Positions 1 through 41,923 of a stretch of DNA of 41,923 nt are shown one piece after another (positions within the stretch are counted from its first letter, which is position 1; every line of letters starts with the position of its first letter). The translations under genes were made by a program, and so were the position numbers. The notes beneath the pieces were generated by a model. The model was not told the DNA's origin, ran no database searches, and saw only the letters and a list, made by a program, of their open reading frames with translations. Origin of the DNA: a virus; IMG/VR virus record IMGVR_UViG_3300025896_000051, positions 1-41,923 of that record; one strand, given 5' to 3'.

Positions 1-325
1 GTTTCCAATTCTTCGCCCCCGGAGCCGACACTCCCCCCCCTTCGATCGGAAACCCATCCAGCCCGATGGGGCGGCGAGAGCGATAGCCCAGGTCCCTTGC
101 GGTCTTCACCTCGTGGCAGTCGTCGCACAGGCCCTGACGGTTGCCCGGCTGGTCGAAGTCGGTGCCGCCGTTCTCCAGCGCCACGATGTGGTCCAGCTGC
201 GTGGCCAGGCGCACCTTGCCGTTGCGATCGCACTCCGCGCAAAGCGGGTGCAGGGAGAACCACTGCGCGCGGTACTCCTGCAGGCGGCGACCGCGGATAC
301 GCTTTCGTTTGGACGGGTAGGTCAT
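1..325 (-). CDS. HNH endonuclease, cut by the left edge
   Basis: About 108 residues are visible and the C-terminus lies beyond the window. After a basic N-terminus come a Cys pair (C29, C32), the motif LDHIVAL with the HNH His near 46, N62, and a second zinc pair with following His (LCDDCH, 67-71). This is the standard zinc-bound beta-beta-alpha metal nuclease fold. The start ATG overlaps the TGA of the upstream gene (ATGA). In many cos and pac siphoviruses an HNH gene like this precedes the terminase genes and helps packaging; that role is inferred, because terminase is not in view. A run of eight C's at 33-40 lies inside the gene and could be a sequencing or slippage weak point. Confidence 0.85.
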   Translation of the reverse strand, partial: MTYPSKRKRIRGRRLQEYRAQWFSLHPLCAECDRNGKVRLATQLDHIVALENGGTDFDQPGNRQGLCDDCHEVKTARDLGYRSRRPIGLDGFPIEGGGVSAPGAKNWK

Positions 326-681
326 AGGGGCTGCGACTGGTCACGTTCACCCGACGGGAACAGATCGCCGTCCAGGGTGCGGGCTTCAGGTGGGGGTTCT
401 TCGTTGGCAAGCGCCTGCAGCACCGCAGAGACAGCGGTCTGCAGAGCAGCCAGCGTTCGCTCGATGCGCCCGAGCTGGCGATGCTGACCCAACGTCGACA
501 GCTGCATGCCATCGGTCAGCACCAGGACCTGACGACCGGGCAAGCGCTGGGAGAGCTCCAACCGGAGTCGCTCACGGGTCGCGTCGGACAGGGATACCGG
601 ACAGGTGGCAACCACCAGGTCATCGGGCCCGGCGTGGAGGGCCTCCACGTTGGACACCAGCTGCTCGAGATCATCGCTCAT
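322..681 (-). CDS. Conserved-looking phage protein, unknown function
   Basis: This encodes 119 residues, acidic at the N-terminus, with a compact core that includes DLVVATCPVSLSDATRERL and RQVLVLTDGMQL. It looks like a small alpha/beta domain followed by a helix (residues about 72-95) and a disordered tail. No signal peptide or membrane segment is seen. The gene ends in an ATGA overlap with the HNH gene, so the two are probably translated together. I do not recognise the family. Confidence 0.7.
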   Translation of the reverse strand: MSDDLEQLVSNVEALHAGPDDLVVATCPVSLSDATRERLRLELSQRLPGRQVLVLTDGMQLSTLGQHRQLGRIERTLAALQTAVSAVLQALANEEPPPEARTLDGDLFPSGERDQSQPL

Positions 682-690
682 GGGTGGGCC

Positions 691-873
691 TCATTCGGCG
701 GATTGCCGGAACACCGGGGTGCGCCAGCTTACCGGGGTTGATCTGTCCCGGCTGAGGCCAGCCGTTCTCATCACGCCAACGTGCCGACCGATGCGAGTCG
801 GGACAATGCCCGCGACGCCAATCCCGCGCGCCGCGACCCAGCGCTGGCTTCCAGGCGATGCAGAGGCGCCCAT
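691..873 (-). CDS. Possible small protein, frame uncertain
   Basis: This 60-codon frame fills the space between the secreted-protein gene and the 119-residue gene. ATG 873 has no clear Shine-Dalgarno; a GTG at 909, overlapping the upstream stop, is an alternative. A second open frame over the same bases reads peptides such as WRDENGWPQPGQINPGKL, but it has no usual start codon. I cannot tell which frame, if either, is used. Confidence 0.3.
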   Translation of the reverse strand: MGASASPGSQRWVAARGIGVAGIVPTRIGRHVGVMRTAGLSRDRSTPVSWRTPVFRQSAE

Positions 874-884
874 GGTATCGCCGA

Positions 885-1592
885 TCAGCTGGTCTTGGCA
901 GGCCGGCACGCCTTCAGCGCGGCCTCTTCGCAGGAGGGCGCCGTCGACGCCTTCGCCGCGGGCTTCTTCGGAGCGCTCGCCTTCTTGGCGGGAGCCTTGG
1001 CAGCTTCCGGTTTTTTCACCTCATCCGAGGCGGCCGGCGGCGTGGCCGCAGGTGCCGAGAGCACAGGCTGGGTGGGTGGGATCACAGGTGATTGGATGAC
1101 CGTCACCTTCGGCGTCTCGCGCCAGGCGGCCAGCACCTTGTCAAGACACTCCATCTCGGTGCGCACTCGGCTGGTCGAGTAGCTGAACAGCAGGCCACCG
1201 AGCACGCTGACGCTCATGCTGTCGCCCTCAGGGCACAGGCCGGCCGGCAGAGGCGCCGCTTGGGCCGGCGGAGGCAGCACGTACATGTTCGAGCGAGAAA
1301 ACTCCTCGAACGACTGCGACACCGAGCCGACGGATCCACCGGCCGCCGACGAAGTCGAGGAAGGGGATGCGGTCACGCTGACCGCTGCGGACGAGAGCGA
1401 GCCTGCGCTCGAGGTCGCCGCGCTCGAGCTCTGCGATGAGGCGGTCGAGGTCGACTGCGCCGGTTGCGGAGTCGACGGGGAGGGGGGTGTGCACTTCGGC
1501 CAATTGGAGCCTCCGTTCGAACAGGTGGTGGCGAAAGCGCCGGAGCTGGCCAGCGCCAGCAGCGCGGAGACGATGAGGTGTGTGTGTTTCAA
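885..1592 (-). CDS. Secreted low-complexity protein with signal peptide
   Basis: I chose TTG 1592 because it overlaps the previous stop (TTGA), has GAGAAGGA six bases upstream, and begins directly with a signal peptide (residues 1-21, ending GAFA). The mature part has a Ser/Thr/Ala-rich linker (about 35-90), a folded core with two Cys (GLCPEGDS and EMECLDKVLAAW), and a Lys/Ala/Pro-rich tail resembling histone H1 (KKASAPKKPAAKAS). The total is 235 residues. The export signal suggests it acts in the periplasm or envelope of the infected cell; the function is unknown. The basic tail could bind an acidic polymer such as lipopolysaccharide, teichoic-like glycans or DNA. Confidence 0.75.
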   Translation of the reverse strand: MKHTHLIVSALLALASSGAFATTCSNGGSNWPKCTPPSPSTPQPAQSTSTASSQSSSAATSSAGSLSSAAVSVTASPSSTSSAAGGSVGSVSQSFEEFSRSNMYVLPPPAQAAPLPAGLCPEGDSMSVSVLGGLLFSYSTSRVRTEMECLDKVLAAWRETPKVTVIQSPVIPPTQPVLSAPAATPPAASDEVKKPEAAKAPAKKASAPKKPAAKASTAPSCEEAALKACRPAKTS

Positions 1593-1831
1593 GGTTGGTC
1601 CTTCTCGGTTGGGGAAAACGGCTCCAGGCGGAGCATGAAGCGCACGCTTGCGATCGAGCGCGCGCCGGTCTCTGGATCGGTGACCACGCGCAGCGGCACC
1701 TCGAAGCATTCCACCTCAAGGCGCGGCAGCTCGCCCACCTCAAGGCGCAGGGTTGCCTTTGTGGTGGTCTTGGGCAAGCCCAGCGCGCGCGCCAGCTCAC
1801 GGGTTAGGTCGGGTGTTCCGATGGATGCCAT
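1589..1831 (-). CDS. Hypothetical protein, 80 aa
   Basis: The protein is a short helix (LTRELARALGL) followed by beta-rich sequence (TTTKATLRLEVGELPRLEVE and a matching strand). I preferred ATG 1831 over an upstream GTG (1876) because the small gene upstream ends at 1839. Its stop overlaps the TTG start of the secreted protein. It resembles small phage proteins found beside methylase genes; no function can be assigned. Confidence 0.6.
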   Translation of the reverse strand: MASIGTPDLTRELARALGLPKTTTKATLRLEVGELPRLEVECFEVPLRVVTDPETGARSIASVRFMLRLEPFSPTEKDQP

Positions 1832-1838
1832 GTCGGTC

Positions 1839-1991
1839 TCAAGGTCGGACTTCACAGACGCGCCAGACGACACCACCCATAGGGAAGCGATCGCCAGGCT
1901 TGAGCTTGAACGAGCGAAAGCACCTGCCCTCGAGCGTCATGAGCGTCACTGCCCAATTGCCCGGGCCGGCAGGTTTCAGCACCAGCGTCAC
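1839..1991 (-). CDS. Small beta-rich protein, 50 aa
   Basis: This gene was found by reading the gap after the cytosine methylase. GTG 1991 overlaps the methylase stop (GTGA) and has AGGAG nine bases upstream. The sequence alternates strands and turns (LVLKPAGPGNWAVTLMTLEG, FRSFKLKPGDRFPMGG), like a small beta-barrel or SH3-like fold. The overlap and RBS make it a likely real gene; the function is unknown. Confidence 0.6.
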   Translation of the reverse strand: MTLVLKPAGPGNWAVTLMTLEGRCFRSFKLKPGDRFPMGGVVWRVCEVRP

Positions 1992-2767
1992 GACCGGTGC
2001 TCCTGAGAGAGCACCGCGCGACCGATCAGCTCGACCAGCGGAGGGTAGACGGCGTTCCCTAGCGCCTTCACTCGACGTCGGTCCAGCCGGTTGGGAACTC
2101 CATGAACGTTTCGCAGAAACACGGGTCGAGCCGGCCCTGGCCCAGATGCCGGAGCTGCGGCGAGTGCTTGCGCGAGCGATCGGAATAGTCCGAAGCGTTC
2201 CTGAAGTCCTGAGCCTGCAAGGTCGGCAGCAGCGGACGACTCACCAGGGTGCCGGGCTTCTGCGTCGGCGCGCCAGGCGACGATCCAGACGCGGTCACGG
2301 AGGTGATGTGCACCAGCGGCGGCAGCTGGTACAGCATGCGCGTCCGCATCGAAACCGAGCGCGGCAAGGTCTCCGAGAATGGCAGAGAGTCCTCGCCCTC
2401 GTAGAGCCCCGACATTCTCCACGAGCAGGCGCCGAGGTCGAAGCTCGCCAGCAAGGCGGCAAATCTCTCGCCAGAGGCCGGATCGCTCACCATCCAAGCC
2501 GTGACCCGAGCCGGCGAGCGAGACGTCCTGGCATGGGAAGCCTCCGCAGATGGTGTCGATGGGGGGCACGCCATCGGCTCGAAGCCGGGCAGCGGTAAGG
2601 TGTTGGACATCGTCATAGCAGGGAACCTCGGGCCAGTGCTTCGACAGGACGCGCCGGCACCACGGGTCGATCTCGCAGAAAGCCACGGTCTGGAAGCCGG
2701 CACGCTCGAGGCCCAACGAGAAGCCGCCGATGCCGGAGAACAGGTCGAGCACGCTAGGCCTTTGCAC
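1988..2767 (-). CDS. DNA cytosine-5 methyltransferase
   Basis: It transfers a methyl group from SAM to C5 of cytosine in DNA. The conserved blocks are in order: motif I DLFSGIGGFSLGLE (8-21), motif IV GGFPCQDVS with catalytic Cys near 79, motif VI ENV (117-119), motif VIII RDRVWIVA (about 157-164), and motif X RVKALGNAVYPPLVELIG (about 232-249). At 259 residues it is short, with a small target-recognition region that probably contacts a short site. It has no partner restriction enzyme here, so self-protection of phage DNA is the likely role. The gene overlaps its upstream neighbour by 14 bases, and a second open frame runs through much of it. Confidence 0.93.
   Translation of the reverse strand: MQRPSVLDLFSGIGGFSLGLERAGFQTVAFCEIDPWCRRVLSKHWPEVPCYDDVQHLTAARLRADGVPPIDTICGGFPCQDVSLAGSGHGLDGERSGLWREICRLAGELRPRRLLVENVGALRGRGLSAILGDLAALGFDADAHAVPAAAAGAHHLRDRVWIVAWRADAEARHPGESSAAADLAGSGLQERFGLFRSLAQALAAAPASGPGPARPVFLRNVHGVPNRLDRRRVKALGNAVYPPLVELIGRAVLSQEHRS
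2068..2616 (-). CDS. Second reading frame inside the Dcm gene
   Basis: This frame reads 182 codons from ATG 2616 (GAGG nine bases upstream) or 141 from ATG 2493, entirely inside the methylase gene. Its sequence does not look like noise. It has ARTSRSPAR, then FAALLASFD, CSWRMSGL, FSETLPRS, MLYQLPPLV and, just before the stop, FMEFPTGWTDVE. As I remember them, standalone phage proteins found beside Dcm-type genes have this same order of motifs (SWRTSQ, FSETWPRSG, YQLPPLV, GFPxGWTDL). I infer a genuine overlapping gene or the remains of a recognition-domain segment that is read in another frame elsewhere. Expression is not shown. Confidence 0.5.
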   Translation of the reverse strand: MTMSNTLPLPGFEPMACPPSTPSAEASHARTSRSPARVTAWMVSDPASGERFAALLASFDLGACSWRMSGLYEGEDSLPFSETLPRSVSMRTRMLYQLPPLVHITSVTASGSSPGAPTQKPGTLVSRPLLPTLQAQDFRNASDYSDRSRKHSPQLRHLGQGRLDPCFCETFMEFPTGWTDVE

Positions 2768-3008
2768 TCGACGCCTCCCACTGCCGGATCCTCGAGATCC
2801 ACCAGCGCACCGCGCCGAGCGAGTCTGGCCAGCGCTCGCCGAACAGGCGGAACATGATCTCGGCCTGCTCCGGCTCGAGCGGATCGAGCATGAGCGCGGC
2901 CCGGTCGCCGGAGCCTGCCAGAGCCCGCGCCTGACAGGAGACGCACCCCGGGGTGAAGTAGGGACGCAGCGGCTCGGACCGAGCGTCGGTGCACTGGTGG
3001 CAGGTCAC
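2754..3008 (-). CDS. Small zinc-binding-type phage protein, 84 aa
   Basis: GTG 3008 overlaps the previous stop (GTGA). Two Cys pairs at the N-terminus (CHQC at 3-6 and CVSC about 20-23) suggest a zinc knuckle. They are followed by a helical region (EPEQAEIMFRLFGERWPDSL) and a Trp-rich end (VRWWISRIRQWE). Genes with this layout occur in early regions of Pseudomonas and enterobacterial phages, but I know of no assigned function. A DNA-binding helper role is possible. Confidence 0.65.
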   Translation of the reverse strand: MTCHQCTDARSEPLRPYFTPGCVSCQARALAGSGDRAALMLDPLEPEQAEIMFRLFGERWPDSLGAVRWWISRIRQWEASSAKA

Positions 3009-3196
3009 GCCTTCTCCTTGGCGCTGTTGTCGTTGGCGATGCACGCCGCGCACTTCCACAGGCCGGTGCGCCGCTGGATGCGGCCACCGAGCACAGGAGC
3101 CGAACGGCCATGGAAGTCGCACATGCGGTTCATGTTCAAGCCGGAGCCAGCCTGCCGTAGCGGGTTGACCGGCGGAGCCTTGGGTGGTGTGGTCAT
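3005..3196 (-). CDS. Small Cys/His-rich protein, 63 aa
   Basis: The start ATG overlaps the resolvase stop (ATGA) and the stop overlaps the next GTG. After a Pro-rich leader come CDFH and, 25 residues on, CAAC, which could together bind one zinc ion. The order RuvC-like gene, then small zinc protein, then another zinc protein suggests a coupled DNA-processing group, by inference only. Confidence 0.65.
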   Translation of the reverse strand: MTTPPKAPPVNPLRQAGSGLNMNRMCDFHGRSAPVLGGRIQRRTGLWKCAACIANDNSAKEKA

Positions 3197-3675
3197 TCGA
3201 ACGTCCTCAACGCCCAATGGGCGATCAACAGCGCCTCGGCCTTGTTGTGATCGGCCATAAGGCGCACCGGAGCATCCGGGTACAGCACGAGCGCCTTGTG
3301 CAGGGCCTCGCGCTTCGAGGCCCCGATGCCGTAAAAGCCCTTCCAGACCTGCGGCTCGACGGAGCGGAACGGCAGACGGAGCATGTCGAGCACGCCCTCG
3401 ATCGCGCCGACGGTCCGCATGAGCGAGTCCTGCGTCTGCGCTGCGTTGCCGCGCCACCCAACGGTGCGCAGCGCCTCGATGGCCACCACCACCGGATCAC
3501 CCACCGGGCACCACGAGCGCACCTGCTGGCCCAGCTTGTGCCCGTCGATGCGGCGCTTCACCATGCCCGCGCCCGACAGGGCCACGGTCGGGAGCTGTTC
3601 GACGCGGCACCGGCCGGTCGCGTCGACCAGGGCCACCGCGCCGGTGAGGCCGGGGTCGATTCCAAGAGCGATCAC
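3193..3675 (-). CDS. RuvC-like Holliday junction resolvase
   Basis: It is expected to cut four-way DNA junctions formed by recombination or replication before packaging. The RNase-H-like acidic residues are visible: D7 in LGIDPGLTGAV, Glu in VVVAIEAL, and Asp in ADHNKAEALLIA near the C-terminus. At 160 residues it is the usual size of the phage and bacterial RuvC family. GTG 3675 was chosen because AGGAG lies six bases upstream; a TTG at 3681 sits on top of that RBS. It fits beside the replication genes and across from the RecT/YqaJ system. Confidence 0.88.
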   Translation of the reverse strand: MIALGIDPGLTGAVALVDATGRCRVEQLPTVALSGAGMVKRRIDGHKLGQQVRSWCPVGDPVVVAIEALRTVGWRGNAAQTQDSLMRTVGAIEGVLDMLRLPFRSVEPQVWKGFYGIGASKREALHKALVLYPDAPVRLMADHNKAEALLIAHWALRTFE

Positions 3676-3821
3676 GGGCAACTCCTGGAACTGCCGACCA
3701 CCGCTTGCACCACCTCAGCCACCACGACGCCGACGGCGCCAAGCCAAGCGGCGCACAGCAGCAGAAGCAGGATCAGCACCCACAAAGGCAACGCGCCGCG
3801 AAGGAACGCCGGGCGCTTCAC
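3672..3821 (-). CDS. Single-TM small membrane protein, 49 aa
   Basis: GTG 3821 overlaps the upstream stop and its own stop overlaps the resolvase GTG. The protein is almost all one hydrophobic segment (residues about 11-35, LWVLILLLLLCAAWLGAVGV) after a basic N-terminus, which predicts N-terminus in the cytoplasm. It forms a pair with the next single-TM gene. The function is unknown; Rex-like, superinfection-exclusion or pinholin-like roles are possible but unsupported. Confidence 0.6.
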   Translation of the reverse strand: MKRPAFLRGALPLWVLILLLLLCAAWLGAVGVVVAEVVQAVVGSSRSCP

Positions 3822-4018
3822 AGCGGATCCCTCGTCCACCAGGCCAGCGCCGACAGGAGCGCCGCGCACACCACGGCCAGAGCCACCACGAGCAGCACCA
3901 CGCGCACCGCCAGACGCGGCGGCGTGCCGACCGGAGCGTCGAGCTCGCGATCGGCGTCGACCGCGCGCTGCAGGGCTTGCTCCTCGAATTCGGAGTCTTC
4001 AGCGAACATCAGGGACAT
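3818..4018 (-). CDS. Single-TM membrane protein, 66 aa
   Basis: An acidic cytoplasmic-type N-terminus (about 36 residues, FAEDSEFEEQALQRAVDADR) is followed by one TM segment (VVLLVVALAVVCAALLSALA) and a short tail. GGAG lies eight bases before ATG 4018. The stop overlaps the next membrane gene's GTG, so the two small membrane proteins are translationally coupled and may act as a pair. Confidence 0.65.
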   Translation of the reverse strand: MSLMFAEDSEFEEQALQRAVDADRELDAPVGTPPRLAVRVVLLVVALAVVCAALLSALAWWTRDPL

Positions 4019-4208
4019 CGTCAGTCTCCAGGACAGAAGCCGAGCTGGTCGGCACGAACAATGGGCACTTGCCAGCGGGCCAGGCCGCTCGAGAGACGTC
4101 GAGCAGAACGGTGCGCGGCCGGAGCCACGGCAGAACCGGGAGGTTCTCGTTGCGCCGAGCGCACCGGGCGCACGACGCAGCAGGCGATGAGGGGCGACAC
4201 GGGTCCAT
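3999..4208 (-). CDS. Small Cys-rich protein, 69 aa
   Basis: It follows the P-like gene by eight bases and overlaps the next start by 20. A CARC pair (14-17) plus a later Cys (GKCPLFVP) recall the small zinc-knuckle proteins often found just after replication genes in siphoviruses. No function is known. ATG 4208 is the only reasonable start. Confidence 0.55.
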   Translation of the reverse strand: MDPCRPSSPAASCARCARRNENLPVLPWLRPRTVLLDVSRAAWPAGKCPLFVPTSSASVLETDDVPDVR

Positions 4209-4216
4209 GGCGATCG

Positions 4217-4804
4217 TCAGCGCGAGTGACGCATGCCGGCCGGCAGCTTCGTCGGGTCGACCCCGCGGTAGTCCTCCGGCACCGCGGCGCCGAGCGGACG
4301 GTTGGCGCGGGCCTCGCGCAACCACTGCCGCTGGCCCGGCGACAGCACCTCGCCACGCGCGACCTTGGCCTCCATCTCCTCGAGGCACGCGGTCGGCTTG
4401 CGCTGGCGCAGGGCCTCCACCGCACGACCGAGCTCGGCCGCCAGGCGGGTGCGATCGCGCGGCGGCGGCGGCAGCAGGTCCTGCTGCTTCGGTGGGCGAG
4501 CAGGAGCACGCAGGCACAGCGCGCGGAACTCCGGCAGGCTCGGCGGTCGCGGCGGCAGGTTCTCGAGCCCGTAGGAGATCGCCTCCGGGAAGGTTCGGAA
4601 GGCCCGCAGCTCGCGCTGCCAGTGGTCGCGCAGCGAGGCGACGTGCGCCTCCGGATCCTCGCCCTCCGGGCACTGCCAGCGGCGGTCGAACTCCGCGCCG
4701 TAGGCGGCGCGCATGGCGGCCCAGATGCGGTGCACCCAGGTGCCGGGCAGGAACGGGTCCAGGTCGGCGCTGGCGCGATCAGCCGACGCGACGGGATGGG
4801 ACAT
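4217..4804 (-). CDS. Replication protein P-like helicase loader
   Basis: The protein has 195 residues. Known P proteins bring the host DnaB helicase to the origin-bound O protein. The central part matches the pattern of lambda-P relatives: an aromatic-rich segment (WVHRIWAAM, then FRTFPEAISYGLENLPP) followed by PPSLPEFRALC. The C-terminal half is charged and helical. GGAGG lies six bases before ATG 4804, and the gene overlaps the upstream O-like gene by 26 bases. I base the call on that motif and on the O-P order; no helicase gene is seen, which fits use of the host's. Confidence 0.7.
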   Translation of the reverse strand: MSHPVASADRASADLDPFLPGTWVHRIWAAMRAAYGAEFDRRWQCPEGEDPEAHVASLRDHWQRELRAFRTFPEAISYGLENLPPRPPSLPEFRALCLRAPARPPKQQDLLPPPPRDRTRLAAELGRAVEALRQRKPTACLEEMEAKVARGEVLSPGQRQWLREARANRPLGAAVPEDYRGVDPTKLPAGMRHSR

Positions 4805-5855
4805 CGATGACCTCCGATGCCGGCGGCGCCGGCGAGCGAGCCGGAGAGCCCGGCGGATTGACCATGAGGTTGGCGGTGCGCAGCTGCGTGCTGACGCGGT
4901 CCGGAGCGGCCCGAGCAAGCGCCTGCCGGTCGGCCGGCTTGATCCATTCGGCCATGAGGCCCTGCGTGCCGCGGAAGCACCAGACGCGCAGGAAGTCCTC
5001 GAGCGAGAGCTTCGCCAGCGCGGCTTCACGCACAGCCTGCTCGAGCACCACGCCGCTGACCGGAGCGCGCTTCTTGCGCCGCAGATCCAGCCAGGCCGAC
5101 CAGACGTCGTCGGCGACATCAGCCGGTCGCTCGAGCTCTCCGGCGCCGGCACGCTTGCGAGGCTTGCGTTCTGGCGGAGCGTCGCCGAGCAGGTCGGGAT
5201 CGGGCCTCGGATCGCCGGAAGCGCTCTCTCCTACGGTAGTAGGAGAGATAGATAGTATTCCCTTCTCTTCTCTTCTCTTGGATGCTGTTTCACGCGGGAC
5301 AGCCACGTGACCGGGACGGGACTGTCCCTGTGACTTCACAGGGTCGTCCTCGTGAAGCGGCAGCGGAGCGCCAGCCGGGCAACCCAGGCTAATCCAGTGC
5401 TCGAAATCGGGAGTGGTCACTGACGTACCGTGCCGCTGGTTGTGCTTTCGCACGCGCGCGCACTCCGAAACCCAGCGCTGGCGGAGCTTCGAAGACCACG
5501 CATCGAGCGCGATCTCACAAGTGACCTTGTGGTACAGGCGCCCGTCGGAGCACTCCACGAAGCCGCGCAGAACCGAGTCACGAATCTGTCCCCAGGACAC
5601 ATCGATTTGTCCTCGTGACACGTACCCAGCCTTATCTGCGAGCCATCGGTCGTTGTTCGGCACCGAGCCGGCAGGCACCTCGTGCCACGCGGCGCACCAG
5701 AGCATCAGCGCGGCCCAGCAGATCTCCGGCGGTTGGTCGACCACGAGCTCGGAGCTTCGAAGCCGAGCGACGTCGAGGCCCATGCGCGGGAAGTCGCGCA
5801 GGTCGACCTCCGGCGGCACCAGGGGAGCCGGCCTGGGATCCGTCACGCCGCCCAT
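4779..5855 (-). CDS. O-like replication initiator (DUF1376-type N-terminus)
   Basis: The protein is about 358 residues. The N-terminal domain (about 10-140; WAALMLWCAAWHEVPAGSVP, then GQIDVSWGQIRDSVLRGFVE) is of the DUF1376 winged-helix kind found in phage initiators. A charged hinge (KRREEKG) follows, then a C-terminal helical region. It lies directly before the P-like gene, as lambda O does. ATG 5855 is used here; GTG 5846 would give the GTGA overlap typical of this operon. The hinge-coding DNA is unusually AT-rich and full of repeats, which is where lambda has its origin. Confidence 0.75.
   Translation of the reverse strand: MGGVTDPRPAPLVPPEVDLRDFPRMGLDVARLRSSELVVDQPPEICWAALMLWCAAWHEVPAGSVPNNDRWLADKAGYVSRGQIDVSWGQIRDSVLRGFVECSDGRLYHKVTCEIALDAWSSKLRQRWVSECARVRKHNQRHGTSVTTPDFEHWISLGCPAGAPLPLHEDDPVKSQGQSRPGHVAVPRETASKRREEKGILSISPTTVGESASGDPRPDPDLLGDAPPERKPRKRAGAGELERPADVADDVWSAWLDLRRKKRAPVSGVVLEQAVREAALAKLSLEDFLRVWCFRGTQGLMAEWIKPADRQALARAAPDRVSTQLRTANLMVNPPGSPARSPAPPASEVIDVPSRRVG
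5226..5343. other. Candidate replication origin inside the O-like gene
   Basis: The segment holds a perfect 9-bp inverted repeat with a four-base loop (5226-5247). An AT-richer stretch with several TTCTC units follows (about 5259-5280), then GGGACAG/CTGTCCC (5296-5302, 5322-5328), and a perfect 8-bp inverted repeat CCCTGTGA-ct-TCACAGGG (5326-5343). The 10-mer GTCCTCGTGA occurs at 5346 and again at 5609. Lambdoid phages place their origin in the O gene with iterons beside an AT-rich part, so an origin is a reasonable inference. Confidence 0.35.
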
Positions 5856-6688
5856 AGGCCTCCCGGAAGGCGCTGCAGCGCCGCGTCGCACGCAGGATTC
5901 AGCCAGGCGATCTCGCGGCGCACCTTGGTGCCGCGGCCGGCCGCGATGCGCGAGTCGGTCTCTTCGCGCCGCCAGTCGCCGAGCATGCCGGCGTAGAGCT
6001 CGGAGTCGTAGCCCGAGACGATCACCATGCCCTGCAGGTCCAGGAGCACCTCCAGGAGCTCGCCATGGTCCTCGTCGGACATTTCGTGCCGGTAGCCGCC
6101 ATTCGAGCGCATCACCCGGGTGCCGTGCAGGTAGGGCGGATCGATGAAGTGCAGCGTCGAGGGTGAGTCGTGCTGCCGGAGCACCTCCAGCGCCGGCCGG
6201 TTCTCGATGAGCACGCCCTGCAGCCGAGAGCCGACAGCAGCCAGGCCATCCGGGTACCGCGCCCAAAAGTTCATCGCGTTAGCGCTGGCCCGGCGGATGT
6301 CGGTCCGCATGCCGGTGCTCCGCTTGTTGGCGCCGTTGGAGCTGAAGCCCATCTGCGCGCGGATGCACAGCCGGCGCGCGCGCTCGATCGGGTCGTCGTG
6401 CTCCTCCCACGCCTCATCGAACTCGTCGCGCGCGAACGGAGTGAGGCGAAGCTGCTCGACCAGAGCGGCCCGCTGCTTCGAGTCGCGCAGCACGCGGAAC
6501 AAGTTCACCACCTCGCCGTCCAGGTCGTTGTACACCTCGCCGTGCGAGCGCGGCTTCTGCAAGAGCACGCCAGCGGAGCCGCCGAACGCCTCGGTGTAAC
6601 ACTCGTGCGCGGGAAAGAACTGCAGCAGCCACGGCGCCAGCCGGAACTTCGCGCCCATGTAGCGCAGCGCAGGCTTCGTCACGATCAC
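5843..6688 (-). CDS. DNA adenine N6-methyltransferase (Dam/D12 family)
   Basis: It methylates N6 of adenine in DNA using SAM. Visible blocks are YMGAKFRLAPWLLQFFP near the N-terminus (motif X region), AFGGSAGVLLQKP (SAM-binding motif I), and FIDPPYLHG (catalytic DPPY, near residue 180). The length of 281 is normal for this class. GTG 6688 overlaps the upstream stop (GTGA). With no cognate nuclease here, likely roles are protection from host restriction or control of replication and packaging. It is the second DNA methylase in this operon. Confidence 0.93.
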   Translation of the reverse strand: MIVTKPALRYMGAKFRLAPWLLQFFPAHECYTEAFGGSAGVLLQKPRSHGEVYNDLDGEVVNLFRVLRDSKQRAALVEQLRLTPFARDEFDEAWEEHDDPIERARRLCIRAQMGFSSNGANKRSTGMRTDIRRASANAMNFWARYPDGLAAVGSRLQGVLIENRPALEVLRQHDSPSTLHFIDPPYLHGTRVMRSNGGYRHEMSDEDHGELLEVLLDLQGMVIVSGYDSELYAGMLGDWRREETDSRIAAGRGTKVRREIAWLNPACDAALQRLPGGLWAA

Positions 6689-7431
6689 GGCGACTCCTCG
6701 AGCAGCGGATCCAGGTCGATCCGGTTCAGGTAGTCGATCAGGTGGCGCGCCTCTGCACGAGAGAAGACGAACGGCACCGAGCCTCGCCAGCAGTGCAGCC
6801 GACCGTCGGAAGCCAGCGCCACGGCGAACTGGTCCGGGCCCGGCGCAAAGTCGACCGCCAGCGTGACTACCGGCGCCTCGGGCCCACGCTCGGCAACTTC
6901 AACACGCTCCGGTTCGGAAGCATCGCCGAGCTTCGCGCCGCGAAGCCAGTCCGCCAGCTCCGGCGTCTGCTCGAGCTCCGCCTCGAAGCCGTCAGCCTTT
7001 GGCCGGATCGCCACCACCCTGCTGATCGGCTCGTGGCCAGCGTGAGCAGGCAGCAGCGGAGCGTCGGCCGGCGGAGGGTTGGGATCGACCACCGGCGCGA
7101 TGACGCCGCGCGGCTCGAGCTCAGGACGACCGGTGCCGGAGATCAGGCGATCGGCCGCCGGCGGCACGCCAGTGGCCAGCTCGCCGTTCGTCCCGCGCAC
7201 CAGCTCGTAGAACACCGGGCCGCGCGCGCCAGGGCTGAACTCCGCCTCCCGGTTGACGTAGCCGTGCACGTGAGCCTCCTCGAGGGCCTCGCGCACCTGC
7301 AGAGCCGTGACGCCGCGCAGCTCGCCAGCGATCATGCCCGCGGTGGCACGCGGTCGACCAGGCAGCATCGCCTCCAGATGCGCCAGCGCCCGGAACGCCA
7401 CCGTCCCGGGTTTCGGGGGGAAGGTGCTCAT
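6685..7431 (-). CDS. Winged-helix protein, 248 aa, likely regulator
   Basis: The N-terminal 80 residues look like a winged helix: ALAHLEAMLPGRPRATAGM, then LQVREALEEAHVHGYVNR, and a beta wing ending in PVFYELV. A long Pro-rich linker follows, then a C-terminal domain (about 170-248) with DQFAVALASDGRLHCWRG. ATG 7431 overlaps the HTH gene stop (ATGA). Its position directly after the HTH regulator and before the methylase and O/P genes suggests control of early or replication genes; this is inference. Confidence 0.6.
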   Translation of the reverse strand: MSTFPPKPGTVAFRALAHLEAMLPGRPRATAGMIAGELRGVTALQVREALEEAHVHGYVNREAEFSPGARGPVFYELVRGTNGELATGVPPAADRLISGTGRPELEPRGVIAPVVDPNPPPADAPLLPAHAGHEPISRVVAIRPKADGFEAELEQTPELADWLRGAKLGDASEPERVEVAERGPEAPVVTLAVDFAPGPDQFAVALASDGRLHCWRGSVPFVFSRAEARHLIDYLNRIDLDPLLEESP

Positions 7432-7787
7432 GGCGTGACCGGCTCGATGAAGCCGGAAGGCCCGCCTGCAGGCACCGGATCGCCGGAACCAGGCGCAACG
7501 AGCGGCTTCTTGCGGCGAGAGACACCGCGCCGAGCACGCGCGCTGGTGCCGCGCGGAGCGCGAGCGTCCGGCGGCGTCGCCAGCGCAACAGCGGCGAGCG
7601 ACTCCACGAACGGCTGGAAAGCCGCGACGGTGACGATTCCAGGGTTCTGCGACTTGCCGCTGCGGATGTTCCACAGCGTGCCGACCGGCACGCCGGAGAG
7701 CTCGGAGAGCTTCTCCAGCTGCGGCTGACGCAGCAAGCCAAGCGCAGCAGCGACCTGGGCCAGAGAGGGGACGGGTGGGATCATCAT
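7428..7787 (-). CDS. HTH regulator (Cro/CI/CII-type), first gene of the left operon
   Basis: The protein has 119 residues. A helix-turn-helix spans about 20-50: LEKLSELSGVPVGTLWNIRS matches the XRE-like pattern with a recognition helix starting at PVGTLW. The C-terminal half is basic and Pro/Ala-rich and looks disordered. It lies at the divergent control region, as phage repressors and Cro proteins do. ATGATG at 7787-7782 has no Shine-Dalgarno, and a possible -10 box (7800-7795) would place the transcript start at the ATG. I cannot say whether it is the lysogeny repressor or a Cro/CII analogue. Confidence 0.7.
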   Translation of the reverse strand: MMIPPVPSLAQVAAALGLLRQPQLEKLSELSGVPVGTLWNIRSGKSQNPGIVTVAAFQPFVESLAAVALATPPDARAPRGTSARARRGVSRRKKPLVAPGSGDPVPAGGPSGFIEPVTP

Positions 7788-7996
7788 GGCCGGAAGCGTA
7801 GCAGAAGTGCGGCGCGTGGTCCAATCGGACGACTCGCGCGCTCGCAGAAACGGTTATGCACAGGCATGACGCTAGGTAGAGTGCGGACTTCTCCACAAAA
7901 GCCACGCGAAATAGTCCAGATTGACCGTTGACTGTTGGCTGGCAGATAGGCAGAGTAAGGCCATCGCGCAACCCCGCGCGGAACCAGGAGCCAAAG
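7788..7996. promoter_or_regulatory. Divergent control region between left and right operons
   Basis: This is the longest non-coding stretch, about 210 bases. On the minus strand TTGGAC (7824-7819) and TACGCT (7800-7795), 18 bases apart, could drive the HTH gene. GTCCAATCGGAC (7819-7830) is an inverted repeat overlapping that -35 and is a candidate operator. On the plus strand TTGACC (7921) and TTGACT (7928) are candidate -35 boxes for the right operon, with no strong -10. A degenerate relative of the later repeated promoter motif lies at about 7935-7966. Confidence 0.5.
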
Positions 7997-8227
7997 ATGA
8001 ACACCGCCACCACCTCCCGCAAGCCTGCAACCCCAAGCAAGGCGATCCAGCAGCGCACCGAGATGCTCACGGTGATTGCAGCCAAGCACCTCAGCCTGGA
8101 GACGCTCGAGACGCGCATGTCCGACGGCCTGGACTTCAGCGACCAAGCGGTGTGGAGCATCAAGGCTGCGCTCGAGGCAGCGTACGAAGCCGGCGCGAAC
8201 GCGATGCTGGCCGCTCTGAGCAAGTGA
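7997..8227 (+). CDS. DUF6900-like small protein, first gene of the right operon
   Basis: The protein has 76 residues. AGGAG is placed well before ATG 7997. The core (AAKHLSLETLETR, then LDFSDQAVWSIKAALEAAYEAG) matches my memory of the DUF6900 family, small helical proteins found on phages and plasmids. No enzymatic residues stand out. Being first in the early operon, it may be made soon after infection, possibly to act on a host process; that is inference. Confidence 0.7.
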   Translation: MNTATTSRKPATPSKAIQQRTEMLTVIAAKHLSLETLETRMSDGLDFSDQAVWSIKAALEAAYEAGANAMLAALSK

Positions 8228-8240
8228 GAGAGGACGCAGC

Positions 8241-8372
8241 ATGAGCACCATCAAGCCGCGCCTCGTCAGCACGAACCTGCGCCGCGCCAGCGGCACCTGG
8301 GTCCGCCTCTGCCCGACTTGGTTCTGCACCGGCATGCCGGCGCGATGGACCAGCACCGAGCAGGCCGGCTGA
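8241..8372 (+). CDS. Small hypothetical protein, 43 aa
   Basis: A good purine-rich RBS (GAGAGAGG) precedes ATG 8241, 13 bases after the previous stop. The peptide is basic and Trp-containing (TWVRLCPTWFCTG, two Cys). It ends just before two strong hairpins. I do not recognise it. Confidence 0.5.
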   Translation: MSTIKPRLVSTNLRRASGTWVRLCPTWFCTGMPARWTSTEQAG

Positions 8373-8383
8373 CCGCACCCGCG

Positions 8384-8424
8384 AGCCCGGCGCGTCCGGG
8401 CTTGGGAGTGCGGCCACCGGCCGC
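8384..8424 (+). terminator. Two tandem GC-rich hairpins
   Basis: The first hairpin is AGCCCGG-cgcgt-CCGGGCT (8384-8402). The second is GCGGCC-acc-GGCCGC (8410-8424). There is no T-tract, so they are not classic intrinsic terminators. They could attenuate transcription, stabilise mRNA ends, or control translation of the gene starting at 8441. Confidence 0.4.
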
Positions 8425-8440
8425 CACCACAGGAGCCACG

Positions 8441-8653
8441 ATGAACACCAGCAAGACATCCAGCGCCACCTTCGCGCAGAAGTACCCCGCGTACATGGAC
8501 CCCGAGACCGCGAAGCGCACGATCGAGCTCGGCCGCGCGCTGCGCGCCCAGCTCCAGCGCCGGCGGCAGTCGGTCACCATCACGGTCGATGCGACGCGCC
8601 TGCAGGCCGCGCTGCGCCGCGCGCAGCACTCCACCAGCGGGAGCGCAGCGTGA
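8441..8653 (+). CDS. Hypothetical protein, 70 aa
   Basis: AGGAGCC lies just before ATG 8441. The sequence is helical and basic (KRTIELGRALRAQLQRRR), then VTITVDATRLQAALRRAQ. It could be a small nucleic-acid-binding protein. The stop overlaps the next GTG (GTGA). No family is recognised. Confidence 0.55.
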   Translation: MNTSKTSSATFAQKYPAYMDPETAKRTIELGRALRAQLQRRRQSVTITVDATRLQAALRRAQHSTSGSAA

Positions 8654-8994
8654 GCGCCGCCGAGCAGAGCCGCTGCAGCCTCGGGCCCTGGCGCGCCATT
8701 CGCTGCGCCTCCAGCTGGCGCATCTACGACCAGCAGGGCAACGCGATCGCCAGACTGGCCACCACCGAGATCACAGAGCCGCGCCGGGCCTACGATGCCC
8801 GCCTGATGGCCCGCGCTCCCGAGCTCGAGATGATGTTGGCCGAGTGCGCCGGGATGCTCGGCGCGGCTGCCGACAGCCTGAAGGGCCGCGGCGCCCTCCG
8901 GCCGGACGCCGAGCCGGTGCTCCGCGAGCAGCAGCAGAAGTGCATCGCCCTGCTGCGCGCGATCGCGGTCGCTCCGACGGAGAACGCCGGATGA
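8650..8994 (+). CDS. Hypothetical phage protein, 114 aa
   Basis: The pattern is typical of many small early phage proteins. A beta segment (SWRIYDQQGNAIARLATTE) is followed by RLMARAPELEMMLAECAGML, a helix seen in proteins that list mature genome-end residues after ARLMAAAPELL. The function is unknown. GTG 8650 overlaps the upstream stop and the end overlaps the next ATG. Confidence 0.6.
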   Translation: MSAAEQSRCSLGPWRAIRCASSWRIYDQQGNAIARLATTEITEPRRAYDARLMARAPELEMMLAECAGMLGAAADSLKGRGALRPDAEPVLREQQQKCIALLRAIAVAPTENAG

Positions 8995-9089
8995 GCGAGC
9001 TGCGCCTCCACCTCGCACGCGAGGCTGCCCTCCACGCCGCCTGGGAAGCGTTCCTGGCGGACGTTCCCATGACCTGGATCCGAGCATGA
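8991..9089 (+). CDS. Very small protein, 32 aa
   Basis: This is a 32-codon frame joined by ATGA overlaps at both ends (8991 and 9086), which is the main reason to believe it. It is one amphipathic helix (ELRLHLAREAALHAAWEAFL) plus a short tail. It may matter mainly for coupled translation. Confidence 0.45.
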   Translation: MSELRLHLAREAALHAAWEAFLADVPMTWIRA

Positions 9090-9334
9090 AACTCCACTGC
9101 GCCCGCTACACCATCCCCACCCGCATGCCGCTCTGGCAGCGCCTCTGGAACCTGTATCAGCTGCACCGGCTGCGCGAGCAGCTCAAGTGCCTGCAGGATG
9201 AGCGCGACGGCTACCTCCAGGCCGCCACGATGCCCGGCTCCGAATTCAAGCTGGGGCCGAAGTACCTGGAGAACTGCGCCGAGCAGGAGCGCCAGCTGCA
9301 GGCGCGCATCGCGGTGCTGGAGGTCATGTCATGA
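9086..9334 (+). CDS. Coiled-coil small protein, 82 aa
   Basis: After a short N-terminal segment, most of the chain is coiled coil (WQRLWNLYQLHRLREQLKCL and EQERQLQARIAVLEVM). It is joined by ATGA overlaps on both sides. Possibly a dimer; the function is unknown. Confidence 0.55.
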   Translation: MKLHCARYTIPTRMPLWQRLWNLYQLHRLREQLKCLQDERDGYLQAATMPGSEFKLGPKYLENCAEQERQLQARIAVLEVMS

Positions 9335-9621
9335 GCGACGACGACCCGACAGTGATCGACCAGGCGGCGCGCGAGGCCTTCGTGCTCGAGCTCCGCGCGC
9401 TGACGCTGAAGCATGGCATCGCGATCGAGGGATGCGGCTGCTGCGGTTCGCCCTACCTGACCAGAGACGTCCCGGTGACGGATCCGCGTTCCGGGTACGC
9501 CATCAGCGCTCGCTCGGAGCACCTCGCCTGGGTTGACCCGAGCCGCGACATCAACTGGCGCCACCGCCAGCGCGAGCTCGTGACAGCAGCGCCGGCCGCA
9601 GCACCAGGGAGCGCCGACTGA
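9331..9621 (+). CDS. CGCC-motif small phage protein, 96 aa
   Basis: The segment LRALTLKHGIAIEGCGCCGS recurs, in my memory, in early genes of many siphoviruses; the paired Cys could bind metal. It sits immediately before the exonuclease gene (TGATGG overlap at 9619-9623), suggesting a supporting role in the recombination group, by position only. Confidence 0.6.
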   Translation: MSDDDPTVIDQAAREAFVLELRALTLKHGIAIEGCGCCGSPYLTRDVPVTDPRSGYAISARSEHLAWVDPSRDINWRHRQRELVTAAPAAAPGSAD

Positions 9622-10574
9622 TGGCCCGCGCGCGCACGAAAGAGCCGGATCGCCGCACCTTCCTCGGCGGCACCGATGCGCCAGCGGTGCTCGGCGTCAG
9701 CCCCTGGATGACCGCGGTCGACCTGTGGCGCCTGAAGACGGGACGGGTGAAGCCGGAGCCGGATCCCGAGCGCGACCGGCGCCTCGAGCGCGGCAAGCGC
9801 CTCGAGCCGTTCATCTGCGAGATGGTGGTCGACAAGCTGCGCGACCAGGGCCACGAGGTCAAGGTGCTGGCGCGCAACGAGCGGTACACCCACCCGAGGT
9901 ACCCGTTCCTGAAGTGCGAGATCGACCTGGAGCTCGAGGTCGACGGCGAGCACGTGACCAGCGACGCGAAGTCGGTCGGCGGCCAGGCCCGCCACCGCTG
10001 GGGCCAGGAGGGCACCGAAGACATCCCGATCGACTACGCCGCGCAGTTCATGGACGGCCTGATGATCACCGGCCGCCAGCGCTGCCTTGCCGCCGCGCTG
10101 CGCAGCTTCGATGACGTCGACATCTTCTGGCTGACGCGCGACGAACAGACGATCCAGGGCATGGAGAGCAAGATGGTCTCGTTCTGGCAGGACCATGTCG
10201 AGCGCGACATCCCGCCGGACCCGGTCAACTTCTCCGACCTGCGCGCCCTGTTCGAGAAGCCGGAGCCGCGCCGCGTCGAGGCGACGCCCGAGATCCTCGA
10301 GGCGGTCCAGGAGCTCGGCCAGATCAAGGGCCGGATCGAGGCGCTCGAGGCGCGCGAGGAACACCTGCGGTTCACCATCGCCAAGCACATGGGCCCGGCC
10401 GAGACGCTGGCCAGCGGCGTCCGCGACTTGATGTCCTGGGCCACCGAGAGCCGCGCCCGCTTCGAGCTCGACCGGTTCAAGCGAGAGCACCCCGACTGGT
10501 ACGCGCTGTACCTGAAGACCACCAGCACCAGAGTGCTGCGCCGCGCGCGATCGCGGTCGGCCGGCGCCCGATGA
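9621..10574 (+). CDS. YqaJ-type 5'-3' exonuclease
   Basis: The protein has 317 residues. It chews double-stranded DNA ends to leave 3' single strands for the RecT annealing protein encoded next. The family signature is clear: FLGGTDAPAVLGVSPWMTAV at the N-terminus, RGKRLEPFICEMV, and the PD-(D/E)XK core. In the core, KCEIDLELEVDG supplies Asp, and TSDAKSVG supplies the Asp-x-Lys pair, with YAAQFMDGLMITG after it. A coiled-coil tail (about 225-260) follows. Pairing with recT gives a Red-like two-component recombination system. Confidence 0.92.
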   Translation: MARARTKEPDRRTFLGGTDAPAVLGVSPWMTAVDLWRLKTGRVKPEPDPERDRRLERGKRLEPFICEMVVDKLRDQGHEVKVLARNERYTHPRYPFLKCEIDLELEVDGEHVTSDAKSVGGQARHRWGQEGTEDIPIDYAAQFMDGLMITGRQRCLAAALRSFDDVDIFWLTRDEQTIQGMESKMVSFWQDHVERDIPPDPVNFSDLRALFEKPEPRRVEATPEILEAVQELGQIKGRIEALEAREEHLRFTIAKHMGPAETLASGVRDLMSWATESRARFELDRFKREHPDWYALYLKTTSTRVLRRARSRSAGAR

Positions 10575-10599
10575 TTCACCACCACGAGAGGAAAGCACG

Positions 10600-11829
10600 A
10601 TGAGCAAAGACGCACTGCGAGCTGCCGCCACCGGCAGCGTCGCAGAACCCCCGAAGACGATCTTCCAGTACCTCGATGACGCCCGGGTCAAGCAAGGCAT
10701 CGCCGCGGTCGCCGGCAAGTACCTCACCGCCGAGCGCATGCTCCGGCTGTGCGTGATGGCGGTGAAGAAGACCCCGAAGCTGGCCGCCTGCGATCCGGCG
10801 ACGGTGCTCGGCGCCATGATGACCAGCGCCGCCCTCGGCCTCGAGCCGAACACCGTCCAGCAGCAGGCCTTTCTGATCCCGTACAGCACGCGCCGCAAGC
10901 TGCCGAACGGCCAGTGGGGAGACGTCCTCGAGTGCCAGTTCCAGATCGGCTACCGCGGCTTCATCACCCTGGCGTACCGCTCGCCGCGCGTGAAGCGCCT
11001 GATGGCCGAAGCGATCCACGCCGGCGACCACTTCAAGCACCGCCTCGGCTCCGGCACGTTCCTGGAATACGAGAAAGCGCTGGTCGACCGCGGCGCGCTC
11101 ATCGGAGCGTTCAGCTACGTGCAGCTCGAGGATGGCGGAGAAGTCGCCTGCGTGCTGCCGCTTGAGGAAGTGCTGAAGATCCGCGGTCGCAGCGAGACGT
11201 ACAAGACCCTGGTGCGCTACGTGGAGAACGCCCAGACCGACCAGGACCGGGCAAAGGCACAGGCGAAGCTGGACGACACGCCCTGGGTCCTCTGGGAGGA
11301 TGACATGGCGGCGAAGTCGGCGATCAAGAAGCACGCGAAGCTGCTGCCGATCGCATCCAACGACGCGCTGGCGGTGGCCGCCGAGGTCGACAACCGGGCC
11401 GAGGGCGGCGGCTTGGACCTCCGCGCGATGACCACGGTCGAGCAGGTGCGCGAGGTCTTCGAGGAAGGCGGAGAGCCGCCGGCGCTGCCGGACGGTACCG
11501 CCGAGCAGGAAGCCAGCCGCGAGGCCTTCGGAACGGTGGCGCGCGGCAACCAGCAAGCCACCGCCACACCAGCGGCGGCGCCGGCCGAGCCGGAACGCAA
11601 CCAGGCCGCGGCCAGCGGCGGTGGCAAGCGCAAGCCGCCCGCAGCAGCGGCGCCGGCTGCAGCCGCGCCGGCAGAGCCGCAGCGCACCTACGCCGAGATC
11701 GCCGATGCGATCAAGGCGGCGAAGGACCTGGACAGCGCCCTGCTCGAGCTCGACGGCGCGCGGCACCTGCCGCCCGACCAGGCGAAGGACCTCAAGGCGA
11801 TGGTCGACCGCATGTTCAGCGGAGACTGA
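10600..11829 (+). CDS. recT: RecT single-strand annealing protein
   Basis: The protein has 409 residues. It anneals complementary single strands made by the exonuclease. The RecT core covers about 20-260: FQYLDDARVKQGIAAVAGK, TVLGAMMTSAALGLEPNTVQ, QFQIGYRGFITLAYRSP, and DDMAAKSAIKKHAKLLP. An Ala/Pro-rich linker (about 300-365) and a short helical C-terminal domain (AEIADAIKAAKDLDSALLEL) make it longer than the usual 270-330. The linker-plus-tail design resembles SSB-type or partner-docking tails. Confidence 0.93.
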   Translation: MSKDALRAAATGSVAEPPKTIFQYLDDARVKQGIAAVAGKYLTAERMLRLCVMAVKKTPKLAACDPATVLGAMMTSAALGLEPNTVQQQAFLIPYSTRRKLPNGQWGDVLECQFQIGYRGFITLAYRSPRVKRLMAEAIHAGDHFKHRLGSGTFLEYEKALVDRGALIGAFSYVQLEDGGEVACVLPLEEVLKIRGRSETYKTLVRYVENAQTDQDRAKAQAKLDDTPWVLWEDDMAAKSAIKKHAKLLPIASNDALAVAAEVDNRAEGGGLDLRAMTTVEQVREVFEEGGEPPALPDGTAEQEASREAFGTVARGNQQATATPAAAPAEPERNQAAASGGGKRKPPAAAAPAAAAPAEPQRTYAEIADAIKAAKDLDSALLELDGARHLPPDQAKDLKAMVDRMFSGD

Positions 11830-11877
11830 GCGCCAGCAAGATCCGCCCGATAGGGCATACGACGGAGAGAGTGAACG

Positions 11878-12141
11878 ATGAGCAAGATCAACCTCGGCGA
11901 CGAAGCGAAGGACCGCGTCTCCGGCTTCCAGGGTGTCTGCGTGGCCATCACGCAGTGGATCAGCGGCTGCGCGCGCCTGACGCTCCAGCCGCCGACCGGC
12001 AAGGACGGCAAGATCCCCGAGGCCCAGACCTTCGATGAGCCGATGCTCCAGCTGGTCAAGGCGGCCAAGGTCGCACAGGGCCCGATGAAGACCGGCGGCC
12101 CGCGGCCGGAGCCCGCGCGCGCACCGGCGGCCAAGCGCTGA
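11878..12141 (+). CDS. Small barrel-like phage protein, 87 aa
   Basis: KDRVSGFQGVCVAITQWISG followed by ARLTLQPP and FDEPML is a common phage pattern: a small KOW/SH3-like beta barrel that I recall in many early regions, with no known function. GAGAG is near ATG 11878. Confidence 0.6.
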   Translation: MSKINLGDEAKDRVSGFQGVCVAITQWISGCARLTLQPPTGKDGKIPEAQTFDEPMLQLVKAAKVAQGPMKTGGPRPEPARAPAAKR

Positions 12142-12268
12142 CAGTTTCCGGGTGGGTGAGAGCAAGCGCTCTGAGGGGAGTTGGATGGCTCCTGGTCCCC
12201 AATAGTCCGGCGTCGCGTCCGGCCCCACCCTCCACCACCAGCACCATCACCACCACGATCGGAGAACC
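12142..12268 (+). other. Intergenic stretch with a short hairpin
   Basis: This stretch has 127 bases without a convincing gene. AGAGC-aagc-GCTCT (12159-12172) could form a small hairpin. A CAC-rich leader precedes the RBS of the next gene. I see no strong promoter. Confidence 0.3.
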
Positions 12269-13033
12269 ATGTTCGAACTCCTCGCACCTACCAAAGCGAA
12301 GCTGCTGGACGTCGTCGTCCTCAGCCAGAAGAATCGGCAACCGGATGAGAACCCCGGCGCGAAGCTGAACTTCGAGATCGCCCTCGCGGCGGACATCCTC
12401 GATGCCTTCGACCCGAAGCTGCGCGTGATGCTGTTCATGAAGGGCAGCGGCAGCGAGAGCGCCAAGCAAGCCGCGCTCGACGGCATTCCCGCCGCGTCCG
12501 ATACCCCGAACCTGACGGGCATCGGCATGAAGATCGGCAAGTTCCCCTGGAAGCAGGAGCTCTCCGGCTACACCCTGGTCATCGACCACGGCATGGGCGG
12601 CAAGAAATCCGACCTCGAGATCAGCGACGGCATGCTGTCGAACTGGCGCTTCACCCCGAAGGAAGGTGGCACCTTCATCGCCAGGATGAGCTACGAGAGC
12701 GCGAACGTGACGGAAGCACAGTTCGGCCGGCTGGCCAAGATGAAGTCGCGCGACATCGAGGTCAAGTTCTTGCCGCCGGAGGAAGCGCAGCAGCAGCTCC
12801 CGGGCGCGACCACCCAGCCGAACAAGGGCGACGGCTCCTGGCCTTTCCCGGGCAAGGGAGCAGCGCCAAGCGAGGCGCCGCCGCAGTCGACCACCACCGA
12901 AGTCGTGAAGGGCAAGCCTGCCGCGAAGAAGACCGCCGCGGCGAAGACGAAGCCCGCGGACAAGGCCAGTGCACAGGCAGCAGCCGCCACCGGCGCGTTC
13001 GTCGCCTCGGCCACCGGCAGCAAGGCCCACTGA
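12269..13033 (+). CDS. Hypothetical protein next to RecT, possible ssDNA-binding role
   Basis: The protein has 254 residues. The first 170 are beta-rich (KLNFEIALAADILDAFDPKL, SGYTLVIDHGMGGKKSDLEI, GTFIARMSYESANV), and the last 80 are Pro/Lys/Ala-rich and disordered. This folded-core-plus-flexible-tail design and its place right after the RecT group recall phage SSB-like proteins. I do not recognise the family and no catalytic residues are apparent. GGAGAACC lies ahead of ATG 12269. Confidence 0.6.
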   Translation: MFELLAPTKAKLLDVVVLSQKNRQPDENPGAKLNFEIALAADILDAFDPKLRVMLFMKGSGSESAKQAALDGIPAASDTPNLTGIGMKIGKFPWKQELSGYTLVIDHGMGGKKSDLEISDGMLSNWRFTPKEGGTFIARMSYESANVTEAQFGRLAKMKSRDIEVKFLPPEEAQQQLPGATTQPNKGDGSWPFPGKGAAPSEAPPQSTTTEVVKGKPAAKKTAAAKTKPADKASAQAAAATGAFVASATGSKAH

Positions 13034-13035
13034 CC

Positions 13036-13299
13036 ATGAGCAGCCTGCCGAACCGGCTGTTCCGGCGCGGCGCCGGCGTGCCGGGCATGCGCCTGACGCG
13101 CCGCAAGGGACACCTTGTGATCGACGTCCACGCCACGGTCGACGGTCGCAAGGTCTCCACCAGCTACCCCTGCCGGTCGGCAGGGCCGCTGGCGGCAGCC
13201 GAGCGAGCGGTGAAGTTCCGCGAGCAGCACACCGGCGTGCCGTACCCCTTCAGCCCGCGCCAGGCCTGGATTCGCCTGCGCGCCCACGGAGAGTCGTGA
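13036..13299 (+). CDS. Small basic protein, AP2/integrase-N-like pattern
   Basis: The protein has 87 residues. The pattern GMRLTRRKGHLVIDVHATVD, then KVSTSYPC and a helix AAAERAVKFREQHTG, resembles a three-stranded sheet plus helix as in AP2 or lambda-integrase N-terminal DNA-binding domains. This is a structural impression from the sequence only. The stop overlaps the next start (TGATG). Confidence 0.5.
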   Translation: MSSLPNRLFRRGAGVPGMRLTRRKGHLVIDVHATVDGRKVSTSYPCRSAGPLAAAERAVKFREQHTGVPYPFSPRQAWIRLRAHGES

Positions 13300-13523
13300 T
13301 GAACCCAGACACCGGTCACCTGTTCCGACTGCGCCGCGGAGAAGACGCGCCCGCCGGCACCGAGGTCCTGCCCGCCGACTTGCACCAGATCGCAAACCTC
13401 AAGATCAGGCGCGACCCCGATGCCAAGGTCAACCTGAAGTCCAGCACGCCGCTGGCCAAGTGGGCGAAGAAGAAGCGCCTCGAGCGCATCGCCGCGAAGT
13501 CCCGCCGGCGCAACCGCAAGTAG
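13299..13523 (+). CDS. Small basic protein, 74 aa
   Basis: An acidic and neutral N-terminal half is followed by a strongly basic C-terminus (KWAKKKRLERIAAKSRRRNR), which suggests nucleic-acid binding. It is translationally coupled to the gene before it. Unknown function. Confidence 0.55.
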   Translation: MNPDTGHLFRLRRGEDAPAGTEVLPADLHQIANLKIRRDPDAKVNLKSSTPLAKWAKKKRLERIAAKSRRRNRK

Positions 13524-13540
13524 AACCACCAGGAGCCACC

Positions 13541-14836
13541 ATGAATGACCATGCCAAGCGGCGCCAACCGCTCCCACCCCGAGATCCAGCCAGGAGCGAC
13601 ACCGAGCAGGGCCTGTTCCAGAAATTCATCGTCACCCGCACCGACGGCTCGAGCGGCCCGGGCGGCAAGCACGAACACTGCGAGTACTTCGTTCTCGACA
13701 TCGACCACGACCAGCACGCCATGCCCGCGCTCGAGGCCTACGCCCGCACATGCGCAGCGACGCACCCCGAGCTCGCGGTCGACCTGCAGCAGCGATACGG
13801 GCTGCCGGTGGACGCCACTATGCCGCCGACGGCCGAGCAGGTGCTGCGCCGGCGCGCTCACGCGATCGGCATCGCACGCGACATCGCCGATGCATTCAAC
13901 CGGGAACACAGCGATTGGGCGAACAGTGGCCCACTGTTCCGCAAGCTGGTCGATGAGCTGCTGACCGAGTCGGAGCTCGTGCGCGCGATCGCCGCGTGGC
14001 ACCGGGCCACCGAGCGCATGGTGGACGGCACGCCGCCCGGACACGAGGTCGAGAGCGACCGCAGCATCAGCGACCGCGCGCGAGGCCTGCTGGCCCAGCT
14101 CGAGGCGCTCGGCATTCGCAGCGTCCTGAGCGCGCACCACGAGGAATGGTGGCGGATCCACGGCGACCACGAGCGCCTGCAGCGCGAGGTCCTGCAGGTG
14201 CTGCACGACGGCCTGCGGGCCCGCCAGCGTGCCGCCGGCGGACTGGTCAGCCAGGCGCAGAGCGATGCCGCGGTCGAAGCGCTGGCCAGCGCCGAGATGC
14301 CGCACGCGGTACCGGGCCGAGCTCGCGATCTGGCCGCATGCCTGGAGAACTTCAGCCGCACCAGCCGGATGGGCGGTTCCTGGACCGTTGGCATGGCGGT
14401 TGACTTCCTCCAGCAGGTGGCTGACCACTGGAACCGACGCCCGGCAGCTGGCATGAATCTTTCCAGGGAGAGAGCGCCCGCGGTGCACGCCACACCGGTG
14501 CTACTCGAGACGACCGCGCTATGGGCGGGAGCGCAGACCAGCCAGAGCGACGGCGCCGTGCACTTCACCCGCGAGGCCTGGGAGAAGTTCGTGCAGGCCC
14601 TCGGCGCCGAGCCGCCGCTCGAGATCCTGGTCAGCCCGACCGATAGCGTGCGTGCCGACCAGGTGCACCAGCGGTGCGCCGAGCGCGGCTGCCAGGAAGC
14701 GCTGACCTGCCCGGCCGGTCGGTGCGTGATGTTCGACCGCCAGCAGCCCTGCGGCTGCCGCGAGGGCGAGTGCGAGAGCAAGCCCGATCGCGCCTGCAGG
14801 ATGACTCGCGAGATCCAGGAAGGGGGACACCAGTGA
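13541..14836 (+). CDS. Composite accessory protein, 431 aa
   Basis: ATG 13541 has AGGAGCC upstream. An N-terminal domain (about 15-85; LFQKFIVTRTDGSSGPGGKH, then CEYFVLDIDHDQHA) is one I recall as a recurring module in multi-domain phage proteins. The middle is helical (DIADAFNREHSDW to VEALASAEM). The C-terminal 50 residues hold eight Cys (CAERGC, TCPAGRC, CGCREGEC, RAC), a likely zinc cluster. Several unrelated small modules appear to be fused; the function is unknown. Confidence 0.6.
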   Translation: MNDHAKRRQPLPPRDPARSDTEQGLFQKFIVTRTDGSSGPGGKHEHCEYFVLDIDHDQHAMPALEAYARTCAATHPELAVDLQQRYGLPVDATMPPTAEQVLRRRAHAIGIARDIADAFNREHSDWANSGPLFRKLVDELLTESELVRAIAAWHRATERMVDGTPPGHEVESDRSISDRARGLLAQLEALGIRSVLSAHHEEWWRIHGDHERLQREVLQVLHDGLRARQRAAGGLVSQAQSDAAVEALASAEMPHAVPGRARDLAACLENFSRTSRMGGSWTVGMAVDFLQQVADHWNRRPAAGMNLSRERAPAVHATPVLLETTALWAGAQTSQSDGAVHFTREAWEKFVQALGAEPPLEILVSPTDSVRADQVHQRCAERGCQEALTCPAGRCVMFDRQQPCGCREGECESKPDRACRMTREIQEGGHQ

Positions 14837-15246
14837 GCAAGCCGAAGTACTCGTGCGACGCGCCAGACCAGGCGCGCCTGAAGACCGCACGCCTCGAGAT
14901 CGAGGCCATCCTCCAGAAGCACGACCTCGCCGGCGCGGTGGTGCTGCACACCCCCGGCATGGCGGAATGGTTCTATCAGGTGAACCCGAGCTACTCCTGT
15001 CTGACCATTGATGAGGCCGCTGGAATCGCCAGGGTGCGGTCGAAGCTGGCCGACTACGGCGGCGACCAGGCGGCGCAGGTGCACGACTTGACCGCCACCG
15101 CAAATATGGCCGCCGCGATCTACGGGAACCTGCATCACGGCGCGCGCATGTTCCTGGAAGTGCAGCGCGTGGTCGACCGCGCCACGCGTGCAGCGCACGA
15201 AGCGCCGCGATTCGTGCCCGACCCCATGGAAGGAAAGCGCCAATGA
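14833..15246 (+). CDS. Hypothetical protein, 137 aa
   Basis: GTG 14833 overlaps the previous stop. A helical N-terminus is followed by AGAVVLHTPGMAEWFYQVNP, a core I recall in phage early proteins, with Trp/Phe-rich strands and a helical C-terminus. No active site is seen. It ends in an ATGA overlap. Confidence 0.55.
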   Translation: MSKPKYSCDAPDQARLKTARLEIEAILQKHDLAGAVVLHTPGMAEWFYQVNPSYSCLTIDEAAGIARVRSKLADYGGDQAAQVHDLTATANMAAAIYGNLHHGARMFLEVQRVVDRATRAAHEAPRFVPDPMEGKRQ

Positions 15247-15692
15247 GCCTGCCCTACGAAACCGCGACCAGCGGCGACAAGGCCCTCGCCGAGCTCCAGC
15301 GCGTGCTCCAGAAGTTCGGGTGTCAGAGCTTCGGCACGATGGTCGACCAGGAGAAAGGATCGACGCTGGTGCAGTTCCGCTGGCGCAACCGGACGGTCAG
15401 CCTCGAGGCGAGCTGGAAGGGCTACGCCGCCGCCTCGAAGCGCGCGCACCCGCACACCTACCGGTCGACCAGGAGCGTCGCCGAGCACGACCGGAAAGCG
15501 CTCGAGCAGGCCCAGATTAGCGTCTGCAGCGTGCTCCGGGATTGGGTGAAGGGCCAGGTGACGGCGATCGAGTGCGGCGTGATGAGCTTCGAAGCCGCGT
15601 TCATGCCGCACATGCTGCTCCAGGACGGTCGCCGCGTGCTGGACAAGGTCCAAGCCGACAACCTGCTGCCGGCGCCGGAGACTACGCCATGA
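15243..15692 (+). CDS. Conserved phage protein, 149 aa, unknown function
   Basis: The blocks FGCQSFGTMVDQEKGSTLVQF, RTVSLEASWKGYAAA, and SVLRDWVKGQVTAIECGVMS with SFEAAFMPHMLL form a pattern I recognise from many Pseudomonas and Xanthomonas phages. It is probably one alpha/beta domain. The family is conserved but unassigned. It has ATGA coupling on both sides. Confidence 0.65.
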   Translation: MSLPYETATSGDKALAELQRVLQKFGCQSFGTMVDQEKGSTLVQFRWRNRTVSLEASWKGYAAASKRAHPHTYRSTRSVAEHDRKALEQAQISVCSVLRDWVKGQVTAIECGVMSFEAAFMPHMLLQDGRRVLDKVQADNLLPAPETTP

Positions 15693-16918
15693 GCGAGATG
15701 CGCGCATCAATGCCGGCGGCCGTCAAAGGCCTGCGCCTCGGAGAGCATCCAGAACCGCACGCCGTCTGGTCGCTCGAGGAAGCCGCCTGGATCGAACAGC
15801 GCGACCAGCAGTGGCGACTGTGGGCCGAAAGCGCCGCCCCAGCGCCAGCAGCGCATCCGCGCCAGTTGGTGAGCGTGAGCAGCATCGACGTGGAGCGCCT
15901 GATTGCCGAGTGCTTGCCCGGCGGCTCTGTGTGCGACCCGCAGGCCGTGGCCGACAACATCCGGCGCTACTGCAATGCTTGGCCAGGTGCAGCGCCAGCA
16001 GCGCAGCCGCTGACGGAAGCCCCGGCCGAACTTCGCGGGCTCGACACTGCGAGCCGGGTGCGGTTCTACGAGCACGACTTCTACGTGCTGTCGAACTTCA
16101 GCGCCTTCACCCTGTACTGGCGTGGGCTGCGCTTCGACACCAGCGAGGCCGCCTATCACTTCGAGAAGTTCACCGACTCGGATGGCGCAATGGCTGACGT
16201 TGCCGCGATCCGGCACGCCATCCTCAAGGCGCCGTCAGCGCATGAAGCTTTCAAGATCGCCGAGCGCAACAAGGCTCACCGCCGCCCCGATTGGGACGAC
16301 GTGAAGGTCGGGATCATGCTCGACATCCTGCGCGCCAAGGCGCAGCAGCACGAGTACGTGCGCCGCAAGCTGCTGGACACTGGCATCCGCGAGCTTGTCG
16401 AGGACTCCTGGCGCGATGACTTCTGGGGTTGGGGGCCGAACCGCGACGGCAAGAACATGCTCGGCCGCCTCTGGATGCAGGTACGCGCCGAACTGCGCGC
16501 AGCAGGAGCCACCCATGCCTGGGACACCCAAACCGAATTTTGTTGGCTGGTAGAAGAGTTCGCGCCGAACGGCAACAGCACCGGCCGCTACATGCTGGAC
16601 ATGGGTTCTCTTGCCATCACTCACGACGTGTATGCGGCGCGTAGGCTGCGGCGCGAGCAGTCAGCAGGCTTCCGAGCGCTGGACATGAAGGAACGCCACG
16701 GAGGCGACTGGCGGCCTGTGGAGCACGGCTTTGAGCCCGCCCCAGCAGCGCAGCCGGCGATGCCGGAGCCGGTGGCCCTGGTCCAGTTCCTGGAAGGCCT
16801 GCTTTCGACCTGGGGCCGCCCGCCGACCGAGCAGGAGCTCCGCGCTGCAGCTCACGCGCTGACGGCGCGCGCCGACCGGATCGCCTGCGCCAGGACTCAG
16901 GAGAGCGACGGTGCGTGA
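15689..16918 (+). CDS. NADAR-domain protein (YbiA-like N-glycosidase)
   Basis: The protein has 409 residues. The NADAR domain spans about 124-270: FYEHDFYVLSNFSAFTLYWR, FDTSEAAYHFEKF, the catalytic-side WRDDFWGWGPNRDGKNMLG, and LWMQVRAEL. The family cleaves N-glycosidic bonds of ADP-ribose-type or riboflavin-pathway compounds, and some members remove ADP-ribose from guanine in DNA. The flanks are Ala/Pro linkers and small extra modules, with a further domain at about 280-350. In a phage the likely job is to undo a host ADP-ribosylation defence; that is inference. Confidence 0.85.
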   Translation: MSEMRASMPAAVKGLRLGEHPEPHAVWSLEEAAWIEQRDQQWRLWAESAAPAPAAHPRQLVSVSSIDVERLIAECLPGGSVCDPQAVADNIRRYCNAWPGAAPAAQPLTEAPAELRGLDTASRVRFYEHDFYVLSNFSAFTLYWRGLRFDTSEAAYHFEKFTDSDGAMADVAAIRHAILKAPSAHEAFKIAERNKAHRRPDWDDVKVGIMLDILRAKAQQHEYVRRKLLDTGIRELVEDSWRDDFWGWGPNRDGKNMLGRLWMQVRAELRAAGATHAWDTQTEFCWLVEEFAPNGNSTGRYMLDMGSLAITHDVYAARRLRREQSAGFRALDMKERHGGDWRPVEHGFEPAPAAQPAMPEPVALVQFLEGLLSTWGRPPTEQELRAAAHALTARADRIACARTQESDGA

Positions 16919-17480
16919 GCGACCTGTCCTCTTCACCGGCGCCATGGTGCGCGCCATCCTGTCGGGCCAGAAGACTCAGACCCGGCGCCTGTGCAAGCTG
17001 CCCATGCGCTCGAGCATGCCGGAACCTGAGCTGCTGTCCCTGGTGCAGCAGTGCCCCTACGGAACGATCGGAGACCGCCTGTGGGTGCGCGAGACGCAGC
17101 TGGACCTCGGCGCATGCCGCCTCTATCGAGCCGACCAGAACGCCGAGCAGGAGCGCCAGCTGGTCGCTCCGCGGCAGAAGTGGGTGCCGAGCATTCACAT
17201 GCCGCGCAGCGCGGCGCGGATCATCCTCGAGGTCACCGGGATCCGCGTCGAGCGCCTGCAGGACATCAGCGAGGCGGACGCGCGCGCGGAGGGTGTGCGG
17301 CCGGAGCCGCGATGCCTCCAGGAAGACGACACGGATGCCTTCCGCCGCATCGGGCCGGTGCGCGACGCCAGCTTCCCGATCGCCAGGTACGCCGCGCTCT
17401 GGGAATCGATCAACGGTCCGGGCAGCTGGGCGGCTAATCCGTTTGTCTGGTGCGTCAGCTTCAGGCGCGTTGAACCATGA
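16911..17480 (+). CDS. ASCH-domain-like protein
   Basis: The protein has 189 residues. The pattern RPVLFTGAMVRAILSGQKTQ-TRR, GDRLWVRET, IHMPRSAARIILEVTGIRVE, LQDISEADARAEGV and SWAANPFVWCVSF is the phage ASCH-type family. ASCH folds are PUA-like and bind RNA or modified bases; E. coli YqfB of this class hydrolyses N4-acetylcytidine. The Lys/Thr in GQKTQTRR lines the pocket in known members. GTG 16911 overlaps the NADAR gene by eight bases, so two base/nucleotide-modification proteins are coupled. Confidence 0.82.
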   Translation: MRERPVLFTGAMVRAILSGQKTQTRRLCKLPMRSSMPEPELLSLVQQCPYGTIGDRLWVRETQLDLGACRLYRADQNAEQERQLVAPRQKWVPSIHMPRSAARIILEVTGIRVERLQDISEADARAEGVRPEPRCLQEDDTDAFRRIGPVRDASFPIARYAALWESINGPGSWAANPFVWCVSFRRVEP

Positions 17481-17905
17481 GGCGCTGCTCCTGCTGCCGA
17501 GTTGAGAAGGCGCTCGACCAGTTCTACGGCGACGCGCGACGGCCAGACGGCCTGAAATCACAGTGCAAGACTTGCCATTGCAAAGGGTCCATCGCCACGC
17601 GAGATCCTGAGCGGACGCGCCGATCACGAACGGCATCTGCGCGACGCACGCGAGCCGCGTATCCCGAAAGATTCCGCTTGCGGGAGCGCTTGGCGTCCAA
17701 GCGGAGAGTGAAGTCGGAGAAGACTGCGGCTAGGACAGCGCTCAACGCGGCGGTTCGGTCTGGCGCGCTGCAGCGCCCTGATCGCTGTCAACAGTGCACG
17801 CAGATTGCGAAGGTGCACGGCCATCACGAAGACTACGGCCAGCCGCTGCAGGTTCGTTGGCTTTGCCCGCAGTGCCACGCGGACGTCCATCGAACGGAGA
17901 CATGA
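17477..17905 (+). CDS. Zinc/HNH-like protein, 142 aa
   Basis: An N-terminal CSCC and CKTCHCK zinc ribbon (4-35) is followed by a basic helical linker (about 45-85) and an HNH-like half: CQQC, then VHGHHEDYGQPLQVRWLCPQ, CHADVH. The last part matches HNH proteins in phages. It may be a nicking nuclease, or a DNA-binding protein if a catalytic residue is missing. It overlaps both neighbours. Confidence 0.65.
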   Translation: MRRCSCCRVEKALDQFYGDARRPDGLKSQCKTCHCKGSIATRDPERTRRSRTASARRTRAAYPERFRLRERLASKRRVKSEKTAARTALNAAVRSGALQRPDRCQQCTQIAKVHGHHEDYGQPLQVRWLCPQCHADVHRTET

Positions 17906-18390
17906 TGCCCATCAAGCCTGAGAACCGCAACCGCTACCCCGCGCATTGGCCGGAGATCCGGCTGCAGATACTCGAGCGCGCGCACTGGCGCTGCGAGCAC
18001 CCGGAGTGCGGCGCGCACCAGTACGCCATCGGACGCTGGCAGCTGAAAGACGACGGCTCGCCGCGCTGGGAACCGATCAAAGGGAACACGCCGGCCACGA
18101 CACAGCAGGATCGGACCATGCACCGCGCCGGAGTCGGCCAGGACTCCGCCGGCAACCCCTGGACCTACGCGGCAGCCCGGGCCTTCCTGAAGGAATACGC
18201 CTGGGAAGACCCTCAGCCCATCATCATCGTCCTGACGGTGGCGCACCTGAACCACCAGCCCGAGGATTGCCGCCCGGAGAACCTGCGCGCATGGTGCCAG
18301 CGGCACCACCTCGCCTATGACCTCGAGCACCACCAGCAGAATGCACGCGCGACCAGGCGCGCCCGCCGTGCGATCGGCGAGCTGTTCTGA
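17902..18390 (+). CDS. HNH nuclease-like protein, 162 aa
   Basis: The zinc and HNH residues are in order: WRCEHPECGAHQ, then LTVAHLNHQPEDCRPENLRA, WCQRHHLAYD. The spacing CxxxxC, H...N...C..HH is that of a family often annotated HNH endonuclease in Pseudomonas and Ralstonia phages. Two ATGs in tandem (17902, 17905) could serve; the first overlaps the upstream TGA. It forms a tandem pair with the preceding zinc/HNH gene. Confidence 0.72.
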   Translation: MMPIKPENRNRYPAHWPEIRLQILERAHWRCEHPECGAHQYAIGRWQLKDDGSPRWEPIKGNTPATTQQDRTMHRAGVGQDSAGNPWTYAAARAFLKEYAWEDPQPIIIVLTVAHLNHQPEDCRPENLRAWCQRHHLAYDLEHHQQNARATRRARRAIGELF

Positions 18391-18405
18391 CCACCAGGAG
18401 AACCC

Positions 18406-18642
18406 ATGCAGCACCTCACCATGACCCTGAGCAAGCTGGCCAGCAGCGGCGAGCCGCAGGAGCTCTTCGCCGGCCTGCTGCGCCAGGACGGCCGCATCAC
18501 GCTCATCGCCGACGAACAGCCGGCGGCCGCGAACATGGCCGCCTCGGTCGAGATCGACCGCACCGAGGCGATCCGGCTGATCAACCACCTGCGCCAGGTG
18601 TTCGGCATCGGCCGGCAGGAGCTCGCCGAGATCCAGCCGTGA
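18406..18642 (+). CDS. Hypothetical protein, 78 aa
   Basis: CAGGAG lies before ATG 18406. The protein has a beta segment (GRITLIADEQPAA) and a helix (RTEAIRLINHLRQVFGI). It resembles small phage proteins with an EAxxLINxL helix; no function is known. The stop overlaps the next GTG. Confidence 0.55.
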   Translation: MQHLTMTLSKLASSGEPQELFAGLLRQDGRITLIADEQPAAANMAASVEIDRTEAIRLINHLRQVFGIGRQELAEIQP

Positions 18643-19121
18643 GCACGAAAGACATCAGCGACCTGCAGGTGCTCGAGGCCTGCCGCGACTGGCCGGCAGC
18701 GGTGACCTTTGCCGACCTCCTGCTGGCGGCCCGGCACCAGCAGCACCCGAAAGTCGCGTTCCGCGCGCTCGAGCGCGCCGCGCGCCGCGGGCTGATCGAA
18801 TACGGCGTCAGCCTGCGCACGGCATGGGTCACGGCCGCCGGCGCAGAGCTGCTCCAGCAGCACGGCCGCCCGACGGAGCGCCAGCGCGCCGAGCCGAACG
18901 GCGACGGCTGCATCGGCCTCCAGGTGCTGTGCAGCACCGGCGGCGAGCTCCGCCAGGCTTGGTACCAGCCGGTGCGTCTGGAGCTCTGGAAAGAGCACCG
19001 GGACCGGCCCGGCTTCACCCTGATGCTGCAGACCGACCTGCGCATGCTGCTGGGCCCGGACGACCTCCAGGTGCTCGCGATGGCGCCCTACACCCTGCCG
19101 GCCGAACAGCCGACGGTCTGA
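18639..19121 (+). CDS. Winged-helix-like protein, 160 aa
   Basis: The N-terminal 65 residues look like a winged helix (DISDLQVLEACRDWPA, KVAFRALERAARRGLIEYGV, LRTAWVTAAGAELL), a pattern I recall in phage early genes. The second half (CIGLQVLCSTGGELRQAWYQ on) is beta-rich. It may be a transcription regulator. It ends just before the first hairpin-promoter module. Confidence 0.55.
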   Translation: MSTKDISDLQVLEACRDWPAAVTFADLLLAARHQQHPKVAFRALERAARRGLIEYGVSLRTAWVTAAGAELLQQHGRPTERQRAEPNGDGCIGLQVLCSTGGELRQAWYQPVRLELWKEHRDRPGFTLMLQTDLRMLLGPDDLQVLAMAPYTLPAEQPTV

Positions 19122-19124
19122 CCC

Positions 19125-19138
19125 GTTCCACGTGGAAC
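19125..19138. other. parS-core palindrome GTTCCACGTGGAAC
   Basis: This is a perfect 14-bp palindrome. It equals the core of the chromosomal parS site bound by ParB in Pseudomonas and, with one or two changes, in most bacteria. The outermost T/A of the 16-bp site are C/C here. It overlaps the end of the 160-residue gene region and starts the first intergenic module. No parA or parB is seen in the window. Confidence 0.6.
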
Positions 19139-19240
19139 CCCCATGGTCGCGGGGGTGCGCAGTGCTTCACGCTCTTCCGCTTGCTTATATGCGAGCGCAG
19201 TCGCATAGTGAAGACATCGACAACGCACCAGGAGCCAACG
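19138..19240 (+). promoter_or_regulatory. Hairpin-promoter module 1
   Basis: The hairpin is CCCCC-N8-GGGGG (19138-19155). The promoter-like pair is TTGCTT (19181-19186) and CATAGT (19204-19209), 17 bases apart. The spacer holds a perfect operator-like dyad TATGCGA-N6-TCGCATA (19188-19207). Then come CATCGACA and the leader with AGGAG before ATG 19241. The same layout recurs at 19764 and 20990. Confidence 0.6.
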
Positions 19241-19387
19241 ATGCAAACCCTCGAAGCGACCTACACCACCGAGAGCCAGGCGGAGACTTTCTGCCACACC
19301 TTCAACCGGTACGTCAGCCGCGGCCAGACCGCCAGCTGGCGCCGGGTTGGCCCGGGCCAATACGAAGTCTGGGTCTCCCTGGTCTGA
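19241..19387 (+). CDS. Small protein, 48 aa, first gene after module 1
   Basis: The leader CACCAGGAGCCAACG precedes ATG 19241. The peptide reads QAETFCHTFNRYVSRG, then WRRVGPGQYEVWVSLV. It looks like a small helix plus beta hairpin. Family unknown; very small genes like this directly under a promoter are often anti-host factors, an inference. Confidence 0.55.
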   Translation: MQTLEATYTTESQAETFCHTFNRYVSRGQTASWRRVGPGQYEVWVSLV

Positions 19388-19400
19388 GAGGGAGAGCAGC

Positions 19401-19757
19401 ATGGCCACGGTGATCTACAGCTGCAAGCACTGCAAGGTCGGCAAGCGAGTCGACTACCCCCAGCGCGACCAGGCGCGCGCCAGCTGGTGGCGCCCGGGCG
19501 GCGCGGAGGGCCGCGTCTACCCGGGCAGCTACGTGCACTACGCGAAGCGGGGCGGCAGGTTCAATGTCGGCGACGGCGTCTGCAGCGAGTGCGGCCGCGC
19601 GATGACCTGGGGATTCCTGCAGGCTTGGACGAACCCGAGCACGAAGTGCGACGCCCGCTGCGAGCACGCGCGCGGCTTCAAGTGCGACTGCAGCTGCGGC
19701 GGAGAGAACCACGGCTCCGGCTGGGGCGGCCTCTTCACCGGCCTGCTGGCAGCCTGA
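19401..19757 (+). CDS. Cys-rich zinc protein, 118 aa
   Basis: Multiple zinc pairs are visible: CKHCKVGKR (8-16), CSEC near 63, then CDARCEHARGFKCDCSCGG near the C-terminus. The last segment (C-x3-C-x7-C-x-C-x-C-GG-ENHG) recurs in phage proteins of unknown function. A purine-rich RBS lies before ATG 19401. It probably binds nucleic acid or acts as a structural zinc fold. Confidence 0.6.
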   Translation: MATVIYSCKHCKVGKRVDYPQRDQARASWWRPGGAEGRVYPGSYVHYAKRGGRFNVGDGVCSECGRAMTWGFLQAWTNPSTKCDARCEHARGFKCDCSCGGENHGSGWGGLFTGLLAA

Positions 19758-19763
19758 CCAGAA

Positions 19764-19876
19764 CCCCCCTCTTCAGGGGGGATCAACTGCGCATTGTTGC
19801 GCGGTTCTTGGCTTGCTTATGTGCGAGTGTCGGCCCATAGTGGAGCCATCGACACACACCACGCAGGAGCCGCAAC
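19764..19876 (+). promoter_or_regulatory. Hairpin-promoter module 2
   Basis: The hairpin has a 7-bp stem CCCCCCT-cttc-AGGGGGG (19764-19781). A small dyad GCGCA-ttgt-TGCGC follows (about 19790-19803). The promoter pair TTGCTT (19813-19818) and CATAGT (19836-19841) has a 17-base spacer, then GAGCCATCGACA and an AGGAG leader. It matches modules 1 and 3; the C/G hairpin would end upstream transcripts weakly, as there is no T-tract. Confidence 0.6.
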
Positions 19877-20074
19877 ATGACCAGCCAAGCCTACCAGAAA
19901 GCCCTCGTCGAGCACGACGCCGCCATGGCGATCTTCCACCGGGTGCGCGACGACTACCGGGCCGGCCGCGCCACCGATGACGAATTCCTGGCCGCGCGCG
20001 CACGATTCGCCGCCGCCACCGCGGTCTACGACGCCGCCTTCGCCCTCGAGGCGGAGCGCGGAGAGCAAGCCTGA
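19877..20074 (+). CDS. Small helical protein, 65 aa
   Basis: It is an all-helical pattern (QKALVEHDAAMAIFHRVRDD, then DEFLAARARFAAATAVYDAA). This is a family of short coiled proteins seen in Pseudomonas phages; no function is known. It is the first gene after module 2. Confidence 0.6.
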   Translation: MTSQAYQKALVEHDAAMAIFHRVRDDYRAGRATDDEFLAARARFAAATAVYDAAFALEAERGEQA

Positions 20075-20087
20075 GCCGGAGAGCACG

Positions 20088-20342
20088 ATGACCAGCCAAG
20101 CACTCGCCTCCGGCCGCAAGATGGCCGAACAGCTGCACCACGCAAGCACCCTGCAGGAGCTGGACTCGCTCTACCTCGAGTGGGTCGGGTACAGCATCGT
20201 CCAGGATGACCCGGAGATCACGGTCGACGCCTTGAACGACATGCTGCAGGGCTACCTGAACGAGGTCCTGGCCAGCACCGGCGTGGCCTGGATCGATGCC
20301 CATGCCGAGCTCCCCGCGGATGCGAACGGAGGTGCGGCATGA
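20088..20342 (+). CDS. Hypothetical protein, 84 aa
   Basis: The helical protein has LHHASTLQELDSLYLEWVGY, then DDPEITVDALNDMLQGYLNE. GAGAGCACG is near ATG 20088. It begins with the same three residues (MTSQ) as the gene before it. The family is unknown. ATGA overlap with the next gene. Confidence 0.5.
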   Translation: MTSQALASGRKMAEQLHHASTLQELDSLYLEWVGYSIVQDDPEITVDALNDMLQGYLNEVLASTGVAWIDAHAELPADANGGAA

Positions 20343-20497
20343 CCCTGACCGAACGCCTCCAGGCCGCCTACCGCGCCCACGCCGCCTGCAGCCGGCGGCA
20401 CGACCTCGCCGGAGCCTTGCTGGCCAAGAGCCGCATAGCCGCCATCAAGGCCCAGATCCAGAAGCGCCTCGAGCAGCGCGCCGGCGCCCAGGGCTGA
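20339..20497 (+). CDS. Small basic protein, 52 aa
   Basis: It overlaps the previous stop (ATGA). It is one helical hairpin (ERLQAAYRAHAACSRRHDLA, then KSRIAAIKAQIQKRLEQR), basic overall. Possibly nucleic-acid binding; unknown. Confidence 0.5.
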   Translation: MTLTERLQAAYRAHAACSRRHDLAGALLAKSRIAAIKAQIQKRLEQRAGAQG

Positions 20498-20522
20498 ACT
20501 TCACCACCACCAGGAGCCAACG

Positions 20523-20708
20523 ATGAAGACACTGCATCCGTCCCAGACACCGGAGTATTGGGAGCGCCTCGCACTCGAGGAACGCACCCTTGCCGCCAGC
20601 GAGCGTAGCCTCCCCTGGGTGACCACCGAGAGCACCCGTGTGCGCGAGCAGAACGCGCGCGAATACGAGGAAACGGCGCGCCGCCTGCGCGAGGGAGAGG
20701 CAGCATGA
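20523..20708 (+). CDS. Small hypothetical protein, 61 aa
   Basis: The leader ACCACCAGGAGCCAACG lies before ATG 20523. The chain is helical and charged (YWERLALEERTLAASERSL, then REYEETARRLREGE). No family is recognised. ATGA coupling with the next gene. Confidence 0.5.
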   Translation: MKTLHPSQTPEYWERLALEERTLAASERSLPWVTTESTRVREQNAREYEETARRLREGEAA

Positions 20709-20980
20709 AATTCCACGACTGGAACGAGACGCTGGGCCTGTCCCTGGTGACCGACGAAGACGGATCCAACTGGCGATACGAGCGGCAGCGTCCGACCGGC
20801 TGCGCGCCGCTCGAGGCGACGCCGAGCTGGCTGCTCCGCCAGGGCCACTACGTCGCCAACGCGATCGCGCAGGGCCTCGTGATCGTCGGCCGGCGCATCG
20901 AGCTCGTGCCGCAGGACTGGAAGCGGCACGCCGGGCGCGATCCCAGGTGGGAGGGCCGGTGTATGACCGGCGCCGGCTGA
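20705..20980 (+). CDS. Hypothetical protein, 91 aa
   Basis: The N-terminal half is beta-rich (LGLSLVTDEDGSNWRYERQ), followed by SWLLRQGHYVANAIAQGLVI. No family is recognised. It ends ten bases before module 3. Confidence 0.5.
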   Translation: MKFHDWNETLGLSLVTDEDGSNWRYERQRPTGCAPLEATPSWLLRQGHYVANAIAQGLVIVGRRIELVPQDWKRHAGRDPRWEGRCMTGAG

Positions 20981-20989
20981 ACTTCCACG

Positions 20990-21104
20990 CCCCCCATCAA
21001 TGAGGGGGGTCTCCTGCGGAATTGTCCCGCATCTTTGGCTTGCATATGTGCCAGCTATGGCGCATCGTAGAGCCATCGCAACGACAGACACCCAGGAGCC
21101 GAAC
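20990..21104 (+). promoter_or_regulatory. Hairpin-promoter module 3
   Basis: The hairpin is CCCCCC-N8-GGGGGG (20990-21009). The dyad TGCGG-N7-CCGCA lies next to it. The promoter pair TTGCAT (21040-21045) and CATCGT (21063-21068) has a 17-base spacer. That spacer carries ATGTGCC-N6-GGCGCAT, which parallels the perfect dyad of module 1. GAGCCATCG and an AGGAG leader follow. Confidence 0.6.
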
Positions 21105-21325
21105 ATGACCAGCAGCACCGCACGCAAGCAAAGCGCCGCCGAAGCCTACGCCGCCCGCCGCGCCGCGATCGAAGCGCACCTCAGCACGATCGACCTCGGC
21201 CTCGAGCGCCACGAGAAGCGCCAGGCCGCGGACGCGCGGAATTGGGCTTCGCCGGCGACCTCGCCGAAGTCGAGCGCCTCCTCGCGGAAGCCGCCCGGAT
21301 CCTCGGCGCCAAGCAAGCCGCCTGA
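21105..21325 (+). pseudogene. Frameshifted small gene
   Basis: From ATG 21105 the frame codes a helical protein up to QAADARNW, then turns into Ser/Pro-rich text. Reading one base back from the GGG at 21244-21246 gives GFAGDLAEVERLLAEAARIL and a stop at 21323-21325, a natural ending (I recall DWGFVGDL-type endings in small phage proteins). So one G seems to be missing. Left uncorrected, the frame runs on into the next gene and would make a 166-residue fusion. No slippery heptamer is present, so mutation or sequence error is likelier than programmed shifting. Confidence 0.55.
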
Positions 21326-21356
21326 ACCACCATCCACCCGCACCAGGAGCCCGACC

Positions 21357-21605
21357 ATGCAAGCCACCAGCACCGCCAGCACCAGCGCCGCCAAGCCGGC
21401 ACCGCGCCGCGAGCGCACCACGATCGAGACGAACCGGTTCTACCGGAGCCACCTGCGCCAGCCCAGCGGCCGCGGAAGCTGGCTCTTCGAGAACCGCGCC
21501 GGCGAGGTCCTGTTCCACTGCAACGACACCTACGCCGCCGCGCGCAAGGCCGCGATCGCCTGGGGCACCGAGCAGGGCATCGACGTCCTCTACACCTGCC
21601 CCTGA
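21357..21605 (+). CDS. Hypothetical protein, 82 aa
   Basis: CAGGAG lies before ATG 21357. A disordered basic N-terminus is followed by a compact domain (TNRFYRSHLRQPSGRGSWLF, then EVLFHCNDTYAAARKAAIAW). It is in frame with the broken gene upstream, so gene callers may fuse the two. The family is unknown. Confidence 0.6.
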   Translation: MQATSTASTSAAKPAPRRERTTIETNRFYRSHLRQPSGRGSWLFENRAGEVLFHCNDTYAAARKAAIAWGTEQGIDVLYTCP

Positions 21606-21639
21606 GCAAGCCCGCCAGCACCACCACCGGGAGCCACGA

Positions 21640-21930
21640 ATGAACATCCAGCTCAGCCGCGCGCTGACCATCCTGGCGCGAGCCGAAGCGCTCGAGCACG
21701 ACCTCCACGCGGAGCGCGCCGCGATGCGCGCACCCAGCGAGTGCAGCGCGCTGATCCGCCGCGGCCAGGCGCGCCGCGACCGCCTCGCCCGCAAGCACGC
21801 CGAGAGCGAGGCCCGGCGGCCCCTGCGGCTGATCCAGCGCGAGGCCCAGCGCCGCGCCGGATTCACCCCCTGCAGCGCGGATCCGAAGTGGCAGGCGATC
21901 GTGGGCCGGTGCTGCCGGTTCGGGCGATGA
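21640..21930 (+). CDS. Basic helical protein, 96 aa
   Basis: It is mostly Arg/Ala-rich helix (LARAEALEHDLHAERAAM, LIRRGQARRDRLARKHAES) with a Cys-containing end (CCRFGR). A GGGAGCC leader precedes ATG 21640. Nucleic-acid binding is possible. Confidence 0.5.
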   Translation: MNIQLSRALTILARAEALEHDLHAERAAMRAPSECSALIRRGQARRDRLARKHAESEARRPLRLIQREAQRRAGFTPCSADPKWQAIVGRCCRFGR

Positions 21931-22193
21931 GCGCCATGGACCCCGCCCTGCGCCGGCTGCAGCGCCGCCTCGAGCGCTGGGAACTTGAGCACCTGCGCAA
22001 CCACGCTGCCGAGCTGGCCGCCCAGGTCGAAGACCTCCAGCAGCGCCTGGATGCCGCCGAGAGCGCCGCCGACTTCTGGTGGCAGCAGGCGGAGAACCTG
22101 CGCGAGAGCGCCGCCGCCGACGGCCTGCAGCTCGGCCTTACGGTCGACGGGCACGCTCACGTGCTGGCGCCTCGGGAGGGCCAGCATGCATGA
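21927..22193 (+). CDS. Coiled-coil protein, 88 aa
   Basis: ATGA overlap with the gene before. The first 65 residues form a long coiled coil (LRRLQRRLERWELEHLRNHA, AAQVEDLQQRLDAAESAADF), followed by a short beta end (LQLGLTVDGHAHVLA). Unknown function; probably oligomeric. Confidence 0.5.
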   Translation: MSAMDPALRRLQRRLERWELEHLRNHAAELAAQVEDLQQRLDAAESAADFWWQQAENLRESAAADGLQLGLTVDGHAHVLAPREGQHA

Positions 22194-22428
22194 CCTTGAA
22201 CAGCGAGTGAATGAGCTGATGGGCGAACTGGCGCAGAAAGAACTCGAGCGCATGCGGCTGGCCGAAGCCTTACGTTTGATCCTGATCGCCGAAGCCTGCG
22301 TAGATGCGTCTAAGACCAGGCGCGACCTAAACACCGCCGCGAAGCACCGGCAGGTCAACGCAGCGATCGCTGAAAAGTATCGCGCGCTCGAGCGAGGCAG
22401 CCTGCTGCTTCGGAGCATGGGCCTATGA
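22186..22428 (+). CDS. Helical protein, 80 aa
   Basis: GGAGGG lies close before ATG 22186. The chain is helical (DLEQRVNELMGELAQKELER, LAEALRLILIAEACVDASKT). It overlaps both neighbours. Unknown function. Confidence 0.5.
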   Translation: MHDLEQRVNELMGELAQKELERMRLAEALRLILIAEACVDASKTRRDLNTAAKHRQVNAAIAEKYRALERGSLLLRSMGL

Positions 22429-22658
22429 GCCGACTCAGCATCGCGGAGTTTGAGGCCTTGCCCGACGTCACGCCTGCCTGGGGCCGGAAGCGCATCCAGG
22501 TCGACGGCCGGCAGGTCGACGTCCCGACGATGATCGAACCCGGCGCGGCCCTGATGACCACCGAGCGCGACGGCATGTTCATGGATCCCCGCGACGGCTC
22601 CGCCTGGATGGTTGGCTGGGTCGACGGCGTCCGGGTGCGCCGGCGCGCGGGGACCTGA
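22425..22658 (+). CDS. Hypothetical protein, 77 aa
   Basis: ATGA overlap. The protein is compact and beta-rich (KRIQVDGRQVDVPTMIEPG, GMFMDPRDGSAWMVGWVDG). Family unknown. Confidence 0.5.
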   Translation: MSRLSIAEFEALPDVTPAWGRKRIQVDGRQVDVPTMIEPGAALMTTERDGMFMDPRDGSAWMVGWVDGVRVRRRAGT

Positions 22659-22660
22659 GC

Positions 22661-22876
22661 ATGGCCACCAGGATCAAGCCGCCGGCGGTGCTCGAGCAGC
22701 CGCTGACCTTCACGCGGGCCGACCCGGCGGAGCTCGAGCGATTCGACCCGGCAACGAAGATCTGCTCGATGAACTGCGGGCCGCACCGAGACGACCCACG
22801 CACGCCAGCGGAGCGGAAGCTGCTCTGTACGGAGTGCTGGCCTAACGCGGAGCTAACCGGCCGCCGTGGTGGATGA
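22661..22876 (+). CDS. Small Cys-rich protein ending inside attC site 1
   Basis: The protein has 71 residues with Cys at two CxxxC/CxxC-like positions (CSMNCGPH, LCTEC). Its last dozen codons (PNAELTGRRGG) are supplied by the attC1 site. Such PNAELTG endings are a recognisable by-product of attC sequence read in this frame. The ORF was either a cassette gene or was altered when the attC arrived. Confidence 0.55.
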   Translation: MATRIKPPAVLEQPLTFTRADPAELERFDPATKICSMNCGPHRDDPRTPAERKLLCTECWPNAELTGRRGG

Positions 22877-22927
22877 CAGCGAGCGGAGGACCGCCTATAG
22901 GCGGTCCGGTTCAGCGCACTGTTGGGC
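22840..22927 (+). other. Integron attC site 1
   Basis: R'' box GCCTAAC (22840-22846), five-base spacer, L'' GCTAACCGG (22852-22860); then L' CCGGTTCAGC (22906-22915), five-base spacer, R' GTTGGGC (22921-22927). The arms pair when the strand folds, except for one extra base in L' (C at 22912), the asymmetry that lets integron integrases choose the strand. The central part has a perfect 20-bp palindrome (22888-22907). Confidence 0.85.
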
Positions 22928-23255
22928 GGCGGCCACGTAGGAGCAACGACATGGACATGCAGCAACTGAGGCGACGCCACATAGCGGCCACAGCGCGCCG
23001 GCTGGCCCGCGCCAAGGCCGAGCAGGAGTACAGCGAGTACATGCACGCCCAGGCGGCCATGGATGATGACTGGTGGGACGACGATGGCCCCGAGCGAGAC
23101 ACGACGTGCCACGTTTGCGGAGGCAGCGGAGGCGACCCGTGGAACGATGGGATCACGCCCTGCGAGCACTGCGACGGGGAAGGCTACGAGTGGTGGCAGT
23201 GAGCACGACGCCCAACCAGGAGATCACCGGCGCGTAGCGTCCGGTGGATCGGACG
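22922..23255 (+). mobile_element. Integron gene cassette (334 bp)
   Basis: The stretch between the G/TT cut points of the two R' boxes has the standard cassette order: short leader with RBS, one ORF in the same direction, and its own attC seven bases after the stop. No integrase gene is in the window. Confidence 0.8.
22951..23202 (+). CDS. Cassette gene: DnaJ-type zinc-finger protein, 83 aa
   Basis: TAGGAGC precedes ATG 22951. A helical basic N-terminal half (QLRRRHIAATARRLARAKAE) leads through an acidic Trp-rich stretch (DDDWWDDDGPE) to two CxxCxGxG-type elements (CHVCGGSGG and CEHCDGEG). These are half of the four-repeat DnaJ zinc domain, enough for one zinc site. Two-repeat versions occur in many small proteins, as RNA/DNA or chaperone cofactors. 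The function is unknown. Confidence 0.75.
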   Translation: MDMQQLRRRHIAATARRLARAKAEQEYSEYMHAQAAMDDDWWDDDGPERDTTCHVCGGSGGDPWNDGITPCEHCDGEGYEWWQ

Positions 23256-23261
23256 TTAGGC
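23210..23261 (+). other. Integron attC site 2
   Basis: R'' GCCCAAC (23210-23216), five-base spacer, L'' GATCACCGG (23222-23230), ten-base loop region, L' CCGGTGGATC (23241-23250), four-base spacer, R' GTTAGGC (23255-23261). The arms pair with one extra G in L', at the same position in the arm as the extra base of attC1. The site lies between the last plus-strand gene and the convergent lysis genes. Confidence 0.85.
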
Positions 23262-23269
23262 CCGGCCGG

Positions 23270-23776
23270 TCACGGCGCCGGCTTCAGCGCGCGGTACTGC
23301 CGCTCGCAGACGTCGCGGGCCCTGGCGGCACCGTCTGCAAACTCGATAGTTCCCGCTTCAGCCTCGTCCAGCCTTCGGCGCAGGTAGGCTGACAGATCGC
23401 GGGCCTCGGTGGCTCCAGGGCCTCCGCCGCCAGCTCCGGGATCGCCGCCACAGGCACGGGCTTCGAGAGCGGCGAGACGGTCGCGCAGCTCGCCAGCAGC
23501 AGACTGCTGCTCGAGCAGAGCAGCGCGAGCACGCGCCGCGGCTTTCCTGGCTTCATCGATTGCCCCCTTCTTCTCCGCCTCGCGCTGCTGGGTGGCAGCC
23601 TTGGCTTCAGCCGCACTGGCGGCACGCTCGGCGACGGCCGCCGCCTTGGCCGCTTCGAAGTCGGCGCGCACCTGCCGCTCCTGGTGCCGGTGCCAGCCGC
23701 CCCAGGCCAGCACCGCGGCGAGCACCCAGGCCCAGGTCGGAATGCCGCTGGCCAGCGCGAGCGCGGCTCGGATCAC
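23270..23776 (-). CDS. Rz: Rz-like inner-membrane spanin subunit
   Basis: GTG 23776 overlaps the endolysin stop. An N-terminal membrane anchor (about 10-26; TWAWVLAAVLAWGGW) is followed by a long periplasmic coiled coil of Ala/Glu/Arg (about 30-105), a Gly-rich break, and a C-terminal helical part. This is the i-spanin design, 168 residues. It spans the periplasm with Rz1 and fuses inner and outer membranes in the last lysis step. Confidence 0.85.
   Translation of the reverse strand: MIRAALALASGIPTWAWVLAAVLAWGGWHRHQERQVRADFEAAKAAAVAERAASAAEAKAATQQREAEKKGAIDEARKAAARARAALLEQQSAAGELRDRLAALEARACGGDPGAGGGGPGATEARDLSAYLRRRLDEAEAGTIEFADGAARARDVCERQYRALKPAP
23284..23556 (-). CDS. Rz1: Rz1-like outer-membrane lipoprotein, nested in Rz
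   Basis: The frame lies fully inside Rz, as in lambda. From ATG 23556 a basic start (KPGKPRR) and hydrophobic stretch lead to the lipobox LLLASC; Cys near 24 would carry the lipid. The rest contains the Pro-spread sequence expected of Rz1 (SPLSKPVPVAAIPE, EPPRPAICQPTC). At 90 codons it is close to the usual 60-90. Confidence 0.82.
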   Translation of the reverse strand: MKPGKPRRVLALLCSSSSLLLASCATVSPLSKPVPVAAIPELAAEALEPPRPAICQPTCAEGWTRLKRELSSLQTVPPGPATSASGSTAR

Positions 23777-24609
23777 GACCAGCCCTCGGAGCGCTGCTCG
23801 CGGCGCTTCGACAGGATCCACCAGCCCACGGCGATCAGCGCGATGGCCAGCAGGCCGCCAGGCGGGATGCCGACGAAATCGGCCACAGAGCCGACCAGGC
23901 CGCGGATGGCACCCAGCGCACCCTGGACCGGCTCGAGCGCAGCCTTGGCCCCGTCCGCGGCCGCGGTGACCTCCTGCAGCACGGGAGCCATCTGCGTGGC
24001 CGCAGTGACCGCGCCGGCGCCGATGGTGACGGCAGAGCCCTGCGCGATGGGAGAGCGCGCCAGGCTGGACTCGGCCTCCACCGCCTGCGGCATGCGATCG
24101 ACGCCGAGCTCCGGCGTGAGGTACAGCGCTGCCTCGCGCGCGCGCCGCGCGGTCAGCCCGTCTAGGACCTCGCGCTTCCCGGTGCGCGGGTTCTTGGCCT
24201 TGTTCCACAGGGCGAACGCACGCGCCGCCGCCTGCCGGTTGCCGGCGTTGTGCTGCCGGAGCACGGTCGACCGCGCCAGAGCCGCCAGGCCGATGTTGTA
24301 CGCGAGCACGACCAGCGCGCCCAGCTCGTTGGGCGACGGCTCGACCTTGCAGAGGTCGCGCACCGCGCGCACGCGCTCCTGCAGGTCCTCGAGCAGCCAC
24401 GCGTCGGCCTGTTCCTTGGTGCACCGGTCGCCCGGGCGCACGCCGTCGGTCTCGCCCCAGCCGATCGTCCAGACGCCGGCCGGGCACCGGTAGGCAACCG
24501 GCGCGAAGCCGCCGTCCGGGCCCTGCTCGTACTCCGCCAGGAGAGCGACCGCCTCGAGCGGGATCGGCCACTCGAGCGCCGGATCCGGGAGAACGAACGG
24601 CCGCCTCAC
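23773..24609 (-). CDS. Endolysin (GH24 lysozyme/muramidase) with C-terminal TM
   Basis: The protein has 278 residues. The lysozyme domain is N-terminal: Glu about 28 (AEYEQG), Cys 42 and Thr 48 in YRCPAGVWTIGWGET form the E-(D/C)-T triad of the T4/P1 class. CTKEQADAWLLEDL and LVVLAYNIG follow. About 100 further residues and a TM segment (GGLLAIALIAVGWWILSKRR) end the chain, so the enzyme may be held in the inner membrane by its tail rather than by an N-terminal SAR. GTG 24609 overlaps the upstream stop. It degrades peptidoglycan at lysis. Confidence 0.88.
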   Translation of the reverse strand: MRRPFVLPDPALEWPIPLEAVALLAEYEQGPDGGFAPVAYRCPAGVWTIGWGETDGVRPGDRCTKEQADAWLLEDLQERVRAVRDLCKVEPSPNELGALVVLAYNIGLAALARSTVLRQHNAGNRQAAARAFALWNKAKNPRTGKREVLDGLTARRAREAALYLTPELGVDRMPQAVEAESSLARSPIAQGSAVTIGAGAVTAATQMAPVLQEVTAAADGAKAALEPVQGALGAIRGLVGSVADFVGIPPGGLLAIALIAVGWWILSKRREQRSEGWS

Positions 24610-24980
24610 GGCTTGCCCCTGCCGCCGGCGACGTGGCGCAGCGCGCCAGGCGGGACCTGCTGCACTCGAGCGGTGCCGGCCGGCGGCGCGGATCGCCACC
24701 GCTTCACGCTCATGAGCAGGAACACCAGCACGCCGGCGCTGGCGCAAGCCGCCGCCCACTCGGAGTGCTGCGCGAACGAGAGCAGGATCGAGCCGAACAT
24801 GGCCACGGCGAGCACTGCGTGCTGCACGAACACCGCCAGCGAGGTCACGCCGCGCATCATCTTTGCCACGCGGCAACCGAGCATGACGCAGACGAAGCCG
24901 GCGACGGCCACGTTGATCACCACCGGCAGGTGGTAGAGCGCCACGGTCCAGAGCGCCTCGAGCACATCGGTCGCGTTCAT
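24606..24980 (-). CDS. Membrane protein, holin candidate
   Basis: The protein has 124 residues with three likely TM segments (about 12-35, 45-65, 68-90; e.g. LPVVINVAVAGFVCVMLGC and FVQHAVLAVAMFGSILLSF) and a basic, Pro-rich cytoplasmic tail. That topology and its place directly upstream of the endolysin fit a class I holin. Translation is coupled through ATGA on one side and GTGA on the other. Confidence 0.6.
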   Translation of the reverse strand: MNATDVLEALWTVALYHLPVVINVAVAGFVCVMLGCRVAKMMRGVTSLAVFVQHAVLAVAMFGSILLSFAQHSEWAAACASAGVLVFLLMSVKRWRSAPPAGTARVQQVPPGALRHVAGGRGKP

Positions 24981-25372
24981 GGCTTTACTCCTCGCACTGC
25001 GCGCCAGACGTCGAGCAGCATGTCGAAGCCTTGGCGCCACTTGTCTGGGAGCGCAGCGATCGCCAGGGACACCGGCAGCAGCAGGCCGGTGTACGCGAAG
25101 CCCGCGGTGCCGTCCAGCGCCACGGCGAAGGGGACGGTGAAGCCGACCGAGCCGATCAGGCTGACCACCACGTACACAAGGGTGGGCATGCGCGCGTTCT
25201 CGTCGCGCCGGTACAGCCCGATCAGCAGCCCGGCGAACCACCCGAGCAGGATCAGAGCGTAAGCGGCGACGAACTGAGCCGCGATCGGGCCCCAGATGAA
25301 GCCGGCGATCGCCAGGATCGCGGCGAAGGCCGAGACGTCGACGTCGGGAGGTTGAGGCGGAGTGGCAGGCAT
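24977..25372 (-). CDS. Membrane protein, holin or antiholin candidate
   Basis: The protein has 131 residues with about four TM segments (AAILAIAGFIWGPIAAQFVA, LILLGWFAGLLIGLY, LVYVVVSLIGSVGFTVPFA, LLLPVSLAIAAL) and a charged C-terminus. It is coupled to the next membrane gene by ATGA. Two successive membrane genes before the endolysin suggest a holin/antiholin pair; which is which cannot be told. Confidence 0.55.
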   Translation of the reverse strand: MPATPPQPPDVDVSAFAAILAIAGFIWGPIAAQFVAAYALILLGWFAGLLIGLYRRDENARMPTLVYVVVSLIGSVGFTVPFAVALDGTAGFAYTGLLLPVSLAIAALPDKWRQGFDMLLDVWRAVRGVKP

Positions 25373-25495
25373 GGCAGGCCCTCGAGGATCAGTGAGCAGA
25401 GCTCGAGCCTTGCGGCCCGAAGCGTTGCCGGAAGTATCCGCGATGCATGGGCCTTCCGCCTCCTGCAAGGTCTGGCAGTTCCGCTCGAGGCCCGA

Positions 25496-28258
25496 TCATG
25501 CGCCGCCAACCTCGGTTATGACGGTCACAGTTAGGTCGATCGTCGCGGAGTCGAGGACGATACCGGTCGAAATCTCGCGAATCTCGATGAATAGTAATCT
25601 CCGCGCAGTAGATCCAGACGCCGGAGTCGGATAGTCAAGAGCCCATTCAACATCGACGCCGAGTTGAGTCCAAGTGTCAATTGGTCCGGTGAAGGTCTCG
25701 GATGAACCAATTGAATCGGAGGAAACGATCGTAGCGCGCACCTCGAAGAGTGCGGCCTGCGATGACTCGACCTCTCCATAGAGCATCCATTCGTTCGAGT
25801 AGGTAGTCGTTACGCCGAATCTTTCGCTCGTCGTGAGAAGACCGGTAGCGCCGAGTTTGTATCTGGCATAAATGACGTCCGTGCTTGTGCCGCTCGTCGT
25901 TTGACCGAACACAACCCGATCCAAAAGCCTCGGAATCAGAAGGCTTTCTCCGGGCTCCGGGCCTCCTTCGTCGGGCAGGCCGACGGGGTCCTGAATCTCG
26001 CCAGGCCCGGGGAGAAGGTCGTTGTCCGCGGTATGCACGCGCTCATCATCGATCAGGCCGACCAGGGCGAACAGTTGCGCTCCGTCTTCGGTGAGGCCGC
26101 CGTCGCTGATGTTCTGGACCTTGACCAGCTCGCGGCTGCCCTCGAGCGGACCGAGCAGGAACTTGGGCCGCTCGCGCGTGCCATCGTCCATCACCAGCGT
26201 GAAGCCAGGAGAAGACGCCAGCGTGACGTCGTAGGGGGTCGGGCCCGGCGTCACGCGGATCGGGTCGGCCAGAGTTCCGTCGTCCCGCATCAGCGTGATG
26301 TACAGATCACCAGCATCCCAATCCGGGACCTCGGACAGGCCCATCACCAGCGTGCCGGTGTCGAACTCCACGACGTCGCCGCTCTGGGCATAGCCCACCA
26401 GGTCGGGCACCACCGCCACCGGACTCATGTAGGCCGGCAGCATGCCCTGCATTTCGGTCGTCAGCGAGACAGTGCGGTTGCGATACAGCATGCGCGCCGC
26501 CTCGTAGCGCCCCTCGCGCTCCGCGTGCGTGGCGCCCACGATGCCCTCGAGGCGCAGGAGCACCGGGTAGGCCATGTCCGTGAGCTCGACGCCAGGGATC
26601 GGGCACGGGATCTCGGTCCACTCGTTCGTGCGGTGGTCCTGGTACTCCACGATCACGCCGTCGGGCGAGCGGCGTTGCCGGAGCGCCTCGGAGATGGAGA
26701 TGCCGGGCTGACAGTTGCGCGGCGTGAAGGCGGTCACCGGGACGTCCGCGAGCTCGTCGCGCGCGATGCTGATCACGCCGTTGCGCCGGAAGACTCGAGC
26801 GCGGCCCGCTCGAGCGATGAGCTGCGCGGCGTCCCAGCCGCTGATGGTCTGGTCGAAGACGTAGTCGAAGCGGTCCTGCCGAGAGTCCGCCTGCACCGCC
26901 AGGTCGTAGAACGACTGCAGGTCGATCCGCTCGTCGGCCTTGTTCATGCCCCAGGTCGGCGAGGTCAGGAGATCGAGGCACCACCACACCCAATTGCGGG
27001 TGTGCTCTTCGGCGCCCCAGGTCAGGTCCGGATTGAGCGTCCGGCAGTAGGCCTGCACGATCAGCCGCAGGTCACGACTGGCCGACTGCGAGAGCTGGCT
27101 GGTCGCGCGCATCACGACCTCGAAGTGCGCAGTGTCCGGATTCAGCGGCGCCGGCTCGGCGAGATAGGCGCGCAGCCCAATCCAGGCGATCTCGTGCAGC
27201 GCGGAGGGATCGGTGTCCTGCACATCAGTCCGCACCACGCGGACCTCCACGCGAGCAGCAGTCGGGAGCGTGTACTTGTCCGACCAGCGCTGCGGCGTCG
27301 CGGTGAAGGCGGTGCGCGTCTCGTTGGCCAGCGTCTGCCAATTGCCGAGCACCTGCCCGAAGTCGTTAATCTCGCGGTACTCGACGCGCCAGGTGACGGT
27401 CAGCGCGCCGGTCTTGCCCAGGCCGCGCACAGCCGAGACGTCGACGCCGATCGCGGCGCAGGTCCGGCGCGGCGCGCAAGCCGCGTAGCCGCCCACGTAG
27501 CGCCCGGACTCCATCACCTGCGGCGAAGACACCTCCACCGCGCTGGTGACGTTGGCCAGCACCTGCGAAGGGAGCGTGCCCGGCGGCAGGTAGGTCGCGC
27601 GGACGACGTCGGCGAAGCGCGTGATCGGCGTGTTCCCGATCTTGGCCACGACATCGTGGTTCCCCACGCCCACGGCGAACAGCGCGTAGAAGTACTGGTC
27701 GTTGTCGAGGTCCGGATCGGCGTCCGACTCGCCAGCGCGAGGCTGGTACTCGAAGTAGGGCTGCCCGGCGAATGGCGGGTTGATCTCGCGCTGCCCGCAG
27801 ACCTTCCAGATGGGCTGATCGATGCGGGCCTCGTTGCCCTGCAGGCTGGTGGAGAACGCGGTGCCGGTCTGCTGCGGCCGGGCTTGCTGCTCGGGCCCGA
27901 CCGGCGGCAGGAGCGCGTTGATGACCGTCTGCGCAACGATGTTGGCCGCGATGAGAGCAGCGCCCTGCAGGCCGAAGCCATACGGTCCCAGGATCGCGAT
28001 CGCGGCGATCGAGAGAGCGGTGCGCAGCAGGTCGCGGTCCTGCGGGAACTCGTGCCATTCGATGACGTCGCCCGGCTCGGTCAGGCATGCCCACGACTCG
28101 CGCGCCAGCCACTCGCCGTTGACCCGGCACACCAGCAGGCCCTGCGCCTCCGGAGCCAGGCTGGAGATCGGCACGCCGACCGGGACCTCCACCATGTCGA
28201 CCGGGCGCAGCTGCTGCAGCGGCGCAAGCGCGTGTCCGCTGACGGGTTGCACGTTCAT
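25496..28258 (-). CDS. Tail tip / host-specificity protein (lambda J-like)
   Basis: The protein has 920 residues. The N-terminus (about 85-135) has a hydrophobic stretch (LSIAAIAILGPYGFGLQGAA) of the kind found in J-type hub proteins. The central hub blocks include WKVCGQREINPPFAGQP, YFYALFAVGVGNHDVVAKIG, and WVWWCLDLLTSPTWGM. The last 140 residues are coded by DNA of clearly lower GC and probably carry the receptor-binding tip. ATG 28258 overlaps the NlpC gene stop. It assembles the baseplate end of the tail and recognises the host. Confidence 0.85.
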   Translation of the reverse strand: MNVQPVSGHALAPLQQLRPVDMVEVPVGVPISSLAPEAQGLLVCRVNGEWLARESWACLTEPGDVIEWHEFPQDRDLLRTALSIAAIAILGPYGFGLQGAALIAANIVAQTVINALLPPVGPEQQARPQQTGTAFSTSLQGNEARIDQPIWKVCGQREINPPFAGQPYFEYQPRAGESDADPDLDNDQYFYALFAVGVGNHDVVAKIGNTPITRFADVVRATYLPPGTLPSQVLANVTSAVEVSSPQVMESGRYVGGYAACAPRRTCAAIGVDVSAVRGLGKTGALTVTWRVEYREINDFGQVLGNWQTLANETRTAFTATPQRWSDKYTLPTAARVEVRVVRTDVQDTDPSALHEIAWIGLRAYLAEPAPLNPDTAHFEVVMRATSQLSQSASRDLRLIVQAYCRTLNPDLTWGAEEHTRNWVWWCLDLLTSPTWGMNKADERIDLQSFYDLAVQADSRQDRFDYVFDQTISGWDAAQLIARAGRARVFRRNGVISIARDELADVPVTAFTPRNCQPGISISEALRQRRSPDGVIVEYQDHRTNEWTEIPCPIPGVELTDMAYPVLLRLEGIVGATHAEREGRYEAARMLYRNRTVSLTTEMQGMLPAYMSPVAVVPDLVGYAQSGDVVEFDTGTLVMGLSEVPDWDAGDLYITLMRDDGTLADPIRVTPGPTPYDVTLASSPGFTLVMDDGTRERPKFLLGPLEGSRELVKVQNISDGGLTEDGAQLFALVGLIDDERVHTADNDLLPGPGEIQDPVGLPDEGGPEPGESLLIPRLLDRVVFGQTTSGTSTDVIYARYKLGATGLLTTSERFGVTTTYSNEWMLYGEVESSQAALFEVRATIVSSDSIGSSETFTGPIDTWTQLGVDVEWALDYPTPASGSTARRLLFIEIREISTGIVLDSATIDLTVTVITEVGGA

Positions 28259-28662
28259 GCGCGCCTCCACAGTTCCCAGCTCATGCCCTCAACCGCGTCG
28301 CGCCAGTGGTCGACCACCACGCCCCGGTCCTGCGCCGCGTGGAGCACGCGAAGCCCGCCGTTCAGCCGCACGACCAGTCCACAGTGCAGCTGCACCAGCG
28401 AACGCATGATCACGATGTCGCCGTCGGCCGGCGGCTGGCCAGCGGGAACCGGGCGCATGCTGGCCGCTCGAGCGCACGCCAGGATGGCCCTGGAGTTGAC
28501 CGGCGATGCAGGCGCCGACTCATCGATCGAGACGTCCGCGAAAGCGATCCGGTGCACGTGCAGGAAGACATGCCGCACCAGGCCCCAGCAGGAGAAGACC
28601 TCCGGCCCGCTGGCGCCTCGAGCGTAGCCAGCTCCCACGTAGGCGGCAGCCCAATGCGTCAT
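28255..28662 (-). CDS. NlpC/P60-type tail tip peptidase (lambda K-like)
   Basis: The protein has 135 residues. FSCWGLVRHVF holds the catalytic Cys near 25, and VQLHCGLVV holds the partner His near 93; DGDIVIM lies before it. The fold is the papain-like NlpC/P60 domain used by lambda K and related tail proteins, which may cut cell-wall peptides at injection or help build the tail tip. It lies directly before J. Confidence 0.8.
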   Translation of the reverse strand: MTHWAAAYVGAGYARGASGPEVFSCWGLVRHVFLHVHRIAFADVSIDESAPASPVNSRAILACARAASMRPVPAGQPPADGDIVIMRSLVQLHCGLVVRLNGGLRVLHAAQDRGVVVDHWRDAVEGMSWELWRRA

Positions 28663-29201
28663 CGCGCCAGCCCCGGGTATTCCGAACGACGGAAGGTGAT
28701 CGCCGGGATGGCAAGCGTGCCGTCGTCATCGAAGCTGGCCTGCATCTGCACCTGGGAGCCGACGAAGTCGACGTTTGTGAGCTCGACCTGCAGCGGAGGG
28801 AGCATCGCCGGCGAGCTGAGGTCGTCGCTCGCGTACAGCCGCTCGATCAGAACCCACGGCACGGTCGACCCGCGTGCCGCGTCCAGGAGCGGCTTGAGCA
28901 GGCTGCCGAGGTCGGGCCGCGAGAGCGAGAGCTTCGGCGACTCCGGCTGGTCTCCCTCCTCGGGTCGCGCGACCGCCAGCCGGCAGGCGACGAAAGTCAC
29001 CTCCGTCGCGGGATTCCGATCGGCGGTGTTCTCGATGAACGCGGCCAGATCGGCGTTGTCGTTCACGAAGTAGACCGGCGCCGAGAGAGTCGGATGCCAG
29101 AGCTCGTAGGCGTAGATCATCTGTCGCGTGATCGGCGCGATCGCGGCGGCTTCCTGCAGCGCTTCAGCGAGGGTCACCCCGCGGCGAACGATGTCTGGCA
29201 T
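28659..29201 (-). CDS. DUF1833-type tail protein
   Basis: The protein has 180 residues. The opening PITRQMIYAYELWHPTLSAP and the beta-rich remainder (FVACRLAVARPEE, ITFRRSEYPGL) match the DUF1833 tail family found between tape measure and tail tip genes. It is probably a tip-complex subunit, the position of lambda L/M. It ends in an ATGA-like overlap with the peptidase gene. Confidence 0.75.
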   Translation of the reverse strand: MPDIVRRGVTLAEALQEAAAIAPITRQMIYAYELWHPTLSAPVYFVNDNADLAAFIENTADRNPATEVTFVACRLAVARPEEGDQPESPKLSLSRPDLGSLLKPLLDAARGSTVPWVLIERLYASDDLSSPAMLPPLQVELTNVDFVGSQVQMQASFDDDGTLAIPAITFRRSEYPGLAR

Positions 29202-29204
29202 GGA

Positions 29205-30062
29205 TCAGGCCCAGGTGATGCCGATGGAATCGCTGGCGAAGGTCGGCGGCGGTCCGCCCGCGACGATGGACTTGGCGCCAGCGAGAGCACGCCAGAACAT
29301 CATGTTGCCGCCGGCGGCAGCATCCCACAGCTCACCGTGCGTGGCGACTCCCTGATTGGCAGTCGGCTTAGGGAACACGACAGCCGCCTGATTGCCGATG
29401 CGCCCGCCGGTGCCCGAGCTGGCATCGGTGACAAGTCCGCCCTGCGTCGGGGTCCAGCCCGAGAGCGACGATGCGATCGCCTGCCGCGCATAGCCGCCGA
29501 CTCCAGGCTCGAGGCCCGGCGTTGCGTTAGTCGGTGTGGTCGTGGTGTAGGCCGCGTACAGATTCGCCGGCCACGAATAGGCCTGAGCGCGCCAGATCAG
29601 ATCGATCAGACGGTTCGACAGGTAGTCCGACATGCCACCGGTCACGCCGAGATCGAAGATGAGCGTACCGGGATCGAACGAGAAAGGCTCGCCCTCCAGG
29701 ATGGTCCGCGGATCCATGTCCGCCCACGCGAACAGCTCGGTGCCATCGAACAGGCCGACAGCGATCGCGGGCCCGCTCCAGCCGCCAGCGCCGCCGGTGC
29801 CGAAGTCGATGAGCTCGTTGTTTGAAGTTCGGTGCGAGGTCCCGATGCTGGCCAGCGTCGACGCGGCGGCCTGCGTGCCGGCCCACGCGGTGAGAGAGCG
29901 CGCCACGGTCACAGACGCATAGCCGGTGCCGGTCACCTTGGTGTGCGAGGAATCGGTTACCGCGGTGAGCAGGTGCACGGTCCAGTCGGCTGCGAGAGAG
30001 AAGCCCTGGCCGCGCACCATGTCGGAGAGCTTGTTCTCGGCGTAGTTGGTCAGATGACTCAC
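29205..30062 (-). CDS. Virion protein with two copies of one domain
   Basis: The protein has 285 residues. The first copy (about 2-105) opens LTNYAENKLSDMVRGQGF and contains TGTGYASVTVARSLTAWAGT. The second (about 145-240) opens MSDYLSNRLIDLIWRAQAYS and contains GVGGYARQAIASSLSGWTPT. Each has the pattern helix, then YxxY/LxTA, then GYARxxIA-SLxxW. Domains like this occur in tail fibres and appendages. The place in the tail tip operon suggests a fibre or tip decoration. Confidence 0.72.
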   Translation of the reverse strand: MSHLTNYAENKLSDMVRGQGFSLAADWTVHLLTAVTDSSHTKVTGTGYASVTVARSLTAWAGTQAAASTLASIGTSHRTSNNELIDFGTGGAGGWSGPAIAVGLFDGTELFAWADMDPRTILEGEPFSFDPGTLIFDLGVTGGMSDYLSNRLIDLIWRAQAYSWPANLYAAYTTTTPTNATPGLEPGVGGYARQAIASSLSGWTPTQGGLVTDASSGTGGRIGNQAAVVFPKPTANQGVATHGELWDAAAGGNMMFWRALAGAKSIVAGGPPPTFASDSIGITWA

Positions 30063-30071
30063 GAGCGCTCC

Positions 30072-31001
30072 TCAGAAGACCCACTCTGCGAAGTCGGTCG
30101 GCACAGGGTAGACGTACTGCGATGCGGCGGTGCGCAGCGTGCAGGAGTAGGCCGCCTCGTTATTGTCGACGCTGAAAGCCATCCAGTATTCGTTGCCGGA
30201 CCCGAGCGTCGCAATCTCACCTGTGCGCGCCGACGGATCGCCAATCCATGTGCCATTTCTGCCCAGCCAGACCTTACCTGTCGCCGTCTCCAAGGCGATG
30301 CGAACGACATCGCCAGTAACAAGCGGAGCCTGCGTGTCGACCACGGCGCCACCGACATAGATATCGCCGTTGATAGACCAGCCAACCCCGTCCAGCGGCG
30401 TGCCGGGATTGGAAAGGGCAAGACCAGCCACGATCGTCGCAACCCCACCCTCATCGAAGTCGAAGTCGACCACGAGCTCCATGTAGAAGTCGCCGACAAA
30501 GTTGCTGGTGACTGAAACGACATACGAGCCGGGAGCGCTCGAGGTTGCCGTGAAGTCGGTGTTTGTGAAGGCCCAGGTGCCGACCTCGTTTTCGGTGTTC
30601 CACGGCGTCGGAGAGTTGCCAACAGGCGCGGCCTCGGCCACCGACAGCCCTCGCCCGCGCTGCTCAAGCACTGCCTCAACGCGCCACCGCCCGCCAGGGA
30701 CGAACCGAAACCGTGGTTGCTGCACGAACTTGAAGACGGCCGGCACCCTCCCCTGCGGGAGCGGCCATGTCGCATTGAACCAGGCGCCTCCGTCGAGAAG
30801 AGATTCCTTCCAGAAGGCATGAAAGGTCTGCGCATCCGCCGGGCTCAGTGGCGGCCAAGTAGCGCGGACAATCGCGAGCCGGTCGAGCGATAGCGCTCGA
30901 GCTTCGCGCGGGCGGTCTTCGCTCGAGCGTTGCCCGCGATCGAACGGCGTAACCGTCTCGGTCTGAGGACAGGGGAGAGAGGTCGGGAAGTCCAGCGCCA
31001 T
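30072..31001 (-). CDS. Minor tail protein with SPRY-type domain
   Basis: The protein has 309 residues. The N-terminal part (1-125; FHAFWKESLLDGGAWFNATW, RWRVEAVLEQRGRGLSVAEA) is a tail tip module I recall from Pseudomonas phages. The C-terminal part (about 135-305) reads as SPRY/B30.2: GWSINGDIYVGG, then TGDVVRIALETATGKVWLG and NGTWIGDP. That DNA is lower in GC than the N-terminal part. SPRY domains bind peptides or glycans, so this may be a receptor-contact piece acquired by recombination. Confidence 0.75.
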   Translation of the reverse strand: MALDFPTSLPCPQTETVTPFDRGQRSSEDRPREARALSLDRLAIVRATWPPLSPADAQTFHAFWKESLLDGGAWFNATWPLPQGRVPAVFKFVQQPRFRFVPGGRWRVEAVLEQRGRGLSVAEAAPVGNSPTPWNTENEVGTWAFTNTDFTATSSAPGSYVVSVTSNFVGDFYMELVVDFDFDEGGVATIVAGLALSNPGTPLDGVGWSINGDIYVGGAVVDTQAPLVTGDVVRIALETATGKVWLGRNGTWIGDPSARTGEIATLGSGNEYWMAFSVDNNEAAYSCTLRTAASQYVYPVPTDFAEWVF

Positions 31002-31002
31002 G

Positions 31003-31575
31003 TCACGAAGTCTCGTCCACGAAGCCGTCCAGCGCCACCGAGATCTCCATGGCCAGGTCCGCCGGGATGGTGGGCAGGGCGGTGCCGAGCAGCGGCGCCC
31101 GGATTTCCATGGCCAGAGCGCCCAGGTCCGGGCCCTCGGCGAAGGGGCCCTCGATCAGGTAGATGCGCCCGCTGACAACGCCGCGCGTGAGAGTCACATC
31201 GGTGTCGGGATCGATCAGCAGGGCCGGGCGCGGGAGCATCTGCGTCTCGAACTCGACCCAGCGCGCCGTCCACCACGCCAGGCTCGGCCAGACCCCGGTG
31301 GTGGGATCGCCACCCTGCCGCGCCACGCGCGCGGCGAACAGCCGCGTGCCGGCCTGCAGCGTGCCCTCGTACCACTCGTAGACCGCCGCCAGCGCCGGGC
31401 CATCCAGGAACCAGCGCACGCTGACCATGCGCTCGTTCTGCGAGAGCACCGGCCGGGCCCGCGAGTGGCCGGTCTGCATGGGCACCTGCGCGTAGCGCGA
31501 CAGTTCCTCGATCTCGTGCCCCTCGGCCAGGAACACCGGAGCCTCGGGCGGAGCGACGATGGTCGGCAGAGCCAT
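31003..31575 (-). CDS. Minor tail protein, 190 aa
   Basis: It follows the tape measure gene and precedes the SPRY tail protein. Beta-rich sequence such as AEGHEIEELSRYAQVPMQTG and ALAAVYEWYEGTLQAGTRLF, then WTARWVEFETQMLPRPALLI, recalls distal-tail-type proteins. I call it a tail protein on position and pattern; no precise role is assigned. Confidence 0.65.
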   Translation of the reverse strand: MALPTIVAPPEAPVFLAEGHEIEELSRYAQVPMQTGHSRARPVLSQNERMVSVRWFLDGPALAAVYEWYEGTLQAGTRLFAARVARQGGDPTTGVWPSLAWWTARWVEFETQMLPRPALLIDPDTDVTLTRGVVSGRIYLIEGPFAEGPDLGALAMEIRAPLLGTALPTIPADLAMEISVALDGFVDETS

Positions 31576-31576
31576 G

Positions 31577-33838
31577 TCAGCCCCTGCGCGGCAGGCCGCG
31601 CGAGACGCTCAGCCCGGCGGACTTCAGAGCCATGGCGGTCGAGCCGGTGCGAGACGCGATGCGGCGGTCGACCTCGCGCACCGCAGCGTCCACGATGAAG
31701 CGCACATCGCCGTTGCCCTGGCGCTGCTCCTGGATCCGCGCGCCGTGGTTCTCGATGGTGATCTGCGGAGCGCGAGCTCCCATGAGCGCGGCGTTCGGGA
31801 TCACGCGCCCGCTGGTCGACGGCCGAAAGAGCTCCGGCCCCTTCTCGCCGACCAGGAGAGCGCCGCCCACGTTGCGATGGGCATCGCCGCCGCCGGCGCG
31901 CCGGCCCAGAATGGCCTCGCCAGTGGCCGAGAGTGGAGAGTCGCCAGGGACGATGCCCACGCCGGAGCCACCCGAGAATGCCGAGAAAGCCGCGCTGACC
32001 AGCGAGCCGATCAAGTCGTTACCGGCGTCCGCCACAGGCTGGATGAGGGGCCGCAGTACCGTCTTGGCGAACTGAGCCTTCAACTCGTTCAGGAAGATAT
32101 CGGTGAGGGACGAACCGCGCCGGTAGCCTTCGAGGATGCCCTGCTCGATCGAGTCGGCCAGAGCGTCGGAAGCCTTGGTCGCCGTCTTGCGAGCGTCCTC
32201 GATGCCGCGCTGCTCGATGCCCTTGTTGATCTTCTGCCCGAGCAGGTCCTCGCGCTCCTTCAGCGCGGCGATTTCCGCCTCGAGCGCCTGCAAGGTTTCG
32301 TCGGCCGCGCCATTGGCGGCACGCCGCGCGAGCTCTTCCTCCTTCAGCGCACGCAGAGAGCTGATGCGTGCACGCTCGACGCTGGTGATGCCGAGCTCAT
32401 CCAGACCGATCAGAGCGATCTCGTCGCGCAGTTCCTTGTTGCCCTTGACCAGAGCATCGACCGTCTCGAGCTGGGCCTTGGCGCGGTTGGTGTTCACCGC
32501 GACTTCAGCGTCGCGCAGCTCGATGGCCTGCTTGTTCAGGTCGTTGAACTCGGCCTGCGCGAGGATGGCGCGCTTCAGCTGCGGAGTGATGCCCTTCAGC
32601 CGGCCGGACTGGATCTCGAGCAGAGCCTTCTCGTAGGTCGTGAGCTGCAGCGTCGCCTCGCCCTGCTTCTGCAGCGTCTCGAGGTACTTCTCCGCCTCGC
32701 TTTGCGTGGTGGTGCCCTTGGGCGGCTTCACCGCGCCGTCGAACTGCAGCTGGGGACGACGACCGAGGCGCGCGCTCTCGGCCGCGCTCTGGTTGGGATC
32801 AGGAGCCGATGCGCGGGCCGCCTCAGCGCGGAGCCGCGCCAGCCGCTGGGAGAACAGCTCCGGGTTCAGGATCCGCGCGATGTCATTCCGCGCCTCCTCG
32901 GCGATCGTCCGGGCCTGCCCGAACTCGCCGTCCAGCACCGCGCTCACGATCGCCGCGTTGGCGCCGAAGCCGACGCCGATTGACTGCACCAGGCTGACCA
33001 CGCCCTGCGCAATGTCTGCGACGAACGCCAGGACGTCGGCCGCGCCGCGAGCGAACTGAGCGACCGAGCTGTCGCCGGCCAGCTTCTTTCCGGCTGCGTC
33101 GACGCCGACCAGCTCGCGCACGATGTCGGACGTCACCGCCGTGAGGTCGTTCAGGGAGGGCAGGATGTCCGTGACCGCCACCTGCGCGTAGGCCTGCAGC
33201 GTGCCGGTCAGCTTCGATTGGCGATCCGCGAAAGCGTCGGCCAGCTCGATCTGCTGCTGCGTGAGGATGACCTGCCGCCCGCCCTGTTCCTCCAGAGCCT
33301 TGAACACCCGGAGCTGCTCGGCTCCGGCCTTGCCGAACAGCGCGATCGCCACCGCGGACTTCTCGGGCCCGTCGGCGAAGCCGGCAAAGGCCTTGGCCAG
33401 CGCGTCGATACGCTGCACAGGATCCAGGCGCTTGAACTCCTCGATCGGGATTCCCAGAGCCGCCAGGGCCGCGCCGGCAGCCTTGGACTCGTCGTCCACG
33501 CCCGACAGGTTCTTCGTGAGCTTGAGCGCCGACGCGGCGATCGACTCGATCGGCACGCCGGCAGTGGCAGCCGCAACGGAGAGCGAGGCGATGCTTTCGG
33601 CGCTGGCGCCGACCTCCTCCTCCAGGTCCTTGAACTTGGCCGCCCCCTGCAGCAGCGCGTCGAACGAGAGCGCCACGCCGGCGGCAGCCAGCGCGCCCAC
33701 GAGCTGGTTCTTCAGCGACGCCGCCGTGCCGGCAACGTCCTTCTGAAACTCCTTGAGTTGCTTCTGGGCACGCTTCGTGTCGGTCACGAAGCTGCCCGTC
33801 CGCATCAGGAGGTCGATGATGATCGAGCCAGCTGACAT
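31577..33838 (-). CDS. Tape measure protein
   Basis: The protein has 753 residues and is mostly helical. It begins SAGSIIIDLLMRTGSFVTDT, like many short tape measure proteins, followed by coiled coil (KRAQKQLKEFQKDVAGTA), a region typical of the tape measure family (LAKAFAGFADGPEKSAVAIA, LFGKAGAEQL), two hydrophobic segments (about 260-285), and long helices. It lies right after the G/GT genes. At the usual 1.5 angstroms per residue it predicts a tail of about 110 nm. It sets tail length and leaves the tail at infection. Confidence 0.92.
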   Translation of the reverse strand: MSAGSIIIDLLMRTGSFVTDTKRAQKQLKEFQKDVAGTAASLKNQLVGALAAAGVALSFDALLQGAAKFKDLEEEVGASAESIASLSVAAATAGVPIESIAASALKLTKNLSGVDDESKAAGAALAALGIPIEEFKRLDPVQRIDALAKAFAGFADGPEKSAVAIALFGKAGAEQLRVFKALEEQGGRQVILTQQQIELADAFADRQSKLTGTLQAYAQVAVTDILPSLNDLTAVTSDIVRELVGVDAAGKKLAGDSSVAQFARGAADVLAFVADIAQGVVSLVQSIGVGFGANAAIVSAVLDGEFGQARTIAEEARNDIARILNPELFSQRLARLRAEAARASAPDPNQSAAESARLGRRPQLQFDGAVKPPKGTTTQSEAEKYLETLQKQGEATLQLTTYEKALLEIQSGRLKGITPQLKRAILAQAEFNDLNKQAIELRDAEVAVNTNRAKAQLETVDALVKGNKELRDEIALIGLDELGITSVERARISSLRALKEEELARRAANGAADETLQALEAEIAALKEREDLLGQKINKGIEQRGIEDARKTATKASDALADSIEQGILEGYRRGSSLTDIFLNELKAQFAKTVLRPLIQPVADAGNDLIGSLVSAAFSAFSGGSGVGIVPGDSPLSATGEAILGRRAGGGDAHRNVGGALLVGEKGPELFRPSTSGRVIPNAALMGARAPQITIENHGARIQEQRQGNGDVRFIVDAAVREVDRRIASRTGSTAMALKSAGLSVSRGLPRRG

Positions 33839-33841
33839 GCT

Positions 33842-34497
33842 TTACCCCCTACCCGGTGGCTTCATGCCGAAAGCCCGGAACGTCGCCAGATCGGCCTCAG
33901 TGTAGGCCCCATCGCCAGCGGCAGGCTCCGGAGCCAGCCAGGCGAGCCGCGTGTCAAGCACATCGGCGCCACCACCGCCCGCTGCACAGTGAGCGACCAG
34001 CGCGGCCGGTCGGTGGTACCGGTGCAGGTCATCGAACGGGAACAGCCGGTGGTACTCGCGCCAGGCGATGAACTCCTGGCGCGACATCGCCGCCTTCAGC
34101 TCTTGGACCGTGCGCCCCCCGAGCGCGAGCGCGAGCGTGTGCCAGAACCAGCGCTCGCCCCTGGTCCCGAGGCTTTTCCCGTCTCTTCGACCTTGGCCGC
34201 ACCGTAGGTGTTGACCTCGAGCAGCGCGGCGAACAGAGCGCGGAACACCGGGCGCTTGAGCATCACCACGCGCTCGTAGGAGAGCGCCGGCTTGCCGTTC
34301 GGCTCGCACAGGCCCTTGCACAGCAGGCGCGCCGCGGCGGCGCCGGCGACCTCCGGATCCGCGGAGTTGACCTGCAGCGCGTAGGTCTCGAAGTCGGTGT
34401 TGGGCAGGTGACGGAAGTACATCACGTGCTCGGAGCCGTCGGCCAGACGAACCTTCTTCTCCTCCAGCTCCGGAGGAACGAACCAGGACTCGTCCAT
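33842..34497 (-). CDS. Tail assembly chaperone GT, made by -1 frameshift
   Basis: The longer product reads the first 108 codons of the short protein (34497 to 34174). It then re-reads one base at GGGAAAA and continues in the -1 frame to 33842, about 218 residues in all. The extension has LAGGRTVQELKAAMSR-like helices (LGGRTVQELKAAMSRQEFIA, FRAFGMKPPG) of the T domain. In lambda the GT protein carries the tape measure and recruits tail tube subunits; the same role is expected here. Confidence 0.8.
34096..34497 (-). CDS. Tail assembly chaperone G
   Basis: The protein has 133 residues, the unshifted product. The core PPELEEKKVRLADGSEHVMY, FRHLPNTDFETYALQVNSAD and RPVFRALFAALLEVN is the G-like helical chaperone; the tail after the slip site is Gly/Ser/Arg-rich. 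It is made in excess over GT, as in other siphoviruses. It lies between the tail tube gene and the tape measure, the invariant place for this pair. Confidence 0.82.
   Translation of the reverse strand: MDESWFVPPELEEKKVRLADGSEHVMYFRHLPNTDFETYALQVNSADPEVAGAAAARLLCKGLCEPNGKPALSYERVVMLKRPVFRALFAALLEVNTYGAAKVEETGKASGPGASAGSGTRSRSRSGGARSKS
34174..34180 (-). promoter_or_regulatory. Slippery heptamer GGGAAAA
   Basis: The heptamer sits in frame as G GGA AAA near the end of G, with the -1 frame open on to 33842. P-site GGA can re-pair as GGG and A-site AAA as AAA. It is a canonical -1 signal close to lambda's GGGAAAG. No clear downstream pseudoknot was worked out. Confidence 0.85.
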
Positions 34498-34499
34498 GA

Positions 34500-34994
34500 T
34501 CAGGCCGGCACGTAGGCGTTGAACACCACGTTGCCAGAGCGCTGCACGGTCAGGGTGCCGCGCACGATCTCGTTGTTGGCGATGTCGATGTTCACATCGG
34601 CGATATAGCCCTGGAACTGGAACGACGAGCGCGTGCCCGGCGCGGTGATCACGCCGTCGCTGTCGACGGTCGGCTGCTCCGTGCTCTCGGACAGGCAGGC
34701 GATCCACTCGAGCACCTCGCCGGTGCGCTTGAATTCGAACAGCACCTGATGCGAGAAGTCGCGGGGAATCAGGTTGAAGGGGATGGTCACCACGCCCGGG
34801 TTGCCCAGGCCGCCGGCGTACTCCTTGTCGCCGATGGTGTCGAGGCAGGTGGTCTCGATCTGGTCCTTTGCGCCGCCGAGGCCCTGCACGCCGGTCGGGC
34901 ACGCCAGCTTGATCAGGTCCGGCTGCGAGGCGGAGACGGTGTTGTCCACGAAGAACACCTCGGTGCCCTGCGTGCGAACGGTTCCGGTGGTCAT
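34500..34994 (-). CDS. Major tail tube protein
   Basis: The protein has 164 residues, all beta. QTEVFFV-type opening (TQGTEVFFVDNTVS), GLGGAKDQIETTCLDTIGDK, GVVTIPFNLIPRDFSHQVL and a final TLTVQRSGNVVFNAY are typical of the tail tube fold of phage siphovirus and Hcp-like tubes. It precedes the G/GT genes. A spacer of 61 bases lies ahead of ATG 34994, so it may have its own strong translation start. Confidence 0.82.
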   Translation of the reverse strand: MTTGTVRTQGTEVFFVDNTVSASQPDLIKLACPTGVQGLGGAKDQIETTCLDTIGDKEYAGGLGNPGVVTIPFNLIPRDFSHQVLFEFKRTGEVLEWIACLSESTEQPTVDSDGVITAPGTRSSFQFQGYIADVNIDIANNEIVRGTLTVQRSGNVVFNAYVPA

Positions 34995-35055
34995 GATGAC
35001 GGCCTTTCGAGGTTGCGCCCGCGCGGCGGCGAGCAGGTGGGGATCGGACGGCTGC

Positions 35056-35454
35056 TCACGCTTCGCGCGGCAGCCAGTAGTCGAAGTCCATGCTGATCCG
35101 GTAGAGGCGAGTATCCATGTCCCGAGCCAGCCCGCGCAAGGCGGTCATGTGGCAGTCGGTCTCCAGCCGGTCGCGGATCGCCTGCGCCGCGGTGACGCAC
35201 TCCGCGTCGCCCCGAGCGTAGACGTCTAGCTGCAGGCCTACCCGATCATGCCCGGGCAGCCCGGAGAGCTGGTTCTCCGGCACGCTCGAGATGATCAGCC
35301 AGGTGGCATACGGCTTGACCTCCGGCACGTTGCCGCCGGCCTTGGGCGGAGGGAGCTGCGGCGCCTCGCCATGCCGGTACACCCGCGGCCGGGCCCCGAA
35401 GATGGAGCGCACGGTCGCGGAGTCCTGCAGGGTGGTGAAGATGGGAGGGAACAT
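35056..35454 (-). CDS. Tail terminator-like protein (DUF3168 type)
   Basis: The protein has 132 residues. FTTLQDSATVRSIFGARPRV, then ATWLIISSVPENQLSG, VGLQLDVYARGDAECVTAAQ and ISMDFDYWLP fit the DUF3168/lambda U-like family, which caps the tail tube and joins it to the head. The start ATG overlaps the previous stop (TGATG). It lies in the expected order between gp10-like and tube genes. Confidence 0.78.
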   Translation of the reverse strand: MFPPIFTTLQDSATVRSIFGARPRVYRHGEAPQLPPPKAGGNVPEVKPYATWLIISSVPENQLSGLPGHDRVGLQLDVYARGDAECVTAAQAIRDRLETDCHMTALRGLARDMDTRLYRISMDFDYWLPREA

Positions 35455-35957
35455 CAGCGAGCTCCATTCTGCCGCGCGAGACGGGTCACGACCCGGTCGA
35501 CGGAGCGGATGAGCTCCGACTCGACCGTCTGGATGGCGCTCACAGCCTTGGCGGCGAAGGCCGGACGGAGCCAGGGTTCGGCCGGCTGCTTCTCCGAACC
35601 GTACTCCAGCAGGTTGGCGGTCTGCAGGGTGGTGGTGGCCGGGCCAGGACGCTGATACGTGAGCCGCTTCACCCGCACGAGGTAGCGCTCGCCGTTGCCG
35701 CCCGTCGGCGCCTTGCCGCGGGTGGCCACGAGCGACGAGAGCAGAAGCCCGGTGTTCTCCTGGTCGTCGGTGCTGAGGTTGTCGGTGGCGCGCGCCAGAT
35801 TCAGCGCCGCCTCGCGCAGCAGCACCAGCGCGCCACGCTTGAGAGCCAGCTTCACCGGGCCGCCAGCCTTGCTGACCACCTCGGGCGGCAGCTGCTCGAG
35901 GGTTCGAAGGACGCCGTCTAGCCCGGTGAGAGAGACGGTGCCGGAGAGCTCGGCCAT
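35454..35957 (-). CDS. HK97 gp10-like tail component
   Basis: The protein has 167 residues. GTVSLTGLDGVLRTLEQLPP with a basic helix (LALKRGALVLLREAALN) and LLEYGSEKQPAEPWLRPAF, the PAxPWLRPA motif, identify the HK97-gp10 family of neck or tail completion proteins. AGGAG stands before ATG 35957. It overlaps the last methyltransferase gene of the inserted cassette by 40 bases. Confidence 0.83.
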   Translation of the reverse strand: MAELSGTVSLTGLDGVLRTLEQLPPEVVSKAGGPVKLALKRGALVLLREAALNLARATDNLSTDDQENTGLLLSSLVATRGKAPTGGNGERYLVRVKRLTYQRPGPATTTLQTANLLEYGSEKQPAEPWLRPAFAAKAVSAIQTVESELIRSVDRVVTRLARQNGAR

Positions 35958-36592
35958 GCGTATCTCCTGAACGCGAAGGACAGGATGTTCTCACGACCGG
36001 CCTGCGTCTCGAAGTCGCACACCTCGAGCAGCCTGAAACCGTGCCAGGCCATCCACTCGACCAGGCCCCGCTCGGTCCAGTAGTACAGGTGCTCGCCGGG
36101 CCGGTAGTGCTTCGATTCGCGGATGCGATCGAGCGACGGCATGATCGGCATCGACAGGAAGACGAACGAGTGCAGGTAGGCGTGCCGCAGGTAGGTCTCC
36201 GGCTCGGGCACGTGCTCGAGCACATCCCAGAAGGTGAATGCGCCGAACGAGTCCAGGTCGCTGGCCCAGCGACCGCTTTCCTTGAGCCACTGCACCGCCG
36301 CCGGGTTGACGTCCACGCCGAACGTGTAGGGACGCCGGCGGATGAACTCGCCGGAGCCCACGCCGACATCGCACACCCGCCCGGGCCCGAAGTGCCGCGC
36401 CACCAGAGCGATCCGGCCGGCGTTGATGCGCTCGGCGATTTCCTGTCCCTCGTAGCCGCGACACTTCTCGAAGTAGGCCTCGCCATAGTCGACCAGCTGC
36501 GACTGGTCGATCTGGTAGGCCACGCCGTGCTCGTGGCACAGCGCGAGGTCGCCGTCGGCTACGGCAGGGAACGCCGCGATGAATCGGTCCAT
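35918..36592 (-). CDS. SAM methyltransferase, 224 aa (cassette gene 7)
   Basis: The fold is class I SAM methyltransferase of the UbiE/Methyltransf_23 kind. VCDVGVGSGEF is the SAM loop (about 73-83), TFGVDVNP supplies the acidic ribose contact, and AFTFWDVLEHVPEP is the conserved post-core. A leader (1-55) and a C-terminal aromatic part (LHSFVFLSMPIMPS, HLYYWTERGLVEWMAWHGFR) look like substrate-binding additions, as in enzymes acting on sugars or lipid-linked glycans. The substrate is unknown. Confidence 0.8.
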   Translation of the reverse strand: MDRFIAAFPAVADGDLALCHEHGVAYQIDQSQLVDYGEAYFEKCRGYEGQEIAERINAGRIALVARHFGPGRVCDVGVGSGEFIRRRPYTFGVDVNPAAVQWLKESGRWASDLDSFGAFTFWDVLEHVPEPETYLRHAYLHSFVFLSMPIMPSLDRIRESKHYRPGEHLYYWTERGLVEWMAWHGFRLLEVCDFETQAGRENILSFAFRRYAWPSSPAPSLSPG

Positions 36593-37122
36593 AGCGCGAA
36601 GATATCCCGGAGCTCGAGCTCGTGCCGCGGCAGCGACATCACGAAGTTGTACACGTGGTCCAGCTCGGGCCTGCCGCGCGAGTCGACGTCGTGAAAGAGC
36701 ACGCGCCCGCAGCGCCGGACCAGCTCGAAGTCGTCGCGCACCCGCTCGTCATGCGCGCCGTCCACGAAGGCGAAGTCGAACTCCAGCGACCGGATCAGCT
36801 CGGCCTTCTCCGCGTCGTCGTCCACCAGGTGGAGCTCGACGTTGTGCACGCCGAGCGAGCGCCAGAACGCGTGCCGGTCCCATTCCTCGCCGAGCTGCTC
36901 CATGCGGCCATGCCGGAGGTCGATGGTGATGACGCGGTCCACGAACTGCGAGATCTCCGCCGCGCCGACGCCGCGGTAGGTGCCGATCTCCAGCGCCGTG
37001 CGGACGCCCCGCCCTTCCAGGAAGTGCTGCATCACGCCGGCGCCCTCGCGGATGCTCAGGATGGAGCGCTTCAGCGCGTGCCGGCCGTGCAGCGCGACGA
37101 TTCGATCGTGCATCGCGCTCAT
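36559..37122 (-). CDS. SAM methyltransferase, 187 aa (cassette gene 6)
   Basis: ALEIGTYRGVGAAEISQFVD is the SAM loop, ITIDLRHG the acidic strand end, and FDFAFVDGAHDERVRDDFEL the Methyltransf_24 signature found in sugar O-methyltransferases. It is a paralogue of cassette gene 4 (same order EIGTxxG, D-x-D, FDFAxxDGxH, CGRVLF). It is coupled by ATGA to its upstream neighbour. Confidence 0.78.
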   Translation of the reverse strand: MSAMHDRIVALHGRHALKRSILSIREGAGVMQHFLEGRGVRTALEIGTYRGVGAAEISQFVDRVITIDLRHGRMEQLGEEWDRHAFWRSLGVHNVELHLVDDDAEKAELIRSLEFDFAFVDGAHDERVRDDFELVRRCGRVLFHDVDSRGRPELDHVYNFVMSLPRHELELRDIFALWTDSSRRSLP

Positions 37123-37619
37123 GCTGCCGGCTCCTGGTGACGCGTGCCCTTGAAGCCCACCACGGCGAACGACCACGCGAGGTCGCGCTCGCTGGCCAGG
37201 ACGTCGCAGAACCCGAGGTCGTAGAGGATCCGCTTCATGTCGCCGGGACGCCACGAGTGCAGGTGCTTACGGCAGTTCTGCGGCTGCCAGTATTCCATGT
37301 CCGGGTGCGGCAGGTACAGAAAGAGCACGCCACCCGGCCGGAGCCGCTCGCGCCAGTGCTCGAGCGCACCGATCGGATCGCGCAGGTGCTCGAGGCAGTG
37401 GCTGGAGAAGACGTAGTCGAAGGGACCCGGCGGCAGCTCCATCGCGGAGTACTCGGGCCCGACATCGACCGGCAGCGCACCAGGGAATGGCCACTTGCCC
37501 GGCCCGACATCGACACCGGAGCCGGTGCAGAACTGCTGCGCGAACGGGGTGATGAACCGGCATGCATTGCCGTTGCGGATGTACTCCGGGTAGAGCTTGC
37601 CGCGGTAGTTGAAGATCAT
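37119..37619 (-). CDS. SAM methyltransferase, 166 aa (cassette gene 5)
   Basis: GSGVDVGPGKWPFPGALPVD is an altered SAM loop; FDYVFSSHCLEHLRDPIGAL and WRERLRPGGVLFLYLPHPD complete a Methyltransf_11 type domain. The Cys/His just before the EHL motif is usual for small-molecule methyltransferases. ATGA overlap on both sides. The substrate is probably a sugar or lipid, by context. Confidence 0.75.
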   Translation of the reverse strand: MIFNYRGKLYPEYIRNGNACRFITPFAQQFCTGSGVDVGPGKWPFPGALPVDVGPEYSAMELPPGPFDYVFSSHCLEHLRDPIGALEHWRERLRPGGVLFLYLPHPDMEYWQPQNCRKHLHSWRPGDMKRILYDLGFCDVLASERDLAWSFAVVGFKGTRHQEPAA

Positions 37620-38182
37620 TGTCGCTTCCTCCAGAGGGCCAGGCCCACGCCGCCATAGACCACCTCGTCCGGCGGCAGCGAGCGCACCAGGTTGTAGACG
37701 GGTGGCTGCATGGGAAGGCACTCCTGGAACAGCACGCGCCCGCACGGCTGCGCGAGGCGCCAGTCGAGGTCGGTGTCATCGGCGTGGTTGCCGTCCAGGT
37801 ACGCGAAGTCGAAGTCGAGCTGGCCGATCACCTGCGCCTTGTGCCGGTTGTCGACAAGGTCCACGAACTCCACGTTCTTGATGCCCAGGTGCGCGAGGAT
37901 CTCGTGGCGCACCGGGTTGTGGAAGATATCCATGCTGACCACGCGCCGGAAGAAGCGCGAGAGCACCACCGCGGTGATGCCATTCCAGGTGCCGATCTCC
38001 AGGCAGGTGTCGCCCGACACCTCGCAAGTCTGCAGGAAGCGCTTCAGCTCGTGGAAGACGCTCGATCGACGGAACACCTCGCCGCCAAAGCGTTGATGGA
38101 TGGCCAGCAGGTCCGGATCGGTGAGGATGATCTGCACCATGCGCCCGACGCGCTTCTCGGTCTCTTGGGTCCACTCGATCAT
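37616..38182 (-). CDS. SAM methyltransferase, 188 aa (cassette gene 4)
   Basis: CLEIGTWNGITAVVLSRFF (SAM loop), VVSMDIFHNP and FDFAYLDGNHADDTDLDWRL identify Methyltransf_24. The catalytic-side Asp/His of LDGNH is intact. Paralogous to cassette gene 6, with about the same length. Start ATG overlaps the previous stop. Confidence 0.78.
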   Translation of the reverse strand: MIEWTQETEKRVGRMVQIILTDPDLLAIHQRFGGEVFRRSSVFHELKRFLQTCEVSGDTCLEIGTWNGITAVVLSRFFRRVVSMDIFHNPVRHEILAHLGIKNVEFVDLVDNRHKAQVIGQLDFDFAYLDGNHADDTDLDWRLAQPCGRVLFQECLPMQPPVYNLVRSLPPDEVVYGGVGLALWRKRQ

Positions 38183-38844
38183 GTCTGCAGCAGGCCGGCA
38201 AGCCGGCGGTCGAAGGTGATGGAAGGGGATCGGTTTGCGGCGAGCCAGGCCCGCTCGGCGTCCGGCACGTGGCCGATTGGATCATCAGAGGCGCCGGCGC
38301 GCCACCGCTCGTTGACGTTGTGCACGCCGCTCGAGAAGAAGTCGAACCCGGTCAGGTAGATCGAGGCCGGCTGGAACGAGAGCACCGCCAGGATGGCGGA
38401 GAAGCCGGTGGTGGGCACGTGGCGGCCCAGGAGATCGAAGCCCTCGAGGAACTCCTGCAGGTCGGGCACGTAGGTGTCGCAGAACCACCAGTCGGAGCGC
38501 AGCTGGTAGATCCAGCGGAAGTCGACGCCGTGCGGCTTCTTGTTCCGGACGTGCCACTCGGACTCGATCGCTGCCGCGTTCGGGCACTTCGCCATGCACA
38601 GCCGCACGCCGTCTCGCTTCAGGTCAGCGGCCGGCTTCTTGATGGCGTTCCCGAAGTAGGAGTAGTAGACGTCCGTGCGCTGGCCAGCCGCCGGCGAGAG
38701 CTTGTAGTTGTTCACCCGCACGACCACCTCGTGCGAGTCGATTAGGCCCGGAGGGTTCTCGAGCACGCCGGGCCCGGAGCCGACGATGGCGACTCTCCGA
38801 CCGGCGAACACCGGCAGGACTTCAGCCCGGGAGACGAAGCGCAT
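38179..38844 (-). CDS. Sialyltransferase-like glycosyltransferase (cassette gene 3)
   Basis: The protein has 221 residues. RVAIVGSGPGVLENPPG, VVVRVNNYKLSPAAGQRTDV and VYYSYFGNAIKKPAADLK follow the L-motif-like pattern of GT29/GT42-related transferases (nucleotide-binding GSGPS and RxN). TTGFSAILAVLSFQPASIYL gives the conserved S-motif-like TG-hydrophobic segment, followed by GFDFFSSGVHNVNE. The donor may be a CMP-sugar. The product is unknown. Confidence 0.68.
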   Translation of the reverse strand: MRFVSRAEVLPVFAGRRVAIVGSGPGVLENPPGLIDSHEVVVRVNNYKLSPAAGQRTDVYYSYFGNAIKKPAADLKRDGVRLCMAKCPNAAAIESEWHVRNKKPHGVDFRWIYQLRSDWWFCDTYVPDLQEFLEGFDLLGRHVPTTGFSAILAVLSFQPASIYLTGFDFFSSGVHNVNERWRAGASDDPIGHVPDAERAWLAANRSPSITFDRRLAGLLQT

Positions 38845-39616
38845 CGCAGAACCTCTCGGTGGCAGCCTGCAGCTCGGCCGGCGTGCAGTTGTCGACCACG
38901 TGCAGGGAGCTCTCGCGCTGCAGGATCTTGGCTGGGGTGATCTGGCGGACGAACCCGGTGCTCGAGCGCAAGCCACGGCGCGACCAGACCAGCAGCGCCG
39001 GCTTCAGCAGCGCCTCGGCCAGCGGCACCATGAAAGAGACGTACCCGAGCATGCCGCTGCTGACAGACGCGACGTCCATGAGCTGCCGGATCGTGGTCTG
39101 GTCCCGGAGGTCGACGTCGATGCCGCGGAAGTTGAACAGCGGTCGACCAGCGCCGATCTGCACCAGCAGCACGCGCCCGCGCAGCAGGTCGATCGCTTCC
39201 TGGATGCGACGGCAGTCCGGCAGTAGCTCGTGACCGATGCCGTCAGTGCGGCCCATCGGCGCGCGGGGGAGCTGCACCAGCACGATCGGCAACCCGCGCT
39301 CGAGCAGCCGGCCGGTCAGATCGGAGTCGGTCACGGTCCAGTCCAGCCGCAGGTCGACGGTGGTGGGAAGCCCGGCCTGGATGCAGACGTCCTCGAACTG
39401 CCGTGTGCGCCAATTCCGGCGGCGCGAGTAGTGCGCCAGGACGTCGATGCCGCTGCGCCGGAACGGCGAGAGCATCACGCGATCCGCGTAGGCGTCGAAG
39501 ATCTCCGGCCACGGCGTGCACACCTCGAGGCGCTCGCCGGCGGCGACCAGATGCCGCACCACCGCGGCCAGGTAGATGGCATCGCCAATGCCCTTACCGC
39601 CCCGGATCGACCTCAC
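38822..39616 (-). CDS. GT9/heptosyltransferase-like protein (cassette gene 2)
   Basis: The protein has 264 residues. RGGKGIGDAIYLAAVVRHLV is the opening of GT-B enzymes like heptosyltransferases, with EVCTPWPEIFDAYADRV next. The second half (LLVQIGAGRP, RQLMDVASVSSGMLGYVSFM) holds the D-V-A-S nucleotide-sugar side. GTG 39616 overlaps the previous stop. It probably adds a sugar to a lipopolysaccharide- or virion-linked glycan. Confidence 0.65.
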   Translation of the reverse strand: MRSIRGGKGIGDAIYLAAVVRHLVAAGERLEVCTPWPEIFDAYADRVMLSPFRRSGIDVLAHYSRRRNWRTRQFEDVCIQAGLPTTVDLRLDWTVTDSDLTGRLLERGLPIVLVQLPRAPMGRTDGIGHELLPDCRRIQEAIDLLRGRVLLVQIGAGRPLFNFRGIDVDLRDQTTIRQLMDVASVSSGMLGYVSFMVPLAEALLKPALLVWSRRGLRSSTGFVRQITPAKILQRESSLHVVDNCTPAELQAATERFCDALRLPG

Positions 39617-40281
39617 ACCAGCACTCCGCCCTCACGCTCGACCGGCGGCAGTGCCGGGCCGATTTCGCGCAGCACCTCCTCGAGTGGCTGCCGCCGGAAC
39701 ATGTCGAGCGCCGTGCGCCGGCTGCAGTTGATCACGCCGCACCGAGCAGCGTCGGCCTGCCGCTTGACCCGCGTGAACTGCAGCGGCCAGCGCGCGATCG
39801 ACAGGCAGTTCCCGAGGCCCGGCGGATGGTCGCCATGCCAGTGACGCCGGCCGTCCGGCGCAAAGGTGCAGTCGAACCCGAGCAGCACCACGCGATGCGC
39901 GCCGGCAGACACCGCGAGCGAGATCGCGCAGCTGCCACTGTTGCCTGAGCCGCGGAACCAGCTCGAAGCGTGCAGGGACTCGACGCCCACGTTGGCCGCC
40001 AGGGCAGACCGGGAGAAGCGCCGGCCATGGAACATGCGCTCGGTCTCCTGCGCCGGCGTCAGGCCGGTGGCCGGATCCTTGGTCATCCACCAGCGCGCGT
40101 CGAAGCCGAACAGGACGTCGGCCCACGGCGCCAGGCGGAAGGTCGTGTTGGTCACGATGGTCGGGTGCCCAGAGTCGCGCACCAGATCGACATCGTCCCG
40201 GGTCAGCGAGGGCCCGCTGGCCAGACAGAAGACGGTTCGATTGCGCCATTGCGGCGCCGGAGGGTCAGCCTTCGTTGACAC
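39613..40281 (-). CDS. DUF115/GT-like protein (cassette gene 1)
   Basis: The protein has 222 residues. TVFCLASGPSLTRDDVDLVR with TIVTNTTFRLAPWADVLFGF, then NSGSCAISLAVSAGAHRVVL and LGFDCTF follow DUF115/MptE-like and sialyltransferase-like folds, where SGPSL binds a nucleotide. GTG 40281 lies inside the end of the head closure gene (17-base overlap). It is the first gene of the inserted cassette. Confidence 0.62.
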   Translation of the reverse strand: MSTKADPPAPQWRNRTVFCLASGPSLTRDDVDLVRDSGHPTIVTNTTFRLAPWADVLFGFDARWWMTKDPATGLTPAQETERMFHGRRFSRSALAANVGVESLHASSWFRGSGNSGSCAISLAVSAGAHRVVLLGFDCTFAPDGRRHWHGDHPPGLGNCLSIARWPLQFTRVKRQADAARCGVINCSRRTALDMFRRQPLEEVLREIGPALPPVEREGGVLV

Positions 40282-40609
40282 CGGTGGAAGCCAGGAGAAC
40301 CACGCTCGAGCGACCGCTGACGTTGTCCGGCAGCACCGCCTCGATGTTGAAGATGGAGCCGTCCGGAGCCACAGCGCGCAGCGACGCGACGAAGCCCGGA
40401 CGGTACCGGGTGGTGATGCGGCACGTGACCTTGCTGTTCATGGCCTGGGCCGCCAGGAGCTCGCGCCCCTGCAGGTAGACGATCTCGCACGGCATGCGGG
40501 AGCCTTGCGGGAACGCGTCAAACCACGCCGCCTCCCACGCGCCGTCGGAATCCTGGCCGCCCTCGTCCCGCTGGAACGTGAGCCAGTGCCGGAGCCGGCC
40601 AGCCCTCAT
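40265..40609 (-). CDS. Head closure/joining protein (HK97 gp7-like)
   Basis: The protein has 114 residues, beta-barrel pattern. LRHWLTFQRDEGGQDSDGAW, FPQGSRMPCEIVYLQGRELL, VTCRITTRYRPGFVASLRAV fit the phage head-tail adaptor (SPP1 gp16/HK97 gp7) family: barrel opening with Q-R, then GRE and the TxRYRPG motif. The start overlaps the connector stop (ATGA). It closes the head pore and receives the tail. Confidence 0.82.
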   Translation of the reverse strand: MRAGRLRHWLTFQRDEGGQDSDGAWEAAWFDAFPQGSRMPCEIVYLQGRELLAAQAMNSKVTCRITTRYRPGFVASLRAVAPDGSIFNIEAVLPDNVSGRSSVVLLASTGVNEG

Positions 40610-41244
40610 GCCATCCCCAGGCGCACGCGCAGAGGTCGCATCAGGGCCTCGGCGCCGTTCGGAATCGACGCGAGGGCCTTCTCGACGGAGTCCTCGCGGT
40701 TCTCGTACAGGTGGCCGAGCATCAGCAGCAGCGCGGCGCGCAGCGATCGCGGCAGCGGCGGCGCGTCGGAGTCCGGGTCCTCCTCCGACTGGTAGCCGGC
40801 GCGGTACCGGATTTTCACGGTGGCCGGCGACTTGGTCACGGTCGGCCAGCTGTTCACCGCGCGCAGCACCACCGGCTGCTCTGGCGTGCCGTAGTCGTCC
40901 ACCAGGTAGGTCGACGCGTCCAGCTCGCCGTCGGAGTCGTTGACCGCGCTGAACGAGAGCAGCTCGATGAACGGGGGGCGAGGGAGCTCGATGCCGTCTG
41001 CAGGGAACTCGTCCAGCGCCGCCTCCCAGGTGCGCAGCGCGATCGACAGGCCGGTGAACTGCTCGGCGTGCGCCACCGCAGCGTCGAGCATGCCGAGGAT
41101 CAGAGCATCGTCCGGGTGCGACTCGTTGTCGGAGTCGCCATCGATCGGGATCACCTCGAGGTGCTGCCGGCAGGTCTCCAGCGAGAGCACGTGCCCGGTC
41201 GGATGGGCAATGACCTTGGCGCGCAGGACGCGGACGTCAGCCAT
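40606..41244 (-). CDS. Head-tail connector protein (HK97 gp6-like)
   Basis: The protein has 212 residues. LSLETCRQHLEVIPIDGD, DDALILGMLDAAVAHAEQFT, a beta domain (DASTYLVDDYGTPEQPVVLR), TVKIRYRAGYQ, and SLRAALLLMLGHLYENRED are the standard order of the gp6-like connector, which binds below the portal. ATG 41244 overlaps the collagen-like gene end. It is longer than HK97 gp6 by the inserted beta part. Confidence 0.85.
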   Translation of the reverse strand: MADVRVLRAKVIAHPTGHVLSLETCRQHLEVIPIDGDSDNESHPDDALILGMLDAAVAHAEQFTGLSIALRTWEAALDEFPADGIELPRPPFIELLSFSAVNDSDGELDASTYLVDDYGTPEQPVVLRAVNSWPTVTKSPATVKIRYRAGYQSEEDPDSDAPPLPRSLRAALLLMLGHLYENREDSVEKALASIPNGAEALMRPLRVRLGMA

Positions 41245-41923
41245 GGGAGCCCTCCTCCTCGCGCAGGTCCTTACCGTCGCGCCCGCGCTTGACCGAGAGC
41301 CGCCAGTCCGGAGATTCACCCGGCACCGCGTCCGTGTCGCGCTGCGCGATGTAGTACTGCCCTCCGTAGGTCACGCCGTCGGCCTTCTCGTAGCGCTTGC
41401 CGCGCTGGTAGACCTTGCGATCGAGCACGACGTCGAACTTGATGACGCGCGAGATCCGCGTGTCGCCAGCGCCGAACGAGAATTCGACCGAGCGCCCGTC
41501 CTCCAGCAGCTTGACGTCGAGGTCCTCGAGCTGGAACGCGTCCCGGCCGGGAGCGCCGTCCTTGCCTGCAGCGCCGGGAGCGCCGTCCTTGCCAGCCGGG
41601 CCAGGGTCGCCACGCTCGCCGGACGCGCCGCGCTCGCCAGGCGCACCAGGAGCGCCGTCCTTGCCGTCGCGCCCGTCGCGCCCGTCCGCACCGTCGAGGC
41701 CCTTCTCGCCGCGCTCGCCCTGCACGCCCGGCGCGCCGTCCCGACCATCGCGGCCAGCCGGACCGTCGCGCCCGGGTTCGCCAGGCAAGCCGCGCTCGCC
41801 GGCCGGGCCGGGTTCGCCGCGTTCGCCGCGTTCGCCGGCAGGTCCCGGCGCGCCATCCTTGCCCGCGGGCCCGGTTTCACCACGCTCGCCGGCCGGGCCG
41901 GGCGCACCGTCCTTGCCGGCCGG
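41237..41923 (-). CDS. Collagen-like protein with CBM-type end, cut by right edge
   Basis: The visible part has about 45 Gly-X-Y triplets (from the edge to near 41550) rich in GKDGAPG, GERG and GPAG, ending in a folded 100-residue domain. That domain includes VYQRGKRYEKADGVTYGGQY and AVPGESPDWRLSVKRGRDG, which match the small CBM5/12 carbohydrate-binding fold often seen after phage collagen repeats. The N-terminus is outside the window. Such proteins sit between capsid and connector genes in several phages and may decorate the head or fibres. Confidence 0.85.
   Translation of the reverse strand, partial: PAGKDGAPGPAGERGETGPAGKDGAPGPAGERGERGEPGPAGERGLPGEPGRDGPAGRDGRDGAPGVQGERGEKGLDGADGRDGRDGKDGAPGAPGERGASGERGDPGPAGKDGAPGAAGKDGAPGRDAFQLEDLDVKLLEDGRSVEFSFGAGDTRISRVIKFDVVLDRKVYQRGKRYEKADGVTYGGQYYIAQRDTDAVPGESPDWRLSVKRGRDGKDLREEEGSHG

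Follow-up and report, generated by a model that had tools for sequence, protein, structure and literature searches.

A two-site attC array in a phage, with a cassette gene that reads against the predicted polarity of its attC site

Clusters of attC sites lacking an integron integrase (CALINs) have been reported in phages, and IntI1 recombined five of the six phage attC sites tested (Qi et al. 2023, PMC9892861). In integrons the choice of the bottom strand of attC serves the sense insertion of the cassette gene behind the Pc promoter (PMC8946536, PMC11023631). It is chiefly the first extrahelical base that sets this strand, and shifting its place moves recombination to R'', the other outer box (PMC2727003). 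An orientation anomaly is also known from the reverse integrons of Treponema, where the integrase gene and the cassettes point the same way because the former has been turned (PMC4909258).

The window examined here, a stretch of 41,923 nucleotides of viral DNA analysed in full, belongs to a phage with RecE, RecT, a tape measure protein, tail fibre protein J, a major tail protein, a head-tail adaptor and an endolysin; no terminase was found in its record (G000). Early genes on the plus strand and late and lysis genes on the minus strand converge at one point, and the array lies there, at the early/lysis junction described in the first-pass annotation. Upstream is an early gene of 71 amino acids (22661-22876, plus) whose 3' end extends into attC site 1; no family matched it, and no relatives appeared in the viral search. 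The neighbouring late/lysis gene encodes the endolysin (23773-24876, minus; phrog_7, E 2.1e-47). The array consists of two attC sites, and the integron integrase model TIGR02249 has no match in the record. It is thus a small, CALIN-like array in a true phage, as had been proposed, and not a complete integron. Two other genes of this phage may be mentioned. A D12-class adenine methyltransferase (PF02086, E 3.6e-13) is encoded at 5843-6688 (minus), towards the left end and outside any attC, and an early-region protein at 13460-14836 (plus) matches a sulfatase-modifying factor family over a short stretch (phrog_9572, E 9e-22), which is unusual for a phage.

Read on the plus strand, site 1 (22840-22927) is GCCTAAC-gcgga-GCTAACCGG...CCGGTTCAGC-gcact-GTTGGGC and site 2 (23210-23261) is GCCCAAC-cagga-GATCACCGG...CCGGTGGATC-ggac-GTTAGGC. 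On the minus strand, which is the canonical reading, they become GCCCAAC agtgc GCTGAACCGG ... CCGGTTAGC tccgc GTTAGGC and GCCTAAC gtcc GATCCACCGG ... CCGGTGATC tcctg GTTGGGC. Both have the attC order R''-L''-VTS-L'-R' with AAC and GTT cores and paired arms, the VTS of site 1 being about 50 bases long, and the four boxes of each are exactly as first quoted. A box-and-arm scan of the plus strand, with a pattern that is its own reverse complement, matched these two sites alone in the window (strict control, 0.025 hits per shuffled window).

Sites were scored with a covariance model, R1, built in-house from 25 short bacterial attC sites in canonical orientation and distinct from the model of IntegronFinder; in its training alignment 94% of pair cells were formed and nine pairs had changed on both sides. 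The polarity convention was checked with a training site, GTCTAACAATTCAATCAAGCC..., which we take to be an aadA7-type sequence, and again with the depositor-annotated phage TJE1, where attC and genes have the same sense. When both strands of the window were searched with filters off, site 1 scored 43.7 bits (E 5.2e-9) on the minus strand vs 14.4 bits on the plus strand, and site 2 scored 32.4 bits (E 3.8e-6) vs 16.3 bits; the best other place in the window reached 10.5 bits. An Rfam search of the window gave no match. Site 1 is supported by the R1 score and the arm scan, site 2 by the R1 score. A covariance-model check of the kind proposed earlier, made with R1, came out in favour of both sites, on the minus strand.

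The position of the extra base points the same way. It had been noted at the same place in one arm of both sites as the asymmetry used for strand choice, and it is indeed present in both; on the plus strand the right arm carries it. In a normal attC it is the top strand's left arm that does, so the arrangement is the mirror image of the normal one and the canonical polarity of both sites is minus; an extrahelical base in L'' is found only on the minus-strand reading. On the canonical top strand this base is G in site 1 and C in site 2. The bulged base of site 1 on the folding strand is C, where G is usual, and the spacer of site 2 has four bases, so that recombination activity is perhaps reduced. 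Predicted DNA folding, another of the checks suggested, favours the expected strand of site 1 (-23.4 vs -19.8 kcal/mol) but not that of site 2 (-11.1 vs -12.7 kcal/mol). To judge from these sequence features, 22840-22927 and 23210-23261 are genuine attC sites of minus polarity.

With attC on the minus strand, the boxes that are cut are the left ones and the attC of a cassette is at the 5' side of its gene. The predicted exchange points (22845/22846 and 23215/23216) then fall within GCCTAA^C and GCCCAA^C, and the predicted mobile cassette is 22846-23215 (370 bases, no strand assigned), made up of the body of site 1, a ribosome-binding site and the gene, with site 2 as the resident site that received it. 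These limits are based on attC polarity, the box swap, the block ends in shuffled phage arrays and the end of homology with the viral contig L155, which for the cassette is at 23216. Excision of 22846-23215 would leave an empty site GCCTAAC...GTTAGGC and a circle GCCCAAC...GTTGGGC, both perfectly complementary, whereas sites 1 and 2 as they stand have one mismatch each between their outer boxes. The segment is thus a gene cassette in having complementary boxes in the circle between two exchange points. It is not a canonical one, in which the gene has the sense of the attC and the attC is 3' of the gene, because here the gene is plus and the attC minus.

The first-pass annotation had set the cassette at 22922-23255 and had joined a ribosome-binding site, one ORF and its attC into the unit. 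The ribosome-binding site (AGGAG) and the ORF at 22951-23202 are real, but the gene's own attC is the one 5' of it, and the limits must be moved to 22846-23215 in view of the minus-strand attC and of shuffled blocks that end on left boxes. A canonical cassette at 22922-23255, with the gene in attC sense and the attC downstream, would yield identical box pairs, so box complementarity alone cannot decide the orientation; R''/R' pairing as proof of orientation was rejected for the same reason, since the pairs come out alike whichever way the cassette is read. The region does have a classical look, with a stop codon eight bases ahead of site 2 and, past GTTGGGC, a short 5' leader. This reading is nevertheless very improbable, because R1 gives 14.4 and 16.3 bits on plus vs 43.7 and 32.4 on minus, the extra base would be in the wrong arm, cassette blocks common to two other phage records (G025 and G012) end at left boxes, and the orientation counts described below are 101:0 and 120:3.

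The signature of a circular intermediate can be sought in arrays generally. Among neighbouring pairs in viral arrays, an outer box is perfectly complementary to its circle partner in 88/121 cases vs 30/121 for its own hairpin partner, and the corresponding numbers in bacterial arrays are 113/156 vs 33/156. By this measure of box complementarity, the circular-cassette signature appears as strong in viral arrays as in bacterial ones. The pattern is unexpected for static hairpins, and it bears on the idea that the two sites are chance attC-like structures, e.g., bidirectional terminators where the early and late operons converge. Both the location between convergent gene blocks and the strength of the hairpins would suit terminators, but the boxes, spacers and bulge are conserved, the E-values are 5e-9 and 4e-6 with just two hits in 42 kb, and relatives of the endolysin occur without such sites. 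A chance origin is hardly credible. The endolysin relatives in question (L157-L163) have no attC but are distant; no close relative of the phage, with or without the cassette, was found.

The cassette gene (22951-23202, plus) encodes 83 amino acids, reads against attC polarity and has homologs in L137, L155 and L187. Its ribosome-binding site, AGGAG at 22939-22943 (plus), is seven bases upstream of the ATG at 22951. An alternative in-frame ATG at 22873-22875 (plus), in the VTS of site 1, would give 109 amino acids and overlaps the stop of the upstream gene as ATGA; the start at 22951 is favoured because the proteins of L155 and L187 begin MNMQQLRRR. The CxxCxGxG zinc pattern claimed for the protein is borne out by two such knuckle-like motifs, although the match to the DnaJ zinc finger (PF00684) is weak (E 0.025) and below the cut-off. 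In PHROGs only one PHROG of unknown function is weakly matched. Homologs in other viral contigs are 51-72% identical; against INPHARED, no relative of the protein and no match to the DNA of the locus were found. Relatives of the gene also occur in viral contigs without any attC nearby, namely L187 (72%, at a contig end so that only its 3' side is visible) and L190. The gene thus appears, from its relatives, to be a phage gene that also exists outside cassettes and not a typical bacterial cassette gene. A role for this zinc-knuckle protein in early host takeover or counter-defence is a guess.

The same reversed layout is found in many unrelated phage contigs. Searching with one half-site of the window as a pattern retrieved 33 viral stretches and 100 bacterial loci, and a second pattern, based on the other half-site, added more viral loci. 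R1 attC sites were present in 35/35 viral records tested, with up to 16 per record. The sense of genes between neighbouring attC sites was called by codon models for short ORFs, in GC bins; an orientation test by longest ORF was dropped as too ambiguous in GC-rich DNA. With the first pattern, 101 viral genes read against attC polarity and none with it, and with the second, 120 read against and three with it (37 contigs reversed, two sense, six undecided), these being counts of segments and not of independent lineages, some from overlapping contigs, with 15 + 30 viral segments (first + second pattern) lacking a gene call and 4 + 8 ambiguous. Many viral contigs are fragments, with terminase in 8/35 and 7/38 records. 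In bacterial loci of the first pattern, 70 genes read with attC polarity and 21 against it, 15 of the latter in the phage-like loci L083, L084, L085, L087 and L115; L083 (Azoarcus) has RecT nearby and L087 a minor tail protein. The spring-water phage MW202573 has four attC sites on the minus strand and all overlying genes on the plus strand, a layout read from the depositors' genes and independent of the codon-model calls. Taken together, the sequences indicate that a gene against attC polarity is the rule in viral contigs.

The only two viral contigs of the second sample with sense arrays, L228 and L244, are short, lack terminase and are possibly fragments of bacterial integrons. An integron in L180 (G043:C13, 488-4941), with an IntI gene at 3862-4941 (3961-4935 by a narrower placing), has cassette genes against attC polarity. 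The layout is therefore not exclusive to phages, and reversed cassettes may have come from this integron, or entered it, on the cellular side.

Among 141 viral attC sites followed by a called gene, 125 have a ribosome-binding site with four or more matched bases. In 38/125 of these the gene starts within the attC, so that the N-terminal residues of the cassette protein come from translation of the site's right half. The other viral cassette genes mostly start about 20-45 bases past the start of the right box, and that of the window starts at 30. Recurrent N-terminal peptides, GPVERxVRP and LSEGLG, are encoded in two reading frames by the attC sites of L137, L147, L139 and L145.

The claim that phages can move cassettes is upheld by cassettes common to other phages. 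Records G025 and G012 have five common blocks of more than 200 bases, 96-100% identical, whose order differs between the two (A,X,C,D as against A,D,C). Four of the five right ends fall 7-15 bases past the point where the next left box starts. Of the five left ends, two lie 0-2 bases from a left box, two are inside an attC, and one coincides with a CCCTAACG box without an R1 call. In the parts compared, there is almost no nucleotide match between the two records outside the array and its flank. One cassette is common, box to box, to L141 and the bin contig L084 (91%). In L145 there is a phage cassette, its left end at the box, that matches a cassette of the Rubrivivax bin contig L085 at 98% identity. 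The latter two loci (L145:6080-6302, in phage record G023, and L085:1-344) also have the same tandem repeat, and L085 looks like a relative of the G023 phage. These comparisons show that whole cassettes have been shuffled between other phages, most block ends falling on the predicted box; homologous recombination by phage RecET-type enzymes could account for part of the shuffling.

It might be argued that the sites are relics, inserted once by an integrase and inactive in phages now, with all later reshuffling homologous or illegitimate. The records do lack an integrase over the cut-off, the phage of the window has RecE and RecT, and the bulge of site 1 is atypical, yet reordered cassettes are 98-100% identical with ends in a box of seven bases where homology stops, and the circle-partner statistics nearly equal those of bacterial integrons. 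We regard this as unlikely.

No integron integrase over the cut-off was found in 35 first-sample and 38 second-sample virus records. Short IntI-like pieces occur in two virus records with reversed arrays (L225, G075:C1:10745-11096, 84.5 bits; L258, G088:C1:18420-18620, 63.7 bits) and are perhaps decayed IntI genes. Among genomes with canonical arrays, IntI is present in 11/12. It is also found elsewhere in hosts of reversed arrays, i.e., G040, G043 and the isolate Pseudothauera rhizosphaerae CC-YHH848, where the prophage L016 is identical to L039 (100% over 6.7 kb). The reversed attC of this prophage are at C8:125089-125573, and IntI is encoded on that contig too, at a distance of 118 kb (C8:7247-8191). 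Because the virus records lack IntI over the cut-off and hosts of reversed arrays have it, supply by the host in trans is the likeliest route. The recombinase is presumably the integron integrase of the host, and insertion of the cassette into the phage by that enzyme, as first suggested, is plausible. A recombinase encoded by the phage is the other candidate. Tyrosine recombinases of phage type occur in 11/36 records searched (seven with arrays and four endolysin relatives in which no attC was found), but this presence is inconsistent, none is in the window and none exceeds the IntI cut-off, which makes the candidate distinctly unlikely.

Most viral cassette proteins belong to no family. Pfam matches among 135 of them include N6/N4 methylases (6), C5 methylases (2), Mom (2) and Lar (2), as well as Dam, MT-A70, D12 and RNA ligase, and PHROGs agrees. 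A reversed cassette at L147:13495-13797 (minus) encodes an Acb2/Tad1 hairpin-like protein (E 2.6e-4, below the Pfam cut-off); members of this family are anti-CBASS and anti-Thoeris sponges.

Our preferred reading, which we hold to be probable, is that the locus is a two-site, integrase-less attC array of the reversed type that is the rule in viral contigs, with the cassette 22846-23215 in the resident site 2. Each cassette would have its attC first, on the 5' side, and then a gene read against attC polarity. A host integron integrase acting in trans would recombine the folded bottom strand of attC, in these phages the strand that codes for the cassette genes. Since a Pc promoter would read these genes antisense, they are probably expressed by read-through from early phage transcription. 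Transcription by the phage may in turn expose the recombining strand, the coding strand being the recombinogenic one. The pool as a whole may provide accessory early genes that can be exchanged, among which anti-restriction and other counter-defence functions stand out. A broader proposal, offered only tentatively, is that phages keep a reversed cassette pool of their own, with starts in or just past attC and a coding strand that is also recombinogenic and maybe exposed by transcription, from which host integrases shuffle a counter-defence kit, the counterpart of the defence genes in bacterial integrons.

Strand choice at attC is thought to serve a sense landing behind Pc, and near-uniform antisense arrays, widespread and confined almost to viral contigs, need another logic. 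Testable questions follow. Do host integrases move genes between phages, does phage transcription aid attC folding, and are integrons a common arena of defence and counter-defence? There is a practical side as well, in that tools built on canonical polarity may cut reversed cassettes at the wrong box.

Clusters of attC in phages are already known; a search of open-access papers found no report of reversed gene/attC polarity as a rule. Canonical cassettes of class 1 and sedentary chromosomal integrons have the same attC architecture, box swap and circles, but their genes follow attC polarity, opposite to the present locus with its attC 5' of the gene. The Treponema integrons (PMC4909258) are similar in having an orientation anomaly; the present locus is not of that type, since it is the gene that is turned relative to attC and there is no integrase. 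Similar in layout is the integron G043:C13 in the Sulfuricella MAG, with attC on minus and cassette genes on plus, which differs in its adjoining IntI; its contig appears bacterial solely from the arrangement of its genes. The phage CALINs of Qi et al. 2023 (PMC9892861) resemble the present array in their attC clusters, small genes, lack of integrase and DNA methyltransferase cassettes; gene sense relative to attC polarity is not treated in the main text of that paper. As scored here, its TJE1 array is canonical and its MW202573 array reversed. Unlike TJE1, both the locus described here and the recurrent viral type are reversed, the recurrent type often with a start codon inside the attC.
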